64,000 nt of DNA from Methanothrix sp. GTDB lineage: Archaea > Halobacteriota > Methanosarcinia > Methanotrichales > Methanotrichaceae. Below, in pieces: positions 1-64,000 of this stretch. Each line of letters begins with the position of its first letter. The first letter of the stretch is position 1. Made by a program: the position numbers and the translations under genes. The notes beneath the pieces were generated by a model. The model searched no databases. It was not told the DNA's origin and saw only the letters and a program-made list of their open reading frames with translations. The stretch covers positions 1 to 64,000 of the forward strand of contig JARYLI010000007.1 of assembly GCA_029907715.1 (NCBI GenBank). Reading direction: 5' to 3'.

Positions 1-253
1 TGGTTGTGTACTTGACACCGTTTGGCTCCTCGAGCTTGTTGCCCGTGATTGTCATTGTGATCTGCTCGTTGCCGATGCCGTCATCGATGTCGTAGTAGAA
101 GCCGGCGAAGTTCTGCGGATCCCAGGTGACTGTTGCACCATCCTTGACCTCCTGAACAGCACCACGGATCTCGACCCTATCGACTGCGCCGACTACCATC
201 GCTGTCGCTAGTACCGCTACCAGCGCTGTAATCATTATTGCAGTCTTATTCAT
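1..253 (-). CDS. S-layer duplication-domain protein, N-terminal part (cut by window edge)
   Basis: The first 84 codons read on the minus strand from ATG at 253, with an AGGAGGT ribosome site about 10 nt upstream; the gene continues past the window start. Residues 1-23 form a signal peptide (Lys followed by an Ala/Val/Leu-rich core ending near VVGA). The mature part begins VDRVEIRGAV and continues with WDPQNFAGFYYDIDDG, which is typical of the Methanosarcinales S-layer duplication domain (family knowledge). Such proteins form the paracrystalline cell surface or sheath layer. Only the start of the first domain is visible, so copy number and anchor cannot be judged. Family call is confident; the exact gene is not. 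Confidence 0.85.
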   Translation of the reverse strand, partial: MNKTAIMITALVAVLATAMVVGAVDRVEIRGAVQEVKDGATVTWDPQNFAGFYYDIDDGIGNEQITMTITGNKLEEPNGVKYTT

Positions 254-879
254 CTTTTAACCTCCTATCTTCCCATATCGGATTATTTTGCAACATACAG
301 TCTGATTATTCTTAAAACTATTGCCCCAGCAAAGTCTGGAATATGCCATACAGGGAATGCACTGCAGAGACCCTGTAGCATCAGCCTCACAGACTTATAG
401 CTTCATCACCCTCCATAAATTCCCCCTTTGATGGGAATTATAGCGTAGTGATAGAGTATTTCCCTATTATATCCTTTTTGGTCCTTGTACCGTGCTGTGC
501 ATATCGAACAGCACGCTCCTTGATCCTGAACTCCACCGGTGGTCTCCTGGAGTCATGTGCTCGTATCGCTGAGATCATGACGCATACGGCCTTGTGGGAA
601 AGCATCGAGATGTGTGGGCAGTTCTCAGTCTAATCAGCGTATCAGTGAGACCATGAATGCATGCGGCCTTGTGTGGGGGTCATGTGGTATCATGCAGGTG
701 CACGCTGATTCCCGATTGCAGGATTCGTGAGGTGTTTTGTGAAGGCCGCTGGTCTCTGAGGGGCTGTTCCTGTGAAACCCGCATTCTACAGAAAAGCACC
801 GAAATGGAGATCCTGGATCTCGTATTCGATGATTTGTGAAGATTCATGTGCTGAGTCATTCTACTCCAGTTGGGATCAT
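254..879. other. Non-coding leader and repeat-rich spacer
   Basis: No convincing gene. The part next to 253 is the presumed leader and promoter of the S-layer gene. Two imperfect direct repeats lie at about 563-597 and 639-675, sharing a GAGAYCATGA...GCGGCCTTGTG core. Short ORFs here lack ribosome sites and protein-like composition. Confidence 0.5.
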
Positions 880-1233
880 CACTCTCATGTTTTCAGCAAC
901 TTGGAGGCCATGCAGGGAGGTTGCATGCGTCATCGGTTAAGATCGACATGTGTAAAATTGGACTTAATAGTCTTATCTCGCCTCGGTACTGCTATCAGGA
1001 CTCAAGTCCACAAGCGGTCGATTTGAATCAACCTCTCCAATCTGGCACGGTCTCAATTTGTCAAATTTAGTGGTCAATATATTTACATAAAATCCTTAAC
1101 CGATGACCAATGAGGGAGGTTGCCTAATGCGCCCATCCGCTTGCCAGGCCTTCGACGCAGTCGAGGATAAGTCGAAACGAGCGCATAGCATGACTGCTGC
1201 CTCTTCGAGCAAGTCATCAGATGGATAAGAGCA
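880..1233 (+). repeat. Family B repeat, copy 1, interrupted by a family A element
   Basis: The left end is at about 880 (CACTCTCATG...CAGCAACTT) and the right end at about 1233 (AAGTCATCAGATGGATAAGAGC). The ends are imperfect inverted repeats. The sequence from 1123 to 1233 matches the uninterrupted copy at 41835-41990 closely. Family A copy 1 splits it at 924-1112. Without the insert and the duplicated target it is about 155 bp. Confidence 0.85.
924..1112 (-). mobile_element. Family A MITE-like element, copy 1 (189 bp)
   Basis: Ends are CATGCGTCATCGGTTAAG and, read from the other side, CATTGGTCATCGGTTAAG. It is flanked by a perfect 10-bp direct repeat, AGGAGGTTG preceded by AG (914-923 and 1113-1122), and sits inside a family B repeat. 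No transposase ORF. Orientation is opposite to copies 3, 4 and 5. Confidence 0.92.
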
Positions 1234-1376
1234 GAGATCATGTTATCTCCACGAATCCCAGACTTCGGAGAACAGGTTCTCGGTTGCATGGTATGCGATA
1301 GGGTTGAATGTTTTTGGTGCAAGTGATGCAAGCTGCGCTCTGGTTGACCGCATAACAAGAAAAGCATTTTAACGCC

Positions 1377-2411
1377 ATGCAGATATACAACAGCTGTATG
1401 ACATCCATCGTTTACCACCCCGTCTATCTCATGCACGAGACCCACGAGCACCCTGAAAGGAAGGAGCGACTGATAGCCATAATGGAGAGGATCGAGGCAG
1501 AGGGGTTGAATCCGAACAGAATCGAGCCCAGGCCCGCGTCCCTCGATAAGATCGAGGCCGTCCACTCGCGCCGCTACATCGAGCAGGTTAGGAGCATATG
1601 CGAGCGTGGGGGAGGCCGTCTCGATATAGACACGGTCCTCTCGAAGGACTCGTACGATGTCGCGCTCATGGCCGCGGGCGGCGTCTGCGCAGGCGTGGAC
1701 CACGTCATGAAGAAACCTGAGCCTGTGTTCGCCCTCGTCCGGCCTCCAGGGCATCACGCAACCCCGCACAGGGGCATGGGCTTCTGTGTCTTCAACAACG
1801 TTGCGATAGGCGCGAGGTACGCTCAATCCCTTGGGCTGAAAAAGGTGCTCATAGTCGACTGGGATGTGCATCACGGCAACGGCACGCAGGCGGTCTTCTA
1901 CGAGGACGACAGCGTGCTCTTCTTCTCCACCCACCAGCATCCGCACTACCCTGGCACCGGCAGGGTCACCGAGGTGGGCGATGGAAAGGGGAAGGGGTTC
2001 ACTGTTAACGTCCCCCTCTCCCCCGGCGTGGACGACAGCGGGTACATGGCAGTGTACAGGGAGATACTGCTGCCTGTGGCGGATGAATTCAGGCCGGACA
2101 TTGTTTTCATATCAGCTGGCTTCGACCCGCACCAGATGGACCCGCTGGGAGGGATGCGCCTCACGAAGTACGGCTTCGGCGCGCTCGCAGGACTGGTGAA
2201 GGATATAGCTGAAAGGCACGCAGGAGGGCGACTTGTCGCATCGCTCGAGGGCGGCTACCGCCTTGAAACCCTCTCAGAGTCGGTTGTCTCGGTCCTCAGG
2301 GCCTTCCAGGGGGATGTTCCTGATGTGATGCCTTTAAAGGATGCACAGCTCACCCGCCGGATCGAGGAGGTCAAGAGCGTCCAGAAAGCATACTGGAGGA
2401 GCCTCGCCTGA
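1377..2411 (+). CDS. Histone deacetylase family protein (class II / acetylpolyamine amidohydrolase-like)
   Basis: A 344-residue zinc amidohydrolase of the HDAC fold, the usual length for archaeal members. Catalytic landmarks are present: RPPGHHA (about 122-128), DWDVHHGNGT (161-170, zinc ligands Asp163 and His165), SAGFDPH (third zinc ligand near Asp250), a YPGTG loop, and LEGGYRLE near the C terminus. The reaction is expected to be removal of acetyl groups from lysine, polyamine or a related amine; the substrate cannot be told. ATG at 1398 (MTSIVYHP) aligns better with the family than ATG at 1377, and no clear ribosome site decides between them. The gene ends one base before the convergent cca gene. 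Confidence 0.93.
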   Translation: MQIYNSCMTSIVYHPVYLMHETHEHPERKERLIAIMERIEAEGLNPNRIEPRPASLDKIEAVHSRRYIEQVRSICERGGGRLDIDTVLSKDSYDVALMAAGGVCAGVDHVMKKPEPVFALVRPPGHHATPHRGMGFCVFNNVAIGARYAQSLGLKKVLIVDWDVHHGNGTQAVFYEDDSVLFFSTHQHPHYPGTGRVTEVGDGKGKGFTVNVPLSPGVDDSGYMAVYREILLPVADEFRPDIVFISAGFDPHQMDPLGGMRLTKYGFGALAGLVKDIAERHAGGRLVASLEGGYRLETLSESVVSVLRAFQGDVPDVMPLKDAQLTRRIEEVKSVQKAYWRSLA

Positions 2412-2412
2412 G

Positions 2413-3645
2413 TCAGCAGATCCGGACTTTTTTTGTTAGATAGGCTGTGAGGAACTCCGCGAGATCCTCGTCCATCATCTCGATGATCTCGCGCGTTGAT
2501 AGCGCTCTCACCCTGCCGGAGGAGAGATGCTTCCCGAGGGATATCCTGTGGATCTCACCCTTGAGCAGATCCACAGCCCGCCTGTATCTCCTCGGGATCT
2601 CGACGACGAGCCTGCCATCATCGATGTAGGGCCCTGAGAGCGGCGAGGGATTGCCCCTCACAAACCTGGATGCGTGCTCCGCCTCCCAGACCGGCGGGCC
2701 GGTGTGTCTCCTCACAGACGGCAGCTCCCAGATCGAGAGCTCGAGGAGGAGGCGCGCCCTGACATCCCCTCCGCGAACGAGATCCACATCGCTCCTCAGC
2801 ACCTGGAAACCCTCCCTCTCAAGAAGACCCCTCACCGCAGCCTCTGCCTTTCTCATCTGCGGGTACAGAACATCATCGACCATATCCGGTGCGCTGATCT
2901 CCAGAAGCACGAACTCCGTCCCCCTCCGCGCGATCTCAGCTCTGATCTCATCAGGATGCATCCTCTGAACCTCTGGCGGGAAGAAGAAGCTGATATCCGG
3001 GGAATTCAGGAAGCATCTCGCCGCTGCGACGAACTGGAACATCCTGTCGAGGGTCAGGGCAGCGGCCACGTTCCTGTTCGGATCCACAGGATCTATGACC
3101 ACCAGTGGCCCACTTATATCTGCGCCCTGCGCAAGGTCTATCCTCGTTCCGGGCCGCCAGGAGCTCGCCCCCTCCAGGACTCTGAGGAATGAGCCGTAGT
3201 GGATCACGAGAAGCTCAGCCAGGTATCCGGAGAATCCGCCTGTTCTCAGGTCAGAGCCGTAGACTCCGACGCCCTTCATGAACTGTTTGAGGAGACGAAC
3301 ATCATCCTCCATGCCTTTTATCCGCTCTGAGACGTAGCGCGAATGGAACGGAGTTCTGTCGACAGCGGATTTTATCCTGGAGGGGTCGCTGACATCGTAG
3401 CACGGCACGAGATCCACATCGAATCCATCGATCCGAGCATGAACATAAGCATGCTCCGCGTACCTCTCCTCGTGCTCGGGAGCTATCTCCCTTGCGATCT
3501 CGAGGGCAGCGGTGATATCCCCATCCTCCGGCACCGCGAGGAATATGTCGATATCGCGATCCCCTGAGAGCCAGGTGTTTCTGGCCGCAGATCCGACAAG
3601 GATACCGCGACATGCCACGCCCTTCGCCCCTGCGACCTCCCCCAC
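2413..3645 (-). CDS. cca: CCA-adding enzyme (tRNA nucleotidyltransferase), archaeal class I
   Basis: Adds or repairs the 3' CCA of tRNA, needed here because the tRNA genes in the window do not encode CCA. The nucleotidyltransferase motif GSAARNTWLSGDRDIDIF carries the two metal-binding aspartates, followed by VDLVPCY, IKSAVDRTPFH and RLLKQFMKG, all typical of archaeal CCA enzymes. The GTG at 3645 is the first usual start codon, but the same frame upstream to about 3735 reads [17 protein letters not shown] and onward, which matches the expected N-terminal helix. That stretch contains no ATG, GTG or TTG before the upstream stop, so translation probably begins at an unusual codon or the sequence holds an error. 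It is the last gene of an ilvD-thpR-cca operon and overlaps thpR if extended. Confidence 0.93.
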   Translation of the reverse strand: MGEVAGAKGVACRGILVGSAARNTWLSGDRDIDIFLAVPEDGDITAALEIAREIAPEHEERYAEHAYVHARIDGFDVDLVPCYDVSDPSRIKSAVDRTPFHSRYVSERIKGMEDDVRLLKQFMKGVGVYGSDLRTGGFSGYLAELLVIHYGSFLRVLEGASSWRPGTRIDLAQGADISGPLVVIDPVDPNRNVAAALTLDRMFQFVAAARCFLNSPDISFFFPPEVQRMHPDEIRAEIARRGTEFVLLEISAPDMVDDVLYPQMRKAEAAVRGLLEREGFQVLRSDVDLVRGGDVRARLLLELSIWELPSVRRHTGPPVWEAEHASRFVRGNPSPLSGPYIDDGRLVVEIPRRYRRAVDLLKGEIHRISLGKHLSSGRVRALSTREIIEMMDEDLAEFLTAYLTKKVRIC

Positions 3646-3721
3646 CCTCCTGAGAAGATATGATGAGATCCTCTCGAGCTGCCTGCGCTCCTCCTCTGAT
3701 GGCTTTATCCTTCTGAGGACC

Positions 3722-4255
3722 TCACGGAGAAGCTCTGAACTCTGCGATGTCCTCGTAGATCGGCCCCCTCGGTGTCAGAGTGCTCTTCTTGAGAACGAAC
3801 CTGTCCACAGTGAACTCGCCGAGATCGATATCAGATATGCCTGATATCCTGTCAGAGAGAAGACGGCTCAGCGACGGATCCTTCACCCTGGCCAGGGTCG
3901 CGTGCGCGCTGAACTTCTTGTCGCGTTCAAATCCAAAGGGCTCGAGCGCGGTGTCCACGGCACGCGCCAGCTCCTCGAAAGAGCCTGTGGCGCCCAGCCA
4001 GATTACCCTGATGGATCTCCCGGGGAACGCGCCGACGCCCGTGATGCGCGCCTGGAATGGCGAGAACCTCACGCGCGCCAGCGCCTCTCTGATCTCGGCG
4101 ACCCTGCCCTCCGGCACCTCCCCCAGAAACTTCAGGGTTATGTGCACCAGCTCTGGATCGACGAGCTTTAGCCCGTCCATCGCGATCGCCTGCTGTATCG
4201 CCGGCACTCCTCTCTTAATCTCCTCCGGCAGATCGACAGCGACAAAGCATCTCAT
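3722..4255 (-). CDS. thpR: RNA 2',3'-cyclic phosphodiesterase (ThpR / LigT family)
   Basis: A 177-residue 2H phosphoesterase with both catalytic HxT motifs: HIT at 38-40 and HAT at 118-120. Family members open 2',3'-cyclic phosphates on RNA to 2'-phosphates. Residues [13 protein letters not shown] at the start and the full domain length support the ATG at 4255. The start overlaps the ilvD stop by four bases (ATGA), so translation is probably coupled. The 3' end runs into the conserved 5' extension of cca. Co-location with cca points to a role at tRNA or other RNA ends (inference). Confidence 0.93.
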
Positions 4256-5898
4256 CTCAGAACTCCGCCCTTGCTCGCAGACGTCACAGACCTTCTGTAC
4301 CTCTCCAGGACACCACCCCTCACCCTCGGCTCAGGCGGTCTCCATGACGCACGCCTTCTCTCCAGGACATCCTCAGCAACAAGCAGATCCAGCCTTCTGT
4401 TCGGTATGTCTATGGAGATCATGTCACCGTTCTCGACGAGCGCTATCGGACCGCCGACTGCTGCCTCAGGGGAGACGTGGCCTATGCACGGCCCGCGCGT
4501 GCCGCCGCTGAACCTGCCGTCTGTGATCAACGCCACGGACTCGCTGAGGCCTGCGCCTGCAATCGCGGACGTCGGCGCCAGAGTCTCCCTCATCCCGGGA
4601 CCTCCCTTCGGCCCCTCGTATCTTATTATGACGACATCCCCGGCCCTGACCTCTCCGCTCAGTATACCCTTCATCGACTCCTCCTCGGAGTCGTAGACGA
4701 CTGCAGGACCCCTGTGCACTAGCATCTTCTTCGAGACCGCGGTCTGCTTGACCACAGAGCCCTCAGGTGCCAGGCTTCCCCTGAGTATCGCGATCCCGCC
4801 CTCAGGATGCACAGGCTTTTCCAGGGTTGCTATGACCTCCGCGTTCGTCAGTGGGTTGACGGGTCTGAACTCCGCGAGCACTGCGCCGAGCGTCTTTCCT
4901 GTGACAGTGAGGACGCTCAGGTCCAGCCTGGATGAGAGACGCTGCATCACGGCAGGTATGCCACCTGCTCGATCCAGATCCAGCATGTGATAGGGTCCTC
5001 CAGGCCGGAGATTGACCAGATGCGGCGTCTCCCTGCTCAGCCTGTCGAAGACATCCAGTTCCAGATCGATCCCAAACTCAGCAGCTATTGCTGGAAGGTG
5101 AAGCGCTGTGTTTGTGGAACCTCCGATGGCCATGTCGACCCTGACTGCGTTCTCGAACGACTCCCGCGAGACGATCTTTCTCGCAGTGAGGCCTTTCTTC
5201 ACGAGCTCCACTATCTTCATGCCGGAGAGCTTGGCGATGCGCATCTTCCTGGCATCCACAGCGTGCGCTGTCGCGCATCCCGGGAGGCTCAATCCAAGGG
5301 CTTCAGTCATGCACGCCATCGAGTTCGCTGTGAAGAGGCCTGCGCATGAGCCTGCGCCAGGGCATGCGAGGTCCTCAAGGATCGGTATCGCCTCGCCCCC
5401 CTTCTGCCACTCCTCGAAGACGTTGATCAGATCGAGCTCACGATCGCATGCGAATCCTGGAAGCATCGGGCCGCCCGTCACGACTATGGTCGGGAGATCA
5501 AGACGCCCAGCTGCCATGAGATGCCCGGGGACGATCTTGTCGCATGTCGGTATCAGAACGAGACCGTCCAGCTGGTGCGCCTGGGCCATGATCTCTATCG
5601 AGTCCTCGATGAGCTCCCTCGATGGGAGGGAGTACCGCATGCCGCCATGACCCATCGCGATCCCGTCGCAAACGCCGATCGTCTGGAACTCGAACGGCAC
5701 ACCTCCTGCGATCCTTATGCCTGCCTTCACAGCCTCTGCGATCCTGTCGAGATGTATGTGTCCGGGGATGAACTCATTCGCAGAGTTCGCAACGCCTATG
5801 AACGGTCTTTTGATCTCATCGTCGGTGATGCCCATCGCCTTGAGAAGTGCGCGATGCGGCGCCCTCTCAGGTCCTGACTTGGTGATATCGCTCCTCAT
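4252..5898 (-). CDS. ilvD: Dihydroxy-acid dehydratase
   Basis: Fourth step of branched-chain amino acid synthesis: dehydrates 2,3-dihydroxy acids to 2-oxo acids with an iron-sulfur cluster. About 548 residues, normal for the family. Motifs seen: PTCDKIVPG (first cluster cysteine), CPGAGSCAG (second), [12 protein letters not shown], and [14 protein letters not shown] near the C terminus. ATG at 5898 gives the family N terminus [19 protein letters not shown]; a GTG directly upstream at 5901 would add one residue. It is first in the operon with thpR and cca. A palindrome overlapping the likely TATA box lies at 5921-5937. No ilvBN or ilvC is in the window. Confidence 0.97.
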
Positions 5899-5920
5899 CA
5901 CGATCCCAGACCGGCTCTGC

Positions 5921-5937
5921 CCGCTTAGTATAAGCGG
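5921..5937 (-). promoter_or_regulatory. Palindrome over the presumed ilvD TATA box
   Basis: CCGCTTA-GTA-TAAGCGG is a perfect 7-bp inverted repeat with a 3-bp centre. On the minus strand its middle reads CTTATACTAAG, about 30 bp before the ilvD ATG, where an archaeal TATA box is expected. A repressor site is plausible (inference). Confidence 0.5.
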
Positions 5938-6024
5938 CTTTCGCGAAATCTGGGGAAAACCATTCGCACAGACGCTGCGCGGTAAAAATCGCTTGTCTCA
6001 AACAAAACTCAGGATGTCCGAGTG

Positions 6025-6033
6025 TATATATAG
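6025..6033 (+). promoter_or_regulatory. TATA box for the symporter gene
   Basis: TATATATAG about 39 bp upstream of the TTG start at 6068. Transcription would begin near 6054, leaving a leader of roughly 14 nt that holds a GGTGG ribosome site. Confidence 0.6.
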
Positions 6034-6067
6034 AGGGTATGTTTTAGTGGCCCAGCGGTGGTATCGC

Positions 6068-7969
6068 TTGGATCCATATCACATATTCCTCCTCGTCCTG
6101 GGTGCATATATTTCTGTCCTCATCGTAATAGGATTCGTCTCATCAAGGCGACAGGGCTCGGTGACGGAGTTCTGGCTTGCTAGCAGGGAGCTGGGGGCGT
6201 CCTCCCTCGGGTTCTCAGCTGCAGCATCATGGCTGACAGCAAGCGCTTTACTTCTTTCCACAGGGCTCTTCATGCTCATAGGCGTCAGCTCGATATGGGT
6301 GTGGGTATTTCCGAACATAGCTGCGCTGGCGATCATAGCGCTGATCGCAGGCAGGATCAAGCGCATACCTGCGATGACCCAGCCTGAGCTTCTGGAGATA
6401 AGATACGATCCAATGGTCAGAGCTCCGGTCGCGGTGGCGATAACGATAATGATGATTCTCTTCTCAGTGGTTGATTTCATCGGGTTCAAGCTCGTTCTGG
6501 GGACTTTCTTCGGGGTCGAGCCACTGTACGCGGTTCTGATCATGGCGGTGTCCGTGGCGCTCTACGTCAGCCTCGGTGGGTTCAGAGCGGTTGTCTGGAC
6601 CGACAGGGTCCAGTACATCTTCCTGGCAGGGCTCGCGGTTGTTGTGGCGATTCTCTCCCTGAAGCTCTCGGCAGATCGGGGCGCATCCATCATCGCGGAG
6701 AGCGCTGCCCTCGGTGGGGAGTGGTGGAACCCGTTCATGATGGGGGGCGTGCTCGGCGCCCTTGTCTTCCAGCTCGCCCTGCTCCCCGGCTGGATCGCGG
6801 AGCAGGACCCGTGGCAGAGGGTCTGGGCCGCGCGCGATGAGAGAAGCGCGAGGATGGGCTTGCTCCTGGGGTCGATGCTTCTCGCGATCGTTTACGGCGC
6901 ATGCTTCCTCACGGCGATAGCCCTGCGCGCGATCTACCCGCTCCCTGAGGGCGAGGTGGAGGCTGAGATGCTGTACCTCAGGTTCATCTCCGAGAACGTG
7001 CCACCTGCAGCAGTCGCGCTGCTCACAATAGGATTCGCTGCTGCGTCCATGTCGTGCACAGACACCTTTGCGACATCTGGCGCGTCCTGCATTGTCAGGG
7101 ACATCTTCCAGAGGTTCGTCAAACCGGATGCCACGATGCGGGAGATGCTGGTGATCAGCAGGCTGCTTGTGGTCCTGATGATCTTCATCTCAGCATTCAT
7201 CGCGCTGAATGTGGAGAGCATAATGGAGGCTGTGATAATAGCCACGGTGATAGGGACGACATCTTACTTCTTCCCGATCGTCGGCGGGCTTTACTGGAAG
7301 AGGGCCACATCCTGGGGCGCGCTTGCAGCTGTCATCGTCGGTGGCGTGACACAGATCGTGATGATCGCGTATGAGAAGTTCATTTTTGGGGAGCCACTCG
7401 ACACGATCTCTCCACTCCTCACAGAGCACGGCGTGCTCGTCGGCCTGACTCTGAGCGCATCGGTATTCGCGATCGTCTCCCTTCTCACACCGCCCACCGA
7501 CGACAGGAGGCTTGCGCCATTCTTCTCAGATGTCGCGGACAGGCTCTTCGGTGGAGCCATGATCACAGTTGACAGGGAGAACTCACGGTATCCCATGATA
7601 ATGAGAATGATAGAGGAGAGGGACTTCGGCGAGAGGGCGCATCTCGATCTCATTCTCAGGGTTAACCCGCTGAAGGCGGATGGTGCCCAGATCAGGGGGG
7701 AGATGCACTGGGACAGGCTCATCGAGGACCTGAGATCCAGGCATCCTGAGTGGTACACCCCGACCGGTAGCCACATCGCTTACAGGCTCTCACAGCATGA
7801 CATGCTCGCGTGCGTGAAGCTCTACAGGGGCGATGATATGGAGATACGGCTCTCAGCTGAACCCAGGCTCTCCTCCAGAGAGAGGTTCAGGGATGAGATG
7901 TACCTCGCGGTCGAGGAGATAGAGGAGTCGCTTCTGAGCATGGGTTACACGACCTCACTGCCCGCATGA
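6068..7969 (+). CDS. Sodium:solute symporter family protein with C-terminal soluble domain
   Basis: A membrane transporter of the SSS (LeuT-fold) family. The start is TTG at 6068 (MDPYHIFLLVLGAY), chosen from the TATA box position and GGTGG at 6057; GTG at 6047 is possible. The reading frame also stays open upstream, but that part is antisense to ilvD. About 12-13 hydrophobic segments span the first 500 residues, with family features such as SAAASWLTASALLLSTG near TM2 and SLGGFRAVVWTDRVQ. The last 110-130 residues are hydrophilic, with no membrane segment and no domain I recognise. The substrate is unknown; it is only distantly similar to the second SSS gene at 62265. Its stop overlaps the next start. 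Confidence 0.9.
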   Translation: MDPYHIFLLVLGAYISVLIVIGFVSSRRQGSVTEFWLASRELGASSLGFSAAASWLTASALLLSTGLFMLIGVSSIWVWVFPNIAALAIIALIAGRIKRIPAMTQPELLEIRYDPMVRAPVAVAITIMMILFSVVDFIGFKLVLGTFFGVEPLYAVLIMAVSVALYVSLGGFRAVVWTDRVQYIFLAGLAVVVAILSLKLSADRGASIIAESAALGGEWWNPFMMGGVLGALVFQLALLPGWIAEQDPWQRVWAARDERSARMGLLLGSMLLAIVYGACFLTAIALRAIYPLPEGEVEAEMLYLRFISENVPPAAVALLTIGFAAASMSCTDTFATSGASCIVRDIFQRFVKPDATMREMLVISRLLVVLMIFISAFIALNVESIMEAVIIATVIGTTSYFFPIVGGLYWKRATSWGALAAVIVGGVTQIVMIAYEKFIFGEPLDTISPLLTEHGVLVGLTLSASVFAIVSLLTPPTDDRRLAPFFSDVADRLFGGAMITVDRENSRYPMIMRMIEERDFGERAHLDLILRVNPLKADGAQIRGEMHWDRLIEDLRSRHPEWYTPTGSHIAYRLSQHDMLACVKLYRGDDMEIRLSAEPRLSSRERFRDEMYLAVEEIEESLLSMGYTTSLPA

Positions 7970-9099
7970 GGATAACAGTCGTCGGCGCTGGGCCCGCTGG
8001 ATCCACAGCTGCAGAGACCGCGGCAGGGCTCGGCGCAGAGGTCATTCTTGTGGAGAGAAGAATGGAGATAGGCAGCCCTGTCCAGTGCGGTGGGTTCATA
8101 CCTGAGGCCTCCGAGCTCACTGATCTGCTGCCTGATGCTCGTCTCCCAGAGACGCTCGTAGAGATCCCGGAGAGGTTCATCCTGAACAGGACAAAGGTCC
8201 AGCGGCTCTACGCGCCCTCCGGGAGATATGCGGAGTTCCCGGTCGCGGGAAGGTGCGTGGACCGGCGCAGCTTCGACAGATATCTTGCGCATCGCGCAGC
8301 TCGCGCTGGAGCACGCCTGATCGTCGGCACAGAGGCTGAGGTTCGCGGCCAGTCGGTATGCCTTAAGGGCAGGCGCGAGGGTGTCATCGATGCGGATGTG
8401 GTCATCGGCGCGGACGGCCCCATGTCCGCAGTGGCCAGGGCGATAGGCGCCATCCAGAGGGACGAGCCCGGGATATGCCTGGAGTACGAGATGGTTGATG
8501 TCGATATCGACAGGGACGCGGCAGAGATGTACTTCGGCGAGAGGTGGGCGCCCGGAGGCTACGCATGGATAATACCTCTGGGCGATGATATCGCGAATGT
8601 GGGTGTGGGAGTTAGGAGGTCCTACATCCGCGGGGAGATTGATCTCCCTCTTATTCTGAGGAGATTCGTGGAGGAGCATCCGCATGCCGGCAGAATTCTC
8701 AGAAAGGGCGAGATCGTCGCAGTTATGAGGGGGATCGTGCCCTCGGGCGGGATGCCTGAAATAATACAGAGCGGGAGGTTTCTGCTCGCAGGAGATGCCG
8801 CGGGCCATGTGATGGCGACCAGCGGTGGGGGGGTGCCCCTGGCGATGGTTGCAGGCAGGATAGCAGGGGAGGTCGCCGCAGCGCATGATCTGGATGCCTA
8901 CACATCCAGGATCGAGAGGGAGCTGGGCGCCCCCCTCAGGGGCTCTGTGATGATAAGAAGAATCGTGGACAGGGCCATGAGGAGCGACAGGTCGATGGAT
9001 GTGGTATTCTCCCTGCTGGATCCGATGATGATGAAGGACATCCAGCGCGGCCGCCTGCCCGCGCCTCTTGAAAGGCTCCGGTCGATGTTTACGCTTTGA
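7966..9099 (+). CDS. Geranylgeranyl reductase family FAD-dependent protein
   Basis: A 377-residue flavoprotein. The N-terminal dinucleotide-binding motif GAGPAGSTAAETAAGLG is followed by the family-specific PVQCGGFIPE segment. DADVVIGADGPMSAVAR and the second FAD motif LLAGDAAGHVMATSGGGVPLA follow further on. Archaeal members hydrogenate the double bonds of geranylgeranyl chains in ether lipids, acting at the membrane; several paralogs usually occur, so exact lipid specificity is open. The ATG overlaps the symporter stop by four bases. The 3' end overlaps the convergent rps6e gene by 11 bp. Confidence 0.92.
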   Translation: MRITVVGAGPAGSTAAETAAGLGAEVILVERRMEIGSPVQCGGFIPEASELTDLLPDARLPETLVEIPERFILNRTKVQRLYAPSGRYAEFPVAGRCVDRRSFDRYLAHRAARAGARLIVGTEAEVRGQSVCLKGRREGVIDADVVIGADGPMSAVARAIGAIQRDEPGICLEYEMVDVDIDRDAAEMYFGERWAPGGYAWIIPLGDDIANVGVGVRRSYIRGEIDLPLILRRFVEEHPHAGRILRKGEIVAVMRGIVPSGGMPEIIQSGRFLLAGDAAGHVMATSGGGVPLAMVAGRIAGEVAAAHDLDAYTSRIERELGAPLRGSVMIRRIVDRAMRSDRSMDVVFSLLDPMMMKDIQRGRLPAPLERLRSMFTL

Positions 9100-9460
9100 G
9101 CAGCTCCTCGATCGGCTTCGCGCCGTACTCTGTTATCTTGACGTTGATCTGGCTTATGTTCGGCGAGATCTCACGCCCGCAGACGCTCTTTCTCCTCTTC
9201 TGGCCCTTCACGCGCGGCCTGTACCCGACGCCGCCCGCGAGGAGAAGCCTCTTCCGCTGCATCCCCGGGAGATCGCTGCGCATCGGGAAGCCGTCGCGAT
9301 CGCTGCCGCCTGTTATCGTAACAGCGTATCCCGGCAGCCCAAGGAGATCGCCCTCAACAGCGTCCCCTATCTTCTTACCGATGAGCTTGCCCGCGTCCTT
9401 GAGCTCGACCTGATATGCCTTTCCTGTATTTGGATCTGATATCACAACTCTGACAGCCAT
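9089..9460 (-). CDS. rps6e: Small ribosomal subunit protein eS6
   Basis: Archaeal/eukaryotic-type S6e, about 123 residues. Family features: VVISDPNTGKAYQVEL at the start, GDAVEGDLLGLPGYAVTITGGSD, and GFPMRSDLPGMQRKRLLL followed by a Lys/Arg-rich GQKRRKSVCGREIS. The start is ATG at 9460 because GAGGTC lies about 8 nt upstream and MAVRVVISDP aligns with the family. The in-frame ATG at 9484 would add eight residues that include that ribosome site. It follows nrpR on the same strand, 26 bp apart. The 3' end overlaps the convergent reductase gene. Confidence 0.95.
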   Translation of the reverse strand: MAVRVVISDPNTGKAYQVELKDAGKLIGKKIGDAVEGDLLGLPGYAVTITGGSDRDGFPMRSDLPGMQRKRLLLAGGVGYRPRVKGQKRRKSVCGREISPNISQINVKITEYGAKPIEELLKA

Positions 9461-9486
9461 CTTTCTGACCTCGATTACCGCCATTC

Positions 9487-10431
9487 TCAGCTCTTATAAA
9501 ACCTTATCCGAGACATCTCGCCGCAGGGGATGAGCGTGGATATCGGGCAGGTCCGGATGCGTATACCGCACTCGGCGACCGCCACAGGAGCGTTGACGCC
9601 CGCGCATATCGCTATGCCCACACGACCCGGCGCCACAGGGCATCCAAGCACATCATCGCCTGGCGCGCCCACAGCGATCCTCCCGACGATCGAGCGCGCG
9701 CGATCCAGCACGCGCATCGCATCCTCCAGAGCGCTGACCGGAACCTCCCTCACGTTCGCCAGGACCTTTCCGGAGCCGGAGCGCACCGCGTCCATCACCC
9801 TGGCGATCCTCCTCGCCATGAACGCTCTCATGGGGTCTATGGATGTGCCTGCGTACGCGATCAGATCCGAGAACCTGCAGAGCTCCCCGTTCCTGATCTC
9901 GAGGACTCCTGCGAATGTGGTGTTCACAGGTATCCCTGCTCTCAGGAGAAGCCCGTCCACGGTGATGCTGCACACCGTCCCGATCTCCGCGCAGTCATCT
10001 TTGTGATGCACGCGCACCAGATCCCCGGAGTACCCGGACTCTGCGACCATCTCCATTATTTCAAGCGCCCTCTCGAGATCGTTCCTGTCGATGAGGCTGA
10101 TGTTCGCCACCAGGTCGCCGCTCGCGAAATCGAATGTGGTGCGGAGCATGTACTCCTCTATCAGTGTGTTCACGAAGCCTATCCGCTCGTGTATCAGCGC
10201 GTCCCTGAGCTCCTTGAGACCGAGAGAGGTTGCGATTCTACCCGAGTAGCCGTAACGTCTTGTGAATCCCAGCTCATCCAGTATTCTGAGATTGTACCGC
10301 ACCGCCCTCTCGCCGAGGTTATACCCCCGGCTGCTGAGCATGTCCGAGATGGTCCTCGCGCCCACCGGCCTCTTCGCCTCTGCTATGACTCTCAGAATCT
10401 CCAGGAGCTTCCTCTGGTCGCGCCCTCTCAT
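9487..10431 (-). CDS. nrpR: NrpR family transcriptional regulator (winged helix plus one NrpR domain)
   Basis: 314 residues. An N-terminal winged helix (about 1-70, with ARTISDMLSSRGYNLGERAVRYNLRILDELG) precedes a single NrpR/DUF128 domain (about 85-314, with GTVCSITVDGLLLRAGIPV and FAGVLEI). NrpR represses nitrogen-assimilation genes and is released by 2-oxoglutarate (family knowledge). Some methanogens split the function over two proteins, so this could be NrpRI or another paralog. ATG at 10431 is 27 bp from a symmetric TATA box that also faces tRNA-Gln, so the mRNA is probably leaderless. No canonical GGAA-N6-TTCC operator was seen nearby. Confidence 0.9.
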   Translation of the reverse strand: MRGRDQRKLLEILRVIAEAKRPVGARTISDMLSSRGYNLGERAVRYNLRILDELGFTRRYGYSGRIATSLGLKELRDALIHERIGFVNTLIEEYMLRTTFDFASGDLVANISLIDRNDLERALEIMEMVAESGYSGDLVRVHHKDDCAEIGTVCSITVDGLLLRAGIPVNTTFAGVLEIRNGELCRFSDLIAYAGTSIDPMRAFMARRIARVMDAVRSGSGKVLANVREVPVSALEDAMRVLDRARSIVGRIAVGAPGDDVLGCPVAPGRVGIAICAGVNAPVAVAECGIRIRTCPISTLIPCGEMSRIRFYKS

Positions 10432-10453
10432 CGATCATCAGAACGAAGAAGGG

Positions 10454-10463
10454 AATATATATA
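10454..10463. promoter_or_regulatory. Shared bidirectional TATA box between nrpR and tRNA-Gln
   Basis: AATATATATA is nearly symmetric. Its centre is 27 bp from the nrpR ATG (10431) and 27 bp from the tRNA-Gln 5' end (10486), so it can serve both divergent genes. No other TATA-like sequence lies between the two genes. Confidence 0.65.
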
Positions 10464-10485
10464 GCCAGGGCAAGATCCAGACCGG

Positions 10486-10558
10486 AGTCCCGTGGGGTAG
10501 GGGCCAATCCTGCCGGCCTTTGGAGCCAGCGACGGCGGTTCGAATCCGCCCGGGACTA
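10486..10558 (+). tRNA. tRNA-Gln (anticodon TTG)
   Basis: Acceptor stem AGTCCCG/CGGGACT with discriminator A, T arm GGCGG-TTCGAAT-CCGCC, and anticodon loop CTTTGGA giving anticodon TTG. 73 nt, no intron, CCA not encoded. The anticodon stem CCGGC/GCCAG has a C28-A42 mismatch. TATA box at 10454. Confidence 0.95.
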
Positions 10559-10623
10559 TCGCATGCGAGTATTCTAACCCTTTCCTGCAAATTGCCCATG
10601 TCGCTAAGTAATTGTATGGATAA

Positions 10624-10636
10624 TTTTTTATATAAA
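10624..10636. promoter_or_regulatory. Orphan TATA-like element
   Basis: TTTTTTATATAAAAA is a strong, nearly palindromic TATA-like sequence with no gene in the normal distance on either strand. It could drive an unannotated small RNA or be chance in an AT-rich spacer. Confidence 0.3.
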
Positions 10637-10727
10637 AAGCATTTAGGAATTGTGATCAAGACCAGGCCGAACTCACAGGATTTCTCCGAACATCCCCGGT
10701 TCCGGCCATGTCAAACAAAACCCATAT

Positions 10728-10842
10728 TATAGTTCTTTGCGCCACTTCATGTAAATCCATTTAAAAGCTACTGGATATGTCATACTTTATGGATTATTTT
10801 ATGTGATATGTTATATTATATCAACTTATGCGGAATACTATA
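10728..10842 (+). repeat. Family D repeat, copy 1 (115 bp)
   Basis: Begins TATAGTTCTTTGCGCC and ends GCGGAATACTATA. The inverted copy at 31538-31652 differs at only two positions I can find. Ends are short inverted repeats beginning TAGT inside TA. Just outside, a 10-bp inverted repeat TATGATGATA/TATCATCATA lies at 10844-10853 and 10890-10899. Confidence 0.9.
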
Positions 10843-10927
10843 ATATGATGATATTCCCACGAATAATATTATTTCCAGTATTCCGCGACTATCATCATAA
10901 TGAAAAACATACAGTGGGTGCGGATCA

Positions 10928-11002
10928 TGCTCCGGTCGGGATTTGAACCCGAGTCTTCGGCTCGAAAGGCCGGAATGATTGACCTGGCTACACTACCGGA
11001 GC
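10928..11002 (-). tRNA. tRNA-Glu (anticodon TTC)
   Basis: Reads GCTCCGGTAGTGTAG from 11002, with anticodon loop CTTTCGA (TTC), T arm CTCGGG-TTCAAAT-CCCGA and acceptor CCGGAGC plus A. 75 nt, CCA not encoded. The anticodon stem CCGGC/GCCGA has a C27-A43 mismatch. Confidence 0.95.
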
Positions 11003-11474
11003 TCTAGCTTAAGAGCTGCTCGCAACGTATTAATCTATCCCTCGGGCACTGGGGAGAAATGTCAGAGAGTGGTTGAAGCCCACACGTGGGATCAGCCTCC
11101 ACTGATGCAGAAATACTGGCTGAAATATGGAGGCATCGATATGGTGCCCTCGCCCGTTATGTTTATATGCTATCAATATGAAGTCAGGATTTGTGCCTGA
11201 GCAAAACACTGAAATATTTGACGTGTGTCTTAAGATCAGGTACCCTGAACCTGAGAGGTCGTTTGGGGGCTCCGGCGTGTGCTGTGGAGCATGGCCGGAG
11301 GTGATGGGCGCAGTTGCTTTTTCTGCGTTCATCTGCCAGACGGGAGGTCTGGATCCCGGGGCCTCAGGGAGCTTCAGCATCCCCCGATTCTTTCGGGAGG
11401 CCTCGACCACGTCGGGGCATCTGCTGAGGTATCGATCCTTTAACTGAGGGTAACAAAATGGAGGTGGGAACGAA
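11003..11474 (+). other. Promoter and long leader of the secreted-protein gene
   Basis: No convincing gene. GTTTATATGC at about 11160 is a possible TATA box, which would give a leader near 280 nt before the ATG at 11475. Several GC-rich inverted segments lie between 11260 and 11420, and GGAGGTG precedes the ATG. No known riboswitch class recognised. Confidence 0.4.
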
Positions 11475-12236
11475 ATGAAGAGAGAACTGGCTGTTCTCGT
11501 AGTTGTTGCTCTGGCTCTTGTCGGCATGGCCAGCGCAGCCAACTACATGTACGAGAAGGCGACCATTAAGGGCGTCGGCTACAAGAACGTGGAGATGATC
11601 GTCTCCACACAGTACGGATACGCGGGCGCCAAGCTTGTCGAGAAGGAGTCCGGATCCGGTAACGTGATCATCGAGAGGACTGAGCTCGAGGCCGAGAGGC
11701 AGCTGCAGAGGGACTACGAGCCTCTAGGTTATGGCTGTGAGTATCCAACCGGTGCTGTTCCAATGGACTACATCAACTTCACCAAGGAAGCTGAGTTCGA
11801 GTACATGCCTGTGAGCTACCAGACAGGCACATACGACCAGAAGTGGATCGAGAAGCTCTGCGTCCAGAACTACAGGATCGGCGCTGTCGTGACAGAGATG
11901 TACACGCATGCGGAGCACCTGCAGAAGAACACAGAGGTCAAGACCAGGCTGTATGGATTCCTTGATGGTGATGACGGCCAAGAAGGTACAACAGTAGATA
12001 AACTCTGCTGCACAGGCGTCCTTGAGGCGAACTTCAACAGCAACGTGATCGGCGTCGCTCACATCGGCTGGATGTCCCGCGAGCCCATGGCTGAGGCCGT
12101 GGTCAAGGGCAGACACGTCGAGTACGGCCGCAGCGTTGAGGACCTGACCGGTGTCTTCTCGATCGAGAAGTTCATCCAGCTCTGGGGCAACTCGACATGC
12201 GGCGCGATAAGCGTCGACTGGCTCCCGTGCATCTGA
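11475..12236 (+). CDS. Secreted protein, methanogen-type paralog family (member 1)
   Basis: 253 residues with a signal peptide (MKRELAVLVVVALALVGMASA). The rest is a soluble extracellular domain with five or more cysteines and two or three Asn-glycosylation-type sites. It ends with the shared module of the proteins at 12445, 13296 and 31656: IGAVVTEMY in the middle and LTGVFSIEKFIQLW near the end. I do not recognise a known function. It is the first of three consecutive genes of this kind and has its own hairpin terminator (12253-12281), so it may be transcribed alone. GGAGGTG lies about 8 nt before the ATG. A structural or adhesive envelope role is inference. Confidence 0.8.
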   Translation: MKRELAVLVVVALALVGMASAANYMYEKATIKGVGYKNVEMIVSTQYGYAGAKLVEKESGSGNVIIERTELEAERQLQRDYEPLGYGCEYPTGAVPMDYINFTKEAEFEYMPVSYQTGTYDQKWIEKLCVQNYRIGAVVTEMYTHAEHLQKNTEVKTRLYGFLDGDDGQEGTTVDKLCCTGVLEANFNSNVIGVAHIGWMSREPMAEAVVKGRHVEYGRSVEDLTGVFSIEKFIQLWGNSTCGAISVDWLPCI

Positions 12237-12252
12237 ACGCGTAGCCTGACGC

Positions 12253-12281
12253 AGACCCCTCACGGGGTCTGAGCTATTTTT
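12253..12281 (+). terminator. Hairpin terminator with U-run
   Basis: AGACCCC-TCAC-GGGGTCT is a perfect 7-bp stem followed by GAGCTATTTTTA, 17 bp after the stop at 12236. Confidence 0.75.
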
Positions 12282-12390
12282 ATCCAACTTCGATCGAATT
12301 CTTCTCCTGATTATATCCTGATTATATCCCTCCCGCACTCACGTCCGCTCTTTGCATCCATCCTCATGCGCGCCGGAGGGGATAAATAAA

Positions 12391-12400
12391 ATTTATATAA
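12391..12400 (+). promoter_or_regulatory. TATA box for the second secreted-protein gene
   Basis: ATTTATATAA, about 45 bp before the ATG at 12445, within an AT-rich tract. Transcription would start near 12420, leaving a short leader that includes a GGGGGTGA ribosome site. Confidence 0.65.
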
Positions 12401-12444
12401 CAAGAGAGAGAACATCTGAGATAAACCTAAGGGGGTGAAACTGA

Positions 12445-13266
12445 ATGAAGGGAGTAGTAATAGCGGCAATGCTTATAGCTGCTCTTTTAGCATGTAATCT
12501 GGCTTCAGCAAATCCACCACTTCCAGAGCCAAAGCAGTACGAGCAGTACTGCGAGGCGCAGAAGGTGGCAGGGAACGGTGTTATAGACATAAGCACGTCG
12601 ATCGTGGACAAGAAGATCGCTCTCGAGTACTACAACGTGATGGCTGGCGACGGCGATTTCGAGCTCGACTCCGAGCACCTGCTCTCGGAGAACGCGAGCA
12701 GGTTGAACAGGACAGGACCCAACAGCACCGGCGATAAGAAAGTTCCGCTCAACCTGTATGAAACCTCGAAGATGACCTACTCAGGAGATACACCGCTCGT
12801 CGGTGGTAAGTACCTCCACTCCAAGGCATTCTACGGAGGCATCGGAGCAGAGGTCCAGGAGGTCTTCTCTGTAACAGAGATGGAAAAGGAGCAGACTGTG
12901 TACTTCTCATCGACGGATCCAACAGGTCACTGGACCGCGAACCCTGCGACAGGAATGCCGTGGGGGTGGAAAGATGCGAATAATAACAAGAAGGTAGATC
13001 CTGGAGAGATCGATGAGAACCTTGCTAAGGCAGAGAAGTACAACCTGAAGTACAACGTGAGCCCGACGCATCTCGTCGGCTTTGAGACCAGGAACTACTT
13101 CAACGGCACGTGGGGCACCGACTCCAAGTGGCACAAGATATTCTACAAGGACATAAAGGATCACCAGTCGTTCACAGGCACATTCGAGGTCGAGAAGCTG
13201 ATCAAGTTCCACGAGGCGCCGTTCGCTGAGGAGAAGCCCAGCCCGTGCGCAGGCGTCGACTGCTGA
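12445..13266 (+). CDS. Secreted protein, methanogen-type paralog family (member 2)
   Basis: 273 residues, with signal peptide to about residue 23 (hydrophobic core AMLIAALLACNLASA). The module shared with three other proteins in the window spans nearly the whole mature part: a Gly-rich start (AGNGVIDIS), YGGIGAEVQEVF, and QSFTGTFEVEKLIKFHE near the C terminus. Several NxS/T sites are present. The C-terminal tail ends in CAGVDC. A segment with DANNNKKVDPGEID resembles a calcium-binding dockerin/EF-hand-like loop (inference). No enzyme motif is visible. The next gene starts 29 bp later and may be cotranscribed. Function unknown; probably exported to the envelope. Confidence 0.8.
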   Translation: MKGVVIAAMLIAALLACNLASANPPLPEPKQYEQYCEAQKVAGNGVIDISTSIVDKKIALEYYNVMAGDGDFELDSEHLLSENASRLNRTGPNSTGDKKVPLNLYETSKMTYSGDTPLVGGKYLHSKAFYGGIGAEVQEVFSVTEMEKEQTVYFSSTDPTGHWTANPATGMPWGWKDANNNKKVDPGEIDENLAKAEKYNLKYNVSPTHLVGFETRNYFNGTWGTDSKWHKIFYKDIKDHQSFTGTFEVEKLIKFHEAPFAEEKPSPCAGVDC

Positions 13267-13295
13267 TCTCCCTCTCTTTTTTTGAGGTGGTTCAA

Positions 13296-14384
13296 TTGAT
13301 CTGGATTCTGATCCTGGCGCTTCTGCTGATTCCAGCATCAGCCACTGTTGAGGAAAGCCCAACAGGCCCGCCGTACGCAGCGGACTCAGTGTATCCATCA
13401 TATCCATCAAGCTCTTTTGACGTCCCATCCGTTCCGCCCACACCAATCGCCCCCGGGAAGCTCGTCGTCTCTGTGCAGCAGACCGGTCCCATCAACGAGC
13501 GGGATAAGGAGTACACAACACCGGGGAAGACACTGGACTACATTGTGAACGTGAGGAACGAGGGGTACACGAACGTGACCGCCACCATCACAGTCAGCCC
13601 TGAGACCTGCGGAATGGACTGGTTCACCTGGACCTCCACGGAGGTGTTCATACCTGCCGGCGGCGAGGTCTCGGAGCCGCTCCAGGTCACGCCGCCCACA
13701 AACGCCATGGGCGGTGATTACAGATTCAGGGTCACAGCGACAGCACCAGGCGCAGAATCCTCATCGTATACAGAGAAGTTCAAGGTCCAGGGATACGATT
13801 ACGCATCCGAGACCATGATCAGCGGGAGCGGCCAGTTCCAGCTCAGCAAGGACGTCAGGTCGATGAACTCCGGGATAAAATCAAACAAGGACGTCTACTT
13901 CAGCGGCAGCGTCGAGGCGCTGGTGAAGAACGAGTATCTGGTGGACAGGGCGAAGGGGAGAAATCCGAACTTCGAGGAGCAGGACGCTGTCGATGACTAT
14001 GTCGCTCTGGCGCCCGGAGACACGCTCATGGGGAGCGAGAGCTTCAGGAGCTCGATCGCCTTCGGCGGGATCGGCGCGAAGGTCAGGGAGAGCTACAACC
14101 TCCAGGCGATGGAGTTCAAGAACCAGAACTTCAATCTCTACCAGACGGGAACGCTGGGAAGAAGCGCTGAGTTCAGGACAGCAGATAACTTCACAGGCTA
14201 CTTCATGCTTGACGCGCGACAATCCAAACCGGGACAGAGGAGCATGAAGGAGCACGAGGAGTACCTGGGGTCATTTGAGATAATGCGCAAGATACTCTTC
14301 AGGGACCAGCCGCTCAGGAGAGGATGCATCGGCGGAGCATGCGACTTCATGGACAACATAAATCTCCGGCTCAAATCAAGCTGA
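13296..14384 (+). CDS. Secreted protein: CARDB/NEW3-like domain plus shared paralog module (member 3)
   Basis: The start is TTG at 13296, because GAGGTGG sits 5 nt upstream and the signal peptide (MIWILILALLLIPASA) begins there; the frame is open upstream but overlaps the previous gene. 362 residues in order: signal peptide; Pro/Ser-rich spacer (about 17-60); an immunoglobulin-like domain of the NEW3/CARDB type (about 60-155, with LDYIVNVRNEGYTNVTATI); then the shared module (about 168-362) with ISGSGQFQLSKDV, FGGIGAKVRESYN and EYLGSFEIMRKILF. The two-domain layout is a small version of the protein at 31656. Function unknown; envelope location inferred. Confidence 0.8.
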   Translation: MIWILILALLLIPASATVEESPTGPPYAADSVYPSYPSSSFDVPSVPPTPIAPGKLVVSVQQTGPINERDKEYTTPGKTLDYIVNVRNEGYTNVTATITVSPETCGMDWFTWTSTEVFIPAGGEVSEPLQVTPPTNAMGGDYRFRVTATAPGAESSSYTEKFKVQGYDYASETMISGSGQFQLSKDVRSMNSGIKSNKDVYFSGSVEALVKNEYLVDRAKGRNPNFEEQDAVDDYVALAPGDTLMGSESFRSSIAFGGIGAKVRESYNLQAMEFKNQNFNLYQTGTLGRSAEFRTADNFTGYFMLDARQSKPGQRSMKEHEEYLGSFEIMRKILFRDQPLRRGCIGGACDFMDNINLRLKSS

Positions 14385-14385
14385 C

Positions 14386-14412
14386 GCCCTCCGGGGCATC
14401 AGCCACTTTTTG
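14386..14412 (+). terminator. Possible terminator after the secreted-protein cluster
   Basis: GCCC-TCC-GGGGC short hairpin followed within 10 nt by CACTTTTTG, starting just after the stop at 14384. Confidence 0.4.
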
Positions 14413-14581
14413 TGCGTTTCAGGCACACAGGGAGGCGCCAGCGAGGCCCTTCTGAACACTGATCTCCTCAGAGCATCTGAAATCGAGCATCGGCTTTTGA
14501 AAACCAAAACCATTTAATAGATAAAAACCATTTGGCAACAGACTTTCGGTCTTGTGGGTGTAGAAATAAAGAGGTGATTCA

Positions 14582-15724
14582 ATGGCATTACAGCCGACGC
14601 CCGTTGATATCGGGCTATTTGCGATAGTTCTGATTGTGCTCGTTGGTCCGTTCATGGTGAAAAAGATAGAGCACAACCTGGAGGCGTTTCTTTTCGTTAT
14701 GGGCGTGCTCGCAGTGACTCTCTCCGGACTTGAGAGCAAGGGGGTTCTTGAGCAGATATACATAAACAACCCTGAAGCGGTGGAGAAGATCGGGTGGCAC
14801 ATGGAGCTTGTGATGGAGGCCATAAAGGAGCCGATCATAAAGGGCATAGTGCCAGCTGTCCTGGTTGCAGGTCTGCTCTTCCACTATGGGAGAACAACAG
14901 CCCAGAGGGCCATGGCCAGAATCCTTGAGGTCGTTCCCCTGAAGATTATAGTCTTCCTTATGGTTGTGATTCTCGGCCTCTCATCGAGCATAATAACTGC
15001 GATCATAGCATCTCTTCTCCTGGTGGAGCTCGTCAACTGCATGCCCCTTGACAGGCAGACGAAGATCAACGTGGTGATCATCGCATGCTTCTCGATAGGC
15101 CTCGGCGCTGTTCTGACTCCAGTCGGAGAGCCGCTCTCGACTATAGCGATCACCAAGCTGCAGGGACCGCCCTATCACGCAGGATTCTTCTTCCTCTTCA
15201 ACAGGCTGGCGGTGTACATAATTCCAGGATGCCTGGCAATGGGACTGCTCGCGATGTTCTTCACAGGAAAGGCTGCGAAGGAGGCGTGTGCTGTTGCGGC
15301 TGAAGAGGCTGCAGGCCTGAGAGACGTCTTCGTCAGGGCTCTGAAGGTCTACATCTTCGTCATGGCGCTGCTTCTCCTTGGCGGGGGAATGAAGATAGTG
15401 ATCGACAAGTACCTGCTCACGATCCCGCCCCAGATCCTGTACTGGGTGAACATGGTATCTGCGATCCTCGACAACGCCACACTCACTGCAGCGGAGCTGA
15501 GCCCGTCGATGGAGATAACCCAGATCCAGGCTGTGCTGATGGGACTTCTCATATCAGGCGGCATGCTGATCCCCGGGAACATCCCGAACATCATATCAGC
15601 AGGCAAGCTCAATATCACCAGCAAGGAGTGGGCGAGGCTTGGCGTTCCGCTCGGCCTGATACTGATGGTTCTCTACTTCGTGTGGATATTCTACATACCC
15701 TTCCACATAGAGTTCCATCTGTAA
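14582..15724 (+). CDS. Predicted cation transporter, DUF1646 family
   Basis: A 380-residue integral membrane protein with about 10-11 hydrophobic segments. Features typical of this archaeal family (COG4756-like) include SSIITAIIASLLLVELV, GLGAVLTPVGEPLSTIAI, a DNATLTAAELSPSM segment and GGMLIPGNIPNIISA. The last two resemble the re-entrant polar motifs of the wider arsenite/citrate ion-transporter superfamily. The transported ion is not known. GAGGTGA precedes the ATG by 6 nt. CATTTAATAG at about 14511 is a possible TATA box. Single-gene unit. Confidence 0.85.
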   Translation: MALQPTPVDIGLFAIVLIVLVGPFMVKKIEHNLEAFLFVMGVLAVTLSGLESKGVLEQIYINNPEAVEKIGWHMELVMEAIKEPIIKGIVPAVLVAGLLFHYGRTTAQRAMARILEVVPLKIIVFLMVVILGLSSSIITAIIASLLLVELVNCMPLDRQTKINVVIIACFSIGLGAVLTPVGEPLSTIAITKLQGPPYHAGFFFLFNRLAVYIIPGCLAMGLLAMFFTGKAAKEACAVAAEEAAGLRDVFVRALKVYIFVMALLLLGGGMKIVIDKYLLTIPPQILYWVNMVSAILDNATLTAAELSPSMEITQIQAVLMGLLISGGMLIPGNIPNIISAGKLNITSKEWARLGVPLGLILMVLYFVWIFYIPFHIEFHL

Positions 15725-15726
15725 TT

Positions 15727-15915
15727 TCATTTTTTATTTATATTCGCTGTCAGATACCATCTTCCCTTTTTTCCCCTCATGAACTCGATCGCATCGTGGT
15801 ACGAATCAAAGCTCCAGCGCTCCCCGGTGCTCAGGTTCACAAGGAGAACTCCACCCGCGGGTTTCACATTCAGCGACTCGATCTCATCTCTCAGCCTGCT
15901 CTGCTTTCTGTACAT
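15727..15915 (-). CDS. Small conserved-looking hypothetical protein (62 aa)
   Basis: Begins at ATG 15915 with GGAGGG 9 nt upstream; the frame is open further but that ATG has no ribosome site. The sequence is basic, with MYRKQSRLRDEIESLNVK forming a helix and then a compact region with GGVLLVNLSTGERWSFDSYHDAIEFM. The composition and the ribosome site support a real gene. No family recognised. It ends two bases from the convergent transporter gene. Confidence 0.55.
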   Translation of the reverse strand: MYRKQSRLRDEIESLNVKPAGGVLLVNLSTGERWSFDSYHDAIEFMRGKKGRWYLTANINKK

Positions 15916-16101
15916 CGCATCCCTCCACTGGATCTGATTTTTATTGGTCACAGCCTGCAATCTCCGCTCGTGCACTCGCATCACCGGGCTCAGACAGATG
16001 CGCAGTTGCGGCAGTAATTTGACATCATGCCAATGCGCACCGATTGCTGAAATCCGGTTCTGGATACCACACGGCCAGATCTCCCGGGCGGTGTAAGGCC
16101 T

Positions 16102-16662
16102 TCACGCGATCTTCGATGGCTTCCCCTTCGAGATAACATATCTCACAAAATCTGCTGATGGGAACTCATGGATCGATGTGATGAATATCATGCCCTCGCC
16201 ATATCTGCCTGCGCACAGGACCGGTCGGCCTGCAGGATCCCTGGCGAGCACCTCGAAATCTGCTCCGGGCTCCAGGTATCCGTCGCAGTCTCCAGATCCA
16301 GCGCAGAGCGGCGCCTCCTCGCAGGAGAATTTTATCTGCGCCGCCTCGGTGTACTCTCCCCTGTATTTTATCGCGAGCGGCAGCCAGTCGTAGTCATGCT
16401 CCGGAACTAGCGGGCCGAACACGACGAGAACGCCACCGGAGCGCACGAAATTCTTTATCCCTTCACTGCAAGCTCTCAGGTGCTTCAGGGCTCTTGAGTA
16501 CTGCTGGTTTGCGAATCCAGTCGGGATGATCAGCGCCCTGAACCTTGGGAGGAACGGGCTGCAGAGCATCTCAGGTTTGATGAACTGGACATCAGCATCT
16601 GCCTCCTCGAAGAGCTTCTCATAGAGAAACGACCTGTCGCAAAGGATCACCGCATCTGGCAT
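16102..16662 (-). CDS. Hypothetical protein with glutamine-amidotransferase-like fold
   Basis: The start is ATG at 16662 (MPDAVILCDRSFLYEKL), placed by a TATA-like CATTTTTAACC about 25 bp upstream; the longer frame to 16866 has no support. 186 residues. The pattern FRALIIPTGFANQQYSRAL, then KNFVRSGGVLVVFGPL, then GEGMIFITSIHEFPSADFVRYVI resembles the class-I glutamine-amidotransferase-like / trehalose-utilisation-type beta domains that occur in archaeal unknowns. No clear nucleophile Cys in a GxCxG elbow, so an amidotransferase activity is not supported. Stands alone between small genes. Confidence 0.65.
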   Translation of the reverse strand: MPDAVILCDRSFLYEKLFEEADADVQFIKPEMLCSPFLPRFRALIIPTGFANQQYSRALKHLRACSEGIKNFVRSGGVLVVFGPLVPEHDYDWLPLAIKYRGEYTEAAQIKFSCEEAPLCAGSGDCDGYLEPGADFEVLARDPAGRPVLCAGRYGEGMIFITSIHEFPSADFVRYVISKGKPSKIA

Positions 16663-16939
16663 GTGGTACCGGTGGGGGGATGTGGTTAAAAATGTTTCAT
16701 CGCCCGCCTGAAGCTGTGCGATGAAGCGGCCCGAATCCGGGCCCTTATGATGCCAGCAGGTCACCTCAGTGACCGGCCGCACAGCTGCATCCGACCCGGC
16801 AGAGTTTTTTTGCCGCGAGATTCCTGAATACAATCCAGCAATCTGCAATCCAGCAATCTGGCACACTAAAGGGGAGCAATGTCAGAAAAGAGAACTGCGG
16901 GTTCAGATCTCCTCCCGGCTGTTCTCAGATTCACAAAAA

Positions 16940-17059
16940 TCACTTTGGAGGGACCACGTAGTTCCATCTCCACACCTTGAAGCCAGCGCCCAGTATCAGT
17001 ATGAATATCGCCAGCACGATCAGGGACTGCAGGTATTCCAGAGCCGTAGCTGTATCCAT
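16940..17059 (-). CDS. Small single-pass membrane protein (39 aa)
   Basis: Begins at ATG 17059 with GGTGG 4-8 nt upstream. MDTATALEYLQSL is followed by a membrane helix (IVLAIFILILGAGFKV) and a basic-aromatic tail WRWNYVVPPK. The short amphipathic head, single helix and aromatic belt are protein-like. It could be a small subunit of a membrane complex. No homolog recognised. Confidence 0.6.
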   Translation of the reverse strand: MDTATALEYLQSLIVLAIFILILGAGFKVWRWNYVVPPK

Positions 17060-17230
17060 AAAACCACCGCGATGATGGTACCGAACTGATCGCTGATAAA
17101 CATTTTGGTTCCTGGTGGAGGTCAGCAGCCCGACTTCGCGGGTTGTGGATGTCAGCTCAATGGGAGTGCGCATGCAGTCGATGCTGCAGCTCTGAGCACT
17201 TATCAGACATCCGTTTTGTCCACATATGTT

Positions 17231-17770
17231 TCAGGCCGACTCATCCGATCTGCCCAGGTAAAGCGTCTCAGCAAACTGGAGGTAGCCGCACATGGGCTTA
17301 CCCACAGGCACGATCCTGAGCGATGCCCTTCCTTTCTCAAGAATAAGCTCTGCGACGGATGGCGGAGAGAGCCTGGGGGATGTGGGACTTCCGGGGCATA
17401 CCATCATCCGGCTCCCATCGCGCTCGAAGATCGGTTTGTGGAAGTGGCCAAAGACGAGCAGATCCACATCCATCTCTCTCGCCATCAGGGCTGTGCCGGG
17501 GGAATCGGGTGAGTGAGATGGTCTGTGTATGATGCCTACACGCAGCCCCTCGATATCAAGCTTCAGGCGCTCGGGCAGGGCTCTCCTGACATCCGGATGA
17601 TCAGAGTTTCCAGCAACCGCATGCGTCTCACAGAGGGATCCAAGATCCCTCAAGACCTCCATGCTGACAAGATCGCCGGCATGCAGTATCATCTCGTACC
17701 CCGACAGGATCTCCAGGAGACCCTCTGGGATGCGATCGAGATGTGTATCCGATATCAGGAGTATCCTCAT
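17231..17770 (-). CDS. Metallophosphoesterase, YfcE/MJ0936 family
   Basis: 179-residue calcineurin-like phosphoesterase. Metal-binding motifs in order: DTHLDRIP (8-15), LHAGDLV (about 29-35), AGNSDHPDVR (about 53-62), GIIHRPSH and FGHFHKPIFER (about 106-116). Archaeal members hydrolyse phosphodiester bonds on small nucleotides; the natural substrate is unknown. The start MRILLISDTHLD is the family start. It lies 48 bp downstream of the double-SIS gene on the same strand and may be cotranscribed. Confidence 0.92.
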   Translation of the reverse strand: MRILLISDTHLDRIPEGLLEILSGYEMILHAGDLVSMEVLRDLGSLCETHAVAGNSDHPDVRRALPERLKLDIEGLRVGIIHRPSHSPDSPGTALMAREMDVDLLVFGHFHKPIFERDGSRMMVCPGSPTSPRLSPPSVAELILEKGRASLRIVPVGKPMCGYLQFAETLYLGRSDESA

Positions 17771-17818
17771 GATGCCTCCTGGCGTGGTGTTGATTTCCAG
17801 ATCCAGAGCGTTCGACGA

Positions 17819-19012
17819 CTAAACATGAAGCCTGCGCATCCCGGCCTCGACGATACCCAGGAACTCGGCGCCCACTGCGACAACGCTGTTTGTGAATATG
17901 GATGTGTTTATCTCGAATATCGGGTATCTGTACTTCGTGAACTCAGAAACCAGCCAGCTTGTTGTGCTTCTGTTGCCCTTGAAGAGGCTCTCGTATTCCT
18001 GCTTAACCGGTATGAAAACAGCATCATCGAGCCTGCCCTTCTCCCTCACAAGCGCCATCAGGTTCGACTCCCTGCTGGCTGTGATCGGCATCACGTCCGC
18101 TCCGTTCCTGAATGCGTTCCTCGCGCCCTCAAGCGCCTCGTAGGTGTTGCCACCGCCTGTTATCGGTATGTACACATCACCTATCTGGAAGCTTGGCGTG
18201 TTGAAGTCCCGCTCCCAGTAGCTTATCTTGTTCAGATGCGTGAATCGCATCTCGAACGCCCTTGCGACGAGCCCGGATCTGCCAACCCCTCCTATGACAT
18301 AACGTCCCGATCTCGGAAAGAGCCTGCCGAACCATCTCTCAAGATGCTCCTGATCCATATCGGCTATGAGCATACCGTTCTCCCTGAAGTCCTGTATTGT
18401 GGAGCAGTACTCAGGACATCGGTCATCATGGTGACCATCCAGCCTCGCCTGGATGTCCTTGAAGAGGGCGTTGAGGAATGCTAGGACCTCGAGCTCGAAC
18501 TCGGTGCCAAGTGGCGACAGCCGGGAGCGCCTCTCCTTGTCGGTGCTGTACTTCGTCCTCCCCTCTATCACGAGTATGGTGCCGTTCTCGTAATCCTCCA
18601 CAAGCCTGTACGCGGTGCCATTTCTGTTGGCTGTTATAAGCTTGATCTCTCCCCCCTGCCCTATTACATCCTCGATGTATTTGTTCACGGACGGAGTCTC
18701 TCCCGAGCCCGAGACCGCTATGCCCAGATTCGTCTTTCTGGGATTGAAGTGCCTCTGGACGGGATCCTCCAGCGTGCATGGAAATACGTTGTCAAAATGG
18801 TTCTGAAGGAGCTGGAGGAAGCTGTACAGCGATAGAGCGCTTCTGCCTGCAGCGAGCCCGTAGACGAACTTGTTTCTCTTGGTATCGCTCAGGAAGGACG
18901 CCAGCGACTCTGAGAAGGCCGCAACCTCAGACATATCGAGGCGGAGCAGCTTCTCCAGGAACCCGCACTGGAGCAGCGTTGCCTCCCGGAATATCTCGAA
19001 CAGGCCGGACAT
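17819..19012 (-). CDS. Double SIS-domain (sugar isomerase) protein
   Basis: About 397 residues from ATG 19012 (MSGLFEIFREATLLQCG); the frame is open to ATG 19069, which would add 19 residues. Two sugar-phosphate isomerase domains in tandem: the first with KFVYGLAAGRSALSLYSFL and GIAVSGSGETPSVNKYI, the second with RYVIGGVGRSGLVARAFEMR, YIPITGGGNTYEALEGARNAF and AVFIPVK. The second domain resembles 6-phospho-3-hexuloisomerase. SIS domains bind phosphosugars for isomerisation or regulation. The tandem form is seen in methanogens, but I do not know a proven reaction. A TATA-like AAAGCTTATCTT lies about 25-30 bp before 19012. Confidence 0.85.
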   Translation of the reverse strand: MSGLFEIFREATLLQCGFLEKLLRLDMSEVAAFSESLASFLSDTKRNKFVYGLAAGRSALSLYSFLQLLQNHFDNVFPCTLEDPVQRHFNPRKTNLGIAVSGSGETPSVNKYIEDVIGQGGEIKLITANRNGTAYRLVEDYENGTILVIEGRTKYSTDKERRSRLSPLGTEFELEVLAFLNALFKDIQARLDGHHDDRCPEYCSTIQDFRENGMLIADMDQEHLERWFGRLFPRSGRYVIGGVGRSGLVARAFEMRFTHLNKISYWERDFNTPSFQIGDVYIPITGGGNTYEALEGARNAFRNGADVMPITASRESNLMALVREKGRLDDAVFIPVKQEYESLFKGNRSTTSWLVSEFTKYRYPIFEINTSIFTNSVVAVGAEFLGIVEAGMRRLHV

Positions 19013-19218
19013 GGTGGGTCCTGCTATGAGGATGTCTGAAGATAAGCTTTTCCTGTGCCCAGGAGTCAAAGAAAATACCGGTCAGCATGGCCTGAGCAGA
19101 TATCCATCTGCCCTGGATATCTGCAGGATCGCATGCTGTATGTGTGCCACATGGCACCGGCTGTTTGGCATTCACCTTTACATCATGCGGATACGGCAGA
19201 GGCAGATGCGATAACCAT

Positions 19219-20289
19219 TCAGCTTATGATCTCTCCCAGCGCCCCCATGCTTCTTGCGAGCGCGATCTCCTGGGCGATCCTCCTCCCTGTGGAGAGACCT
19301 TTCTCAATCAGATCAGAGTATGGGGAGCCGCTTATGAAGAGGTTCGTGCCTGCAACGATCCTTGCAGATATCTCGAAGACCTTGAAGTCCAGATCATCGG
19401 TCACTATCGTCTCGAGGCTGAACGGACCTATCATGCCGCCGAACAGCTCTATCGACGTCTCGACTACCCTCTCGCCGAGGTCGAAGACCTTCGGGAGGAG
19501 CGACTCTCTCAGAACAAGCGGCAGGTTCCCGGTCACGACAAAGCTCGGGTATATCCCTGCGGCCTCTAGCTCGTTCACGGATCCTATCCTGAATATCTCG
19601 TCAGCGTTTGATTCGACACGCCTGTCGATCCCGAGCATGTCGAGTGTGCCTCTCCGCAGACGGTAGCCCCTCTCCCTTATGGGGGAGTAGAAGAAATGGA
19701 TGTAGTACCTCGTTCCGAGGATGAACTCCTGTATTGTGTATTTCTGTCCCCTCTGGATCTTCGACTGGAACTCCTCCTTGTTCTTCGCTATGAAGAACCC
19801 CTTTCCGCCCTTTGCGCCGTGGTACTTGACTATGACAGGCCTGTCTATCAGCTCGGCGCTCTCAAACCTCATGGGGACGTTCACACCTGCCCTGAGAAGC
19901 CACTCCCGCTCCATCTCGCGGTCGCTCTCCCAGGCGAGACACCTTCGGTTCCCGAAGGTCGGGACGGGCAGAGCCTCGAAGTTCTGGATCCCGAGATACT
20001 CGACCATCGAGCCGTGAGGTATTATTATGGCGTTCTCATCGATCAGGCGATCGCTCTCATCAAGCATGGCTTTATAGCTGTCCAGCGATAGAAACGCATC
20101 CGGCTTTGCAAGAGGGAATGCATCATAGAACCTAGGAGGCGGCCCTATGCATATGCCGAGTGTCCGAAAGCCCTCCTGTTTCGCGCCATGAAATATCTGG
20201 AGGCTGCTGTGGGAGCAGACCGTGGCTATGGTGATGTTCTTCAGATCATACCCGTTCAGTATCTCCAAAATCTCCTCTTTCGAAATCAT
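19219..20289 (-). CDS. purP: 5-formaminoimidazole-4-carboxamide ribonucleotide synthetase
   Basis: Ninth step of archaeal purine synthesis: makes FAICAR from AICAR with formate and ATP, replacing the formyl-transferase route. 356 residues from ATG 20289 (MISKEEILEILNGYD), which has GAGGGGAG upstream; a longer start at 20331 is less likely. ATP-grasp features: RPVIVKYHGAKGGKGFFIA, YTIQEFILGTRYYIHFFYSP, and SLETIVTDDLDFKVFEISARIVAGTN. The N-terminal IATVCSHSSLQIFHGAKQEGF is characteristic of PurP. Purine partner purB lies at 46698, not adjacent. Confidence 0.96.
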   Translation of the reverse strand: MISKEEILEILNGYDLKNITIATVCSHSSLQIFHGAKQEGFRTLGICIGPPPRFYDAFPLAKPDAFLSLDSYKAMLDESDRLIDENAIIIPHGSMVEYLGIQNFEALPVPTFGNRRCLAWESDREMEREWLLRAGVNVPMRFESAELIDRPVIVKYHGAKGGKGFFIAKNKEEFQSKIQRGQKYTIQEFILGTRYYIHFFYSPIRERGYRLRRGTLDMLGIDRRVESNADEIFRIGSVNELEAAGIYPSFVVTGNLPLVLRESLLPKVFDLGERVVETSIELFGGMIGPFSLETIVTDDLDFKVFEISARIVAGTNLFISGSPYSDLIEKGLSTGRRIAQEIALARSMGALGEIIS

Positions 20290-20525
20290 GACTACGACCT
20301 TTTCTCCCCTCGATTCAATCCTTTGAAACATGCAGGTTGGCGTCCCACTAGATAATCTCTTCGTTTGGGAGGGGACGCTGAAGATTCTCAGACTGTGCAG
20401 GCGCCCTGGACCATGGTTGCATCCACATGACCCAGATCTTCAGGGCATTCTCGACTCTAGATACTGTTTTATACCTTGATGGAAAGAGTGAACCGAAAGA
20501 AAATCGTTGTCACTGTGTGGTCCTG

Positions 20526-22085
20526 ATGAAGCCCATTTACCTCATACTCATCGTGCTGCTTCTGAGCGGGATCGCCTCCGCCCAGCTGAAGCCAGATCGG
20601 GAGCGTTTCGATATCGAGATCCACCCTGGAGAGGTCATACACAAGACGCTGACCCTGACAAACACAGGCGAGGAGCCGGTATCGAGGATAAGAGCCACCT
20701 CTGTGGGTGGAGATGCGAAGGATATGATAATGATCGATATACCAAAGAAGGCGATAGATCCGGGCGATGATATGGATGTGGACATATTCTTCATGGCGCC
20801 TCCTGAGACAAAGCCCGGAGCGTACGCGGGATTCTTCTACATCTTCGATGAGACCGCACCACCTGCTCTTCCAATAGCCATAAGCTTCAACCTCAACGTC
20901 ATCGAGAAGGACAGCTACAACGTCGGGCTCTACATAAACGATGCCAGGGAGGCGGGCGGGGAGGTCACCCCTGATGAGCCTGCAGAGTTCGATCTCGAGG
21001 TGAGAAACACCGGAAGGTTCAGGGATCTCATCGAGGTGTACATTCCTGAGGTCCCAGAGGGCTGGCACCCGAAGCTCTTTGATGGGGATGAGGAGATAGA
21101 TCTGCCATACTCGCTCCCGCTCCCATCCGGCTCAAGCCGTATTCTGAGGCTGGAGGTTGAGGTTGATGAGAACGCAAGGAGCGGTTCAATGAGGATCGTG
21201 GCGGAATCACAGGGCAACAGATCAAAGAATGCCAGTGTTGCTGTGAATCTCGAGGTTGGGGTTGTGGTCAAGGGTTATGATGTCAGGATAGATGTCCCGA
21301 AGCGAGTGGTCGTGAACAGGAGCTATGAGGGGAGGATGACCCTCTTCCTGGAGAACAACGTCAGGGTGATGGTCGATGCAGTATCAGATCCATCTCTGCT
21401 GATCGTGCCATCGAGCATGGTTCTGGACATCAACGGCAGGTTCGGATCAGCCAACTTCTCTCTGATCGCGACCGAGCCATCAGGATACGCAATAGTCTTC
21501 AGGATGGTCGATTCGAATGGCGTGCCGTTCCCGCCTGAGATTGTGTATCTGGAGGCCATAGAGCCATCAGGGCTCGCGATAATCACATCGGCTGATCCCA
21601 GGTACACAGCCATGGCCTCTCTGCTCTCAGGAAACAACACGACCGTGCCTGTGATTCAGGTGGGGGACAGGTTGAGCAAGGAGATCAGGGACCAGCTCCT
21701 CCCGTACAGGGATGTGATCATACTGGGCGATGAATCAGCGGTAAGCAGCAAGATCGAGTCTGAGCTATCCGGCTTCAACGTCTCGAGGATCGCAGGCGCA
21801 GATCTCGCCGAGACCTCCTGGATCCTCGCAGACCGGATGTGGTCCAACCAGACGGCAGTGGTCGTCTCCGGGCCGGGCGAGGTGGATGTCTTCAGATCAT
21901 ATCAGATCGCAAAGCGCTCAGGTCTGCCACTGGTTGTTTGTGGCGATGCGCTCACAGATTCGATCAGGGCAGCGATGGAGAACATGATGGCGAGAGGTCT
22001 GGAGAAAGCGATCATCGCAAGCGGCGTGAGCGATACAGCGGTGGAATCGCTCAAAGCAGCTGGCCTCTCAGTGGAGGTGTCGTGA
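20526..22085 (+). CDS. Cell-surface protein with NEW3-like domains and a C-terminal CWB2-like module
   Basis: Starts at ATG 20526, where a signal peptide begins (MKPIYLILIVLLLSGIASA); the open frame to 20427 lacks support. 519 residues in order: signal peptide; two or three immunoglobulin-like NEW3 domains (about 25-340, for example HKTLTLTNTGEEPVSRIRA and DLEVRNTGRFRDLIEVYIPE); and a module (about 365-519) with VIILGDESAVSSKIE, RIAGADLAETSWILADRM and KAIIASGVSDTAVESLKAAG. This last part matches the cell-wall-binding repeat 2 pattern (IvGGtsaVs...RIaGadRyeTa). It overlaps the next gene's ATG by one base and is probably coupled to it. TATA candidate GTTTTATACC at about 20466. Confidence 0.82.
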   Translation: MKPIYLILIVLLLSGIASAQLKPDRERFDIEIHPGEVIHKTLTLTNTGEEPVSRIRATSVGGDAKDMIMIDIPKKAIDPGDDMDVDIFFMAPPETKPGAYAGFFYIFDETAPPALPIAISFNLNVIEKDSYNVGLYINDAREAGGEVTPDEPAEFDLEVRNTGRFRDLIEVYIPEVPEGWHPKLFDGDEEIDLPYSLPLPSGSSRILRLEVEVDENARSGSMRIVAESQGNRSKNASVAVNLEVGVVVKGYDVRIDVPKRVVVNRSYEGRMTLFLENNVRVMVDAVSDPSLLIVPSSMVLDINGRFGSANFSLIATEPSGYAIVFRMVDSNGVPFPPEIVYLEAIEPSGLAIITSADPRYTAMASLLSGNNTTVPVIQVGDRLSKEIRDQLLPYRDVIILGDESAVSSKIESELSGFNVSRIAGADLAETSWILADRMWSNQTAVVVSGPGEVDVFRSYQIAKRSGLPLVVCGDALTDSIRAAMENMMARGLEKAIIASGVSDTAVESLKAAGLSVEVS

Positions 22086-25000
22086 TGCGCGCCATGTATC
22101 TTGCAGTTCTTCTACTGCTTCTGGTATCACAGGCAGGTGCTGTGTTCGAGAGGGGGGCGAAATCAGATGTCGATGAGATGATACTCGTCGGCGGACACGA
22201 CTGGCATGCTGTTGTGGCATCGGTGCCGCTCTCGACATGGAGCGAGGAGAACACCACTGTGGTGAAGCCGATGCTGATACTCCCGAGGGAGGTGAAGACC
22301 GGAAGGCGGCTCGGCTGGGTGGAGGGCACAGATCTTGAGAGGTACGGCATGGACGCCATCCTCCAGTCGATGATATCCGGCAACATCTCCGCGATGGTGA
22401 TCCACGGCTCCGGCGAGGACGTCAAGACCCTCGTCAAAACAGCTCAGAAGCAGGGAATGAAGGTTTACATGACCGTCTCCCTGGAGCCGGAAAGCGATGA
22501 GGGGATGTGGACATCAACCTCACTGGTAAAAACGAACGATTCGACCCTGGCCGGAATGATCCGCGATGCGTTCAGGGGTGTCGAGCTCAGTAAGAGCCTG
22601 GAGGAGGGAAACGATACAGAGATCGAGGGATACTCTCTGGATGCAAACGGGAACCGGGGCTCTCTACTGTGCCCTGTGAATCCGAATGTCAGGGAGGATC
22701 TGTACGCCAGGATCGAGGAGATCATAGATGAGTACAAGGTGGATGGGGTGGTGCTGTACAGGTTCGGCTTCGAGGGAGATGGCTACTGCTTCTGCGATGT
22801 CTGCAAGGAGGAGTTCTACAGAGATACAGGGCTGGACCTGACGAGGATAGGGTCCTCAGGTTACAACTACCAGAAGTGGCTCTCGTGGAGGGAGCAGAAG
22901 GTCCTGGAGATCGCGCGAGAGGCGCGTAACATAACCAGAAATCTCGGGCCGGTGGAGCTCGGCATCGCCATAGACGAACCCTTTGACAAATCGAAGGGCT
23001 ACAATCTCTATGATCTCTCCGGTACCTCAGACTTCGTTATAATTTCCTCAGTGCCGGTGCGAGATGCGGAGCTCGCCGCCAGGGTGACTGATACGCCGGT
23101 ATATGTGAGGCTCAGCGATGATTATGTCGAGTACATGCTCTCCACCCAGAACGTTGAGGGCGCTCTGAACTACATCGAGAGTCTGGTCGGATCAGGATGT
23201 GACGGCATCTTGTTCGAGTACAACGTCGTTTACACACCGCTCTGGTCTGAGCTCGAGCCGCCATCGAAGGCAGCTCAGTGGCTCATAAAGGCGCTCGGCA
23301 TGAGGACGCTCGGCATCGGAGATGTCTCCTGGGCATGCAATGATACGATAAGGTACAACAGCAGCGAGGAGCTGGCGGTGCTTGTGAGCAGCCGGTGGAT
23401 TTACTCCCCAGGCGCGGTTCTGGTCGGTGAGAACTACACTGCAGGGATCCAGGCAGCTACAGTGGCCTCTTACCTGAACTGGCCTGTTCTGTTCTTCTCC
23501 GCCAACATATCGAACACCACGCTCTCAGAGATCGAGAGGCTCGGTTGCAGGGATGCCATCATCGCAGGAGACGCGCCACCTGACGTGGTCAGGAGTCTGG
23601 AGGAGATTAACGTCACAGTCCACAGATACGATCTGGATCTTCTTCTGAGAGAGATGAGGGCGCGCAACGATTCCGTCAGATCAATGGTGCTGACAAACAG
23701 CCATGACATATCCCTGATACCTCCAAAGCCGGAGAGCAAAATAAAGAGGGCGATCGTAAAGGATCTCTGGATCACTGTCGAGACCACGCCTGCGAGCATT
23801 CCATCAGAGGAGGCCGGTGAGGTCGTGAGGATGAACATAACGCTCAGGAACACCGGCACAGAGCCCCTGAAGGGTATAAGTCTCGTCGACATGTTCGCAA
23901 GCGGCCGGTATGTGAGAATGCCGATATACTACAAGGGAAAGCTCTCGATCACCGACCCGATATCCAAAGAGCCGTCTGATCCAGCAGGCGCGTTCTTCAA
24001 CGGCTCGATACTCACGTGGGATCTCGAGAAGATCGACCCGGACGAGTCGGTATCCCTGAACCTAGAGGTCGTGGTTTTACACCCGATGGATGCCGGCTGG
24101 GTGCAGCCTCTCGACAGGGGCATGACGGTCAGGTACACCGGCGTTGAGGATAACGTCACTGTGAAGACCGAGAACGACGGGCCGGTCTCGGAGATAACGT
24201 ACCCAGGAGAGATGCCCGTCGGGACTGCGATAGTCACATGGAACGTCACTGAGCCGCACAGCTACACGGCCCTCCGGCTATTCAGCCCGCACGGGCTGAT
24301 AGGCTACGTGAGGTTCAGCGCCGGGTCGAACGGATACCGCGCAGCTCTTCCGATGCCGGAGCCTGGAAGCTGGTTGTTCAATATTGAGGTCGGCGGCGGC
24401 ACAGAGTACCGGACGAAGAACATGACCATAGAGGTGAGGTCGACACTGCCGCCGAACAACGTGACAGCGTTCAGCCACACAAAGGTGCCGAAGCTATCTC
24501 TGGCATCGATGCAGGTTGCGGCAGCAAAGCACGCCATTGTGATGGATGTGGCAAAGGATCCGCAGTATGTGGATCCAGAAGATGTGGAGGAGTGGCTGCG
24601 CGAGAGCGTGGAGGAGATGGAGCTGAGGCCTGAGTACCTATTGGTGGTCGGAGACCCCGGATCGCTTCCATTCCCGACGACCGGTGTGAAGCAGGAGCTC
24701 GAGGGAGATCCATTCTCCTTTGATATTTACAGGGATTACAGGATAGAGATGGATGACGACAACTACACAGAGGTGGCGACCGGCCGGTTCATAGGTCTCA
24801 GCGTATATGACGTCTCGCAGATGGTTGCCAGGACGCTGAGCTACGACAGGCTTCAGGGCAACTGGAAGAACACATCGCTCGTTGTGGCCACGCCTGTTGA
24901 GTGGCCCTGGAGCCCGGTGCCGATCAGGATAAAGGAGTATCTTGCGGACGCCGGCCTGAACTCGAGAGACCTGCGATGGGAGGAGGCGACATTCCAGAGG

Positions 25001-26407
25001 GTCTCGGCGTTCATGAACAATGGCGTGGGGATAGTCCACTTCGATCACCATGGTTCGGAGAAGGGCTGGGCGCTCTCGAGCTGGGCGATGACAGACTCGT
25101 TCCTGGATGAGACGCAGGTCAAGCAGTTCGTTCTCGCTCCGCAGCTCACAACGAGCAACTCATGTCTTAGCGCCAGACTGAAGGGATTCAGCATCAACGT
25201 GAGCGGCACGGAGATGTACATACCCATGAGGCTCGACGACTCGATAGCCCTCGCGTTCGTCAGGGCTGGAGCCGTGGGATATGTGGGATCGTCCGCGCTT
25301 GTGTGGATATACGTATCAGAGGACTACAACAAGCGCTTCTACCAGGCGCTGGTGTTCGAGAATGCAACCGCGGGCGGGGCCATGAGCCAGGCTGAGAACC
25401 TGTACATCATGAAGATGGATGGCGCGGAGAAGATATCCTTCGAGAGGATAGAGGAGATGCTGCCGCCATGGGAGTACTCCATGAAGGAGATGATGAACCA
25501 GACGGCGAGCAGCTTCATGCTCTTCGGAGATCCTGAGTTCAGGCCTTATCTTCCAAAAACACCGGAGCTTCCGTACAGGATAGATGAGGTCAAGGGCAAC
25601 GATACTGTTGCAGTTTCCGTCTCCCCCATCTCAGAGCAGGCCACGGACTGGCTCTACTGGCTCGGCGTGGACAGCACCGACGGGGAGATCAGCCTCAACG
25701 CGCCTCCTGCGATCATAGCTGAGGTGCTGCTTCCCAGGGATGCGGAGGATGTCGTGGTCAAAGAAGGGTCCAGGGTCGTGTGGCATGCGGAGGATGTATC
25801 AGGAGAGCACAAGCGTGTTATGTGGCCTGTCATCAACCCGCGGCTCGGAGATACTAGGAGCTTCTCAGTTGAATACCGCGTCGTCCCCGAGGAGATCCAG
25901 ATCATAAACATCACCGCCGGCTGGAACGCGGTCTCCATATACGTCAAGCCCAGGGATCCGCGCGTGGAGAAGTACATCAAGGGCAAGCCATACCGGGGAA
26001 TATTCACGGTGTCCGATGATGCCTGGAGCTACTCGCTGAAGGACTCGATGATCACGAACATAACAACCCTCGAGCCTGGAATGGGCTACATAATCGACAG
26101 CTATGATGATTTCACCATGAAGATATCCGGCAAGCCTGTGGAGCGACCGTACAGGCTCAAGCTGAGACCCGGCTGGAATCTGATCGGGCTGCCTGTGAAC
26201 GAATCGCTGGCTCCCATGAACATCACCGTCAACACAGAGCACCGGCGGTACAGCTTCTCAGAGGCGGTCGAGAAGGGTCTGATCTCGGCATTCATGTGGA
26301 AGTATGAGGATGACGACTGGAAGCCGCTGAAGATGGACGAGCCGATGGAGCCGGGAAGGGCATACCTGATAGAGGTCACGAAGGAGTGCAGGCTGGAGTT
26401 CAGGTGA
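22085..26407 (+). CDS. Giant secreted protein: glycosidase-like barrel, CWB2-like segment and C25-type peptidase domain
   Basis: 1440 residues from ATG 22085, overlapping the upstream stop (TGATG). Order: signal peptide (1-19, MRAMYLAVLLLLLVSQAGA); a TIM-barrel-like region (about 80-430) with NPNVREDLYARIEEIIDEYKV, DGVVLYRFGFEGDG and a CFCDVCKEEF cysteine set, resembling GHL10-type predicted glycosidases; a CWB2-like segment (about 440-560); a beta-sandwich with an RNTGTEPLKGISLVDMF pattern; a gingipain-type C25 domain (about 820-1160) with VGDPGSLPFP, VHFDHHGSEKGW (His988/His989) and TTSNSCLSA (Cys1027) as the likely dyad; and two copies of a GWN-containing tail motif (ITAGWNAVSIYV and LRPGWNLIGLPV). 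Many NxS/T sites. The operon with the preceding protein suggests a surface-processing pair. Substrates unknown. Confidence 0.85.
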   Translation: MRAMYLAVLLLLLVSQAGAVFERGAKSDVDEMILVGGHDWHAVVASVPLSTWSEENTTVVKPMLILPREVKTGRRLGWVEGTDLERYGMDAILQSMISGNISAMVIHGSGEDVKTLVKTAQKQGMKVYMTVSLEPESDEGMWTSTSLVKTNDSTLAGMIRDAFRGVELSKSLEEGNDTEIEGYSLDANGNRGSLLCPVNPNVREDLYARIEEIIDEYKVDGVVLYRFGFEGDGYCFCDVCKEEFYRDTGLDLTRIGSSGYNYQKWLSWREQKVLEIAREARNITRNLGPVELGIAIDEPFDKSKGYNLYDLSGTSDFVIISSVPVRDAELAARVTDTPVYVRLSDDYVEYMLSTQNVEGALNYIESLVGSGCDGILFEYNVVYTPLWSELEPPSKAAQWLIKALGMRTLGIGDVSWACNDTIRYNSSEELAVLVSSRWIYSPGAVLVGENYTAGIQAATVASYLNWPVLFFSANISNTTLSEIERLGCRDAIIAGDAPPDVVRSLEEINVTVHRYDLDLLLREMRARNDSVRSMVLTNSHDISLIPPKPESKIKRAIVKDLWITVETTPASIPSEEAGEVVRMNITLRNTGTEPLKGISLVDMFASGRYVRMPIYYKGKLSITDPISKEPSDPAGAFFNGSILTWDLEKIDPDESVSLNLEVVVLHPMDAGWVQPLDRGMTVRYTGVEDNVTVKTENDGPVSEITYPGEMPVGTAIVTWNVTEPHSYTALRLFSPHGLIGYVRFSAGSNGYRAALPMPEPGSWLFNIEVGGGTEYRTKNMTIEVRSTLPPNNVTAFSHTKVPKLSLASMQVAAAKHAIVMDVAKDPQYVDPEDVEEWLRESVEEMELRPEYLLVVGDPGSLPFPTTGVKQELEGDPFSFDIYRDYRIEMDDDNYTEVATGRFIGLSVYDVSQMVARTLSYDRLQGNWKNTSLVVATPVEWPWSPVPIRIKEYLADAGLNSRDLRWEEATFQRVSAFMNNGVGIVHFDHHGSEKGWALSSWAMTDSFLDETQVKQFVLAPQLTTSNSCLSARLKGFSINVSGTEMYIPMRLDDSIALAFVRAGAVGYVGSSALVWIYVSEDYNKRFYQALVFENATAGGAMSQAENLYIMKMDGAEKISFERIEEMLPPWEYSMKEMMNQTASSFMLFGDPEFRPYLPKTPELPYRIDEVKGNDTVAVSVSPISEQATDWLYWLGVDSTDGEISLNAPPAIIAEVLLPRDAEDVVVKEGSRVVWHAEDVSGEHKRVMWPVINPRLGDTRSFSVEYRVVPEEIQIINITAGWNAVSIYVKPRDPRVEKYIKGKPYRGIFTVSDDAWSYSLKDSMITNITTLEPGMGYIIDSYDDFTMKISGKPVERPYRLKLRPGWNLIGLPVNESLAPMNITVNTEHRRYSFSEAVEKGLISAFMWKYEDDDWKPLKMDEPMEPGRAYLIEVTKECRLEFR

Positions 26408-26441
26408 CTGCCATCGATCCATGCTATGCGGGTCGTCCGCT

Positions 26442-26467
26442 GGCCTCCTGGCAGGGCAGCGGAGGCC
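26442..26467 (+). terminator. Possible hairpin terminator after the giant surface-protein gene
   Basis: GGCCTCC (26442-26448) and GGAGGCC (26461-26467) form a perfect 7-bp stem with a 12-nt loop, 35 bp after the stop. There is no strong U-run. Confidence 0.4.
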
Positions 26468-26563
26468 CCGTCTTCAGTTGAGCTGTAAAAATCACCGGCT
26501 TCTGCATGTGGATTAGACGCTGGCAGGAGGATTTCTCAGTGCGCGATCCACATCGGAATCCAT

Positions 26564-26682
26564 GAACATGCTCAATACGTTGAGCTAAATTGCCATCTCG
26601 ACGGATCTCTGGATGAACGACTCTGCCATAGCAGCTTCACTTGATCTGTAACTCAAGCACGCTCACCATATTGAGCAAATAC
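26564..26682 (+). repeat. Family C repeat, copy 1
   Basis: Begins GAACATGCTCAATACGTTGAG and ends CTCACCATATTGAGCAAATAC. The ends are imperfect 16-bp inverted repeats (TGCTCAATAnnnTGAG). The other copy is at 51409-51531. Confidence 0.8.
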
Positions 26683-26769
26683 CTGGCAACAGGAACGAAA
26701 TGCAATCCGCGAAACTGTACGGTGGAAGTTCAGCAAAGATAACGCCAGAGCAAAACTCAAACGACACTA

Positions 26770-26946
26770 CAATACGGTTAAAAATTAATGTTACTGAGCA
26801 ATAGTCATATCTCGCCTCAGTACTGCTATCATGACTCAAGTCCACAGGCGGTCGATTTGAATCAAACTCCCCACCATGGGGAGATCTCAATTTGTCAAAT
26901 TTCATGGTCAATATATTTGCAGAAAATCCTTAACCGATGACAAATG
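26770..26946 (-). mobile_element. Family A MITE-like element, copy 2 (decayed)
   Basis: The right half matches other copies well and ends CTTAACCGATGACAAATG at 26946. The left end has decayed: only CGGTTAA of the inverted repeat is recognisable near 26776, and no target duplication is visible. Probably the oldest copy in the window. Confidence 0.75.
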
Positions 26947-27030
26947 ATTATGATTCAGAGAGGGGGTATCAACACTGTGCTCATGAGAGCCTTGATCTTC
27001 CCATCTGATGCACACGGTGATCTCCTCGGC

Positions 27031-27870
27031 TCATGGCGGTATGAACCCGTTCATCTCCGCTATCCTGCGACCCTGCGGTCCCAGAACGAAGTCTATGAAT
27101 GCTCTGGCTCCTGCGGTCGGCTCGCCGAATGTGTAGAAGTACAGCTTCCTCGCGAGCGTGTAGTTTCCGCTCCTTATGTTATCCATCGTCGGATAGACCC
27201 CATTCAACGCGATCGGCATCACGCCTCCAGTCTTCACATAGCTGTATCCCAAGTAGCCTATGGCCCTGTCGCTCCCGATTATCGCGGTCTTGACCTCTGA
27301 GCTGTCCATGGCCTCGATGCTCACGCCCGGGGTCTCAGCTGCCGCGGATCCCATGATGATCTCATTGAACGTGTCTCTGGTGCCTGATCCCGCCTTCCTT
27401 CCCACCACCATGATCTCTCTATCAGGCCCTCCGACGGACTTCCAGTTTCTCATCTCCCCGGAATATATCATTCTGACCTCCGCCGCCGTGAGGCTCCTCA
27501 CGCCGCTGTCATATATCTGCGGGCTCACAACGATCACTATCGCATCGTAGCCGACCAGTACCTCCCTGAATTTGCGATCAGCCCTCTCATAAAGCGCCTT
27601 TTCCGAGGGCTTTATCTCCCTGGAGCACATGGCTATATCCGCTCTGCCCTCGGCAGCGTCGATTATCCCCACGCCGGATCCGCCGGCTGTGACCGTCACC
27701 ATGTACTCCCTGCACATGAAATTGAACTCCTCAGCGCAGAGCTCTGCAAGGGGCATGACGGTGGTGGATCCAGAGACACGAACCCGCTCCACTCCATTTG
27801 ACGGCACGAAAAGCAGGACGAGTAACAGCATCAGAAAGGGGATCAGAGGCAGTGTTTTAGACGTTGCCAT
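27031..27870 (-). CDS. PstS-like phosphate (or anion) substrate-binding protein
   Basis: 279 residues from ATG 27870 (MATSKTLPLIPFLMLLLVLLF, signal peptide). The frame is open to 27909, but a TATA box GTTATATATG at about 27893-27902 lies just upstream of the chosen start, which suggests a leaderless mRNA. Binding-protein features: VRVSGSTTVMPLAELCAEEF, VTAGGSGVGIIDAAEGRADIAMCSREIK and GRKAGSGTRDTFNEIIMG, all close to PstS anion-binding segments. The end PQGRRIAEMNGFIPP is typical. No pstC, pstA or pstB follows, so it is either an orphan binding protein or works with a transporter elsewhere. Confidence 0.9.
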   Translation of the reverse strand: MATSKTLPLIPFLMLLLVLLFVPSNGVERVRVSGSTTVMPLAELCAEEFNFMCREYMVTVTAGGSGVGIIDAAEGRADIAMCSREIKPSEKALYERADRKFREVLVGYDAIVIVVSPQIYDSGVRSLTAAEVRMIYSGEMRNWKSVGGPDREIMVVGRKAGSGTRDTFNEIIMGSAAAETPGVSIEAMDSSEVKTAIIGSDRAIGYLGYSYVKTGGVMPIALNGVYPTMDNIRSGNYTLARKLYFYTFGEPTAGARAFIDFVLGPQGRRIAEMNGFIPP

Positions 27871-28281
27871 CGCAGTCAAACTCTCATCAGCATCATATAT
27901 AACTGCCACGTCCAGCTGTATCGCACGGCAGCATTCGCATGGCGGATCGCAGACAGATCACATCATGCTTCCATGCCGGCTGAGATTTCATCGGGCAGAT
28001 GGTGAGATGCCAGGATGATGCGCATGCATGATGTGTTCCCCGGAACCGGTTGCATCTCTCCTGGCACATCAGAAAGCTCCGCAGACATGCTGAGATTTGC
28101 TCACATGTTATGGACTCATGACCACACCCAAATTCATTCTCTAGGGGCTGCGCATATGTTGTTTACTATTAATATCATGTACCAAAGTAAAAAGATTGAT
28201 TAGAATTATTTAACAGAAATAAACTATTTATAGTATAAAGTCCACCTTACATCCTGAAGGGTACAATATTGAGGGAGTAGC
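27871..28281. other. Spacer with promoter of the small regulator gene
   Basis: No gene seen. CTATTTATAGTATAAAG at about 28225-28241 is a TATA-rich, nearly palindromic stretch about 45 bp before the ATG at 28282. The remainder has no recognisable repeat or RNA. Confidence 0.4.
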
Positions 28282-28671
28282 ATGAAGGAGTCCTATGTAA
28301 TGAAGTTCGACTCTAGGGATATGCAGGTTGTCGAGATCCTTCGGAGCTTGGGGGTTCCAAGAAAGGTCTCGAACATGCTTGCTTACCTGGCAAACGTGGA
28401 GGAGGCCACGTCTCGAGACATCGAGAGGGGATCTGATCTGAGGCAGCCAGAGGTGAGCATAGCCCTGCGAACCCTGAGGAAACACAACTGGATAGAGGAG
28501 AGCGTGCGGAGGAACGACGGCACCGGCAGGCCGGTGAAGGTTTACAGGCTCAGAGCATCGATAGATGAAATACTGAAGTATTACGAGGAGGAGAAGCTAA
28601 AGGAGGCGAACAGGGCAATGGAGCGGATACAGAAGCTCAGAGCTCTGCTCGGCCAGAGCGGCTCCTCATGA
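28282..28671 (+). CDS. Small winged-helix transcriptional regulator
   Basis: 129 residues with GGGAG upstream of the ATG. A TrmB/ArsR-like winged helix covers about 12-85: VPRKVSNMLAYLANVEEATSRDIERG, then the recognition helix LRQPEVSIALRTLRKHNWI and a wing GTGRPVKVYRL. A C-terminal amphipathic helix (about 90-122, KYYEEEKLKEANRAMERIQKL) is probably for dimerisation. No ligand domain. Target unknown; the AT-rich near-palindrome before its own start is a candidate autoregulatory site (inference). Confidence 0.85.
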   Translation: MKESYVMKFDSRDMQVVEILRSLGVPRKVSNMLAYLANVEEATSRDIERGSDLRQPEVSIALRTLRKHNWIEESVRRNDGTGRPVKVYRLRASIDEILKYYEEEKLKEANRAMERIQKLRALLGQSGSS

Positions 28672-29094
28672 TAAAAGATCTGCGATCCTGGCACCTGAGG
28701 AAATTCACCGGACAAGTGCGATGGGATCTCTGAGCTGCGCTGGTGGTTGCCCGCCGCCGGAGATGCTCTCATCCAGCGGAGCTTTTTTATGGGGGTGAAC
28801 CATCACTCCCATTTGGGCAGTGGCTTCGATTCGCTGAACCTTTTATCAGGAATCGCCATCCAGGGGAGCAACACCTCATGAATCTGTGCTTATCTGCAGA
28901 GATCAATGATGCAGCTGACAGGCATGTATTAAAGGGCGCATGGAAGATCATAGCCCCTGGATCAGTACAAGCAGCACATGCGACAGGAGAGGCTTGCCAG
29001 AATAGGAAGGCGTACATCGTCTGCAGATTCACGCAAAATCATAATGGCTGTTGGGCTCTGTCGTTGTAAGTAGTTTGAAAGAGAGGTGCTTTGG
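28672..29094 (+). other. Spacer between the regulator and the marker-11-like gene
   Basis: No gene supported. AGCGGAGCTTTTTT at about 28776-28789 may be a weak terminator (GCTC/GAGC stem). The rest has no clear promoter; GAGAGGTG at 29081-29088 is the ribosome site for the next gene. Confidence 0.35.
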
Positions 29095-30006
29095 GTGCTC
29101 TTCGATCTGGATGATCCCTACGTGGTGGCATACAGGCAGATCCATGCCATCTCCAGCCCGTCCGGGGATATGGTGGAGATACTCGAGAGGTCCAGCTGCT
29201 ATGGCGGCTCCGCATGGGCCAGGTATCACTACAGCAAGGGCCCGCTGGTTTTGTCCTCGAGAAACCTTGGGGAGTGGTTCAGGTATCTCGTGAGAACGGG
29301 GGAGGTGGATCTGGATCTAATTTCCTCAAGAAGGTCTGCTGGCATCTCGTCTGTATTTGTGAAAGGCGATGAGGTCGAGATTACCTACACAGGCCTCGGG
29401 GGAGGTGGTGTCGGTGCGACGTTCACCAGGGCGAGGGCTGGAGATGTGTTGAGATCGAGAACCACAGAGGCAGGTGGGGGGAGGGTGGCGACGGGAACCA
29501 TTGTTGTCCCGAGAAGGGAGCGCCTTGTGATCGGGGTTGACAACACTGACTCAAAGACCACTGGGGCGACATGGTCGCTTGTTCACAACATATCCGAGAA
29601 GGTCGACCGTTACGAGGCGAGGTACATCTCTCACTCGCTCGTGCAGCTCTTTCCTGTGCCCACGAAGACCCAGAACTGCGTCTCGACTGCGGTGGAGTTC
29701 GCATGCATCCCCGGACGGGAGAGGGAGATGATAGAGGATTTCAGGAGGCTTCTTGAGAGATACACAGTCTCCGATGAGACAGGAATGGTGGTATGCAGGA
29801 GCTTCGACCCCTCCGTGCTGCTTGAATATGCGAGGAGATGCAGGCTGGAGAGGGTGAGCTACGAGGATGCTCTGAAGGCTGCGATCAGCGCGGGACTGGA
29901 GATCGTGATGGACGGGCAGGGCCTCATCGGCGCGGTCGCTGCGGTGCCGTACTTTGCAGACTCTGATAGATCTGTTGTGCCGGAGTGGCTATGCGAGGAG
30001 CATTGA
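29095..30006 (+). CDS. Methanogenesis-marker-protein-11-like (TiaS-related DUF1743-type domain)
   Basis: 303 residues from GTG 29095, with GAGAGGTG six bases upstream; GTG at 29086 is inside that site. The centre holds RLVIGVDNTDSKTTGATWSLVHNI, a variant of the IGIDDTDS signature of tRNA-Ile agmatinylcytidine synthetase-type domains. NTD instead of DTD, together with the N-terminal layout (DLDDPYVVAYRQIHAISSPSG), fits methanogenesis marker protein 11, found in methanogens and of unknown function. I rate the marker-11 call as likely, not certain. A C-terminal segment with GLEIVMDGQGLIGAVAAVPYF is also typical of this domain. It overlaps the next gene by 16 bp. Confidence 0.75.
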   Translation: MLFDLDDPYVVAYRQIHAISSPSGDMVEILERSSCYGGSAWARYHYSKGPLVLSSRNLGEWFRYLVRTGEVDLDLISSRRSAGISSVFVKGDEVEITYTGLGGGGVGATFTRARAGDVLRSRTTEAGGGRVATGTIVVPRRERLVIGVDNTDSKTTGATWSLVHNISEKVDRYEARYISHSLVQLFPVPTKTQNCVSTAVEFACIPGREREMIEDFRRLLERYTVSDETGMVVCRSFDPSVLLEYARRCRLERVSYEDALKAAISAGLEIVMDGQGLIGAVAAVPYFADSDRSVVPEWLCEEH

Positions 30007-31490
30007 AGCAGATACATCAGGCCCTGATGGATGCGGGCGTGGGTTACATCACGTATGTGCCCGGCTACCCGGTAACAGATCTTGCCCAATCTCTAGGGGC
30101 TGAGATCGCCGTGAACGAGAAGGTCGCATTTGAGTGCGCCCTGGGAGCGTCCGCCACCGGCATCAGATCTCTGGTCGTCGTGAAGCAGCTCGGCATGAAC
30201 ATACTCGCAGACCCGCTCGCCATCTCTGCGACCCATACTACTGGCGCTGGTATTGTGATCCTGGTCGGAGAGGATCTCGGCCCGAGAGGCTCGCAGATCG
30301 AGATGGACAGCAGATTCTACGGCCCTCTGACAGAGCTGCCGGTCCTCGATCCCTCAGCTCCAGACCTCCACAGAGCCGTTACTGAGGCATTCCGGACATC
30401 AGAGGAGCTCTCAATACCGGTGATATTGAGGGTGACATCAGATGTGCTCGAGGATGCCAGCACCGAGTCGATCACCGGAGCTGGTATACCAGCATCTCTC
30501 CAGCAGACGCCCAGATGCTTCGATCGGTCAATCTGGGATCTGACAGCGAAGGGACGCCACCAGAGGCATCTCGCGAAGGTTCTCCCGGCTCTGAGCGAGG
30601 CCTCTGAGTCCTCAGCCCGCATGAAGCTCCGCGGAGATACAGGCGTGATAGCGTCTGGCTCTGTGGTTCCGCTGGCGGAGACTGTGTGCGAGGAGACCGG
30701 ATCTTCGCTGCTTGTCACGCTATACTCCCATCCGCTCCCGATGAGAACCATCGAGAGGTTTATGGGCATGCACCGGCTCATCCTTGTGGCAGAGGGGCCG
30801 GGGCCGTTCATCGAGTCGCATCTGAAGGGTGTGCGCGGCCGGCTGACAGGCCATCTCCCGTACGGATGCATCAGAGCAAACGATCTCAGAACTGCGATCA
30901 GCCTGATCCATATCTCGGACCTGAGAGGAAGTATCGAGATGGAGACCGCTGCTGGCCGCCCAGCGAGAAGGTCAATCTGCGAGGGATGTCCATTTCTCCC
31001 CCTGTACAGCGCTCTCTCCAGGATTGATGCGCCGATCGCGGGTGATGCAGGGTGCACGATACTCTCCCTGAGGATGGGCGCTGTGGACATGGTCTACGGT
31101 CTCGGCTCATCGATCGGAGTCGCATCTGGCTTCAGGGAGAAGGGGATCGCGATCGTGGGGGACTACGCGCTGGCGCACACCGGCATCCAGGGATTGATCA
31201 ATGCGATCTGGCACAGAAAGAATGTGGTTGTGGGCGTGATATGGAACCGCGTCGCTGCAATGACCGGATTCCAGGAGGTCTTCGATCTGGAGCATGTCTT
31301 AAGAGCGCTTGTGCCTGATATGCGGACTGTTGAGATGCCTGCACCGGATCACGAGATCGAGCGCATTCTCAGGGATGAGCTCAGCTCCCCCGGGGTCTCA
31401 CTCGTGATATTCAAAGGCACCTGCACCAGATCTGATGCTAGGAGTTCTGCGGTTGAGCACGGCATCTCCGAACAGGTGCGTCCCAACTGA
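29991..31490 (+). CDS. Thiamine-diphosphate enzyme, IorA-like (2-oxoacid:ferredoxin oxidoreductase alpha type)
   Basis: 499 residues from ATG 29991 with GGAG five bases upstream. The layout matches the alpha subunit of indolepyruvate:ferredoxin oxidoreductase: an N-terminal pyrimidine-binding domain (VNEKVAFECALGASATGIRSLVVVKQLGMN), a middle domain, RRSICEGCPFLPLYSAL, and a C-terminal TPP domain with GDAGCTILSL and GDYALAHTGIQGLINAIW. The C-terminal ferredoxin-like 4Fe-4S domain of full IorA is absent, and the usual NSTTAMTG loop is changed to NRVAAMTG. No beta subunit (IorB) is adjacent. Coupling to a marker-11-like gene suggests a methanogen-specific 2-oxoacid reaction rather than amino acid breakdown (inference). 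Confidence 0.8.
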   Translation: MRGALKQIHQALMDAGVGYITYVPGYPVTDLAQSLGAEIAVNEKVAFECALGASATGIRSLVVVKQLGMNILADPLAISATHTTGAGIVILVGEDLGPRGSQIEMDSRFYGPLTELPVLDPSAPDLHRAVTEAFRTSEELSIPVILRVTSDVLEDASTESITGAGIPASLQQTPRCFDRSIWDLTAKGRHQRHLAKVLPALSEASESSARMKLRGDTGVIASGSVVPLAETVCEETGSSLLVTLYSHPLPMRTIERFMGMHRLILVAEGPGPFIESHLKGVRGRLTGHLPYGCIRANDLRTAISLIHISDLRGSIEMETAAGRPARRSICEGCPFLPLYSALSRIDAPIAGDAGCTILSLRMGAVDMVYGLGSSIGVASGFREKGIAIVGDYALAHTGIQGLINAIWHRKNVVVGVIWNRVAAMTGFQEVFDLEHVLRALVPDMRTVEMPAPDHEIERILRDELSSPGVSLVIFKGTCTRSDARSSAVEHGISEQVRPN

Positions 31491-31537
31491 TATGCAGTCT
31501 GCCAAAACTGCAGACGAGGCGATCAATCTCACCCGAA

Positions 31538-31652
31538 TATAGTATTCCGCATAAGTTGATATAATATAACATATCACACAAAATAATCTATAAAGTATGA
31601 CATATCCAGTAGCTTTTAAATGGATTTACATGAAGTGGCGCAAAGAACTATA
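31538..31652 (-). repeat. Family D repeat, copy 2 (115 bp)
   Basis: Reverse complement of the copy at 10728-10842 with about two mismatches. Starts TATAGTATTCCGC and ends AAGAACTATA, three bases before the stop codon of the gene at 31656-35306. TA dinucleotides flank both copies. Confidence 0.9.
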
Positions 31653-31655
31653 ATT

Positions 31656-34600
31656 TCAGTCCTGGAACTTTATGTTCTTCTGTATCTGGAAGCTTCCATT
31701 GAGCCTCTGATCCGCCTTCATCTTCTTGCTGAACTTGGAGTACTCAGTTCTGGTGTTCCACATGCCCTCGAACGCCTGCTCTGTGGAGAACGCCACCGTG
31801 TTGTTTCTGTAATTCACAGATCTTATCATCCCGCGCTCGCTCTTATCGAGCTGGCTCATGTTGAAGCGCTCTGTTATGCTCGCGCCCATCCCTCCGTGGA
31901 AGACAGGCGAGTCAAACCGCTTGAACCCCTTCAGAACGCCTCCATCAAAGGATATATCCTTGACCTCGCTGAAGTTGACCGTCGGGTTTGATTTCTCCAT
32001 GCACCTGACAGAATCCATGTTCAGGTTCCCGCTGCCCTTCAGGTCCTCCTCGTACGAGAGGGCATTCTCCATGAACGTATCTCTTATTGAGACCTCCCCC
32101 CTCCCGCTCACTGTTGTGGACTCGATGTAGAGCATCCCATCACCCCGGGTTTTCGTCTCAGGCAGCGGGCTCGGTCTGCTTTTCGGGGTGTGCGAGACCC
32201 ACTGCAGCATGTACGGCCCGTCCTCTGCGCTGCTCTGGCCGCATGTGGCCCTGACCGATATCCCCAGGATTGTCCCCGCGCTCTGTCCGGGGATCAGGCA
32301 GCTCCAGTAGCCATCCCTCCGGCTGCCGCTCTCCAGCAGCATCTTGATCTGCGCGGTTCTCTTCATGCTGACCATGTCAGCTCTGGCTATGCTCTGGTCC
32401 GCCACCCCGTACTCAAGGATGACGGAATCCACATCCGAGTCCCCTCTGATATGGGCTACGACCCTGACAGGGGCACCTGCAACCGGCTCCGGAGGTATCG
32501 CGGTGACGTCCAGAATGCGGACCGGGGCTCGTCTGTCCCTCACGCTCTCTATCCCCAGCGTGGTGTTCAGCGACGGATCCTGAATGCCCATGGAAATGCT
32601 GTCCTGCTCAGATGACACGTTATCGCCAGTGGCGCTCTGTCCCGGCACATCGATCTGCTTTCTCATGATCAGCTCCCGGATGTATTCGATCACCTCCCTG
32701 AGGATGGAGAGGGCAGACTGATCTCTGGATGCGGGGATGCTTTCACGGTATCCATCCGGGCTGAGCATACCGCTTGTCCTGTCCTTCACAGCTCTGCTCA
32801 CGTTCTCAGATGCGACCGCGTTCCTGGCGGATGAAGCTCCAGTGGCATTGGTGGTTAGGGGGATTGTGATGTTTTCTTTTTCTCCGGCTGTGCTGTTGAG
32901 CGATGCGCTCGATTCCCTCTCATCAGACACATTTTCATTCGCGCCGATCTCTTTTACTGGAGATACACCAGCAGATGTCTCCGCACTTGATGCAGCGGGA
33001 AGGGTGCTCTGCGGTTTCCCAGAAGGTCTCGGCTCGAGCCCCCTGAGAAGCCTTATTCTCAGAGGCTCCCTGTCCAGAAGATGCGATCTCGATGGGGTCA
33101 GCCCCTCCGCTGTAACAGTATCGGAGATATCCATCGTGAGAGGTATCGTCATGGTCACCGTTTTTCTCTGCTTCGGTGCGAGGAAGTCGATGCTTCCCAT
33201 GGGGCCTATGACCCTGCTCGTCACGAATATCTCCTGAAGCGGCACGCCGCCCACATTCTCCACGGTGCAGGAGATGGTCACCTTGTCCCCAAAGCGTGCC
33301 GCCGAGGGCGAGACGCTGAGCTTAAGATCCAAAGCTGCATCGACCACAACCGCCTCACAGATTGCATCTGCACTCCATATCCTGCCGCGGGCGTCCCTGC
33401 CCGTTGCCTTGAAAATCAATGTACGGTTCTCGTTAACAGAGAGCGAGGGAGTGGCGGTCCTGAACTCGCCAGGCGCCAGGTCTCCGATAGATGCAACCGT
33501 CCCGAACTCCGATTCCGAGATTCGCACATCATACAGGAGATCGGTGCCGGGGTTGGAGACGAGACAGCTCACGTTGAACGCATCTCCGGCAGGGGACATA
33601 ACACGAGCTGGCATCACAGACAGAGTTATGTTCGGCCGGATGACCTTCATGGACAGAACCGCTGTGTCAGAGACGACCTGATCGCCGGCTCCGTAGCCCG
33701 TTGCTGTGATCGTCACATCTTTAGATGCATCTGATGAGATGGATGCGGCTATTCTTGTTCGGGTTCCTGGAGGGATCTCCCCGATCCTGCCGCTCCTGAT
33801 TCCTGCGAGCGTAACGTTCCTGAGGGCCACCTCTCCGGTGTTCTCTATTGTGCACAGGACCTCAGACTCCTCCCCGGGATATAGAACAAGCTCTGATGGC
33901 TCAAGCGAGAGGTTCATACCGGCTCTGTAGACATGCACAGCTGTCTGCGAGAAGGCGTAAATCTCCCGGCCGGTCGAGTCCCTGGCAGATGCCATTACAA
34001 TGTCATCTATCGATGAGGAGATCTGCCTCTTCCTGCTGACATGGCTGACCTCTCCCGGCTTCAGCTCGTTTATCTCCCCGATATGGCCGAAGCTGTCCTC
34101 AACAGAGATATCTCTGAGCAGATCCGAGCCGGAGTTCTCAAGCCTGACTGTGATGTTCGTCACTCCTCCCGATATTATCTCCGGCGGATCAGCGCTGGCA
34201 CTCACATTAAGCTCAGGCGAGACGACCCATACCGTCACGGATGTCTCGTTCGCGACAGGAGCGCCGTTCCTGTCGCTCCCGGATACATTCGCCACGATCT
34301 CTGTCGTGGAGTTGATGGTGAAACTGCCCTCCAGGCTCATGGATCTTCCGGGCAGGATGAACTGGGTTGTCATCCTCCTCCCGTGGCAGTGCAGATCCAC
34401 GTTGTAGATGACATCACTGCAGGAGTTTCTGACCGTGCAGCGGTAGCTTATGTTATCCCCTGCTCTCGCCCTCGTTGTGCCCGTCTCAAGGATCAGATCC
34501 AGGCCGCTGGAGGGCCTGTACTCCATGGTCCTCAGGGTGGACTCCGAGTCTGCAGCTCCCACCGGCACTGAGCGCGACCGGGGGTGTGTGACATCACCGA

Positions 34601-35306
34601 CAAGAGTCTCTCCGGCCTCGTTTACAGCCAGAACCCTTAGACCTTTATCAGCCAGTGAGCCGATCACAAGCGTGTGGCTCTCCCCGGGGCCGAGAGCAGG
34701 TATTATGCCGAGGATGCTGTTCCTGCTGTCGACTATCTTAACGCGCCTCAGCTCATTCTTCCCGAGGTTCGCGATCCTGACCCTGTACTCTGCGCCTCCG
34801 CCGATCCTGCTTGTCTCCACAGTCGCCCTGAGAGCAGGATACGGAGCCTGGCGCACCTCTTTATCCAGAACCCCGACGCTGATATCCTGGGATGCGAGCT
34901 CCCTCCCATCTGAGCTTGCGGTGATCTTTAAACGTGATGGAGATAAAATAGGCGGCGTCTTCGCTCTTATGCTGAAGACATCCCCGGGAGACAGTGTGTC
35001 ACGAAACCCGATCTCCCTGGCGCCGTCTGTCACAGATATGTTTGAGAGTGCGCGATCCCCGGTGTTTCTGAGGACGCATGTGTAATCCAGTGCATCGCCC
35101 GCGACCACATCCGCACAATCTGCTCTGACCGTCATCTCCAGTTCCGGGCCAGAGGAGGTAGGGAGGGGCAGCCAGAAGGGCCAGGCGCATGCTGAGGGTA
35201 TCGTACATGGCAGGAGGGATACGAAAAGGAGACCGAGGCTAAGCCAAGCTGAAAACCGGATACAGCTTCGCGTAGTCGGGCTACAAACAAGGCCCAGTCC
35301 CTTCAT
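31656..35306 (-). CDS. Large secreted surface protein: repeated Ig-like domains plus shared paralog module (member 4)
   Basis: 1216 residues. A signal peptide lies in the first 42 residues (core WLSLGLLFVSLLP, ending CAW). About six Ig-like CARDB/NEW3-type domains follow (about 50-690), each with a DxLxYxCxxxNTGxxxLxNI-like core, for example NISYRCTVRNSCSDVIYNV and FNVSCLVSNPGTDLLYDV. A Ser/Thr/Asn-rich linker (about 700-900) and a further domain precede the shared module (about 1057-1216: TVSGRGEVSIRDT, HGGMGASITERFN, RLNGSFQIQKNIKF). Many NxS/T sites. The architecture suggests a stalk carrying a terminal module. TATA-like CATTTAAATATTT lies about 20 bp before the ATG, so the leader is short. 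Function unknown. Confidence 0.85.
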   Translation of the reverse strand: MKGLGLVCSPTTRSCIRFSAWLSLGLLFVSLLPCTIPSACAWPFWLPLPTSSGPELEMTVRADCADVVAGDALDYTCVLRNTGDRALSNISVTDGAREIGFRDTLSPGDVFSIRAKTPPILSPSRLKITASSDGRELASQDISVGVLDKEVRQAPYPALRATVETSRIGGGAEYRVRIANLGKNELRRVKIVDSRNSILGIIPALGPGESHTLVIGSLADKGLRVLAVNEAGETLVGDVTHPRSRSVPVGAADSESTLRTMEYRPSSGLDLILETGTTRARAGDNISYRCTVRNSCSDVIYNVDLHCHGRRMTTQFILPGRSMSLEGSFTINSTTEIVANVSGSDRNGAPVANETSVTVWVVSPELNVSASADPPEIISGGVTNITVRLENSGSDLLRDISVEDSFGHIGEINELKPGEVSHVSRKRQISSSIDDIVMASARDSTGREIYAFSQTAVHVYRAGMNLSLEPSELVLYPGEESEVLCTIENTGEVALRNVTLAGIRSGRIGEIPPGTRTRIAASISSDASKDVTITATGYGAGDQVVSDTAVLSMKVIRPNITLSVMPARVMSPAGDAFNVSCLVSNPGTDLLYDVRISESEFGTVASIGDLAPGEFRTATPSLSVNENRTLIFKATGRDARGRIWSADAICEAVVVDAALDLKLSVSPSAARFGDKVTISCTVENVGGVPLQEIFVTSRVIGPMGSIDFLAPKQRKTVTMTIPLTMDISDTVTAEGLTPSRSHLLDREPLRIRLLRGLEPRPSGKPQSTLPAASSAETSAGVSPVKEIGANENVSDERESSASLNSTAGEKENITIPLTTNATGASSARNAVASENVSRAVKDRTSGMLSPDGYRESIPASRDQSALSILREVIEYIRELIMRKQIDVPGQSATGDNVSSEQDSISMGIQDPSLNTTLGIESVRDRRAPVRILDVTAIPPEPVAGAPVRVVAHIRGDSDVDSVILEYGVADQSIARADMVSMKRTAQIKMLLESGSRRDGYWSCLIPGQSAGTILGISVRATCGQSSAEDGPYMLQWVSHTPKSRPSPLPETKTRGDGMLYIESTTVSGRGEVSIRDTFMENALSYEEDLKGSGNLNMDSVRCMEKSNPTVNFSEVKDISFDGGVLKGFKRFDSPVFHGGMGASITERFNMSQLDKSERGMIRSVNYRNNTVAFSTEQAFEGMWNTRTEYSKFSKKMKADQRLNGSFQIQKNIKFQD

Positions 35307-35759
35307 CTGCTACCCCACGAAATATTTAAATGGTTTCTATGTATAAACATTTCGGAGATGGAAAGCATCCAGCGCAATCGGTATATCTCCATTATTTTAT
35401 GATAGTGCCTCTCCGAAGGCGTTTTTGTTATATATTTAAAAACTTTAAAATTTAAAATGTAATCAAAATATTCTAATTCGCGAAGATCTTGAAGGTACCT
35501 CGTAAAACAAAAACATATTCTATATTATTATTTTTAAATGAAATATTGCGTTGGTGTCAGGATCCGGTCACGTGCTCGATTCACCGGATGTTCTCCAGGG
35601 AATCGCGCCCAGCGGCACAATATCTCACTACTGAGGTGTCACTCGCTCTCGATCCCAACCATCGAGCGGGATCCTCAGGGCATCCTGTGCGGCGAACGGA
35701 AAGGTTTATCTCTTTTTATAGGTCACCAGTTACCTCCAGTTCTGAATGGAGTTCTGAAG
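35307..35759. other. AT-rich spacer between divergent genes
   Basis: Contains the minus-strand TATA region near 35325 and a plus-strand TATA box TTTTTATAGG at about 35713-35722 for the AAA gene. The AT-rich block 35380-35545 contains no gene I can support; the open frame from 35538 into the AAA gene has no ribosome site or family similarity. Confidence 0.5.
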
Positions 35760-37037
35760 ATGGGTTCCGAGATACCCGGTTCTGTAGAGGTGACCGAGCT
35801 CCTGCTTACGGCAGAGATATACAACAGGTTTGAGAGCCTGACAGAGGACGACCTGCCATCAAAGATAAGAAAGCACTACTTCGACCCGGAGCAGAGGGGA
35901 GTGAAACGCCCCATCTACGTCACCATCTCTGATGTCGAGAAGATCTGCAGCATAGAGGACGTGAGGAGCATCGCGAAGCGCCTCCCCTTCATCGATATAG
36001 AGGAGTTCGGATCCCAGCTGAGGCTGACAGTATTCGATCTCGGTGCCAGATGGTTTGCCAGGGAGGGAATCGAGCGGGTGAGGTCGAACCCCGTGCTCGC
36101 TTACTACTACGAGAGCTATGATCATCTCGATGTCAGCTATGCAGAGGCTAGGCGCTCAAACAAGCCAAGATATGCAGACCGCGAATGGATCGAGGCCAAG
36201 ATCAAGGAGCTTCAGGAGTCGGTACAGGACTCGGAGGATATGCTGAAGCTCGTCCAGATAAGATCGCCTGAGGACATCAGAGAGCGTATCGAGGATCTGG
36301 TGCTGACCGATGAGCAGAGGGGCGAGATATCAAAGATAGAGAAGGCGATAGAACACAGGGAGTACCTTCGCAGGGTCGGCTTGAGGGAGATAGGAAAGAG
36401 CCTCTTCGTCGGCTCTCCCGGCACAGGGAAGACGACGACCGCGAGGGCGATCGCAGAGTGGCTTGGTGTACCGCTCATAGAGGTCAGGCTCTCGATGATC
36501 ACCAGCCAGTACCTGGGCGAGACCTCGAAAAACATCGACAAGGTCTTCGACCTGGCCAAGCGGCTCAGCCCCTGCGTCCTCTTTGTGGATGAGTTCGACT
36601 TCGTGGCGAAGACGAGGACCTCAGATGAGCACGGCGCGATAAAGAGAGCGGTAAACACCCTCCTGAAGGCTATCGATGAGATAAGCCTGGTGGAGGATGG
36701 AGTCCTGTTCATAGCTGCAACAAATCATCCACAGCTTCTGGATTACGCTGCGTGGCGGAGGTTCGATAAGGTTCTGGACTTCCCGCTGCCTGACAAGCTG
36801 ATGCGCCGGAGGATCCTGGAGAAGATACTGTCGAGGATGGAGGCTGAGGTGGATATCGAGGAGATCGCGAGCCTTACCGATGGTTATTCAGGATCAGATC
36901 TGCGCCTGGTTGTCCGTGAGGCGGTGCTGAACGCCCTTCTGGAGGACCGCAAAACCCTCAAGCATATCGATCTCCTGCGCGCAATAGAGGACTTCGAGCA
37001 CAGGATCAGGGAGCACAGAGGTAGAGTGGCTTTATGA
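35760..37037 (+). CDS. AAA family ATPase (FtsH/Cdc48-like ATPase core, methanogen type)
   Basis: 425 residues from ATG 35760 with TGGAG upstream and a TATA box 45 bp before. An N-terminal domain of about 170 residues without known motif (STEVTELLLTAEIYNRF-like start, then RPIYVTISDVEKI) precedes a coiled region (KIKELQESVQDSEDM). The AAA module has Walker A GSPGTGKTTTA (about 218-228), Walker B CVLFVDEFDF (about 271-280), sensor ATNHP (about 320), an arginine-finger segment DYAAWRRFDKVLDFPLP and a C-terminal lid SGSDLRLVVREAV. No protease or second AAA domain, so it may act as an adaptor-type unfoldase. The stop overlaps the next gene by four bases. Confidence 0.85.
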   Translation: MGSEIPGSVEVTELLLTAEIYNRFESLTEDDLPSKIRKHYFDPEQRGVKRPIYVTISDVEKICSIEDVRSIAKRLPFIDIEEFGSQLRLTVFDLGARWFAREGIERVRSNPVLAYYYESYDHLDVSYAEARRSNKPRYADREWIEAKIKELQESVQDSEDMLKLVQIRSPEDIRERIEDLVLTDEQRGEISKIEKAIEHREYLRRVGLREIGKSLFVGSPGTGKTTTARAIAEWLGVPLIEVRLSMITSQYLGETSKNIDKVFDLAKRLSPCVLFVDEFDFVAKTRTSDEHGAIKRAVNTLLKAIDEISLVEDGVLFIAATNHPQLLDYAAWRRFDKVLDFPLPDKLMRRRILEKILSRMEAEVDIEEIASLTDGYSGSDLRLVVREAVLNALLEDRKTLKHIDLLRAIEDFEHRIREHRGRVAL

Positions 37038-37771
37038 GAGTCGTGATGCTGGGAACTGGCGATGCTATAGGCACGCCGAAGATAGGATGCAGGTGTCCCA
37101 CATGCGTCGATGCCCTCAACGGAGGAAGGAGCCGCAGGCTGCGCTTCTCGATACTTCTGGAGAGCGACGAGGGCAGAGTGCTCATCGATACGAGCCCGGA
37201 TCTGAGATGGCAGCTCATCAGGATGGGCATAAGCAAGGTTGACGCAGTCATCTGGACGCATGCGCATTACGATCACTACGCCGGCTTTGGCGACTTTCAC
37301 AGGGTGCAGAACCATGTCCCTGTATACGCAACCCGGAGCACCATGGACTACATAATCAGCTATCTCTACTTCCTGAAGCCGCAGCGGCATGATGTGAAAC
37401 CCATGGAGACCTTCGAGATCGCCGGGATGGAATTCACGCTCTTCGAGGTGAACCATCCGCCGGTCGAGACCATGGGCGTGCTGGTTTCCGCTGGTGGTAA
37501 AAGGGTCGTCATAACAAGCGATACAAGCGACTCGCTATCAGAGGAGAGTCTGGATATCATGAGAGACGCGGATCTCTTCATCGCGGATGCTATAATGCCC
37601 CCCGGATACAAACTGAACAAGCACATGAACGCTGAGGAGGCGATCTCTCTGGCGCGGAGGCTGAACGTGAGACAGACCGTGCTGACGCACCTGAGCCACC
37701 TGTACCCGCCGCATGATGAGGCTGCGAAGAGGTGGCCGCTTGCACACGACATGATGTCCATCGTCCTGTGA
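37034..37771 (+). CDS. Metallo-beta-lactamase fold hydrolase, PhnP-like
   Basis: 245 residues. The family-specific GTGDAIGTPKIGCRCPTC holds the structural zinc cysteines of PhnP-type enzymes, followed by THAHYDHYAGFGD (metal-binding HxHxDH), FEVNHPP, VVITSDTSD and the late histidine HLSHLYPPH. PhnP and relatives open cyclic phosphodiesters (phosphoribosyl 1,2-cyclic phosphate). Here the substrate is unknown and no C-P lyase genes are present. ATG overlaps the AAA stop (ATGA), so the two are probably cotranslated. Confidence 0.88.
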   Translation: MRVVMLGTGDAIGTPKIGCRCPTCVDALNGGRSRRLRFSILLESDEGRVLIDTSPDLRWQLIRMGISKVDAVIWTHAHYDHYAGFGDFHRVQNHVPVYATRSTMDYIISYLYFLKPQRHDVKPMETFEIAGMEFTLFEVNHPPVETMGVLVSAGGKRVVITSDTSDSLSEESLDIMRDADLFIADAIMPPGYKLNKHMNAEEAISLARRLNVRQTVLTHLSHLYPPHDEAAKRWPLAHDMMSIVL

Positions 37772-37926
37772 GAGGTAGATCGCGCTGGCAATCCGGTCGA
37801 TAAATTCAGATACGGTCGGGAGCCGATGACAACGGTATTAGCGCTTTAATGGCTTGCCAATGCACCATCCCAGCAGCATTGTTTGCAAGAGTCTCAGCAG
37901 TTCGCCTGAAAAGTTGGAGAGTAACC

Positions 37927-38616
37927 ATGATAAGCATGCTTCTTGCGGATTCTGAGCTTGAGCTTGTGCCGAGAGAGATCGTGGGGTATCCGGCGGTCCG
38001 GCTCAACGCCAGGAGGAGGAACAAATCGCCTGCGAAGAGTCTTCTGGATGCCAGTCTCCACCACTCCGCGATGCGGTCTCTTCCCATGGGCGATCGCCGC
38101 GGGAGGCCGGATATAGTCCACATCTTCCTTCTTGTGGCTCTGGAATCGGTGCTGAACAGGATGGGTCAGCTCAGGGTCTGCATCCACACAAGGAACAACG
38201 AGATGATAACCATAGACCCCACGACCAGGATACCAAAGAACTATCCCCGGTTTGTGGGCCTGATGGAGAGCCTCTTCGAGGCGGGGAGTGTGCCGGAGAG
38301 GGAGCCGCTCATTGTGATGCAGAGGGGCCGGGATATAGGCGCATGCATACGCGAGATACCACACGAAAAGGTCATCCTACTGTCCCCGAGGGGGAGAATG
38401 GTCAGGCTCAGCGATTACGTGAGGGGATGCGATGGCGCGCTCTTCATACTCGGCGGCTTTCCGAAGGGGGAGTTCATAAGCGATGTCAGCTCTGAAGCGG
38501 ACGAGACGATATCAATCTACGGAGAAAGCCTCCCGGTCTGGACCGTGGCATCTGAGATACTCGTCAACTATGAAAACCACGTCCTGGAGAGATCTGAGCA
38601 GAGCGGTATAAAATAA
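37927..38616 (+). CDS. nep1: rRNA small-subunit pseudouridine N1-methyltransferase Nep1/Emg1
   Basis: 229 residues from ATG 37927 (MISMLLADSELELVP); the frame is open upstream without support. A SPOUT-class methyltransferase that methylates a pseudouridine in helix 35 of 16S rRNA and aids subunit assembly. Typical segments: SLLDASLHHSAM, GRPDIVHIFLLVALESVLN, IHTRNNEMITIDPTTRIPKNYPRF, and the trefoil-knot SAM region FILGGFPKGEF followed by ISIYGESLPVWTVASEILVNYE. Stands alone between the PhnP-like gene and a family A element. Confidence 0.95.
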   Translation: MISMLLADSELELVPREIVGYPAVRLNARRRNKSPAKSLLDASLHHSAMRSLPMGDRRGRPDIVHIFLLVALESVLNRMGQLRVCIHTRNNEMITIDPTTRIPKNYPRFVGLMESLFEAGSVPEREPLIVMQRGRDIGACIREIPHEKVILLSPRGRMVRLSDYVRGCDGALFILGGFPKGEFISDVSSEADETISIYGESLPVWTVASEILVNYENHVLERSEQSGIK

Positions 38617-38647
38617 ATCGCGACCACCGAAATCTGAAAAACGTATG

Positions 38648-38836
38648 CATTGGCCATCGGTTAAGGGTCTTATGTAAATATATTGATCATTAAATTTGAC
38701 GAATTGAGATCTCCCCATGGTGGAGAGTTTGATTCAAATCGACCGCCTGTGGACTCGAGTCCTGATAGCAGTACTTAGGCGAGATAAGACTATTAAGTCA
38801 AATTCTACACATGTCGATCTTAACCGATGACGCATG
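38648..38836 (+). mobile_element. Family A MITE-like element, copy 3 (189 bp)
   Basis: Starts CATTGGCCATCGGTTAAG and ends CTTAACCGATGACGCATG. The flanking 10-bp direct repeat AAAACGTATG is perfect (38638-38647 and 38837-38846). Confidence 0.93.
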
Positions 38837-38898
38837 AAAACGTATGCGGTGTTGGGGCATGCAGCCTTCAGGCAGTTCGAATGCAGGCAGATCCCATG

Positions 38899-39165
38899 CT
38901 AATCCTGCTCAGAGGCCTCCTTCAGAACATCATGCACCCTCTTCAGATCCTCGAGCAGCTTGACGCCCTTTTCGGTCGTTTTGTATGTCACAGTTGAGCC
39001 CTGCGAGATCTCAATAAGGCCACGGGCGATCAGAAGATCCAGGTACGGGTTGACTGTCTTGAAGTTCAGGTTCACCTGGTAGACTATAGCGGTCTTCGTG
39101 GCACCGCCAATGCATTTCTGAAGTATCTCAGATATTATGCTCAGCTTGTCTCTCTTCAGCACCAT
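38899..39165 (-). CDS. Small winged-helix regulator (HTH_45 / Sso10a-like)
   Basis: 88 residues. MVLKRDKLSIISEILQKC opens the domain, followed by GATKTAIVYQVNLNFKTVNPYLDLLIARGLI (helix-turn-helix) and a beta wing with YKTTEKGVKLLEDL. The C-terminal helix (KRVHDVLKEA) is probably for dimerisation. This short archaeal family binds DNA; targets are unknown. No operon partner. The upstream spacer is AT-rich. Confidence 0.88.
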   Translation of the reverse strand: MVLKRDKLSIISEILQKCIGGATKTAIVYQVNLNFKTVNPYLDLLIARGLIEISQGSTVTYKTTEKGVKLLEDLKRVHDVLKEASEQD

Positions 39166-39633
39166 CTTCTCATGTCCGGATATGCGATCAATTTAACAAT
39201 ATCCTAAATGTCTCACTCATCTCTCGCAGACATTATATAAAGATTTTATCGCAAATCAGGGCCCTGCTCAGCCTGAAAGTCTCGACTTTGTACACCAAAC
39301 GCTCTTATGTACTCATCAACTTGGATATCAGACGGCTCAGAGCGAATGTCAGATGTTCTGGGGCTCGACGGCTATCTATGTTATGCGCAACCCTTTTATT
39401 CTTTGCTCTTGAGTCAACCTCGCTGTCAATCAGAAGACAACCCGAAGATACTTTGAGCCATCACTACCCCAGATGGTGGGTGAATCTGCATTGCGGGTTC
39501 TTTAGATGGGAAGAGGAAAATCCAAAAAACATGCGAGGAGCCGGATGGCAGCGATCCCCCAGCAGGATGTAAAAGCAGGATGCTCCTCCATTCGGTGGGT
39601 CACAGTCGATGTTCTTTGCGGAGGGCAGGCAGA
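39166..39633 (+). other. Spacer upstream of the phosphorylase gene, with a family B remnant
   Basis: TATATAAAGATTTTAT at about 39233 and CTTTTATTC at about 39392 are possible plus-strand promoter elements. 39300-39344 is a 45-bp remnant of a family B repeat in which both ends (CGCTCTTATG...CAACTTGG and CAGACGGCTCAGAGCG) are joined with the middle lost. No gene seen. Confidence 0.45.
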
Positions 39634-41781
39634 GTGATAGACAGATTTCCAGAGGTACCGGCGAGGATTGAGGGGCTGAGGGAGCTGGCATGCAACCTCT
39701 GGTGGTCATGGCACCATCAGGCCAGGGATCTATTTAACATGCTGAATCCCGCTGCATGGCAGCTCAGCGTTCACAATCCTGTGAAGCTTCTCCACGAGAT
39801 CGATAGATCTGTGTTAGAGAGAGCGGCTGAGAATGAGCATTTCCTGAGACATTACGATGCGGTCATCTCAAGGTTCAGGTCCGAGATGAGGGCAAAGGGT
39901 GGATGGTTCCCATCCCACATCAGAAACCCGATGAACTTGCCAATCGCATACTTCTCAGCTGAGTATGGCCTACACCACTCGATGCCGTTCTACGCCGGCG
40001 GCCTGGGATTCCTGGCTGGCGATTACCTCAAGGAGTGCAGCGATCTCAGGCTTCCCGTCATCGGTGTGGGCTTCATGTACCCCGGTGGGTACCTCAGGCA
40101 GAGGCTGTCTCCAGATGGCTGGCAGCTGAGCGAGAGCGAGATCCTGGACAAGAGCCACGCGCCGATATCCCAGGTGCTCGATGAAAATGGCAAACCACTG
40201 CTCGTGAGGGTCCCGGTGATAGAGCCTCCGATATATGTGGGGGTTTGGAAGCTCAGGATCGGCAGGATCCCGCTGTACCTCCTGGACACAGACGTCGAGG
40301 CGAACGACCCATGGAACCGGGGGATATCATCACGCCTCTACATCGGAGATGCTGAGCAGAGGCTGAGGCAGGAGATAGTGCTGGGCATTGGCGGCATGAG
40401 CGTGCTTGAGAGCATGGGCATAGATAATCTGGTCCTGCATCTCAACGAAGGCCACCCTGCATTCGCGGTCCTGGAGAGGCTCAGGCACCTCACAGGAAAG
40501 GGAATGAGCTGCAGTGACGCCATCGATTACATCAGGAGAACGACCGTGTTCACAACGCACACTCCCGTTCCGGCGGGCCATGATATATTCCCGTTCCATC
40601 TCATGGAGAAGTACTTCAACTCGTATCTGCCCTCGATCGGACTCACTCGCGATCAGTTCTTCAGGCTGGGCATAGATCCGGCAAACCCGCAGGCCGGGTT
40701 CAACATGACCGCATTCGCGATGCGGATGTCCCTGTACAGGAACTGCGTCAGCAGGAGGCATCTGGAGGTCACCGAGTCGATGTGGCGGCATCTGATCTCC
40801 GAGCTAAAATCGAACGGCATAGTCATCGATTATGTCACCAATGGCGTGCACATACTCACCTGGCTCGATCGCGGCATGGAGGATCTCTTCAACAGGTATC
40901 TTGGACTCGGATGGCTGGAGGAGCACGACGATCCCTCCATATGGGAGCTTGTGGACGATATACCCGACAGAGAGCTCTGGATGGCGCATCGGATGGCCAA
41001 GATGAGATTGATAACAACGATAAGGGAGCGCGCGAGGCTCAGGTGGTCCATGGACAACGCGGATCCGAGGATAATAGTCGCGTCTGGTGTGCTTTTTGAC
41101 CCATCTGTCTTCACAATAGGCTTCGCGCGGAGGTTTGCCACATACAAGAGGGCCACGCTGATACTCCAGGACCTGAATCGCCTCAGGGGCATATTGAACA
41201 ACGAGGACATGCCTGTTCAGATAGTATTCGCAGGCAAGGCGCATCCTGCGGATGACACAGCCAAGCAGATCATCCAGAAAGTCTACAACATAGCGAAGGA
41301 TCCGAGCTTCGGGGGGAGGATAGCGTTCGTCGAGGACTATGATGAGCAGCTCGCTCAGTACATGGTCCATGGTGTCGACCTGTGGCTGAACACGCCGCAG
41401 CCGCCGCTCGAGGCATCCGGCACCAGCGGCATGAAGGCGATGGTCAACGGCGTGCCACAGCTCAGCGTTCTGGATGGATGGTGGATAGAGGGATACAACG
41501 GCAGAAATGGCTGGGCATTCGAGGGCGCAGAGGGCGCTGATCGGGATATCAGGGATGCGCACAGCCTGTACGATCTTCTGGAGAACGATATCGTGCCCCT
41601 GTTCTACAGGGTGGAGAACAACGATGGGGTGCCGCATGGCTGGGTCAGGGTCATGAAGGAGGCGATAAAGAGCACCGCGCCCAGGTTCTCCTCGAGGAGG
41701 ATGGTGAAGGAGTACACTAGCAAGTTCTACGTGAACGCCCTGGATGCAGCCAGCAGCTTCAGCACGAGCGAGACACGATGA
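39634..41781 (+). CDS. glgP: Alpha-glucan phosphorylase (GT35)
   Basis: 715 residues from GTG 39634, with GGAGGGCAGG upstream; the frame is open earlier without support. It releases glucose 1-phosphate from glycogen-like glucans using pyridoxal phosphate. The PLP-lysine segment is [19 protein letters not shown] near the C terminus. The N-terminal [20 protein letters not shown] and [29 protein letters not shown] are typical of the shorter bacterial/archaeal type of phosphorylase. [14 protein letters not shown] and [14 protein letters not shown] also fit. With the ADP-dependent kinase at 52807 it suggests use of stored glucan (inference). Confidence 0.95.
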
Positions 41782-41834
41782 CTGCGAAACTGCCTGTTCA
41801 GAGATGCACAGAGGTGCTATCTCACCCTGCGATT

Positions 41835-41990
41835 CGTTCTCATGCATTCAGCAACTTGGAGGCCATGAAGGCCGGTTGCTGAGTGCACCCATTCGCTCGC
41901 CAGGCCTTCGACGCAGTCGAAGATAAGTCGAAACGGGCGCATAGCATGATTGGTGCCTCTTCGAGCAAGTCATCAGATGGTTATGAGCGG
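41835..41990 (+). repeat. Family B repeat, copy 2 (156 bp)
   Basis: Uninterrupted copy: CGTTCTCATGCATTCAGCAACTTGG at the left and CAAGTCATCAGATGGTTATGAGCGG at the right, inverted with each other. An inner inverted repeat TTCAGCAAC/GTTGCTGAG forms a hairpin near the left end. A family A element begins five bases after its right end. Confidence 0.85.
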
Positions 41991-41994
41991 GATA

Positions 41995-42183
41995 CATTGG
42001 TCATCGGTTAAGGATTTTATGTAAATATATTGATCATGAAATTTGACAGATTGAGATCGCGCCAGATCGGTGAGTTTGATTCAAATCGACCGCCTGTGGA
42101 CTTGAGTCCTGATAGCAGTACTGAGGCGAGATAAGACTATTAAGTCCAACTCTACACATGTCGATCTTAACCGATGACGCATG
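41995..42183 (+). mobile_element. Family A MITE-like element, copy 4 (189 bp)
   Basis: Starts CATTGGTCATCGGTTAAG and ends CTTAACCGATGACGCATG. Flanks GAGCGGGATA (41985-41994) and GAGCGAGATA (42184-42193) match at 9 of 10 positions. The left target copy includes the terminus of family B copy 2, so A inserted into the end of B. Confidence 0.92.
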
Positions 42184-42223
42184 GAGCGAGATATGAGCGC
42201 CTGTGATTTAACGCACGCTGCTG

Positions 42224-43174
42224 TCAGGGAAGCTCGATCGTCCCGACTATCCTCAGCTTTCCTCCCTCCGGGTATGTCATGAGTGCCCTGTCCCCTGGAA
42301 GATGCACGAGAGGTTTGTCCAGGGAGAGTGTCAGATCAGGGCTCCGCGGATCGCCGGAGGTCGATTCGATTCTCGCAGGCACGTACTGCATCCAGTGCCC
42401 CAGGTGAAGCACCATCCCCTCTCTCAGGGGAGACTGCCAGTACCTCACGAGCTCTGCTTCCGATCTGAGGCTGGTGGAGGTTTTCACAGCATCGTTCGTG
42501 GTCAGAACCGTTCCCCGATCGAGCTCCGAGACCTCTATGCCCTTAAGCGCAAGACCTGCCCGCTCCCCCGTGCTCGCGCTCTCGAAATCCTCGTCGTGCT
42601 TCTGTATGGATCTCACCTGGGCATTCTTACCCTCAGGCAGAACCCGAAGGATATCGTGCTTTCTGATGGTTCCCTCTGCAACATTCCCCAGGACGACTGT
42701 CCCGACTCCCCGAACGTTGAAGAAGTGATCGACAGGTAGCGTCCCGGATGCGCTTTCCTCATGCACCACAGCATCAGCATCTTCAAGAAGACGCTCGCGT
42801 ATCTCTATGGGATTGTCATCAATCACAGAATACCTCTCGACAGCAGTGGAGCGGACAAGAGGCGCGATTTGCTCCTCTGATATGTAGTTTTTGAGCACAA
42901 TACAGCCATCGCGAATGCCCATGCAGTCCAGGGCGATAACTGCCTCCCCAAAGAGCTGGTCAATCTTCTCCACAACTAGGATGGCCCTGCGAGCCATTGA
43001 CAGGGCATAGAAGAGCGGCGCAAGTCGGTCAGGATACCTGGTGGGCTCGACGAAGGTCACAGTCGTCTCGCCTCTCTTGAGGTTGTAAAATGTGATATCG
43101 CTTGCTGTACCCCTCTTTCCCAGATCCTTCGAGAACTCTGCTTTACCGAGCACCGCCACATTGAGGTTTGGCAT
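42224..43174 (-). CDS. Archaeal SelB-like elongation-factor paralog (aSelBL) with degenerate GTPase domain
   Basis: 316 residues from ATG 43174 (MPNLNVAVLGKAEFSK); the frame is open to 43237. The N-terminal domain follows the EF-Tu/SelB layout but lacks the P-loop GxxxxGK[ST] (VAVLGKAEFSKDLGKRG) and has no NKxD. Domain 2 is well conserved (HFFNVRGVGTVVLGNVAEGTIRKHDILRVLP and GERAGLALKGIEVSELDRGTVL) and domain 3 follows (VLHLGHWMQYVPARIES). Archaeal SelB-like proteins with degenerate GTPase sites are described across archaea; their role is unknown. A TATA-like CCTATAACTC lies about 25-30 bp upstream, suggesting a leaderless mRNA. Confidence 0.82.
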   Translation of the reverse strand: MPNLNVAVLGKAEFSKDLGKRGTASDITFYNLKRGETTVTFVEPTRYPDRLAPLFYALSMARRAILVVEKIDQLFGEAVIALDCMGIRDGCIVLKNYISEEQIAPLVRSTAVERYSVIDDNPIEIRERLLEDADAVVHEESASGTLPVDHFFNVRGVGTVVLGNVAEGTIRKHDILRVLPEGKNAQVRSIQKHDEDFESASTGERAGLALKGIEVSELDRGTVLTTNDAVKTSTSLRSEAELVRYWQSPLREGMVLHLGHWMQYVPARIESTSGDPRSPDLTLSLDKPLVHLPGDRALMTYPEGGKLRIVGTIELP

Positions 43175-43572
43175 GGGCTGAATGGAATTCAGACCGGAGT
43201 TATAGGCCTTGCGGTTGCCTTCGACTGCCAGGGCCAATGGTCGTCCACTTTATGCACCAAGCGCGCCAGGCGACGCATCCGTATCAATGAAGCTGTCGTC
43301 AAACCGCAACAGCAACCGGCGCGCAGGTGCCGTGCCCCCGGGAACCCATCCGACCATCAAGGGCCATGTTCCGAGGCTGGATCAGTGCTGTTTGGCTGCT
43401 CTTGTCCGTTGCTCGTTCACAAATACATTGGTCTGGCCATGCGCTCCCCGCGAATGGTTGCTTCCAGCATCCAGGCTGCATGGCCTCCACGCTGCCAACC
43501 ACATGAGAGCGATTCAGACAAATCCGGAAGAAGACTTCGATGCGGAGTGCCGGATCAAAACTGTATATCCTG
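43175..43572. other. Spacer between the SelB-like gene and polB 3' end
   Basis: About 400 bp with no gene I can support. It includes the promoter of the SelB-like gene at about 43195-43207. The short open frames have no ribosome sites or recognisable proteins. Confidence 0.4.
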
Positions 43573-46185
43573 CTAAAAGTCCAGGAGGGATCGCTGCTTC
43601 TGAGCCCGCTGATCGAAATGGTGGAGACTCTTCTGCGATCTGCACTGGAGCAGGCTCTCCCTGCCCACATCAAATGGCGTGAAGAGCCTGAGAACAGGCG
43701 GAAGGAGCTGCTTCTCAATGTAATATTCTGTATCCACCGGAAGGTTGTTCTCCACAGCATACTCCGGATCCTCAGCCCTGTCGACGAAGAGCGTCTTTCT
43801 GCCGCCCCTGACTATTATGAACGCGACTCTGTCGCCCACGCCCGGGACCCTCCCGCCGCGCCTCCGCATCTTCTCGACCAGCTGTATGTGTGGCTGCTTG
43901 TTCCTGTATGATGATGTGTCCTTTGTGAAACGTCTCGTTAGCACAAGATCGTCAAGGAGTTCCCTGTCCCGCCTGATATCCATATCTCTCAGCCTCTGGA
44001 TCACGTCCCTCACGTGCTGAACCGCATCATCCACCCGGCCCTCCTTCAGAATCAGCTCGAGGCATCTCCTGAGCGTCTTCGAGGTGAGTTCGCACCAGTC
44101 ACGCCGGACGGTCTCCATGCCCCTGACCTTTATCCTGTCCCTCCATCCATTCCCGGAAGCTCTCTCGAATAGCCAGAGGGCGTATCTTTTCTTCGCCAGG
44201 AAGATCGCACGCCTGGCGAACGCCTCGAATACGAGCTCCATCGGCTCCGGGAGCTTTGATGTTATCGTCTCCGCGATCTTTCGTCCTATGAGCTCCGCCT
44301 CCTCGGGGGAGATGCTCCGATCTGAGGATATCCTGACAAAGACGCTGTCCGTATCCCCGTAGACGACAGAGAGACCGTAGCGCCTGCCTCCAGCTGGGTT
44401 CTCTCCGGGGAGCACAGCCTTCCCGTCAACAATGTAAACGGAGCCGATCTCCTCGATCATCTCCTTTGTCCTTATTATGTTGTGCCTTCCAAAGCTGGTA
44501 ACAGCGTTCGCCAGGGTCAGACTGTAAAGCCTCGCCCTGGCGTATCCAGAGTATCCGTAGAAGCTGTTCAGCAGGATCTTGAGCGCGTACTGCTTTGCAT
44601 CGAGAAACGCACGCTCCTCTTCGCCTGCACTCTTCATGAGCCTCTTCGTCTCTGTCCTTTTCTCCAGCAGCTCCCTCAGTATCTCTGGCACAATCCCTCT
44701 GCAGACAGATGGAGCTGCGAAATCCCCACCTGATGGCGATTTGACGACCTCCGGGGGCCTCTCCTTCGTGACCACTGTTGAGTAGCAGAGGTTGTGGGCC
44801 ATCATTATCGTGGGATAGAGCGATTTGTAGTCGAGGATGATGACGTTCTCCACAAGTCCCTTCACCGGAGGGAGAACCGCCCCGCCCTTGAGCTCATCTG
44901 CATCCATGAACCGCCCGTCCGACTCCTCCGAGTCCGGCTTCGGTGGGAGAACCCTTCCATGCGATCGGAACCTTCTTAGCAGGAGGCTCTCCACCATGCC
45001 GCTCTGGCCGCCGTTGACTATGTCCTGGAGCAGCGAGCCGCTCGCCCTCGCCAGAGCTATGTATTTATCCATCAGCCTCAGGCGGAGGAGGAGCTGCATG
45101 ACAAGCACCGCATCCCGCCTTGAGTAGCTTATGAGATCTGAGAGCCCATCTCCTTCAAGCCAGATCGATTCCATCCTGGCAGGGTTCACATCTCGCTTCT
45201 CCTCCCCGATCAGCTCCATGGCAGCGTTTCTCAGAGTGTACTGCTTCAGGCTGAATGATGATCTGATGATCGGAAGGAGGTCCACAACGACCCGGCCTGT
45301 CACAGCGACATTTTTGTTACCGCCTATGCTTTTGATGAGCCAGGTGCTCCCATCGCGACCCACATCCATCTCGATGCCAAGCCTGGATGCCCGCTCCCTG
45401 AGATACGGAATGTCGAACTCGTTCGAGTTGTAGCCCGCCAGGATATCCGGATCATAGTCGTCGATCACGGAGACGAACCTGGAAATGAGAGATCTCTCAT
45501 CACCATATCCCTCAACATCCGGCCTCTCGCACCCTAGCTCCTTTCCCACAAGAACGAGGTCGCTCAGCCCTCGATAAGGGGGATTGAATGCCATGCTTAT
45601 CAGTATCACTGGTGAGGTCTCAGGCCTGGGCATCTCCCCGTTCTGCGGGAGGCATTCGATATCAAAGGCCATAAACCTCAGTGGTGCCGTGCTCTCCAGA
45701 TCCTCCTGCACCAGCTCATCAACAGGCACATCAACGATCCACCGGCGCCTCTCACGCGTCTCGCTCCTCCCCAAGTCCGGGACTGTAACCCAGGCCATAC
45801 CGCCGAGGCCCGTATCTATGAGAAATCTGTTCTTGAAGAGAATGTCGGTCTCGTAGACCGACTTCACAGACGGGATCTCCTTCACCCTATCCCTTATCTC
45901 CCTGACGGACTTCGGATCCCTTGCGATTATCCTCAGCATCTCTGTGGGCTTCGACTGGTAACCTATGGGCTCGTATCGCTCGACGATCTCCACATCGAGG
46001 CCGAGAGATCTGACAGCTTCCGCAGCACCGGTGAGGTCATGAGCGCTTGCATAAAAATACGGCCGGAATCCCGACACACGGCAGATAACGCTGTCCCCAC
46101 CATCGCTGACGCCGAACAGCTGCACAACAGGATATCCACTCCTGTCATAGACATAGTTTGCATCCAGGATCTGGAAGCGCATCAT
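43573..46185 (-). CDS. polB: DNA polymerase family B with PIP box
   Basis: 870 residues, replicative type. Proofreading motifs: FDIECLPQNG (Exo I), YNSNEFDIPYLRERA (Exo II), YSRRDAVLVM (Exo III). Polymerase motifs: DYKSLYPTIM (A), KILLNSFYGYSGYARARLY (B), VVYGDTDSVFV (C), KKRYALW. The last residues QRSLLDF are a PCNA-binding PIP box. Two adjacent Met codons begin it (46185 and 46182). A TATA box CTTTATAACC about 25-30 bp upstream indicates a leaderless mRNA. All catalytic acidic residues are present. Stands alone; purB is upstream on the same strand but 500 bp away. Confidence 0.97.
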   Translation of the reverse strand: MMRFQILDANYVYDRSGYPVVQLFGVSDGGDSVICRVSGFRPYFYASAHDLTGAAEAVRSLGLDVEIVERYEPIGYQSKPTEMLRIIARDPKSVREIRDRVKEIPSVKSVYETDILFKNRFLIDTGLGGMAWVTVPDLGRSETRERRRWIVDVPVDELVQEDLESTAPLRFMAFDIECLPQNGEMPRPETSPVILISMAFNPPYRGLSDLVLVGKELGCERPDVEGYGDERSLISRFVSVIDDYDPDILAGYNSNEFDIPYLRERASRLGIEMDVGRDGSTWLIKSIGGNKNVAVTGRVVVDLLPIIRSSFSLKQYTLRNAAMELIGEEKRDVNPARMESIWLEGDGLSDLISYSRRDAVLVMQLLLRLRLMDKYIALARASGSLLQDIVNGGQSGMVESLLLRRFRSHGRVLPPKPDSEESDGRFMDADELKGGAVLPPVKGLVENVIILDYKSLYPTIMMAHNLCYSTVVTKERPPEVVKSPSGGDFAAPSVCRGIVPEILRELLEKRTETKRLMKSAGEEERAFLDAKQYALKILLNSFYGYSGYARARLYSLTLANAVTSFGRHNIIRTKEMIEEIGSVYIVDGKAVLPGENPAGGRRYGLSVVYGDTDSVFVRISSDRSISPEEAELIGRKIAETITSKLPEPMELVFEAFARRAIFLAKKRYALWLFERASGNGWRDRIKVRGMETVRRDWCELTSKTLRRCLELILKEGRVDDAVQHVRDVIQRLRDMDIRRDRELLDDLVLTRRFTKDTSSYRNKQPHIQLVEKMRRRGGRVPGVGDRVAFIIVRGGRKTLFVDRAEDPEYAVENNLPVDTEYYIEKQLLPPVLRLFTPFDVGRESLLQCRSQKSLHHFDQRAQKQRSLLDF

Positions 46186-46697
46186 GCAGAAGATAAACTG
46201 GATCGGTTATAAAGTATTCGAAGTACGTGCTGTGTTGAATAATGTTTGAGAATCCGATAGCATAAGGCCAATTCATACAAATTGTAATTGTAGTCGCTCT
46301 TATCCATCTGATAACTTGGCCCAAAGAGGCACCAGTCACGCTATGCGTTCCTTCCGAGGGTATGAGTGCATTCAGCAACCGGCCTGCATGTCCTTCAAGT
46401 TGCTGAATACATAAGAGCGAAAATGTTTATGATCTAAAACTCGCGAGAAGGTACTGCTGTTACCCGGACACCTCCCCTGAGACGGCTCTGTCCGAAAGTT
46501 CTGAGCCAGATATTTGAGATTTGAGGACGCCGATCATATGAGCACCTCTTCCTTATCGGACAGGTCCCATGAGACGACCGAAATATTTATATTCGACAAT
46601 TGCCTTAATTTGTTTGGGCAAAAGCCGGACGCGTTCCCACCTCCGACACCCGCCTTTTGCCTCCTATCTTCCCAATTCTCTCAATGTTACACGCTCT
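46186..46697. other. Spacer with polB promoter, a family B repeat and palindromes
   Basis: No gene. It holds the polB TATA box (about 46209-46218), family B copy 3 (46295-46419) and, at 46551-46573, CTTATCGGACAGGTCC..., related to two palindromes at 51601-51625 and 51680-51702. Confidence 0.5.
46295..46419 (-). repeat. Family B repeat, copy 3 (125 bp)
   Basis: Opposite orientation to copy 2: CGCTCTTATCCATCTGATAAC at the left and GTTGCTGAATACATAAGAGCG at the right. The middle keeps the AAGAGGCACCAGTCACGCTATGCG block but lacks about 30 bp present in copies 1 and 2. Confidence 0.82.
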
Positions 46698-48038
46698 TCA
46701 ATCCCCACAGTATGCCCTGAGCTTCCTCTCAAGCCGCTCCACCTGCTCAACAGCTGTGCCTGTGTACCTGTGTGGATCGAGCAGCTCTCTGAGCTCATCC
46801 TCCCCGATGTACTTTGTGACACTTCCATCCTCGAGGAGAACGTCCAGCAGCTGCCGCCCCTCCTCGAAAGCCCTCATTGATGCATTCCTCAGTATCTCAT
46901 GGGATGTCTGCCTGCCAGCGCCCCTCTTCGCCAGCTCGACCATGACCGCCTCAGCCATGTTCAGACCCTTGAGGAGGTTGAGGTTTCTTTCAACATTCTC
47001 CTTTCGTATCCTGAGACCTCTGAGGATCCTGATGGTGAGATTGAGTATATGATCCGTGAGCACGAACGCCTCCGGGAATATGACGCGCTCGCAGCTCGAG
47101 TTTGTGAGATCCCTCTCGTCCCAGAGGGGTATGTTCGCAAACGCCGGCTCGACCTGTGCTCTGACAACCCTCGCAAGGCCACAGACCTGCTCAGATCTTA
47201 TCGGATTTCTCTTGTGCGGCATTGTGCTGGAGCCGACCTGCCGCCTCCCGAAGCTCTCCTCCACCTCTGCAATCTCTGTTCTCTGCAGCGTTCTTATCTC
47301 CACGCAGATCTTGTCGAGAGTCGACGCGATGAGAGCCAGGAGACAGATGACCTCTGCATGGCGATCTCTCTGGACGACCTGGTTGGAGACATCGACCTCG
47401 TTTAGCCCGAGGATCTCCATGACCCTGCGCTGTATGGTCATTCCGTGAGGCCCGAATGCTGCCTGTGTCCCAACAGCACCGCTGATCTTCCCGACTGCGG
47501 CTCTGGGCCGTATCTCCCTGAGCCTGTCGATGTGGCGGGCGATCTCTGAGGCCCATATCGCAAACCTCAGTCCATATGTTGTTGGAACAGCCATCTGTCC
47601 GTGTGTTCTTCCGGAGCATACGAGATCTTTGTTCTCCATGGCCATATCCAGAAGGACTCTGAGCAGCTCCCTGAGCTTTGACTCGATGATAGCCAGGGAT
47701 GCTTTGAGCTGCAGGCCTGTGGCTGTGTCGAGAATATCATTCGATGTCGCGCCGAGGTGTATCCACTCCCCGTAATCGCAGACCTCTGCCATCGCCAGGA
47801 CCACCGCCATCATGTCATGCCCTATCTCAGCCTCGATCTCCTTTGCCCGCTGGGGCGACGCGATCTCAGCTGCCCTCGATATCGCATCTGCAGCACCCTT
47901 TGGGATGAGGCCGACCTCCTCCTCGGCCCTGGCAAGGGCAGCCTCCACCCTGAAGAGCATTCTGATCCTGTAATCCTCCTCCCAGATCGCCTTCATCTCC
48001 GGCGTTCCATACCTGTAATCTATCGGATGTATCGGCAT
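46698..48038 (-). CDS. purB: Adenylosuccinate lyase
   Basis: 446 residues. Two steps of purine synthesis: splits SAICAR and adenylosuccinate with release of fumarate. The family signature GSSTMPHKRNP is present; other segments are HDMMAVVLAMAE, HLGATSNDILDTATGLQ, SGRTHGQMAVPTTYGLRF and AVGTQAAFG. The start MPIHPIDYRYGTPEMKAIW is standard. There is no adjacent pur gene; purP is at 19219. Transcribed toward polB across a 500-bp spacer with repeats. Confidence 0.97.
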   Translation of the reverse strand: MPIHPIDYRYGTPEMKAIWEEDYRIRMLFRVEAALARAEEEVGLIPKGAADAISRAAEIASPQRAKEIEAEIGHDMMAVVLAMAEVCDYGEWIHLGATSNDILDTATGLQLKASLAIIESKLRELLRVLLDMAMENKDLVCSGRTHGQMAVPTTYGLRFAIWASEIARHIDRLREIRPRAAVGKISGAVGTQAAFGPHGMTIQRRVMEILGLNEVDVSNQVVQRDRHAEVICLLALIASTLDKICVEIRTLQRTEIAEVEESFGRRQVGSSTMPHKRNPIRSEQVCGLARVVRAQVEPAFANIPLWDERDLTNSSCERVIFPEAFVLTDHILNLTIRILRGLRIRKENVERNLNLLKGLNMAEAVMVELAKRGAGRQTSHEILRNASMRAFEEGRQLLDVLLEDGSVTKYIGEDELRELLDPHRYTGTAVEQVERLERKLRAYCGD

Positions 48039-48319
48039 GATTCTGCAGGTGAATTTGCCATGTTAAAGGAGTTGCGGGTTGTAATTCATCTGAAACAGAG
48101 GAGCAGGGAGTGCACGATGACTCAGGGAGAGCAAACGGAAGAGAATCGATATTCGTCGAAGATCAGCGAGAGGATCGGATTCAGAGTTGCCATTTCTCCA
48201 GCCCATTCACGATGAGCCAACTTTTATATTTCATCAGCTCACAATATATTTGTCGGTTGCGCTCCCTGCTGTGCAGCATGTGGCGCGTCAGGCCACTGCA
48301 TGCCAAGGAGGAAACATCT

Positions 48320-49339
48320 ATGATGAAAAACCTTGCCGCATGGGATGTACGTGAGGAGGATTTTCCATCACGCGGAAGCATGTATGATAAGCTTAAATTT
48401 GTCCTGAGGTACGCGGTTCTCGCCCCCTCGGGTCCGAACACACAGCCATGGAAGTTCTCAATCAAAGACAGCAGCATATCTGTGATATTCGATAGATCCA
48501 GAACGCTTCCTGCAGTCGATCCGACGCACCGGACCGCATACATGAGTTTGGGCTGTGCAGTGGCCAACATGCTCATAGCTGCAGAGCACTTCAATCTGGG
48601 TTACAGTGTCGAATGCTTCCCGGATGGGATTGATGAGGATCGCATCGCTGTCATCGGCTTTTCAGAGGGCATCGCTGAGAGGAGGTTCCCTGACCTGTTC
48701 AGACAGATAACAGAGCGGCACACAAATCGAAGCAGGTTTGAGGAGCGGGAGATCGAGCCTGAGAAGCTCCAGAGGATGAAAGAGCTCGTGGAGAATGATG
48801 GATTCAGGCTGGACATAATGACGGATCCGGATGGCAAGAACCGGATGGCAGAGATACTCGCACGCGCCCACAAGATACAGCTCGGGAACAAGGAGTTCAG
48901 GAGGGAGCTGGCATCCTGGATAAGACCCAACACCTCGGATGCGTATGACGGGCTGCCTGGATATGCATTTGGCTATTCTGATTTCGAGTCGTACCTTGGA
49001 AAGTTCATCTTCGGGGCATTCGACACATCCTGGTCAAGGGCCAGAAAGGAGTCTGCTCTCATGAGAGAATCTCCTGCAGCAGCAGTTCTATCATCAGACT
49101 CGGAAGATAAACTGACGTGGGTCAGGCTGGGCGTCACCTTCGAGAAGCTGTTCCTTCTCGCGACTGAGATGGACGTGCGCTTCGATCTCTTCAGCCAGCC
49201 AGTAGCAATAGATGAGCTGAGAGGAGAGATGGCGGAGTTTCTTGGCGTCAGGTATCCACAGCTCCTCATACGCATGGGATACGCCCCGCCGACCAGGCAC
49301 ACTCCGAGACGCCCGGTGGAGCTGGTGCTGGTGGAATGA
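48320..49339 (+). CDS. Nitroreductase-family flavoprotein
   Basis: 339 residues from ATG 48320, with GGAGG seven bases upstream; the earlier open frame is not supported. FMN-binding N terminus YAVLAPSGPNTQPWKFSI, then DPTHRTAYMSLGCAVANMLIAAEHFNLGYSVECFP, and a C-terminal LGVTFEKLFLLATEMDVRFDLFSQPV and PQLLIRMGYAPPTRHTPRRPVELVL, all typical of the large Acg-like/nitroreductase group. Redox substrate unknown. A TATA box CTTTTATATT lies at about 48222-48231. It lies 120 bp upstream of the CooS-like gene on the same strand and may be related in function. Confidence 0.85.
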   Translation: MMKNLAAWDVREEDFPSRGSMYDKLKFVLRYAVLAPSGPNTQPWKFSIKDSSISVIFDRSRTLPAVDPTHRTAYMSLGCAVANMLIAAEHFNLGYSVECFPDGIDEDRIAVIGFSEGIAERRFPDLFRQITERHTNRSRFEEREIEPEKLQRMKELVENDGFRLDIMTDPDGKNRMAEILARAHKIQLGNKEFRRELASWIRPNTSDAYDGLPGYAFGYSDFESYLGKFIFGAFDTSWSRARKESALMRESPAAAVLSSDSEDKLTWVRLGVTFEKLFLLATEMDVRFDLFSQPVAIDELRGEMAEFLGVRYPQLLIRMGYAPPTRHTPRRPVELVLVE

Positions 49340-49459
49340 GTGTGGTGATGAGATCTGTGATCCTGCAGCAGCCTCACGTCTCATTACTGCAGAGATGGCG
49401 GAATTCACGCAACCATGCTGGGTGTGGCCAGCCGGTGCGATGTGTATGGAGTGAGAGAT

Positions 49460-51361
49460 ATGGAGCCGGAGAGGATATCATATCATGAATCTGTTCGGCG
49501 GATGTACGAGCAGATAAGGAAAGATGGCATGAGCAACCTCTGGGACCGCTATGAGTCCCAGGGCATGGGAGGAGATCCCGACAGGAGATGCCCGTACTGC
49601 ATGGCAGGGACGCGATGCGATCTCTGCTCCAACGGCCCCTGCAGGGCAGATGCATCGAAGGACAGGCGGGGTGTCTGCGGGATATCAGCGGATGGCATGG
49701 CGATGCGCATGATGCTTCTGAGAAACGTGATGGGCGCATCGACATACCATTACCATGCGGAGCAGACGATAAGGACGCTCAGAGCAACAGCTCTTGGCAG
49801 AACTCCGTTCAGGATCGTTGAGCAGAAAAAGCTGAGACGTCTCGCCTCCATGCTCGATATCGATACATCCGGATCTCCAGAGGATACAGCTCTCAGGCTC
49901 TGTGATGCGGTCGAAGCTGACTTCAACCGGAGCTACTATCAGGAGAGCCAGATCGTGGAGGCGTTCGCACCTGCTGAGCGGAAGGATCTGTGGCGAGCTT
50001 TAGGCATATTTCCTGGAGGCATCCACGGGGAGATACTTCTGGCCACAGGCTCATGCCTCACAAACGTTGATGGAAGTTATGAGAGCCTGGCGATGAAGGC
50101 GATGCGCCTCTCGATAGCCATGGCGTATCAGAGCCAGATGATGCTGGAACACTGCCAGGACGTGCTCTTCGGTGTTCCTAGGCCTCACAGGATGATGGTC
50201 GATCTTGGAGTCCTGGATCCGGATTACGTGAATGTCGTGGTCAACGGCCACGAGCCGTTCATGGGCTTCGCGATGATAATGCTCGCCAGGCAGCCTGAAT
50301 GGCAGGAGAGGGCGAGGAGCGCGGGCGCAAGGGGTCTGAGGATAATAGCGAGCATCGAGACCGGCCAGGAGATAATACAGCGCTGGTCCATGGATGAGGT
50401 GCTCGGTGGTTTTACCGGAAACTGGATCTCTCAGGAGCCAATGATGGCCACAGGCTCCATAGACCTCATGGCATGCGATATGAACTGCTCGCTTCCTCTT
50501 GATCCGGAGTATGCGAGGAGATACGGCTTCAGGCTGGTTCCCGTCAGCGAGCTTGTTGCGTTTGAAGGCATCAGTGACAGGCTGAATTATGTGCCTGAGC
50601 AGGTGGAGCATCAGGCCGCAAAGCTCCTGGAGATGGCGATATCTAACTATCCCTCGCGCAGATCGGGAGAGAGGCACGTGAGGGATCTGCCTGCTGGGGA
50701 GGCGACTGTTGGTTTCTCCACGGAGAGCATTCTGGAACTGCTTGGCGGCAGCCTCGATCCGCTTCTGAATGCGCTGAAATCAGGGCAGATCAGGGGCATT
50801 GTGGGTCTGGTCTCATGCACAACGCTCAGAGATTCAGGTCAGGATGTGCACAGCGTCGCACTGGCAAAGGAGCTCATAAAAAGAGATGTTCTGATCCTCT
50901 CAATGGGCTGCGGAAATGCTGCCATGCAGCTCGCCGGACTCTGTCGAAAGGAGGCTGCAGCTCTGGCAGGCAGCGGTCTGGAAGGGGTCTGCAGCTCTCT
51001 TGGTATCCCTCCAGTGCTGAGCTACGGGACATGCACCGATGTCGGCAGGCTCTCCGAGCTTCTCAGGAGCGTCTCGGAGATGCTTTGCGTGTCTGTCAAG
51101 GATCTGCCGGTGGCTGCTGCAGCGCCTGAATACATGGAGCAGAAGGCCACAATCGATGCTATCTTCGCGCTTGCGTTTGGCCTCTACACATACGTGAACC
51201 CTGTGCCGACAATCACCGGAGCTCCTCGGCTGCTGGATCTGCTCCTCAGAGGCTGCAGGGAGATAACAGGCGGCGTGATATCTGTGGAGAAAGATCCTGT
51301 GAAGGCTGCAGAGCTGATACTGGGGCACATCGAGGAGAAACGATCTGCGCTCGGGATCTGA
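49460..51361 (+). CDS. Divergent Ni-carbon monoxide dehydrogenase (CooS-like), one C-cluster ligand missing
   Basis: 633 residues from ATG 49460 with GAGAG upstream. CooS normally interconverts CO and CO2 at a Ni-4Fe-5S C-cluster. The N terminus keeps the B- and D-cluster cysteines (Cys44, Cys47, then Cys53, Cys56, Cys61, Cys73 in CDLCSNGPCR...GVCG). Expected C-cluster ligands are seen at His264 (NGHEP), Cys343 (DMNCSLP), Cys453 (LVSCTT), Cys484 (MGCGNA) and Cys525 (GTCTD), and the catalytic lysine at about 562. The position of the ligand usually in the ICCTGNE motif is ASIETGQE, Ile299-Glu300, so one cysteine is absent. Neither cooC nor acetyl-CoA synthase subunits adjoin. It may be a paralog with changed metal site. 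Expected length. Confidence 0.85.
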   Translation: MEPERISYHESVRRMYEQIRKDGMSNLWDRYESQGMGGDPDRRCPYCMAGTRCDLCSNGPCRADASKDRRGVCGISADGMAMRMMLLRNVMGASTYHYHAEQTIRTLRATALGRTPFRIVEQKKLRRLASMLDIDTSGSPEDTALRLCDAVEADFNRSYYQESQIVEAFAPAERKDLWRALGIFPGGIHGEILLATGSCLTNVDGSYESLAMKAMRLSIAMAYQSQMMLEHCQDVLFGVPRPHRMMVDLGVLDPDYVNVVVNGHEPFMGFAMIMLARQPEWQERARSAGARGLRIIASIETGQEIIQRWSMDEVLGGFTGNWISQEPMMATGSIDLMACDMNCSLPLDPEYARRYGFRLVPVSELVAFEGISDRLNYVPEQVEHQAAKLLEMAISNYPSRRSGERHVRDLPAGEATVGFSTESILELLGGSLDPLLNALKSGQIRGIVGLVSCTTLRDSGQDVHSVALAKELIKRDVLILSMGCGNAAMQLAGLCRKEAAALAGSGLEGVCSSLGIPPVLSYGTCTDVGRLSELLRSVSEMLCVSVKDLPVAAAAPEYMEQKATIDAIFALAFGLYTYVNPVPTITGAPRLLDLLLRGCREITGGVISVEKDPVKAAELILGHIEEKRSALGI

Positions 51362-51408
51362 TTCTGCGGTGAGCCGCATGATCCGGCCCTCTTGCGAGGA
51401 GTATCGAC

Positions 51409-51531
51409 GAACATGCTCAATACGTTGAGGTAAATTGCCCTCTTGGCGGATTTCTGGATGAACAACATGCCCGATGATAGCGGCTTCACTTGATCAGTAA
51501 CTCAAGTACGCTCACGATATTGAGTAAATAC
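51409..51531 (+). repeat. Family C repeat, copy 2
   Basis: GAACATGCTCAATACGTTGAG at the left and CTCACGATATTGAGTAAATAC at the right, inverted ends. The body matches copy 1 (26564-26682) with scattered differences and four or five extra bases. Confidence 0.8.
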
Positions 51532-51679
51532 GTATCGACAATTCGTGAAACCACATCCGAGCATTGGATGCTCGATATCAGCAGAGCTCTCACAGCGTGA
51601 TAAGAGGGACCTGTCCGGATAAGAGCTGTGGCCAGAAATCTGGATCGTCCCCTCTTTTGCACATAATAAACACCTAATA

Positions 51680-51702
51680 CTTATTCGGACACGTCCGATA
51701 AG
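51680..51702. promoter_or_regulatory. Palindrome upstream of the DUF362 gene
   Basis: CTTAT-T-CGGAC-AC-GTCCG-ATAAG, a near-perfect palindrome 50 bp before the start at 51753. Related sequences are at about 51601-51625 and 46551-46573. May be an operator or part of a small repeat. Confidence 0.45.
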
Positions 51703-51752
51703 AGCATGGAAAGCCTGATTAGCAGGCCAGCACATTCACAAAGGGGAGTATC

Positions 51753-52859
51753 ATGACCAGCGATGTTTACTTTGCGGACATGAGATCCAGGAGCGACGGC
51801 GAGAACAAGCTCGAGAAGATCAGAAGGCTCTTCAACGCTGCAGGCTTCGATAAAATTATCGATAAAGGCGATCTCACCGCCATAAAGCTCCACTTCGGCG
51901 AGGTGGGGAATGACACGTACATCAGCCCTGTATTCGTGCGTGAGGTCGTGAAGCTTGTGAAGGAGAAGGGGGCGCGGCCGTTTCTGACGGACACTAACAC
52001 GCTGTACAGCGGCGGCCGTGGGAACTCTGTGGACCACATCCGGACAGCGATAGGGCATGGCTTCGCATATGCGGTCGTCGACGCGCCCGTCATAATCGCA
52101 GACGGACTGCGTGGCGAGAACCACGTCAGTGTTGATGTGAACCTCAATCACTTCAGGTCTGTGAAGATCGCAGGGGATATCGCCAGCGCCGATAGCATGA
52201 TCGTGCTCTCTCACTTCAAGGCGCACATGGTGGCGGGCTTCGGCGGGGCGATAAAGAACCTCGGAATGGGGTGCGCGCCGCCGATCGGAAAGGCTGAGCA
52301 GCACACTGCAAAGCCCATGGTGTATAAAGAGAAATGCAGGGGATGCGGCAGATGCATGAAGGCGTGCCCCAGGTCTGCAATCTCTGTGGTTGACGGGAAA
52401 GCATACATAGATCTCGGTGTCTGTGTCGGCTGCGGTGAGTGCGTCAGGGCATGCCTGGAGAGGGCAATGGACTTCGACTGGACTGTTGCGATACCCCCAT
52501 TCGTGGAGAGGATGGTTGAGTATGCATATGGAGCTGTTCTCGGCAAATCCGGACGCGTCGGTTTCTTCAACTTTCTGATCGATATAACGCCGGACTGCGA
52601 CTGCGTCCCCTGGTCCGATGCCCCGGTGGTCCCGGACATAGGAATTCTCGCGTCAAGGGATCCGGTTGCAATCGACATGGCCAGCTATGATCTGGTCAAT
52701 GCGCAGATGGGCATCGAGAACAGCTACCTGAAGAGCAACAGGAAGCCTGGAGAGGACAAGTTCAGGGGGTGCTGGGAGTCGACGAACGCACTGCATCAGA
52801 TCGAATATGGGGAGAAGATCGGACTTGGAACAAGCAGATACAGACTCATCAGGATCTGA
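51753..52859 (+). CDS. DUF362 protein with two 4Fe-4S ferredoxin motifs
   Basis: 368 residues; GGGGAG precedes the ATG. A DUF362 domain (about 1-190, with LTAIKLHFGEVGNDTYISP and SHFKAHMVAGFGGAIKNLGMG) is interrupted by a ferredoxin insert with two cluster motifs: CRGCGRCMKACP and CVGCGECVRACL. The remainder, CDCVPWSDAPVVPDIGILASRDPVAIDMASYDL, completes DUF362. Family members are iron-sulfur proteins of unknown reaction, widespread in anaerobes. It lies downstream of the CooS-like gene and overlaps the kinase gene start by about 50 bp. An electron-transfer role for CooS is possible but unproven. Confidence 0.92.
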   Translation: MTSDVYFADMRSRSDGENKLEKIRRLFNAAGFDKIIDKGDLTAIKLHFGEVGNDTYISPVFVREVVKLVKEKGARPFLTDTNTLYSGGRGNSVDHIRTAIGHGFAYAVVDAPVIIADGLRGENHVSVDVNLNHFRSVKIAGDIASADSMIVLSHFKAHMVAGFGGAIKNLGMGCAPPIGKAEQHTAKPMVYKEKCRGCGRCMKACPRSAISVVDGKAYIDLGVCVGCGECVRACLERAMDFDWTVAIPPFVERMVEYAYGAVLGKSGRVGFFNFLIDITPDCDCVPWSDAPVVPDIGILASRDPVAIDMASYDLVNAQMGIENSYLKSNRKPGEDKFRGCWESTNALHQIEYGEKIGLGTSRYRLIRI

Positions 52860-54105
52860 TCCCAGGGTTCTCTGCGCGTTCAACGTCAACATCGACTGCG
52901 TTCACACCATCACAGGGAAGGAGATTGAGATGCTCTTTCGGGATCTCTGTCCACCACCGGACATCAGATCTCCGGAGATCCCATCAGAGATAACGTCCCT
53001 GGATGCTCTCGCTATCTCGATCCTCTCTCACATGCGCCGTGGAACAGGCGGCGAGATCATCATTGAGAGTGAGAGGATCGCTGATGAGATATCATCGCTC
53101 TTCAACTGGGAGATCAGGATGGGAGGGAACGCAGGAAACATCGCGAACGTTCTCGCCGCGCTCGGAGCAGAACCTGTCGTCAACGTACCATCACTGACCC
53201 CACGCCAGGCATCTCTCTTTCATCCAGCGGTCAGGGTCCCGGTCATGGATGGAGGCGTCTCACTCACAGATCCCGTGCATGCATCAGAGGTGGGCCAGGA
53301 GCTAAGGCACTTTGTGATCCAGTACAGGGGTGGTGAGAGTGTCGATCTCCCTTCGGGAAGAATCACAGCCCCGAGGGAGAACAGGATAATCGCGACGTTC
53401 GACCCGATGAATCGAATCATGCACATCAATCCATCATTTCGAGCGTTTCTGGAGAGGCAGGATCCGGATGTGATGGGAGTGATTCTCTCGGGATTCCATC
53501 TCGTCCCCCACGACATGCACAGGGAGATATTCGAGGCGCGGCTGGGATCGATGAGCCGATGGATCTCCACAAGGTACACCCACGCTGAGATGGGCAGTTT
53601 CGAGCGGCCGGAGATCATGAGATCCCTCCTGGGGATCCTGGATGTCGATAGCATCGGCATGAACGAGGATGAGCTCTCGATGCTGACGAATTCAGGAGAC
53701 GACTGTGAGGAGATCGCGGGGGCTGCTGAGCAGATCCACGATGAGTTTGATATTCCAAGGGTGTGTGTCCACACCCGGGAGTTCACGGTGAGCATCTCCC
53801 CCGATCCAATAAAAGAGATCGCTGCGCTGGAGCTGGGCGCGGAGATCGCAGGCAGGCTCGCCGCGACAGGTTGTATTGAACGAGAGGTGGAGCTTGGCGT
53901 GAGCGATGCGGGAAGAAAAGCGGTGGAGGATGTTCTTCGCCTGGGGGGAACGAAGGCCGGGCTCGGTGCTTTCAAAGAAAAAGGTGGATCAAGCGTCTGC
54001 GTCCATCCGTCTTTCATAGCTTCTGATCCTGTTACGACCGTCGGCCTGGGGGACGCGCTGACCGCGGCCACATTCTACAGGCTCGTTACGACTTCCATCT
54101 CCTGA
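52807..54105 (+). CDS. ADP-dependent sugar kinase family protein (glucokinase/phosphofructokinase)
   Basis: 432 residues if begun at ATG 52807; TTG at 52825 has GGGGAG upstream and may be the true start. Either overlaps the DUF362 gene. The ribokinase-like ADP-dependent kinase fold is shown by CAFNVNIDCVHTITG at the start, RMGGNAGNIANVLAALGAEPVV, IATFDPMNR, and the catalytic TVGLGDALTAATFY near the C terminus (Asp of the GLGD motif). Archaeal members phosphorylate glucose or fructose 6-phosphate with ADP. Bifunctional and specific forms cannot be separated here. Complements the glucan phosphorylase (inference). Confidence 0.85.
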   Translation: MGRRSDLEQADTDSSGSDPRVLCAFNVNIDCVHTITGKEIEMLFRDLCPPPDIRSPEIPSEITSLDALAISILSHMRRGTGGEIIIESERIADEISSLFNWEIRMGGNAGNIANVLAALGAEPVVNVPSLTPRQASLFHPAVRVPVMDGGVSLTDPVHASEVGQELRHFVIQYRGGESVDLPSGRITAPRENRIIATFDPMNRIMHINPSFRAFLERQDPDVMGVILSGFHLVPHDMHREIFEARLGSMSRWISTRYTHAEMGSFERPEIMRSLLGILDVDSIGMNEDELSMLTNSGDDCEEIAGAAEQIHDEFDIPRVCVHTREFTVSISPDPIKEIAALELGAEIAGRLAATGCIEREVELGVSDAGRKAVEDVLRLGGTKAGLGAFKEKGGSSVCVHPSFIASDPVTTVGLGDALTAATFYRLVTTSIS

Positions 54106-54200
54106 TTGGTCCGCAACCCTCCACGCTGCCCAGCCACGGAAGCGGATCGCCGGAGCCATGCGATATAATCACAGGGAGCAGCCAGGTCTGCGTCCGTGCA

Positions 54201-56234
54201 TCATATGCCTGCGAGGAGTGTGTACCTCTCCGGAGGCTCTGCGAGTGGATACGGGTCGTCCTCCAGGCCAACACTCTTGCCTCTGTCCAGTATCCCATCG
54301 CTGTTCCTGTCATCCCCCTCAAATCCGTGCCAGTAGTTGCCCATCCTGCTCTCGAAGCTCCTGCCGCGATATACGTACCGAATGGCTGTGGGAGAACTCC
54401 AGGAATTGCTTGAGATGTATGAAACGACATCGTTTCTGTTCTGAACGAAGCTGTTGAGGTATATCTGATTCTCGCTTGACTCTATGGGATACATGCCCTC
54501 ATCCAGCGCCAGGCCGTTGGTGTTGTATGATATGCTGTTCATCCTCAGAAGGTTCTTCCAGGAGCGCGAGAGCACAATTCCGCTGCTGCACCTCGAGACG
54601 TTATTTCTCTCGATTCTGTTCCCATTCGATCCGTCCAGGCGAATCCCGCTCTTCGAGTCTGTGACGAGATTCCCGGCGATCTCCGTATCATATGCAGCAT
54701 GGAGCCTTATGCCCTCAACCGCGTTCTTCATGGTGTTGCCATACACAGCGCCCCTCTCCGAGGCGTTGACGAGAATCGCAACGTCAGCTCCGGTTATGGT
54801 GCTGTTGACTGTCCTGAATCCGGGGGAATTGTCGATGAGAATCGCCTGTGGCACCCCCTCGAACGAGTTTTCGATCGCTTGGATGCCATCAGACATCTCG
54901 GCGATCACGCCTGAGCTGCTCTGCCTGAGGGTGTTGCCCTCGAGCCTGGAGTTGGGTGAGCGTATGAGATGAACGCACAGATCGCCACCCTCGATGGTGT
55001 TCGCTGATATGATGCTACCACTGGAGGCGTTTGCCTGAACGCCAAGTCTGCATCCCGTGAGGTTATTTCCTGCAACGAGATTCCTGGAGCCCGATGAGAT
55101 CAGTATGCCTGTGAGCTCGTCAGAGATCGTGTTGCCGGTGATGCTGTTGTTCATCGACCTCTCGAGGATGACTCCCGTCTCTCCACCACTTATCCGGTTT
55201 CCTTCTGCGATATTGAGATCTGCGCCCTCCATGTGGATCGAATGGGGGCTGTCGCCCATAACATTCCCGCTTATGATGTTGTTCCTGGAGCCTCTCACAC
55301 TCAGCCCGCCGATATCATTAGACCTCAGGTCGTTCGATGATATTGTATTGTTATCAGAATAGTAGATCATCACTCCATATGCATCATTCATCCTGAGATC
55401 ATTCCCGGTGATGCTGTTGTTCCAGGCGGTGTAAAGGTACACAGCGTAGTCGTTCGTCCTTGCGGTGTTTCTCGAGATCAAGTTTTCTGATGACAGGTAT
55501 GGATATACACCGTAATCGTTGTTCTCGAGGATGTTGCCCTCAACAGCACATCCATGGGACTCGGAGAGCACTATGCCGTAGTCGTTCGTATCTGCGGTGT
55601 TGTTTCTGATAACGCAATCATCTGATCTGTAAGCCTTAATCCCACTTCCAAGGTTGAAGCTCGCATTGTTGCCATCCACGAGATTCCCGCGAGATCTGAG
55701 AAGGAGTATGCCTGCATTGTTGTTCTCATACACCCGGTTCATTCTCACAGTATTATGAGGGGACGCGGCCACGATTCCGGCGAAGTGGCATTCTGTTATG
55801 TTGCTATCAACAACAGATCCATTCCCCCCGAGGAGCAGGATGCCGGCGAACGAATCGCTCACGTTGCATCCTGATATCATGGCGCCCTCTGAGAGGACCC
55901 TGATACCAGCTGCTCCCCATCCGCTCGCATTCATTATGATGAATCTGCTTACACTGACACCCTCTGAGGAGAGCACAAAACCATCCAGGCCGCCTCCGTC
56001 CAGGACCGGAATGCCCTCCCCGGAGTCGACCCCTCTTACACTTACTGACTTTGTTATGTTAACGCTCTCCGCGTAAACTCCGCTAAGCACCTCGATCGTA
56101 TCCCCATCCTCTGCCAGGGCAAGAGCCGCCTGTATACTTGCGAAATCCGCGACTCCATCGTCATCAACCTTTATCAGTCGCCCCTCAGACGGAATGAGGA
56201 GAAGCAGCATGATTGCACATAGCATGAGCCTCAT
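54201..56234 (-). CDS. NosD-like right-handed beta-helix surface protein
   Basis: 677 residues with signal peptide (MRLMLCAIMLLLLIPSEG). Parallel beta-helix (PbH1/CASH) repeats of about 22-24 residues run from about 25 to 640, for example GIVLSESHGCAVEGNILENN and YAVYLYTAWNNSITGNDLRM, about 25 coils. The NosD hallmark VDDDGVADFASIQAALALAEDGDTI is at the N terminus, and the end is GNYWHGFEGDDRNSDGILD, followed by a tail DDPYPLAEP. Such proteins bind or cleave polysaccharides or serve structural roles at the cell surface. Catalytic residues cannot be assigned. TATA-like CTTATATCAT lies about 25 bp upstream. Confidence 0.92.
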   Translation of the reverse strand: MRLMLCAIMLLLLIPSEGRLIKVDDDGVADFASIQAALALAEDGDTIEVLSGVYAESVNITKSVSVRGVDSGEGIPVLDGGGLDGFVLSSEGVSVSRFIIMNASGWGAAGIRVLSEGAMISGCNVSDSFAGILLLGGNGSVVDSNITECHFAGIVAASPHNTVRMNRVYENNNAGILLLRSRGNLVDGNNASFNLGSGIKAYRSDDCVIRNNTADTNDYGIVLSESHGCAVEGNILENNDYGVYPYLSSENLISRNTARTNDYAVYLYTAWNNSITGNDLRMNDAYGVMIYYSDNNTISSNDLRSNDIGGLSVRGSRNNIISGNVMGDSPHSIHMEGADLNIAEGNRISGGETGVILERSMNNSITGNTISDELTGILISSGSRNLVAGNNLTGCRLGVQANASSGSIISANTIEGGDLCVHLIRSPNSRLEGNTLRQSSSGVIAEMSDGIQAIENSFEGVPQAILIDNSPGFRTVNSTITGADVAILVNASERGAVYGNTMKNAVEGIRLHAAYDTEIAGNLVTDSKSGIRLDGSNGNRIERNNVSRCSSGIVLSRSWKNLLRMNSISYNTNGLALDEGMYPIESSENQIYLNSFVQNRNDVVSYISSNSWSSPTAIRYVYRGRSFESRMGNYWHGFEGDDRNSDGILDRGKSVGLEDDPYPLAEPPERYTLLAGI

Positions 56235-56442
56235 CGCGATCTACCACACCCTCTCATGATATAAGCCGGCCATCTGTCTTATGCAGCTCACATCGTAAAT
56301 ACTTATCCGATGATATGATGCTGCATGTGGAACAGCTCCACCAGTGGAGATCTTCGGTTTGGACGAGAGTCGAGAGGACTGAGACAGTGATCAAACTCAA
56401 CCTCCACGTGGGCAGAAATCAGGCTGAAAATCATGGTCGCGA

Positions 56443-56515
<73 letters not shown>

Positions 56516-56517
56516 GA

Positions 56518-56591
56518 TGGGCTCGATGCGATTCGAACGCATGACCTCCGCCATGTCAAGGCGACGTCATAACCAGCTAGACCACGAGCCC
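56518..56591 (-). tRNA. tRNA-Val (anticodon GAC)
   Basis: Acceptor GGGCTCG/CGAGCCC with A, anticodon loop TTGACAT (GAC), T arm ATGCG-TTCGAAT-CGCAT. 74 nt. First in a two-tRNA transcription unit; TATA-like ATTTATTTA lies about 25-35 bp upstream (56615-56625). Confidence 0.95.
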
Positions 56592-56858
56592 ACGTAACCA
56601 ACTTGATCCACTATCGGTAAATAAATCCTTCGGTTCCGGCTGTGATGGTTATGAAATGGAAACTCGGGCGGAAGATCGCTCAGGAAAAGTTTGTGGGATC
56701 GCATCATTGAACGATCTGCAACGAAATCGATGTTCTTCGACACAACACTTCACAGCTCCTGCACAGCCACATGCGGTTGCTCTCAGCGACAGAGTCACAA
56801 GACATGAAACATCAGTTATCTGCACATCCCGGTGCGATAGCTATAAAGCAGAGGTGCT

Positions 56859-57917
56859 ATGGAGATCTGCGATATGAGATCGTTGCTCGCACTCCTCTCA
56901 GTTCTGCTCTTCATCCAGGAACCTGCGATCTCGCAGCATGTGGAGGACATCTACTCAAATATCGATTCGTGCGATGTGAGTTTATCAGGTGATGTATCTG
57001 GCTGTTATCTCCTGGCAGAACTCATGCGCTCCGGTGTTGTTTTAAGCAGCCATGTTCTTCCAGTGGATACGCCCGGCACCGTGATAATCAGCTGGAACCT
57101 GAGCGATCAGGAAGAGGGGGCGTATGAGGCATGCGCCAGCCTGACCAGGGACGGGACCGTCCTGGAGAGGAGATGCCACAGCTTCTACCACGGAGGAGAG
57201 ACACCTCTGAGATTTGATGTCAGGGATTTTCTGGCAGACTCCTCCGGCATACACATGATCATATACGCAGCGGATCCTGCGATTGTTGATATCTATTACA
57301 TGCTCATATCGGGAGACAGGGCTGTTTACATCTACAGAGATAGATCCGTGAAGATCGCAGGTGGGAGAGGCGTGCCCACGCTCATAGAGTGGAAGTGGCC
57401 TGTGCTGCTGAGTGCCGGAGAGACGTACACAGGCAGGGTTAAGATAGTAGAGCAGTCCACAGGCCAGACGCGCGCCTTCATGAACAGATTCGTCGCTGTG
57501 GAGAACGCCAGGATCACCGAGACCTATGAGGATGAGATGGGCGCATCTGCGACGGTTCTTGGCATATCAAGGGTGCCGTTCAGGGGAAGCCTCAGGTTCG
57601 TTCTCACCAACGGCACAGATGTCGAGGTCGTCGAGAAGAGAACTCCTGTGCTTCTTGAGGGCGATGATGAGACCGTGGAGATCTCCTGGAACAGAACGCT
57701 TGATCCGGGCATCTACCATCTAAGGGTGCTGCTCCTCAACAGCAGCGGGGCCGTGGTGGATCTCCGGGAGAGTGTGATAGAGGCAGAGCCTGTCATCAGG
57801 AGAGAACAGAATGAGAGCGCCTCGAGCAGGAGCAGCCCGTTCCCACCGGTTCTGGCTGGAGTGATTGCGATACTCTCAGTCAGACAGATAATAAGGAGAT
57901 GTGGCCGAAAAAGGTAG
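56859..57917 (+). CDS. Secreted, C-terminally membrane-anchored protein of unknown function
   Basis: 352 residues. ATG 56859 has GAGGTG directly upstream; ATG 56874 (MRSLLALLSVLLFIQE) would also give the signal peptide and may be leaderless from the TATA-like TATAAAGC at 56842. The extracellular region consists of two or three beta-sandwich domains without recognisable family (segments such as GTVIISWNLSDQEEGAYEACASL and TVEISWNRTLDPGIYHLRVLLL repeat a similar pattern). A C-terminal helix (PVLAGVIAILSV) is followed by RQIIRRCGRKR, a positive-inside anchor. A family B repeat begins at the base after its stop codon. Confidence 0.75.
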   Translation: MEICDMRSLLALLSVLLFIQEPAISQHVEDIYSNIDSCDVSLSGDVSGCYLLAELMRSGVVLSSHVLPVDTPGTVIISWNLSDQEEGAYEACASLTRDGTVLERRCHSFYHGGETPLRFDVRDFLADSSGIHMIIYAADPAIVDIYYMLISGDRAVYIYRDRSVKIAGGRGVPTLIEWKWPVLLSAGETYTGRVKIVEQSTGQTRAFMNRFVAVENARITETYEDEMGASATVLGISRVPFRGSLRFVLTNGTDVEVVEKRTPVLLEGDDETVEISWNRTLDPGIYHLRVLLLNSSGAVVDLRESVIEAEPVIRREQNESASSRSSPFPPVLAGVIAILSVRQIIRRCGRKR

Positions 57918-58054
57918 CGCTCTTATGTGTTTGGCAACTTGCGGATCGTGCAATATGGTTGCTGAACGCACTTATTCATTTACATGGAATGCATAGCAAG
58001 CCCAGTGCTTCTCCCAGTGCTTCTATTGGGCAACTTAACATACGGATAAGAGCG
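57918..58054 (+). repeat. Family B repeat, copy 4 (137 bp)
   Basis: CGCTCTTATGTGTTTGGCAAC at the left, starting immediately after the TAG stop of the preceding gene, and GTATGTTAAGTTGCC (inverted) with GGATAAGAGCG at the right end. Inner hairpin GGCAAC/GGTTGCTG. Confidence 0.8.
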
Positions 58055-58251
58055 AACTATAAATTCGCCGGAGTTTAGGATGAATAACATGGAACCTTAT
58101 TTATTATAATTATTGCCATTACTTACCTGAGATTCGTACTCCTTTATCCACAAAAATTTACAAAAGATACCTTGCTCCAGGCAGGATCTCGAATATGCGA
58201 TTTCCTGTATGAGAGCTCTGAATGGGGATATACATAAGGAGGCAAACGGTT

Positions 58252-58380
58252 ATGGAATCTTCTCTCAGCGGATGCCTTATGCAGCGGATGCATTTGTATT
58301 GGGCAGCTCGAGCTGTTTTCGTCCAGGCTGAATCATTGGCTGGAGGCCAGGTGGGGGTTCTGCTCTGCATGGCTGACTGA
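58252..58380 (+). CDS. Possible tiny protein (42 aa)
   Basis: ATG 58252 follows a full AAGGAGG ribosome site (58236-58242) with 9-nt spacing. The product begins MESSLSGCLMQRMHLYW and ends GGVLLCMAD-like. Composition is not strongly protein-like and there is no recognisable family, so this is a candidate only. It is followed 47 bp later by the 28-residue ORF. Confidence 0.3.
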   Translation: MESSLSGCLMQRMHLYWAARAVFVQAESLAGGQVGVLLCMAD

Positions 58381-58427
58381 TCTGAATGGTTTCTCTGGAA
58401 AACTGCATCATGTAAAAGGTGATTGTG

Positions 58428-58514
58428 ATGAAGATCGCCATTATCGGCGCAGCCATGATCCTGGGCATGTCCATGTTTCTGCTGTACATATGCTTGTGTT
58501 GCCTCTATTCATGA
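58428..58514 (+). CDS. Possible single-helix membrane microprotein (28 aa)
   Basis: ATG 58428 with AAAAGGTGA upstream (spacing about 6). Product MKIAIIGAAMILGMSMFLLY plus a Cys-rich end ICLCCLYS: one charged residue then an unbroken hydrophobic helix. This is a plausible small membrane peptide in a region otherwise full of repeats. No homolog recognised. Confidence 0.4.
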   Translation: MKIAIIGAAMILGMSMFLLYICLCCLYS

Positions 58515-58671
58515 GTGCCCTGGTGCCCTCATCCGTAACTGCACGGGTGAGGTCAACTTTTTCACATGAAAGCATGACATGATGGGTTAACATCCTGCGA
58601 CGCCTCGCTTGGACGAAGTCGACCCGCATCTCAAACGCTTACCATGAAATAGCCCGGCTGGCATCAGGATT

Positions 58672-58791
58672 CACTCCTATGTGTTTGGCAACTTGTGTGC
58701 CGTGCAAGTGGTTGCTGAACGCACCTATTCACCCACCAAGAATGAATAGCAGCACCTGTCTTCTATTGGCAGGTTATCATGGATGAAATCG
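58672..58791 (+). repeat. Family B repeat, copy 5 (about 120 bp)
   Basis: Left CACTCCTATGTGTTTGGCAAC, right GGTTATCATGGATGAAATCG, more decayed than the other copies. Its left third closely matches copy 4. A family A element starts 17 bp after it. Confidence 0.75.
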
Positions 58792-58807
58792 TTCAGCAGT
58801 ACGATTC

Positions 58808-58997
58808 CATTTGTTATCGGTTAAGGATTTTATGTAAATATATTGACCATGAAATTTGACAAATTGAGATCTCCCCATAGTGGAGAATTTGATTCAAAAT
58901 CGACCGCCTGTGGACTCGAGTCCTGATAGCAGTACTGAGGCGAGATATGACTATTAAGTCCAATTCTACACATGTCGATCTTAACTGATGACGCATG
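58808..58997 (+). mobile_element. Family A MITE-like element, copy 5 (190 bp)
   Basis: Starts CATTTGTTATCGGTTAAG and ends CTTAACTGATGACGCATG. Perfect 10-bp flanking duplication AGTACGATTC (58798-58807 and 58998-59007). Confidence 0.93.
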
Positions 58998-59189
58998 AGT
59001 ACGATTCAGAGATGGGTAACATGTGCTCCGAAAGAGGCATCCAGCAATCGGCTTTCCTGAACTCCAGACAAGATCGAAGGCCTGATTGACCGGCAGCAAG
59101 ATAGGAGGGTCCTCTCGGTAACAGATAACTGCTGTCATATCTTCCGGGATCAGAAGATTTTATCTCATATCAGAGCAACAAATACACGC

Positions 59190-59921
59190 ATGTACCACGA
59201 TCCCGTGCAGGTTATCTTGGAGAGGGAACCGCGCTGCAGGAACCCGCTTCTGATAGAGGGATTTCCTGGGATCGGGCTGGTCGGCAACATAGCCAGCCAG
59301 TACATGATCCACGAGCTGAAGATGAACTATCTCGGAGCCATGACCTCAAGATATTTCCCGCCACTTGCAGTGCTGCTTGGAGGCGTCGTGAACATGCCTG
59401 TCCGGATTTACGAGCGGGAAGATCTGGATCTGATACTGCTCACATCCGACATACCGATACATCCCCTCGCCTCATATGATATGAGCAGGGAGATTGTGAG
59501 ATGGGCAGCCTCCATAAAGACGCGGGAGATCGTGTGCCTCGCCGGGATAACGCTGATGACGGATCAGAGGCGCGTCTTCGGCGCGGTATCGCATGCTGAG
59601 CTGCTCGATAAGCTCAAAGGGGTGACGGAGATATTCGAGCTCGGGACGATAGCAGGCATCTCCGGATCCATAATGAACGAGTGCAGACTGAAGGGTATAC
59701 CCGCGATCTGCCTGCTTGGGGAGACCATGAGCGATGAACCTGACCCGAGATCGGCTGCAGCAACCATAGATGCGCTCAACAGGATATACGGGTTGAACGT
59801 CAGCACGGCAAAGCTGCTCGAGAGAGCCGCAGAGATAGAGATGCAGATGCAGCAGCTTGCAGCACAGGTTAAGACCAGTGCCGAAGAGGCCACAGCAAAG
59901 GAGTTCCCGATGTACGGGTGA
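59190..59921 (+). CDS. PAC2 family protein (proteasome-assembly-chaperone-like)
   Basis: 243 residues. Family features: NPLLIEGFPGIGLVGNIASQYMIHEL at the start, SRYFPPLAVLLGG, ILLTSDIPIHPLASYDMSREIV, and ITGISGSIMNECRLKGIPAICLLGET-like core (here TIAGISGSIMNE). The C terminus is helical with an ERAAEIEMQMQQLAAQV coiled coil. Archaeal PAC2 proteins are related to proteasome assembly chaperones; direct function is unproven. TATA-like TTTTATCTC lies about 30 bp before the ATG, so the mRNA is probably leaderless. Overlaps DUF473 by four bases. Confidence 0.92.
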   Translation: MYHDPVQVILEREPRCRNPLLIEGFPGIGLVGNIASQYMIHELKMNYLGAMTSRYFPPLAVLLGGVVNMPVRIYEREDLDLILLTSDIPIHPLASYDMSREIVRWAASIKTREIVCLAGITLMTDQRRVFGAVSHAELLDKLKGVTEIFELGTIAGISGSIMNECRLKGIPAICLLGETMSDEPDPRSAAATIDALNRIYGLNVSTAKLLERAAEIEMQMQQLAAQVKTSAEEATAKEFPMYG

Positions 59922-60316
59922 TGCTGATGATCTGTGTAGCGCTAACCGGAATCTCCAGGAACGTAATAAAGGACCTGGTTAATAATCGCGTACGTACGGT
60001 CGAGATCAGATCGCCGCTGAACTTCTTCTCCCTGAGAGGTGTTAACCCGGGAGACAGGATCTTCGTGACAGAGGCCAGCCTGAAGGATATCGTAAACGGC
60101 ACGCCCGGGGTGATAGCAAGGGTCAACGAGATCCAGATAATGACTCACAGGATGATCCAGTCGAACGACTTCTTCTACGAGGAGATCGAGTCGCAGGCTG
60201 CGAGAGCCCAGCTCCAGTTCCTCGGCATCGGCAGGGTCAGGAGGATAAACACAATAGAGCCCTACGAGCCGTTCGTCATAGAGGTCGACGAGATGCCGAG
60301 ATACATAGCGAGATGA
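59918..60316 (+). CDS. DUF473 family protein
   Basis: 132 residues. MMLMICVALTGISRNVIKDL, then the strongly conserved NPGDRIFVTEASLKDIVNGTPGVIARV and EIESQAARAQLQFLGIGRVRRI, fit the small archaeal/methanogen DUF473 family. Function unknown; ATGA overlap with the PAC2 gene implies coupled expression and perhaps a joint role. The compact beta-rich central segment may be an ASCH/PUA-like fold (inference). Confidence 0.88.
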   Translation: MMLMICVALTGISRNVIKDLVNNRVRTVEIRSPLNFFSLRGVNPGDRIFVTEASLKDIVNGTPGVIARVNEIQIMTHRMIQSNDFFYEEIESQAARAQLQFLGIGRVRRINTIEPYEPFVIEVDEMPRYIAR

Positions 60317-60708
60317 AGCTCATACAGGTGATCCGGGCCACAAACCGCCGTTGCCAGGAGATCTGGTGGTATCTAAAGAGGCGCTGCTGAAAAAGGCGCA
60401 TTTAATAAAAGACGTGCCAAAAGGATGGAAGTAATCCCTGATAGGATGGTGGGGGCAGCGATTTGTAAAAAGGCATATCCCGATGATTCGGCGGATCGGT
60501 GATCTCGCATAAAGATGTGTCGCAGGTTGGCATCGGTTCGAATGCCGGAGTTTGCCTATCCGGCGGTTCTACCAAATGGGCTTTGAACTCATGATGTGAT
60601 CGGGGTCTTCCATGGTAAGCAGCTCGCTCGGATCCGTGCATAGGCCCCAGACCGTCAGCTGCTCCACCCTGAGGATCGCAGAAAGCGCTGTGGATGAGAG
60701 GTCAATTT
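60317..60708. other. Spacer with a tRNA-like relic on the minus strand
   Basis: No gene. On the minus strand, about 60595-60515, AGCCCATTTGGTAGAAC (D arm), GCCGGATAGGC and GGCATTCGAACC (T-loop-like) occur in tRNA order, but stems are broken. This is a possible decayed tRNA-Ile-like copy. GAGAGGTC is the ribosome site for the next gene. Confidence 0.3.
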
Positions 60709-62160
60709 ATGAAGGTGCTGCTTCTGACGGGCAGGCTGGCAGAGCATGATGTGAGAAGTGCGGCAGATTCCGCCAGGGTGCATGCTGATGTTCTCGTCTT
60801 GGATCTGGATATAGCTGCGTTCATAACCCCGGAGCATGTAAGAAGAGCGGCCCCAATCGGCTACGACCTCATCATGATTCCAGGCCTTGTGACATCAGAT
60901 TTCAGTGAGGTGGAGCAGGAGCTCGGCACAAAGATCAGGCTCGGCCCGAAGCATGCTGCCGATATAGCCTATATTCTGGATCACATGGAGGAGATAGAGC
61001 TCTCGAGCAGAACGCCGGCCTGTACGCTCATAGCGGAACATCTTGCCAAAAATGTGGAGGAGACACTCAATAGAATCGAGCGGAACGCACGCCCACCCAT
61101 CGTTGTTCGCGGCATCGGGATAGGCGGCGGGAGCAGGATGAAGGTCCTTGCGGAGATCGTGGATGCAACCCGACTGGAGAATGGATCTCTGGAGGGCAGG
61201 ATCAAATACTATGAGTCACAGGGCGCGGACATGATCGATCTCGGCCTACCCCTCGATGCACTTCCAGATGATGTGAGGAGGGCGGTGAGAATAGCGAGGA
61301 GAGTTTCGGAGATGCCCGTTAGCATAGACACGCTCCGTCCGGATCTGATACTGGCAGGGGTTGATGCTGGAGCAGATCTGGTTCTGAGCATCAATGGCAG
61401 CAACATGCACGCTGTGGCTGATGCCCTTCTGGAGAAGGATGTTCCGGCTGTCGTGATACCCGGTCCTGAGACGACGCTGGAGAGCAACATCAGCGCTGCG
61501 CTCAAGCTCGGGCTCACTGTGATCGCAGATCCTGTGCTCTCGCCACCGCTTGGCGGCCTCGCGGACTCGATAGCGAGATACATTGATTTCAGAAGAGCTC
61601 ACCCGGACATGCCTCTCTTTCTGGGTGTGGGGAATGTGACAGAGCTCATAGATGCTGACAGTCACGGAGCTAACGCGATACTGGCAGCCATCGGAGAGGA
61701 GATAGGCGCATCCATTCTATTCACCCCTGAGTACAGCCGGAAGGCGCGAGGTAGCGTCAGGGAGCTCAGGAGGGCTGCGGAGATGATGGCGCTTGCTCGC
61801 GAGAGACGGAGCCCCCCAAAGGATCTGGGGAGGGATCTTCTCATCCTGAAGGAGAAGCGTCCGCGGCCAGAGTTTGTGCCTCCAGCCAATCTGGAGGCGA
61901 GGATGGCAAGGCAGAGCAGGACATTCGTTGTCGATCCTGCTGGCTCCTTCAGGATAGGGCTGTGCGGAGATGAGATTGTGGCCGTGCATGATCGCGTGGT
62001 GATAAAGGGCAGGACGGCCAGGGAGATACTGGACACAGCGATTGATCTCAACCTGGTGAGCAGACTGGATCATGCTGCGTACCTCGGCAGGGAGCTCGAG
62101 AAGGCCGAGATAGCGCTTAGACTCGGAAAGAGCTACACGCAGGATGAGGAGCTGTTTTAG
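60709..62160 (+). CDS. Dihydropteroate-synthase-like protein (methanogen type)
   Basis: 483 residues from ATG 60709 (GAGAGGTC upstream). An N-terminal domain (about 1-135) has MKVLLLTGRLAEHDVR and MIPGLVTSDFSEVEQELGTKIRLGPKHAADIAYIL, then a pterin-binding TIM barrel (about 145-390): GADMIDLGLPLDALPDDVRRAVRIA, MPVSIDTLRPDLILAGVDAGADLVLSINGSN and FLGVGNVTELIDADSHGANAIL. It ends with a C-terminal extension containing FRIGLCGDEIVAVH. This is the archaeal 'dihydropteroate synthase-related' group; a role in methanopterin synthesis has been proposed, but the reaction is not settled. The catalytic pterin-binding Asp appears kept (SIDT). Confidence 0.88.
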   Translation: MKVLLLTGRLAEHDVRSAADSARVHADVLVLDLDIAAFITPEHVRRAAPIGYDLIMIPGLVTSDFSEVEQELGTKIRLGPKHAADIAYILDHMEEIELSSRTPACTLIAEHLAKNVEETLNRIERNARPPIVVRGIGIGGGSRMKVLAEIVDATRLENGSLEGRIKYYESQGADMIDLGLPLDALPDDVRRAVRIARRVSEMPVSIDTLRPDLILAGVDAGADLVLSINGSNMHAVADALLEKDVPAVVIPGPETTLESNISAALKLGLTVIADPVLSPPLGGLADSIARYIDFRRAHPDMPLFLGVGNVTELIDADSHGANAILAAIGEEIGASILFTPEYSRKARGSVRELRRAAEMMALARERRSPPKDLGRDLLILKEKRPRPEFVPPANLEARMARQSRTFVVDPAGSFRIGLCGDEIVAVHDRVVIKGRTAREILDTAIDLNLVSRLDHAAYLGRELEKAEIALRLGKSYTQDEELF

Positions 62161-62264
62161 GATCCAGATCCGTCTCAATTTGAACTCGCCTTCCAGGCAG
62201 CAGGTCTCGAATGGATCCGTATGAGACGAGGTCGCTTGAAGTCGATCGGAGATTCGGCTGCTGC

Positions 62265-63575
62265 CTATCTGATCCTCCTTTTCTCGACAGCGCTGACGAT
62301 CACCATTGCAAAAGCGGATGCGCATATTCCGGAGAGGGGGAAAACCCCTCCGAGCATCAGCGATGTGATTCCACCACACAGTATGCCCACGGTTGCAGAG
62401 TTTTGGGTCAGTCCGAGCCTCTCCCTGTGGAAACCTGCGAGCACCGGAACCAGAAAGGCGCCTGTGAATACAGTGTAGGCAAGCATCAGCGTTGAGATGA
62501 TGCCGGGCCTGCTTATCGCCAGCATCAGGGAGCATGAGCCTACAAAGAGCGCAGCCATCCCACGCGCTCTGACTCCCGATCCCAGGCCGAGATCAAGGGT
62601 GAGTATGGAGGACGCGGTGAGTAGAGATGTGTCGGCGGATGACATCGCAGCCGCCAGAAACGCAGCCGCAGTCACTCCAGCGGCCCAGTTGGGAATTACA
62701 TCGGTCATGAGCAGTGGCAGCGCATCCTCCGGTCTTATCTCTGGGAGAAGATGCCGCGCGAAGATCCCGATCGATGTGATGGCGAATGCAAGCGGTATGA
62801 TGATAATCGCTGAGAGCATCGCTGAGACCCTGGCAGACTCGGGGTTCCTTGCAGAGAGGACTCTCGAGTACACATCGGGACCGATGAGGTACATCGATCC
62901 AACCACAACAACCATGGATACCACATCCTGCAGGCCCATCTGCTCAGATGTCGGAAAATCCAGGTCGTTCAGAGCTTCAGGCACGGATCCCAGGCAGATC
63001 GCCAGCATCAGTATCAATCCTGCAACTATCATGCAGAGCTGCAGCAGGTCTGTTCTCACCACCGCACGCTGTCCGCCGTGCGCCGTGTACGCCACCAGCA
63101 CGAACGCTGTGGCTGACATCCATGCCCAGTCGTATCCGAACAGCGCGCCCATGATTCTCCCGGCAGCGACGATCTGGGCGGCGATCACTCCCAGCCAGGC
63201 GATCAGGATGAGGGCGGAGGCAGATTTTTTAGCAGAGGGGCCATAAAAATTTCCTATCAGGTCGGGCAGCGTGCGCGCTCCGGTTCCTCGCACCGCGTGA
63301 GCAATCTTTGAGAGAATGAGAAGCCCCACAGCGCCGGAGAGCAGCCACCATGCCCCGGGAAGGCCCCTGGAGTAACCCAGGCCGACAAGGCCGATCGTGG
63401 ATGATGCTCCCAGTATCGTTGCAACCAGCGATCCTGTGAGTTGAAGCGTGCCCAGACTTCTGCCTGCAAGGAAGAAATCGTTCCAGGATCGACCGCTTCT
63501 GACAATATGCCCCAGGGATGCAGTTGCCAGGAGATACAGAAATAGGGGAATCAGAACCAGGTAGCTCTCGCGCAT
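62265..63575 (-). CDS. Sodium:solute symporter family protein
   Basis: 436 residues with about 12-13 membrane helices. SSS features: SLGHIVRSGRSWNDFFLAGRSLGTLQLTGSLVATILGASSTIG, YTAHGGQRAVVRTDLLQ and FLAAAMSSADTSLLTASSILTLDL (second sodium-site region), and YLIGPDVYSRVLSARN. It lacks the C-terminal soluble domain of the symporter at 6068. Substrate unknown. The start (MRESYLVLIPLFLYLL) lies 13 bp from a symmetrical operator-like inverted repeat. Convergent with the dihydropteroate-synthase-like gene. Confidence 0.92.
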   Translation of the reverse strand: MRESYLVLIPLFLYLLATASLGHIVRSGRSWNDFFLAGRSLGTLQLTGSLVATILGASSTIGLVGLGYSRGLPGAWWLLSGAVGLLILSKIAHAVRGTGARTLPDLIGNFYGPSAKKSASALILIAWLGVIAAQIVAAGRIMGALFGYDWAWMSATAFVLVAYTAHGGQRAVVRTDLLQLCMIVAGLILMLAICLGSVPEALNDLDFPTSEQMGLQDVVSMVVVVGSMYLIGPDVYSRVLSARNPESARVSAMLSAIIIIPLAFAITSIGIFARHLLPEIRPEDALPLLMTDVIPNWAAGVTAAAFLAAAMSSADTSLLTASSILTLDLGLGSGVRARGMAALFVGSCSLMLAISRPGIISTLMLAYTVFTGAFLVPVLAGFHRERLGLTQNSATVGILCGGITSLMLGGVFPLSGICASAFAMVIVSAVEKRRIR

Positions 63576-63587
63576 ACATACAGACGT

Positions 63588-63621
63588 ATTGTAAACATTT
63601 ATCTCAATTTCGGTTTACAAT
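63588..63621. promoter_or_regulatory. Inverted-repeat operator candidate upstream of the symporter
   Basis: ATTGTAAAC (63588-63596) and GTTTACAAT (63613-63621) form a perfect 9-bp inverted repeat with a 16-bp spacer directly before the symporter start at 63575. The spacing suits a dimeric regulator overlapping the core promoter. Confidence 0.6.
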
Positions 63622-64000
63622 AGTCGGGCGGGCTGAACCATGAGCGTCAGCGCTGAGAGCTCAAATCTGCTGCACTTGTGGTTTGAGCCATAGCTTCATC
63701 ATTCGGGCATTGAGACGTCTAAAACTGGGCTACCATTCCAGGTTTAACCCGAAATTGATCGAAGCCTGATGGGCATCACGAATCGCCATGTTCTGACTCT
63801 ATATGCCTGAAAAATGGGGAACTCGGGTTTGAGACCCCCGGATCAGGGGGATGCGGGCGCATTCTCAGTCCGTAACCAAAAAGAGATGCCGTGCATCAGA
63901 CCGCAAAGATCTGCATGCAAAGCTAGGCGTCGAATGCAGGCTTCGCCGAATCGCTCTCAAAGGCTTATCTGACTGGCGCTGAACCCTTTTTTAATTAGCA
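63622..64000. other. Terminal spacer, no gene seen
   Basis: No open frame with support, no tRNA or known repeat recognised. GGATCAGGGGGATG and CGGGTTTGAGACCCCCGGATC near 63825-63850 hold a small inverted repeat of uncertain meaning. Confidence 0.4.

Follow-up and report, generated by a model that had tools for sequence, protein, structure and literature searches.

What is the sequence module that recurs in four secreted proteins of a Methanothrix contig, alone in two of them and behind Ig-like domains in the others? The window analysed here is a stretch of 64,000 nucleotides (contig JARYLI010000007.1), and three of the four genes form a cluster on its forward strand. The first (11475-12236, +) encodes a protein of 253 aa with a signal peptide followed by the core and no extra domain. 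The second (12445-13266, +) encodes 273 aa, again without an Ig-like domain, with its core at 12562-13215. The third (13245-14384, +) has a single N-terminal Ig-like domain ahead of a core at 13815-14306; the domain, with approximate limits 13458-13790, is of the NEW3/NPCBM_assoc type (Pfam PF10633, E 0.0013, a match that falls short of the model's cut-off). The fourth gene (31656-35306, -) encodes 1216 aa, and phmmer and alignment place its C-terminal core at 31659-32114. All four open reading frames are found where a preliminary description of this DNA had put them, except that the frame given as starting at TTG 13296 (362 codons) may begin at GTG 13245, yielding 379 aa. The GTG start offers the better signal peptide, RRRR followed by a hydrophobic stretch, and creates an overlap with the final part of the 12445 gene.

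The products of 12445 and 13296 and the C-terminus of the 31656-35306 product have in common a module of ∼155 residues, with pairwise phmmer E values of about 1e-10 to 7e-17. A fourth copy, P0005 (L003), is encoded elsewhere in this genome, on a different contig, and matches the 12445 product at ∼1e-53. Invariant columns of the module alignment include the GxG opening, the GG[IM]GA..E block and GxF near the end. Scans of Pfam and NCBIfam returned no model covering the module, and a search of the PDB by sequence gave a single match, at the chance level (E 0.35).

The 11475 product is a more difficult case: pairwise phmmer finds no significant match between it and the other module proteins (E ≥ 0.013), and an earlier profile comparison with a narrow family gave only 6%. 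Profile iteration with loose inclusion thresholds inflated the links and was discarded in favour of two strict families without common members, one of 68 and one of 96 sequences, at an inclusion E of 1e-6. Aligned with hhalign, the 11475-family and module-family profiles match over the whole module, with a probability of 91.8%, a score of 48.3 and P 7.4e-7. The register is kept throughout: the opening Gly block, a second block (SGSGN against GDGDF-like), INFTKE against NFxE, IGAVxTEMY against IGAxVQExF, and finally DLTGVFSIEKFIQ against SFTGxFEVEKLIKF. Controls fall far lower, at 0.6% with columns reversed and at best 1.9% (score 20.5) in 60 column shuffles. Because the match is in register and both controls lie so far beneath it, the 11475 product is, on profile evidence, a true but distant relative of the module in the other three. 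The blocks that the preliminary description saw in all four proteins are thus confirmed, by phmmer for three and by profiles for the fourth. Its reading of IGAVVTEMY in 11475 as a weaker copy does not hold; the motif is instead a highly conserved core of its own family and not a degraded one. Gly-rich and Phe/Ile-rich motifs are frequent in secreted beta proteins, and short low-complexity motifs by themselves are weak evidence, so the shared blocks might be put down to chance. Against this stand E values from about 1e-10 down to 1e-54 between four of the members, conservation of the module in 50/50 Methanotrichaceae genomes, and the reversal and shuffle controls passed for the fifth member (11475). 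The probability left to a chance origin is negligible, and at the level of sequence comparison it can be regarded as already refuted.

The module is the core of the archaeal sheath (SH) proteins, the sheath formers described by Medvedeva et al. 2024 (PMC11576556). To the preliminary description it looked undescribed; published work and synteny show it to be already known, as the core of the Methanothrix sheath proteins, though it is missing from the Pfam and NCBIfam domain libraries. SH-type features present here are signal peptides, multiple copies, tandem clusters and Ig-like additions. Synteny comes from the genome G046, which matches M. thermoacetophila PT. In G046 the ORF for the S-layer protein spans 720 aa, the same length as Mthe_0677 (PMC3361143), and eight protein genes lie between this ORF and the 11475 orthologue. 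The window follows the G046 gene order and opens at the matching place with a fragment of an S-layer gene (2-151, -), the counterpart of Mthe_0677 and the synteny anchor; the G046 orthologues of the clustered genes are 89-98% identical. Counted from Mthe_0677 in G046, the 11475, 12445 and 13245 genes are orthologues of Mthe_0668, Mthe_0667 and Mthe_0666, with the locus tags inferred from the eight genes that separate the S-layer ORF from the 11475 orthologue. In M. thermoacetophila PT, Mthe_0668 and Mthe_0667 are the most transcribed SH genes, and Mthe_0667, the second main SH protein, has been modelled in one ring with Mthe_0668 (PMC11576556). Directly downstream of the sheath cluster, in the window and at the same place in G046, is a gene for a DUF1646 membrane protein (14582-15724, +).

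Published SH architectures consist of the core alone or the core with one or many Ig-like domains, the latter termed ‘sheath adhesins’ (PMC11576556). The 1216-aa protein has the sheath-adhesin architecture by phmmer, Pfam and profiles. Its stalk, previously counted as six domains, comprises seven Ig-like repeats of the DUF7507/CARDB/DUF11 type (residues 55 to about 752; 33051-35144, -), detected with Pfam and each recovered by a leave-one-out profile. In a hydropathy scan of the four proteins, the N-terminal segment alone rises above threshold, and no membrane segment is found beyond the signal peptide. The core is therefore the likeliest anchor of the Ig-like arms. In outline, the preliminary idea of modular envelope proteins that share a C-terminal head or anchoring unit stands: one core is used alone or behind Ig-like arms, and the proteins lack a membrane anchor. 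The 11475 family has invariant cysteines at positions 129, 178, 179, 242 and 252, which fits the published use of DTT for taking Methanothrix sheaths apart (PMC6242892). Elsewhere in the window, a large secreted protein (21839-26407, +), possibly a surface protease, has a Peptidase_C25 domain of the gingipain type (Pfam E 5e-44) and adjoins another secreted Ig-like protein at 20427-22085.

Both core types are found throughout the Methanotrichaceae, partly in tandem clusters: each of the 50 genomes has 1 to 13 matches to the module, and the 11475 family is likewise present in 50/50, reaching 26 matches at most. The 13296 product has close relatives in MAGs labelled Methanothrix and Methanotrichaceae. 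The genome of the window itself (G000) holds at least five further 11475 relatives, more divergent ones, on contigs C1, C2 and C9 (L181-L184); in some of them just the C-terminal half of the core is present. The module is absent from the other Methanosarcinia (0/188 genomes). Among 393 genomes drawn evenly across the phylum, the two families occur outside Methanotrichaceae only in families f10 and f11. The McrA of an f11 member has its best match, a full-length one, in the ANME-1 enzyme 3SQG, at 1281 bits against 662 for the runner-up, which identifies f11 as ANME-1. In one f11 genome (G414, L138) the core ends an open frame of 1565 codons whose upstream part has the look of several beta domains; the frame looks like a larger armed version of the core-behind-domains architecture. 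The f10 genome G441 (L137, L165), 95% complete, has one copy of each core type and no McrA match. SH proteins are reported from all Methanotrichales and patchily from ANME-1, in many copies (PMC11576556), a range that the present one (all Methanotrichaceae, few ANME-1) fits. No sequence match attributable to the sheathed Methanomicrobiales (Methanospirillum, Methanolinea) came out of the 393-genome draw; similarity between SH groups is reported to be low (PMC11576556).

SH-like proteins are also reported in viruses (PMC11576556). Homologues of 11475 are encoded on 16 IMG/VR contigs, at 63-70% identity. PHROGs identifies portal genes in two of the sampled viral contigs (L112, L122) and tail-protein matches in L107 and L122. 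The presence of these homologues agrees with the reported viral proteins. The viral scans yielded no relative of the 12445-type module, and GenBank phage records no 11475 homologue.

The published SH core consists of two six-stranded antiparallel beta-sheets (PMC11576556). AlphaFold predicts an all-beta structure with long strands for the 12445 product (17 sequences), but with a pLDDT of 54.1 and a pTM of 0.50, and Foldseek with this model finds meaningless matches only (TM at most about 0.2). The model of the 11475 product (18 sequences) is unusable, with a pLDDT of 38.7. The ring assembly and amyloid-like fold suggested here for the cores are drawn from published work. The M. hungatei sheath is a stack of rings; each ring has two giant beta-sheets, and every SH monomer supplies a part of both (PMC10593813). 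Being homologous to ring-forming SH proteins, the cores studied here should join likewise, and their co-assembly within cross-beta rings of the sheath is most likely.

A scheme can be proposed on this basis. Core-type sheath subunits would come from the 11475 and 12445 genes; the 13245/13296 gene would add a subunit bearing a single Ig-like domain, and the 31656-35306 gene one with a seven-Ig stalk. All would be exported by their signal peptides, with no membrane anchor, and the cores would meet edge to edge to form the cross-beta rings. An Ig-like arm, where present, would be fixed in the wall of the sheath by its core, pointing outwards and plausibly serving adhesion; outward Ig arms with an adhesive role are a published proposal (PMC11576556). 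Taken as a whole, an SH core in four genes, ring-forming cores and outward, plausibly adhesive arms make up an explanation that is very probably correct. Within it, we infer both adhesion by the arms and the mixed assembly of all four proteins.

The two core types could instead have separate roles, with rings built from the 11475 family only and the 12445/13296/31656 module acting as a related but distinct secreted domain, used for plugs or as decoration on the sheath or S-layer. The distance between the families, which have no pairwise match, speaks for such a division, as does the outcome of the viral scans, which detected the 11475 type but no 12445 type. It is at odds with the 12445 orthologue being, by gene count, Mthe_0667, the second main SH protein, modelled in one ring with Mthe_0668; the two types also share their taxonomic range and gene cluster, and their profile homology spans the full length. 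A separation of roles is thus improbable, and co-assembly of both core types remains the preferred reading. Extending it, the core may be a general docking unit, with Ig-armed subunits such as the 31656-35306 product entering the same rings as plain ones at low dose; this is a tentative idea, held at somewhat less than even odds. If true, the filament's coat would be adhesive towards syntrophic partners and tunable, and would stand in for membrane-anchored adhesins.

With these results, a family for which Pfam and NCBIfam offer no model is connected with the Methanothrix sheath, and sequence comparison reveals one core common to the main, plain sheath protein and to those with Ig-like domains. 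The profiles allow sheath genes and sheath adhesins to be recognised independently of structure prediction. Compared with the SH proteins of Methanothrix already described (PMC11576556), the genes are orthologous by synteny to Mthe_0668 and Mthe_0667, the core likewise occurs alone or with Ig-like domains, and the distribution is the same: Methanotrichales-wide, patchy in ANME-1, with viral homologues. SH proteins were grouped there via structure and are linked here via sequence profiles; there is otherwise no basic difference. MspA of M. thermophila PT (ABK14853.1, reported as Mthe_1069) has also been reported from the Methanothrix sheath. According to PMC11576556 it is structurally unrelated to SH and was misidentified as the main sheath protein; the place in G046 presumed for Mthe_1069, a guessed position, holds no such gene. 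For the SH protein of M. hungatei (WP_011449234.1; PMC10593813, PMC6242892) no sequence match came up. It is nonetheless a sheath-forming, secreted and beta-rich protein of the same structural family as Methanothrix SH (PMC11576556), and Methanomicrobiales SH proteins are reported to be without Ig-like domains, unlike the Ig-armed ones of Methanothrix.
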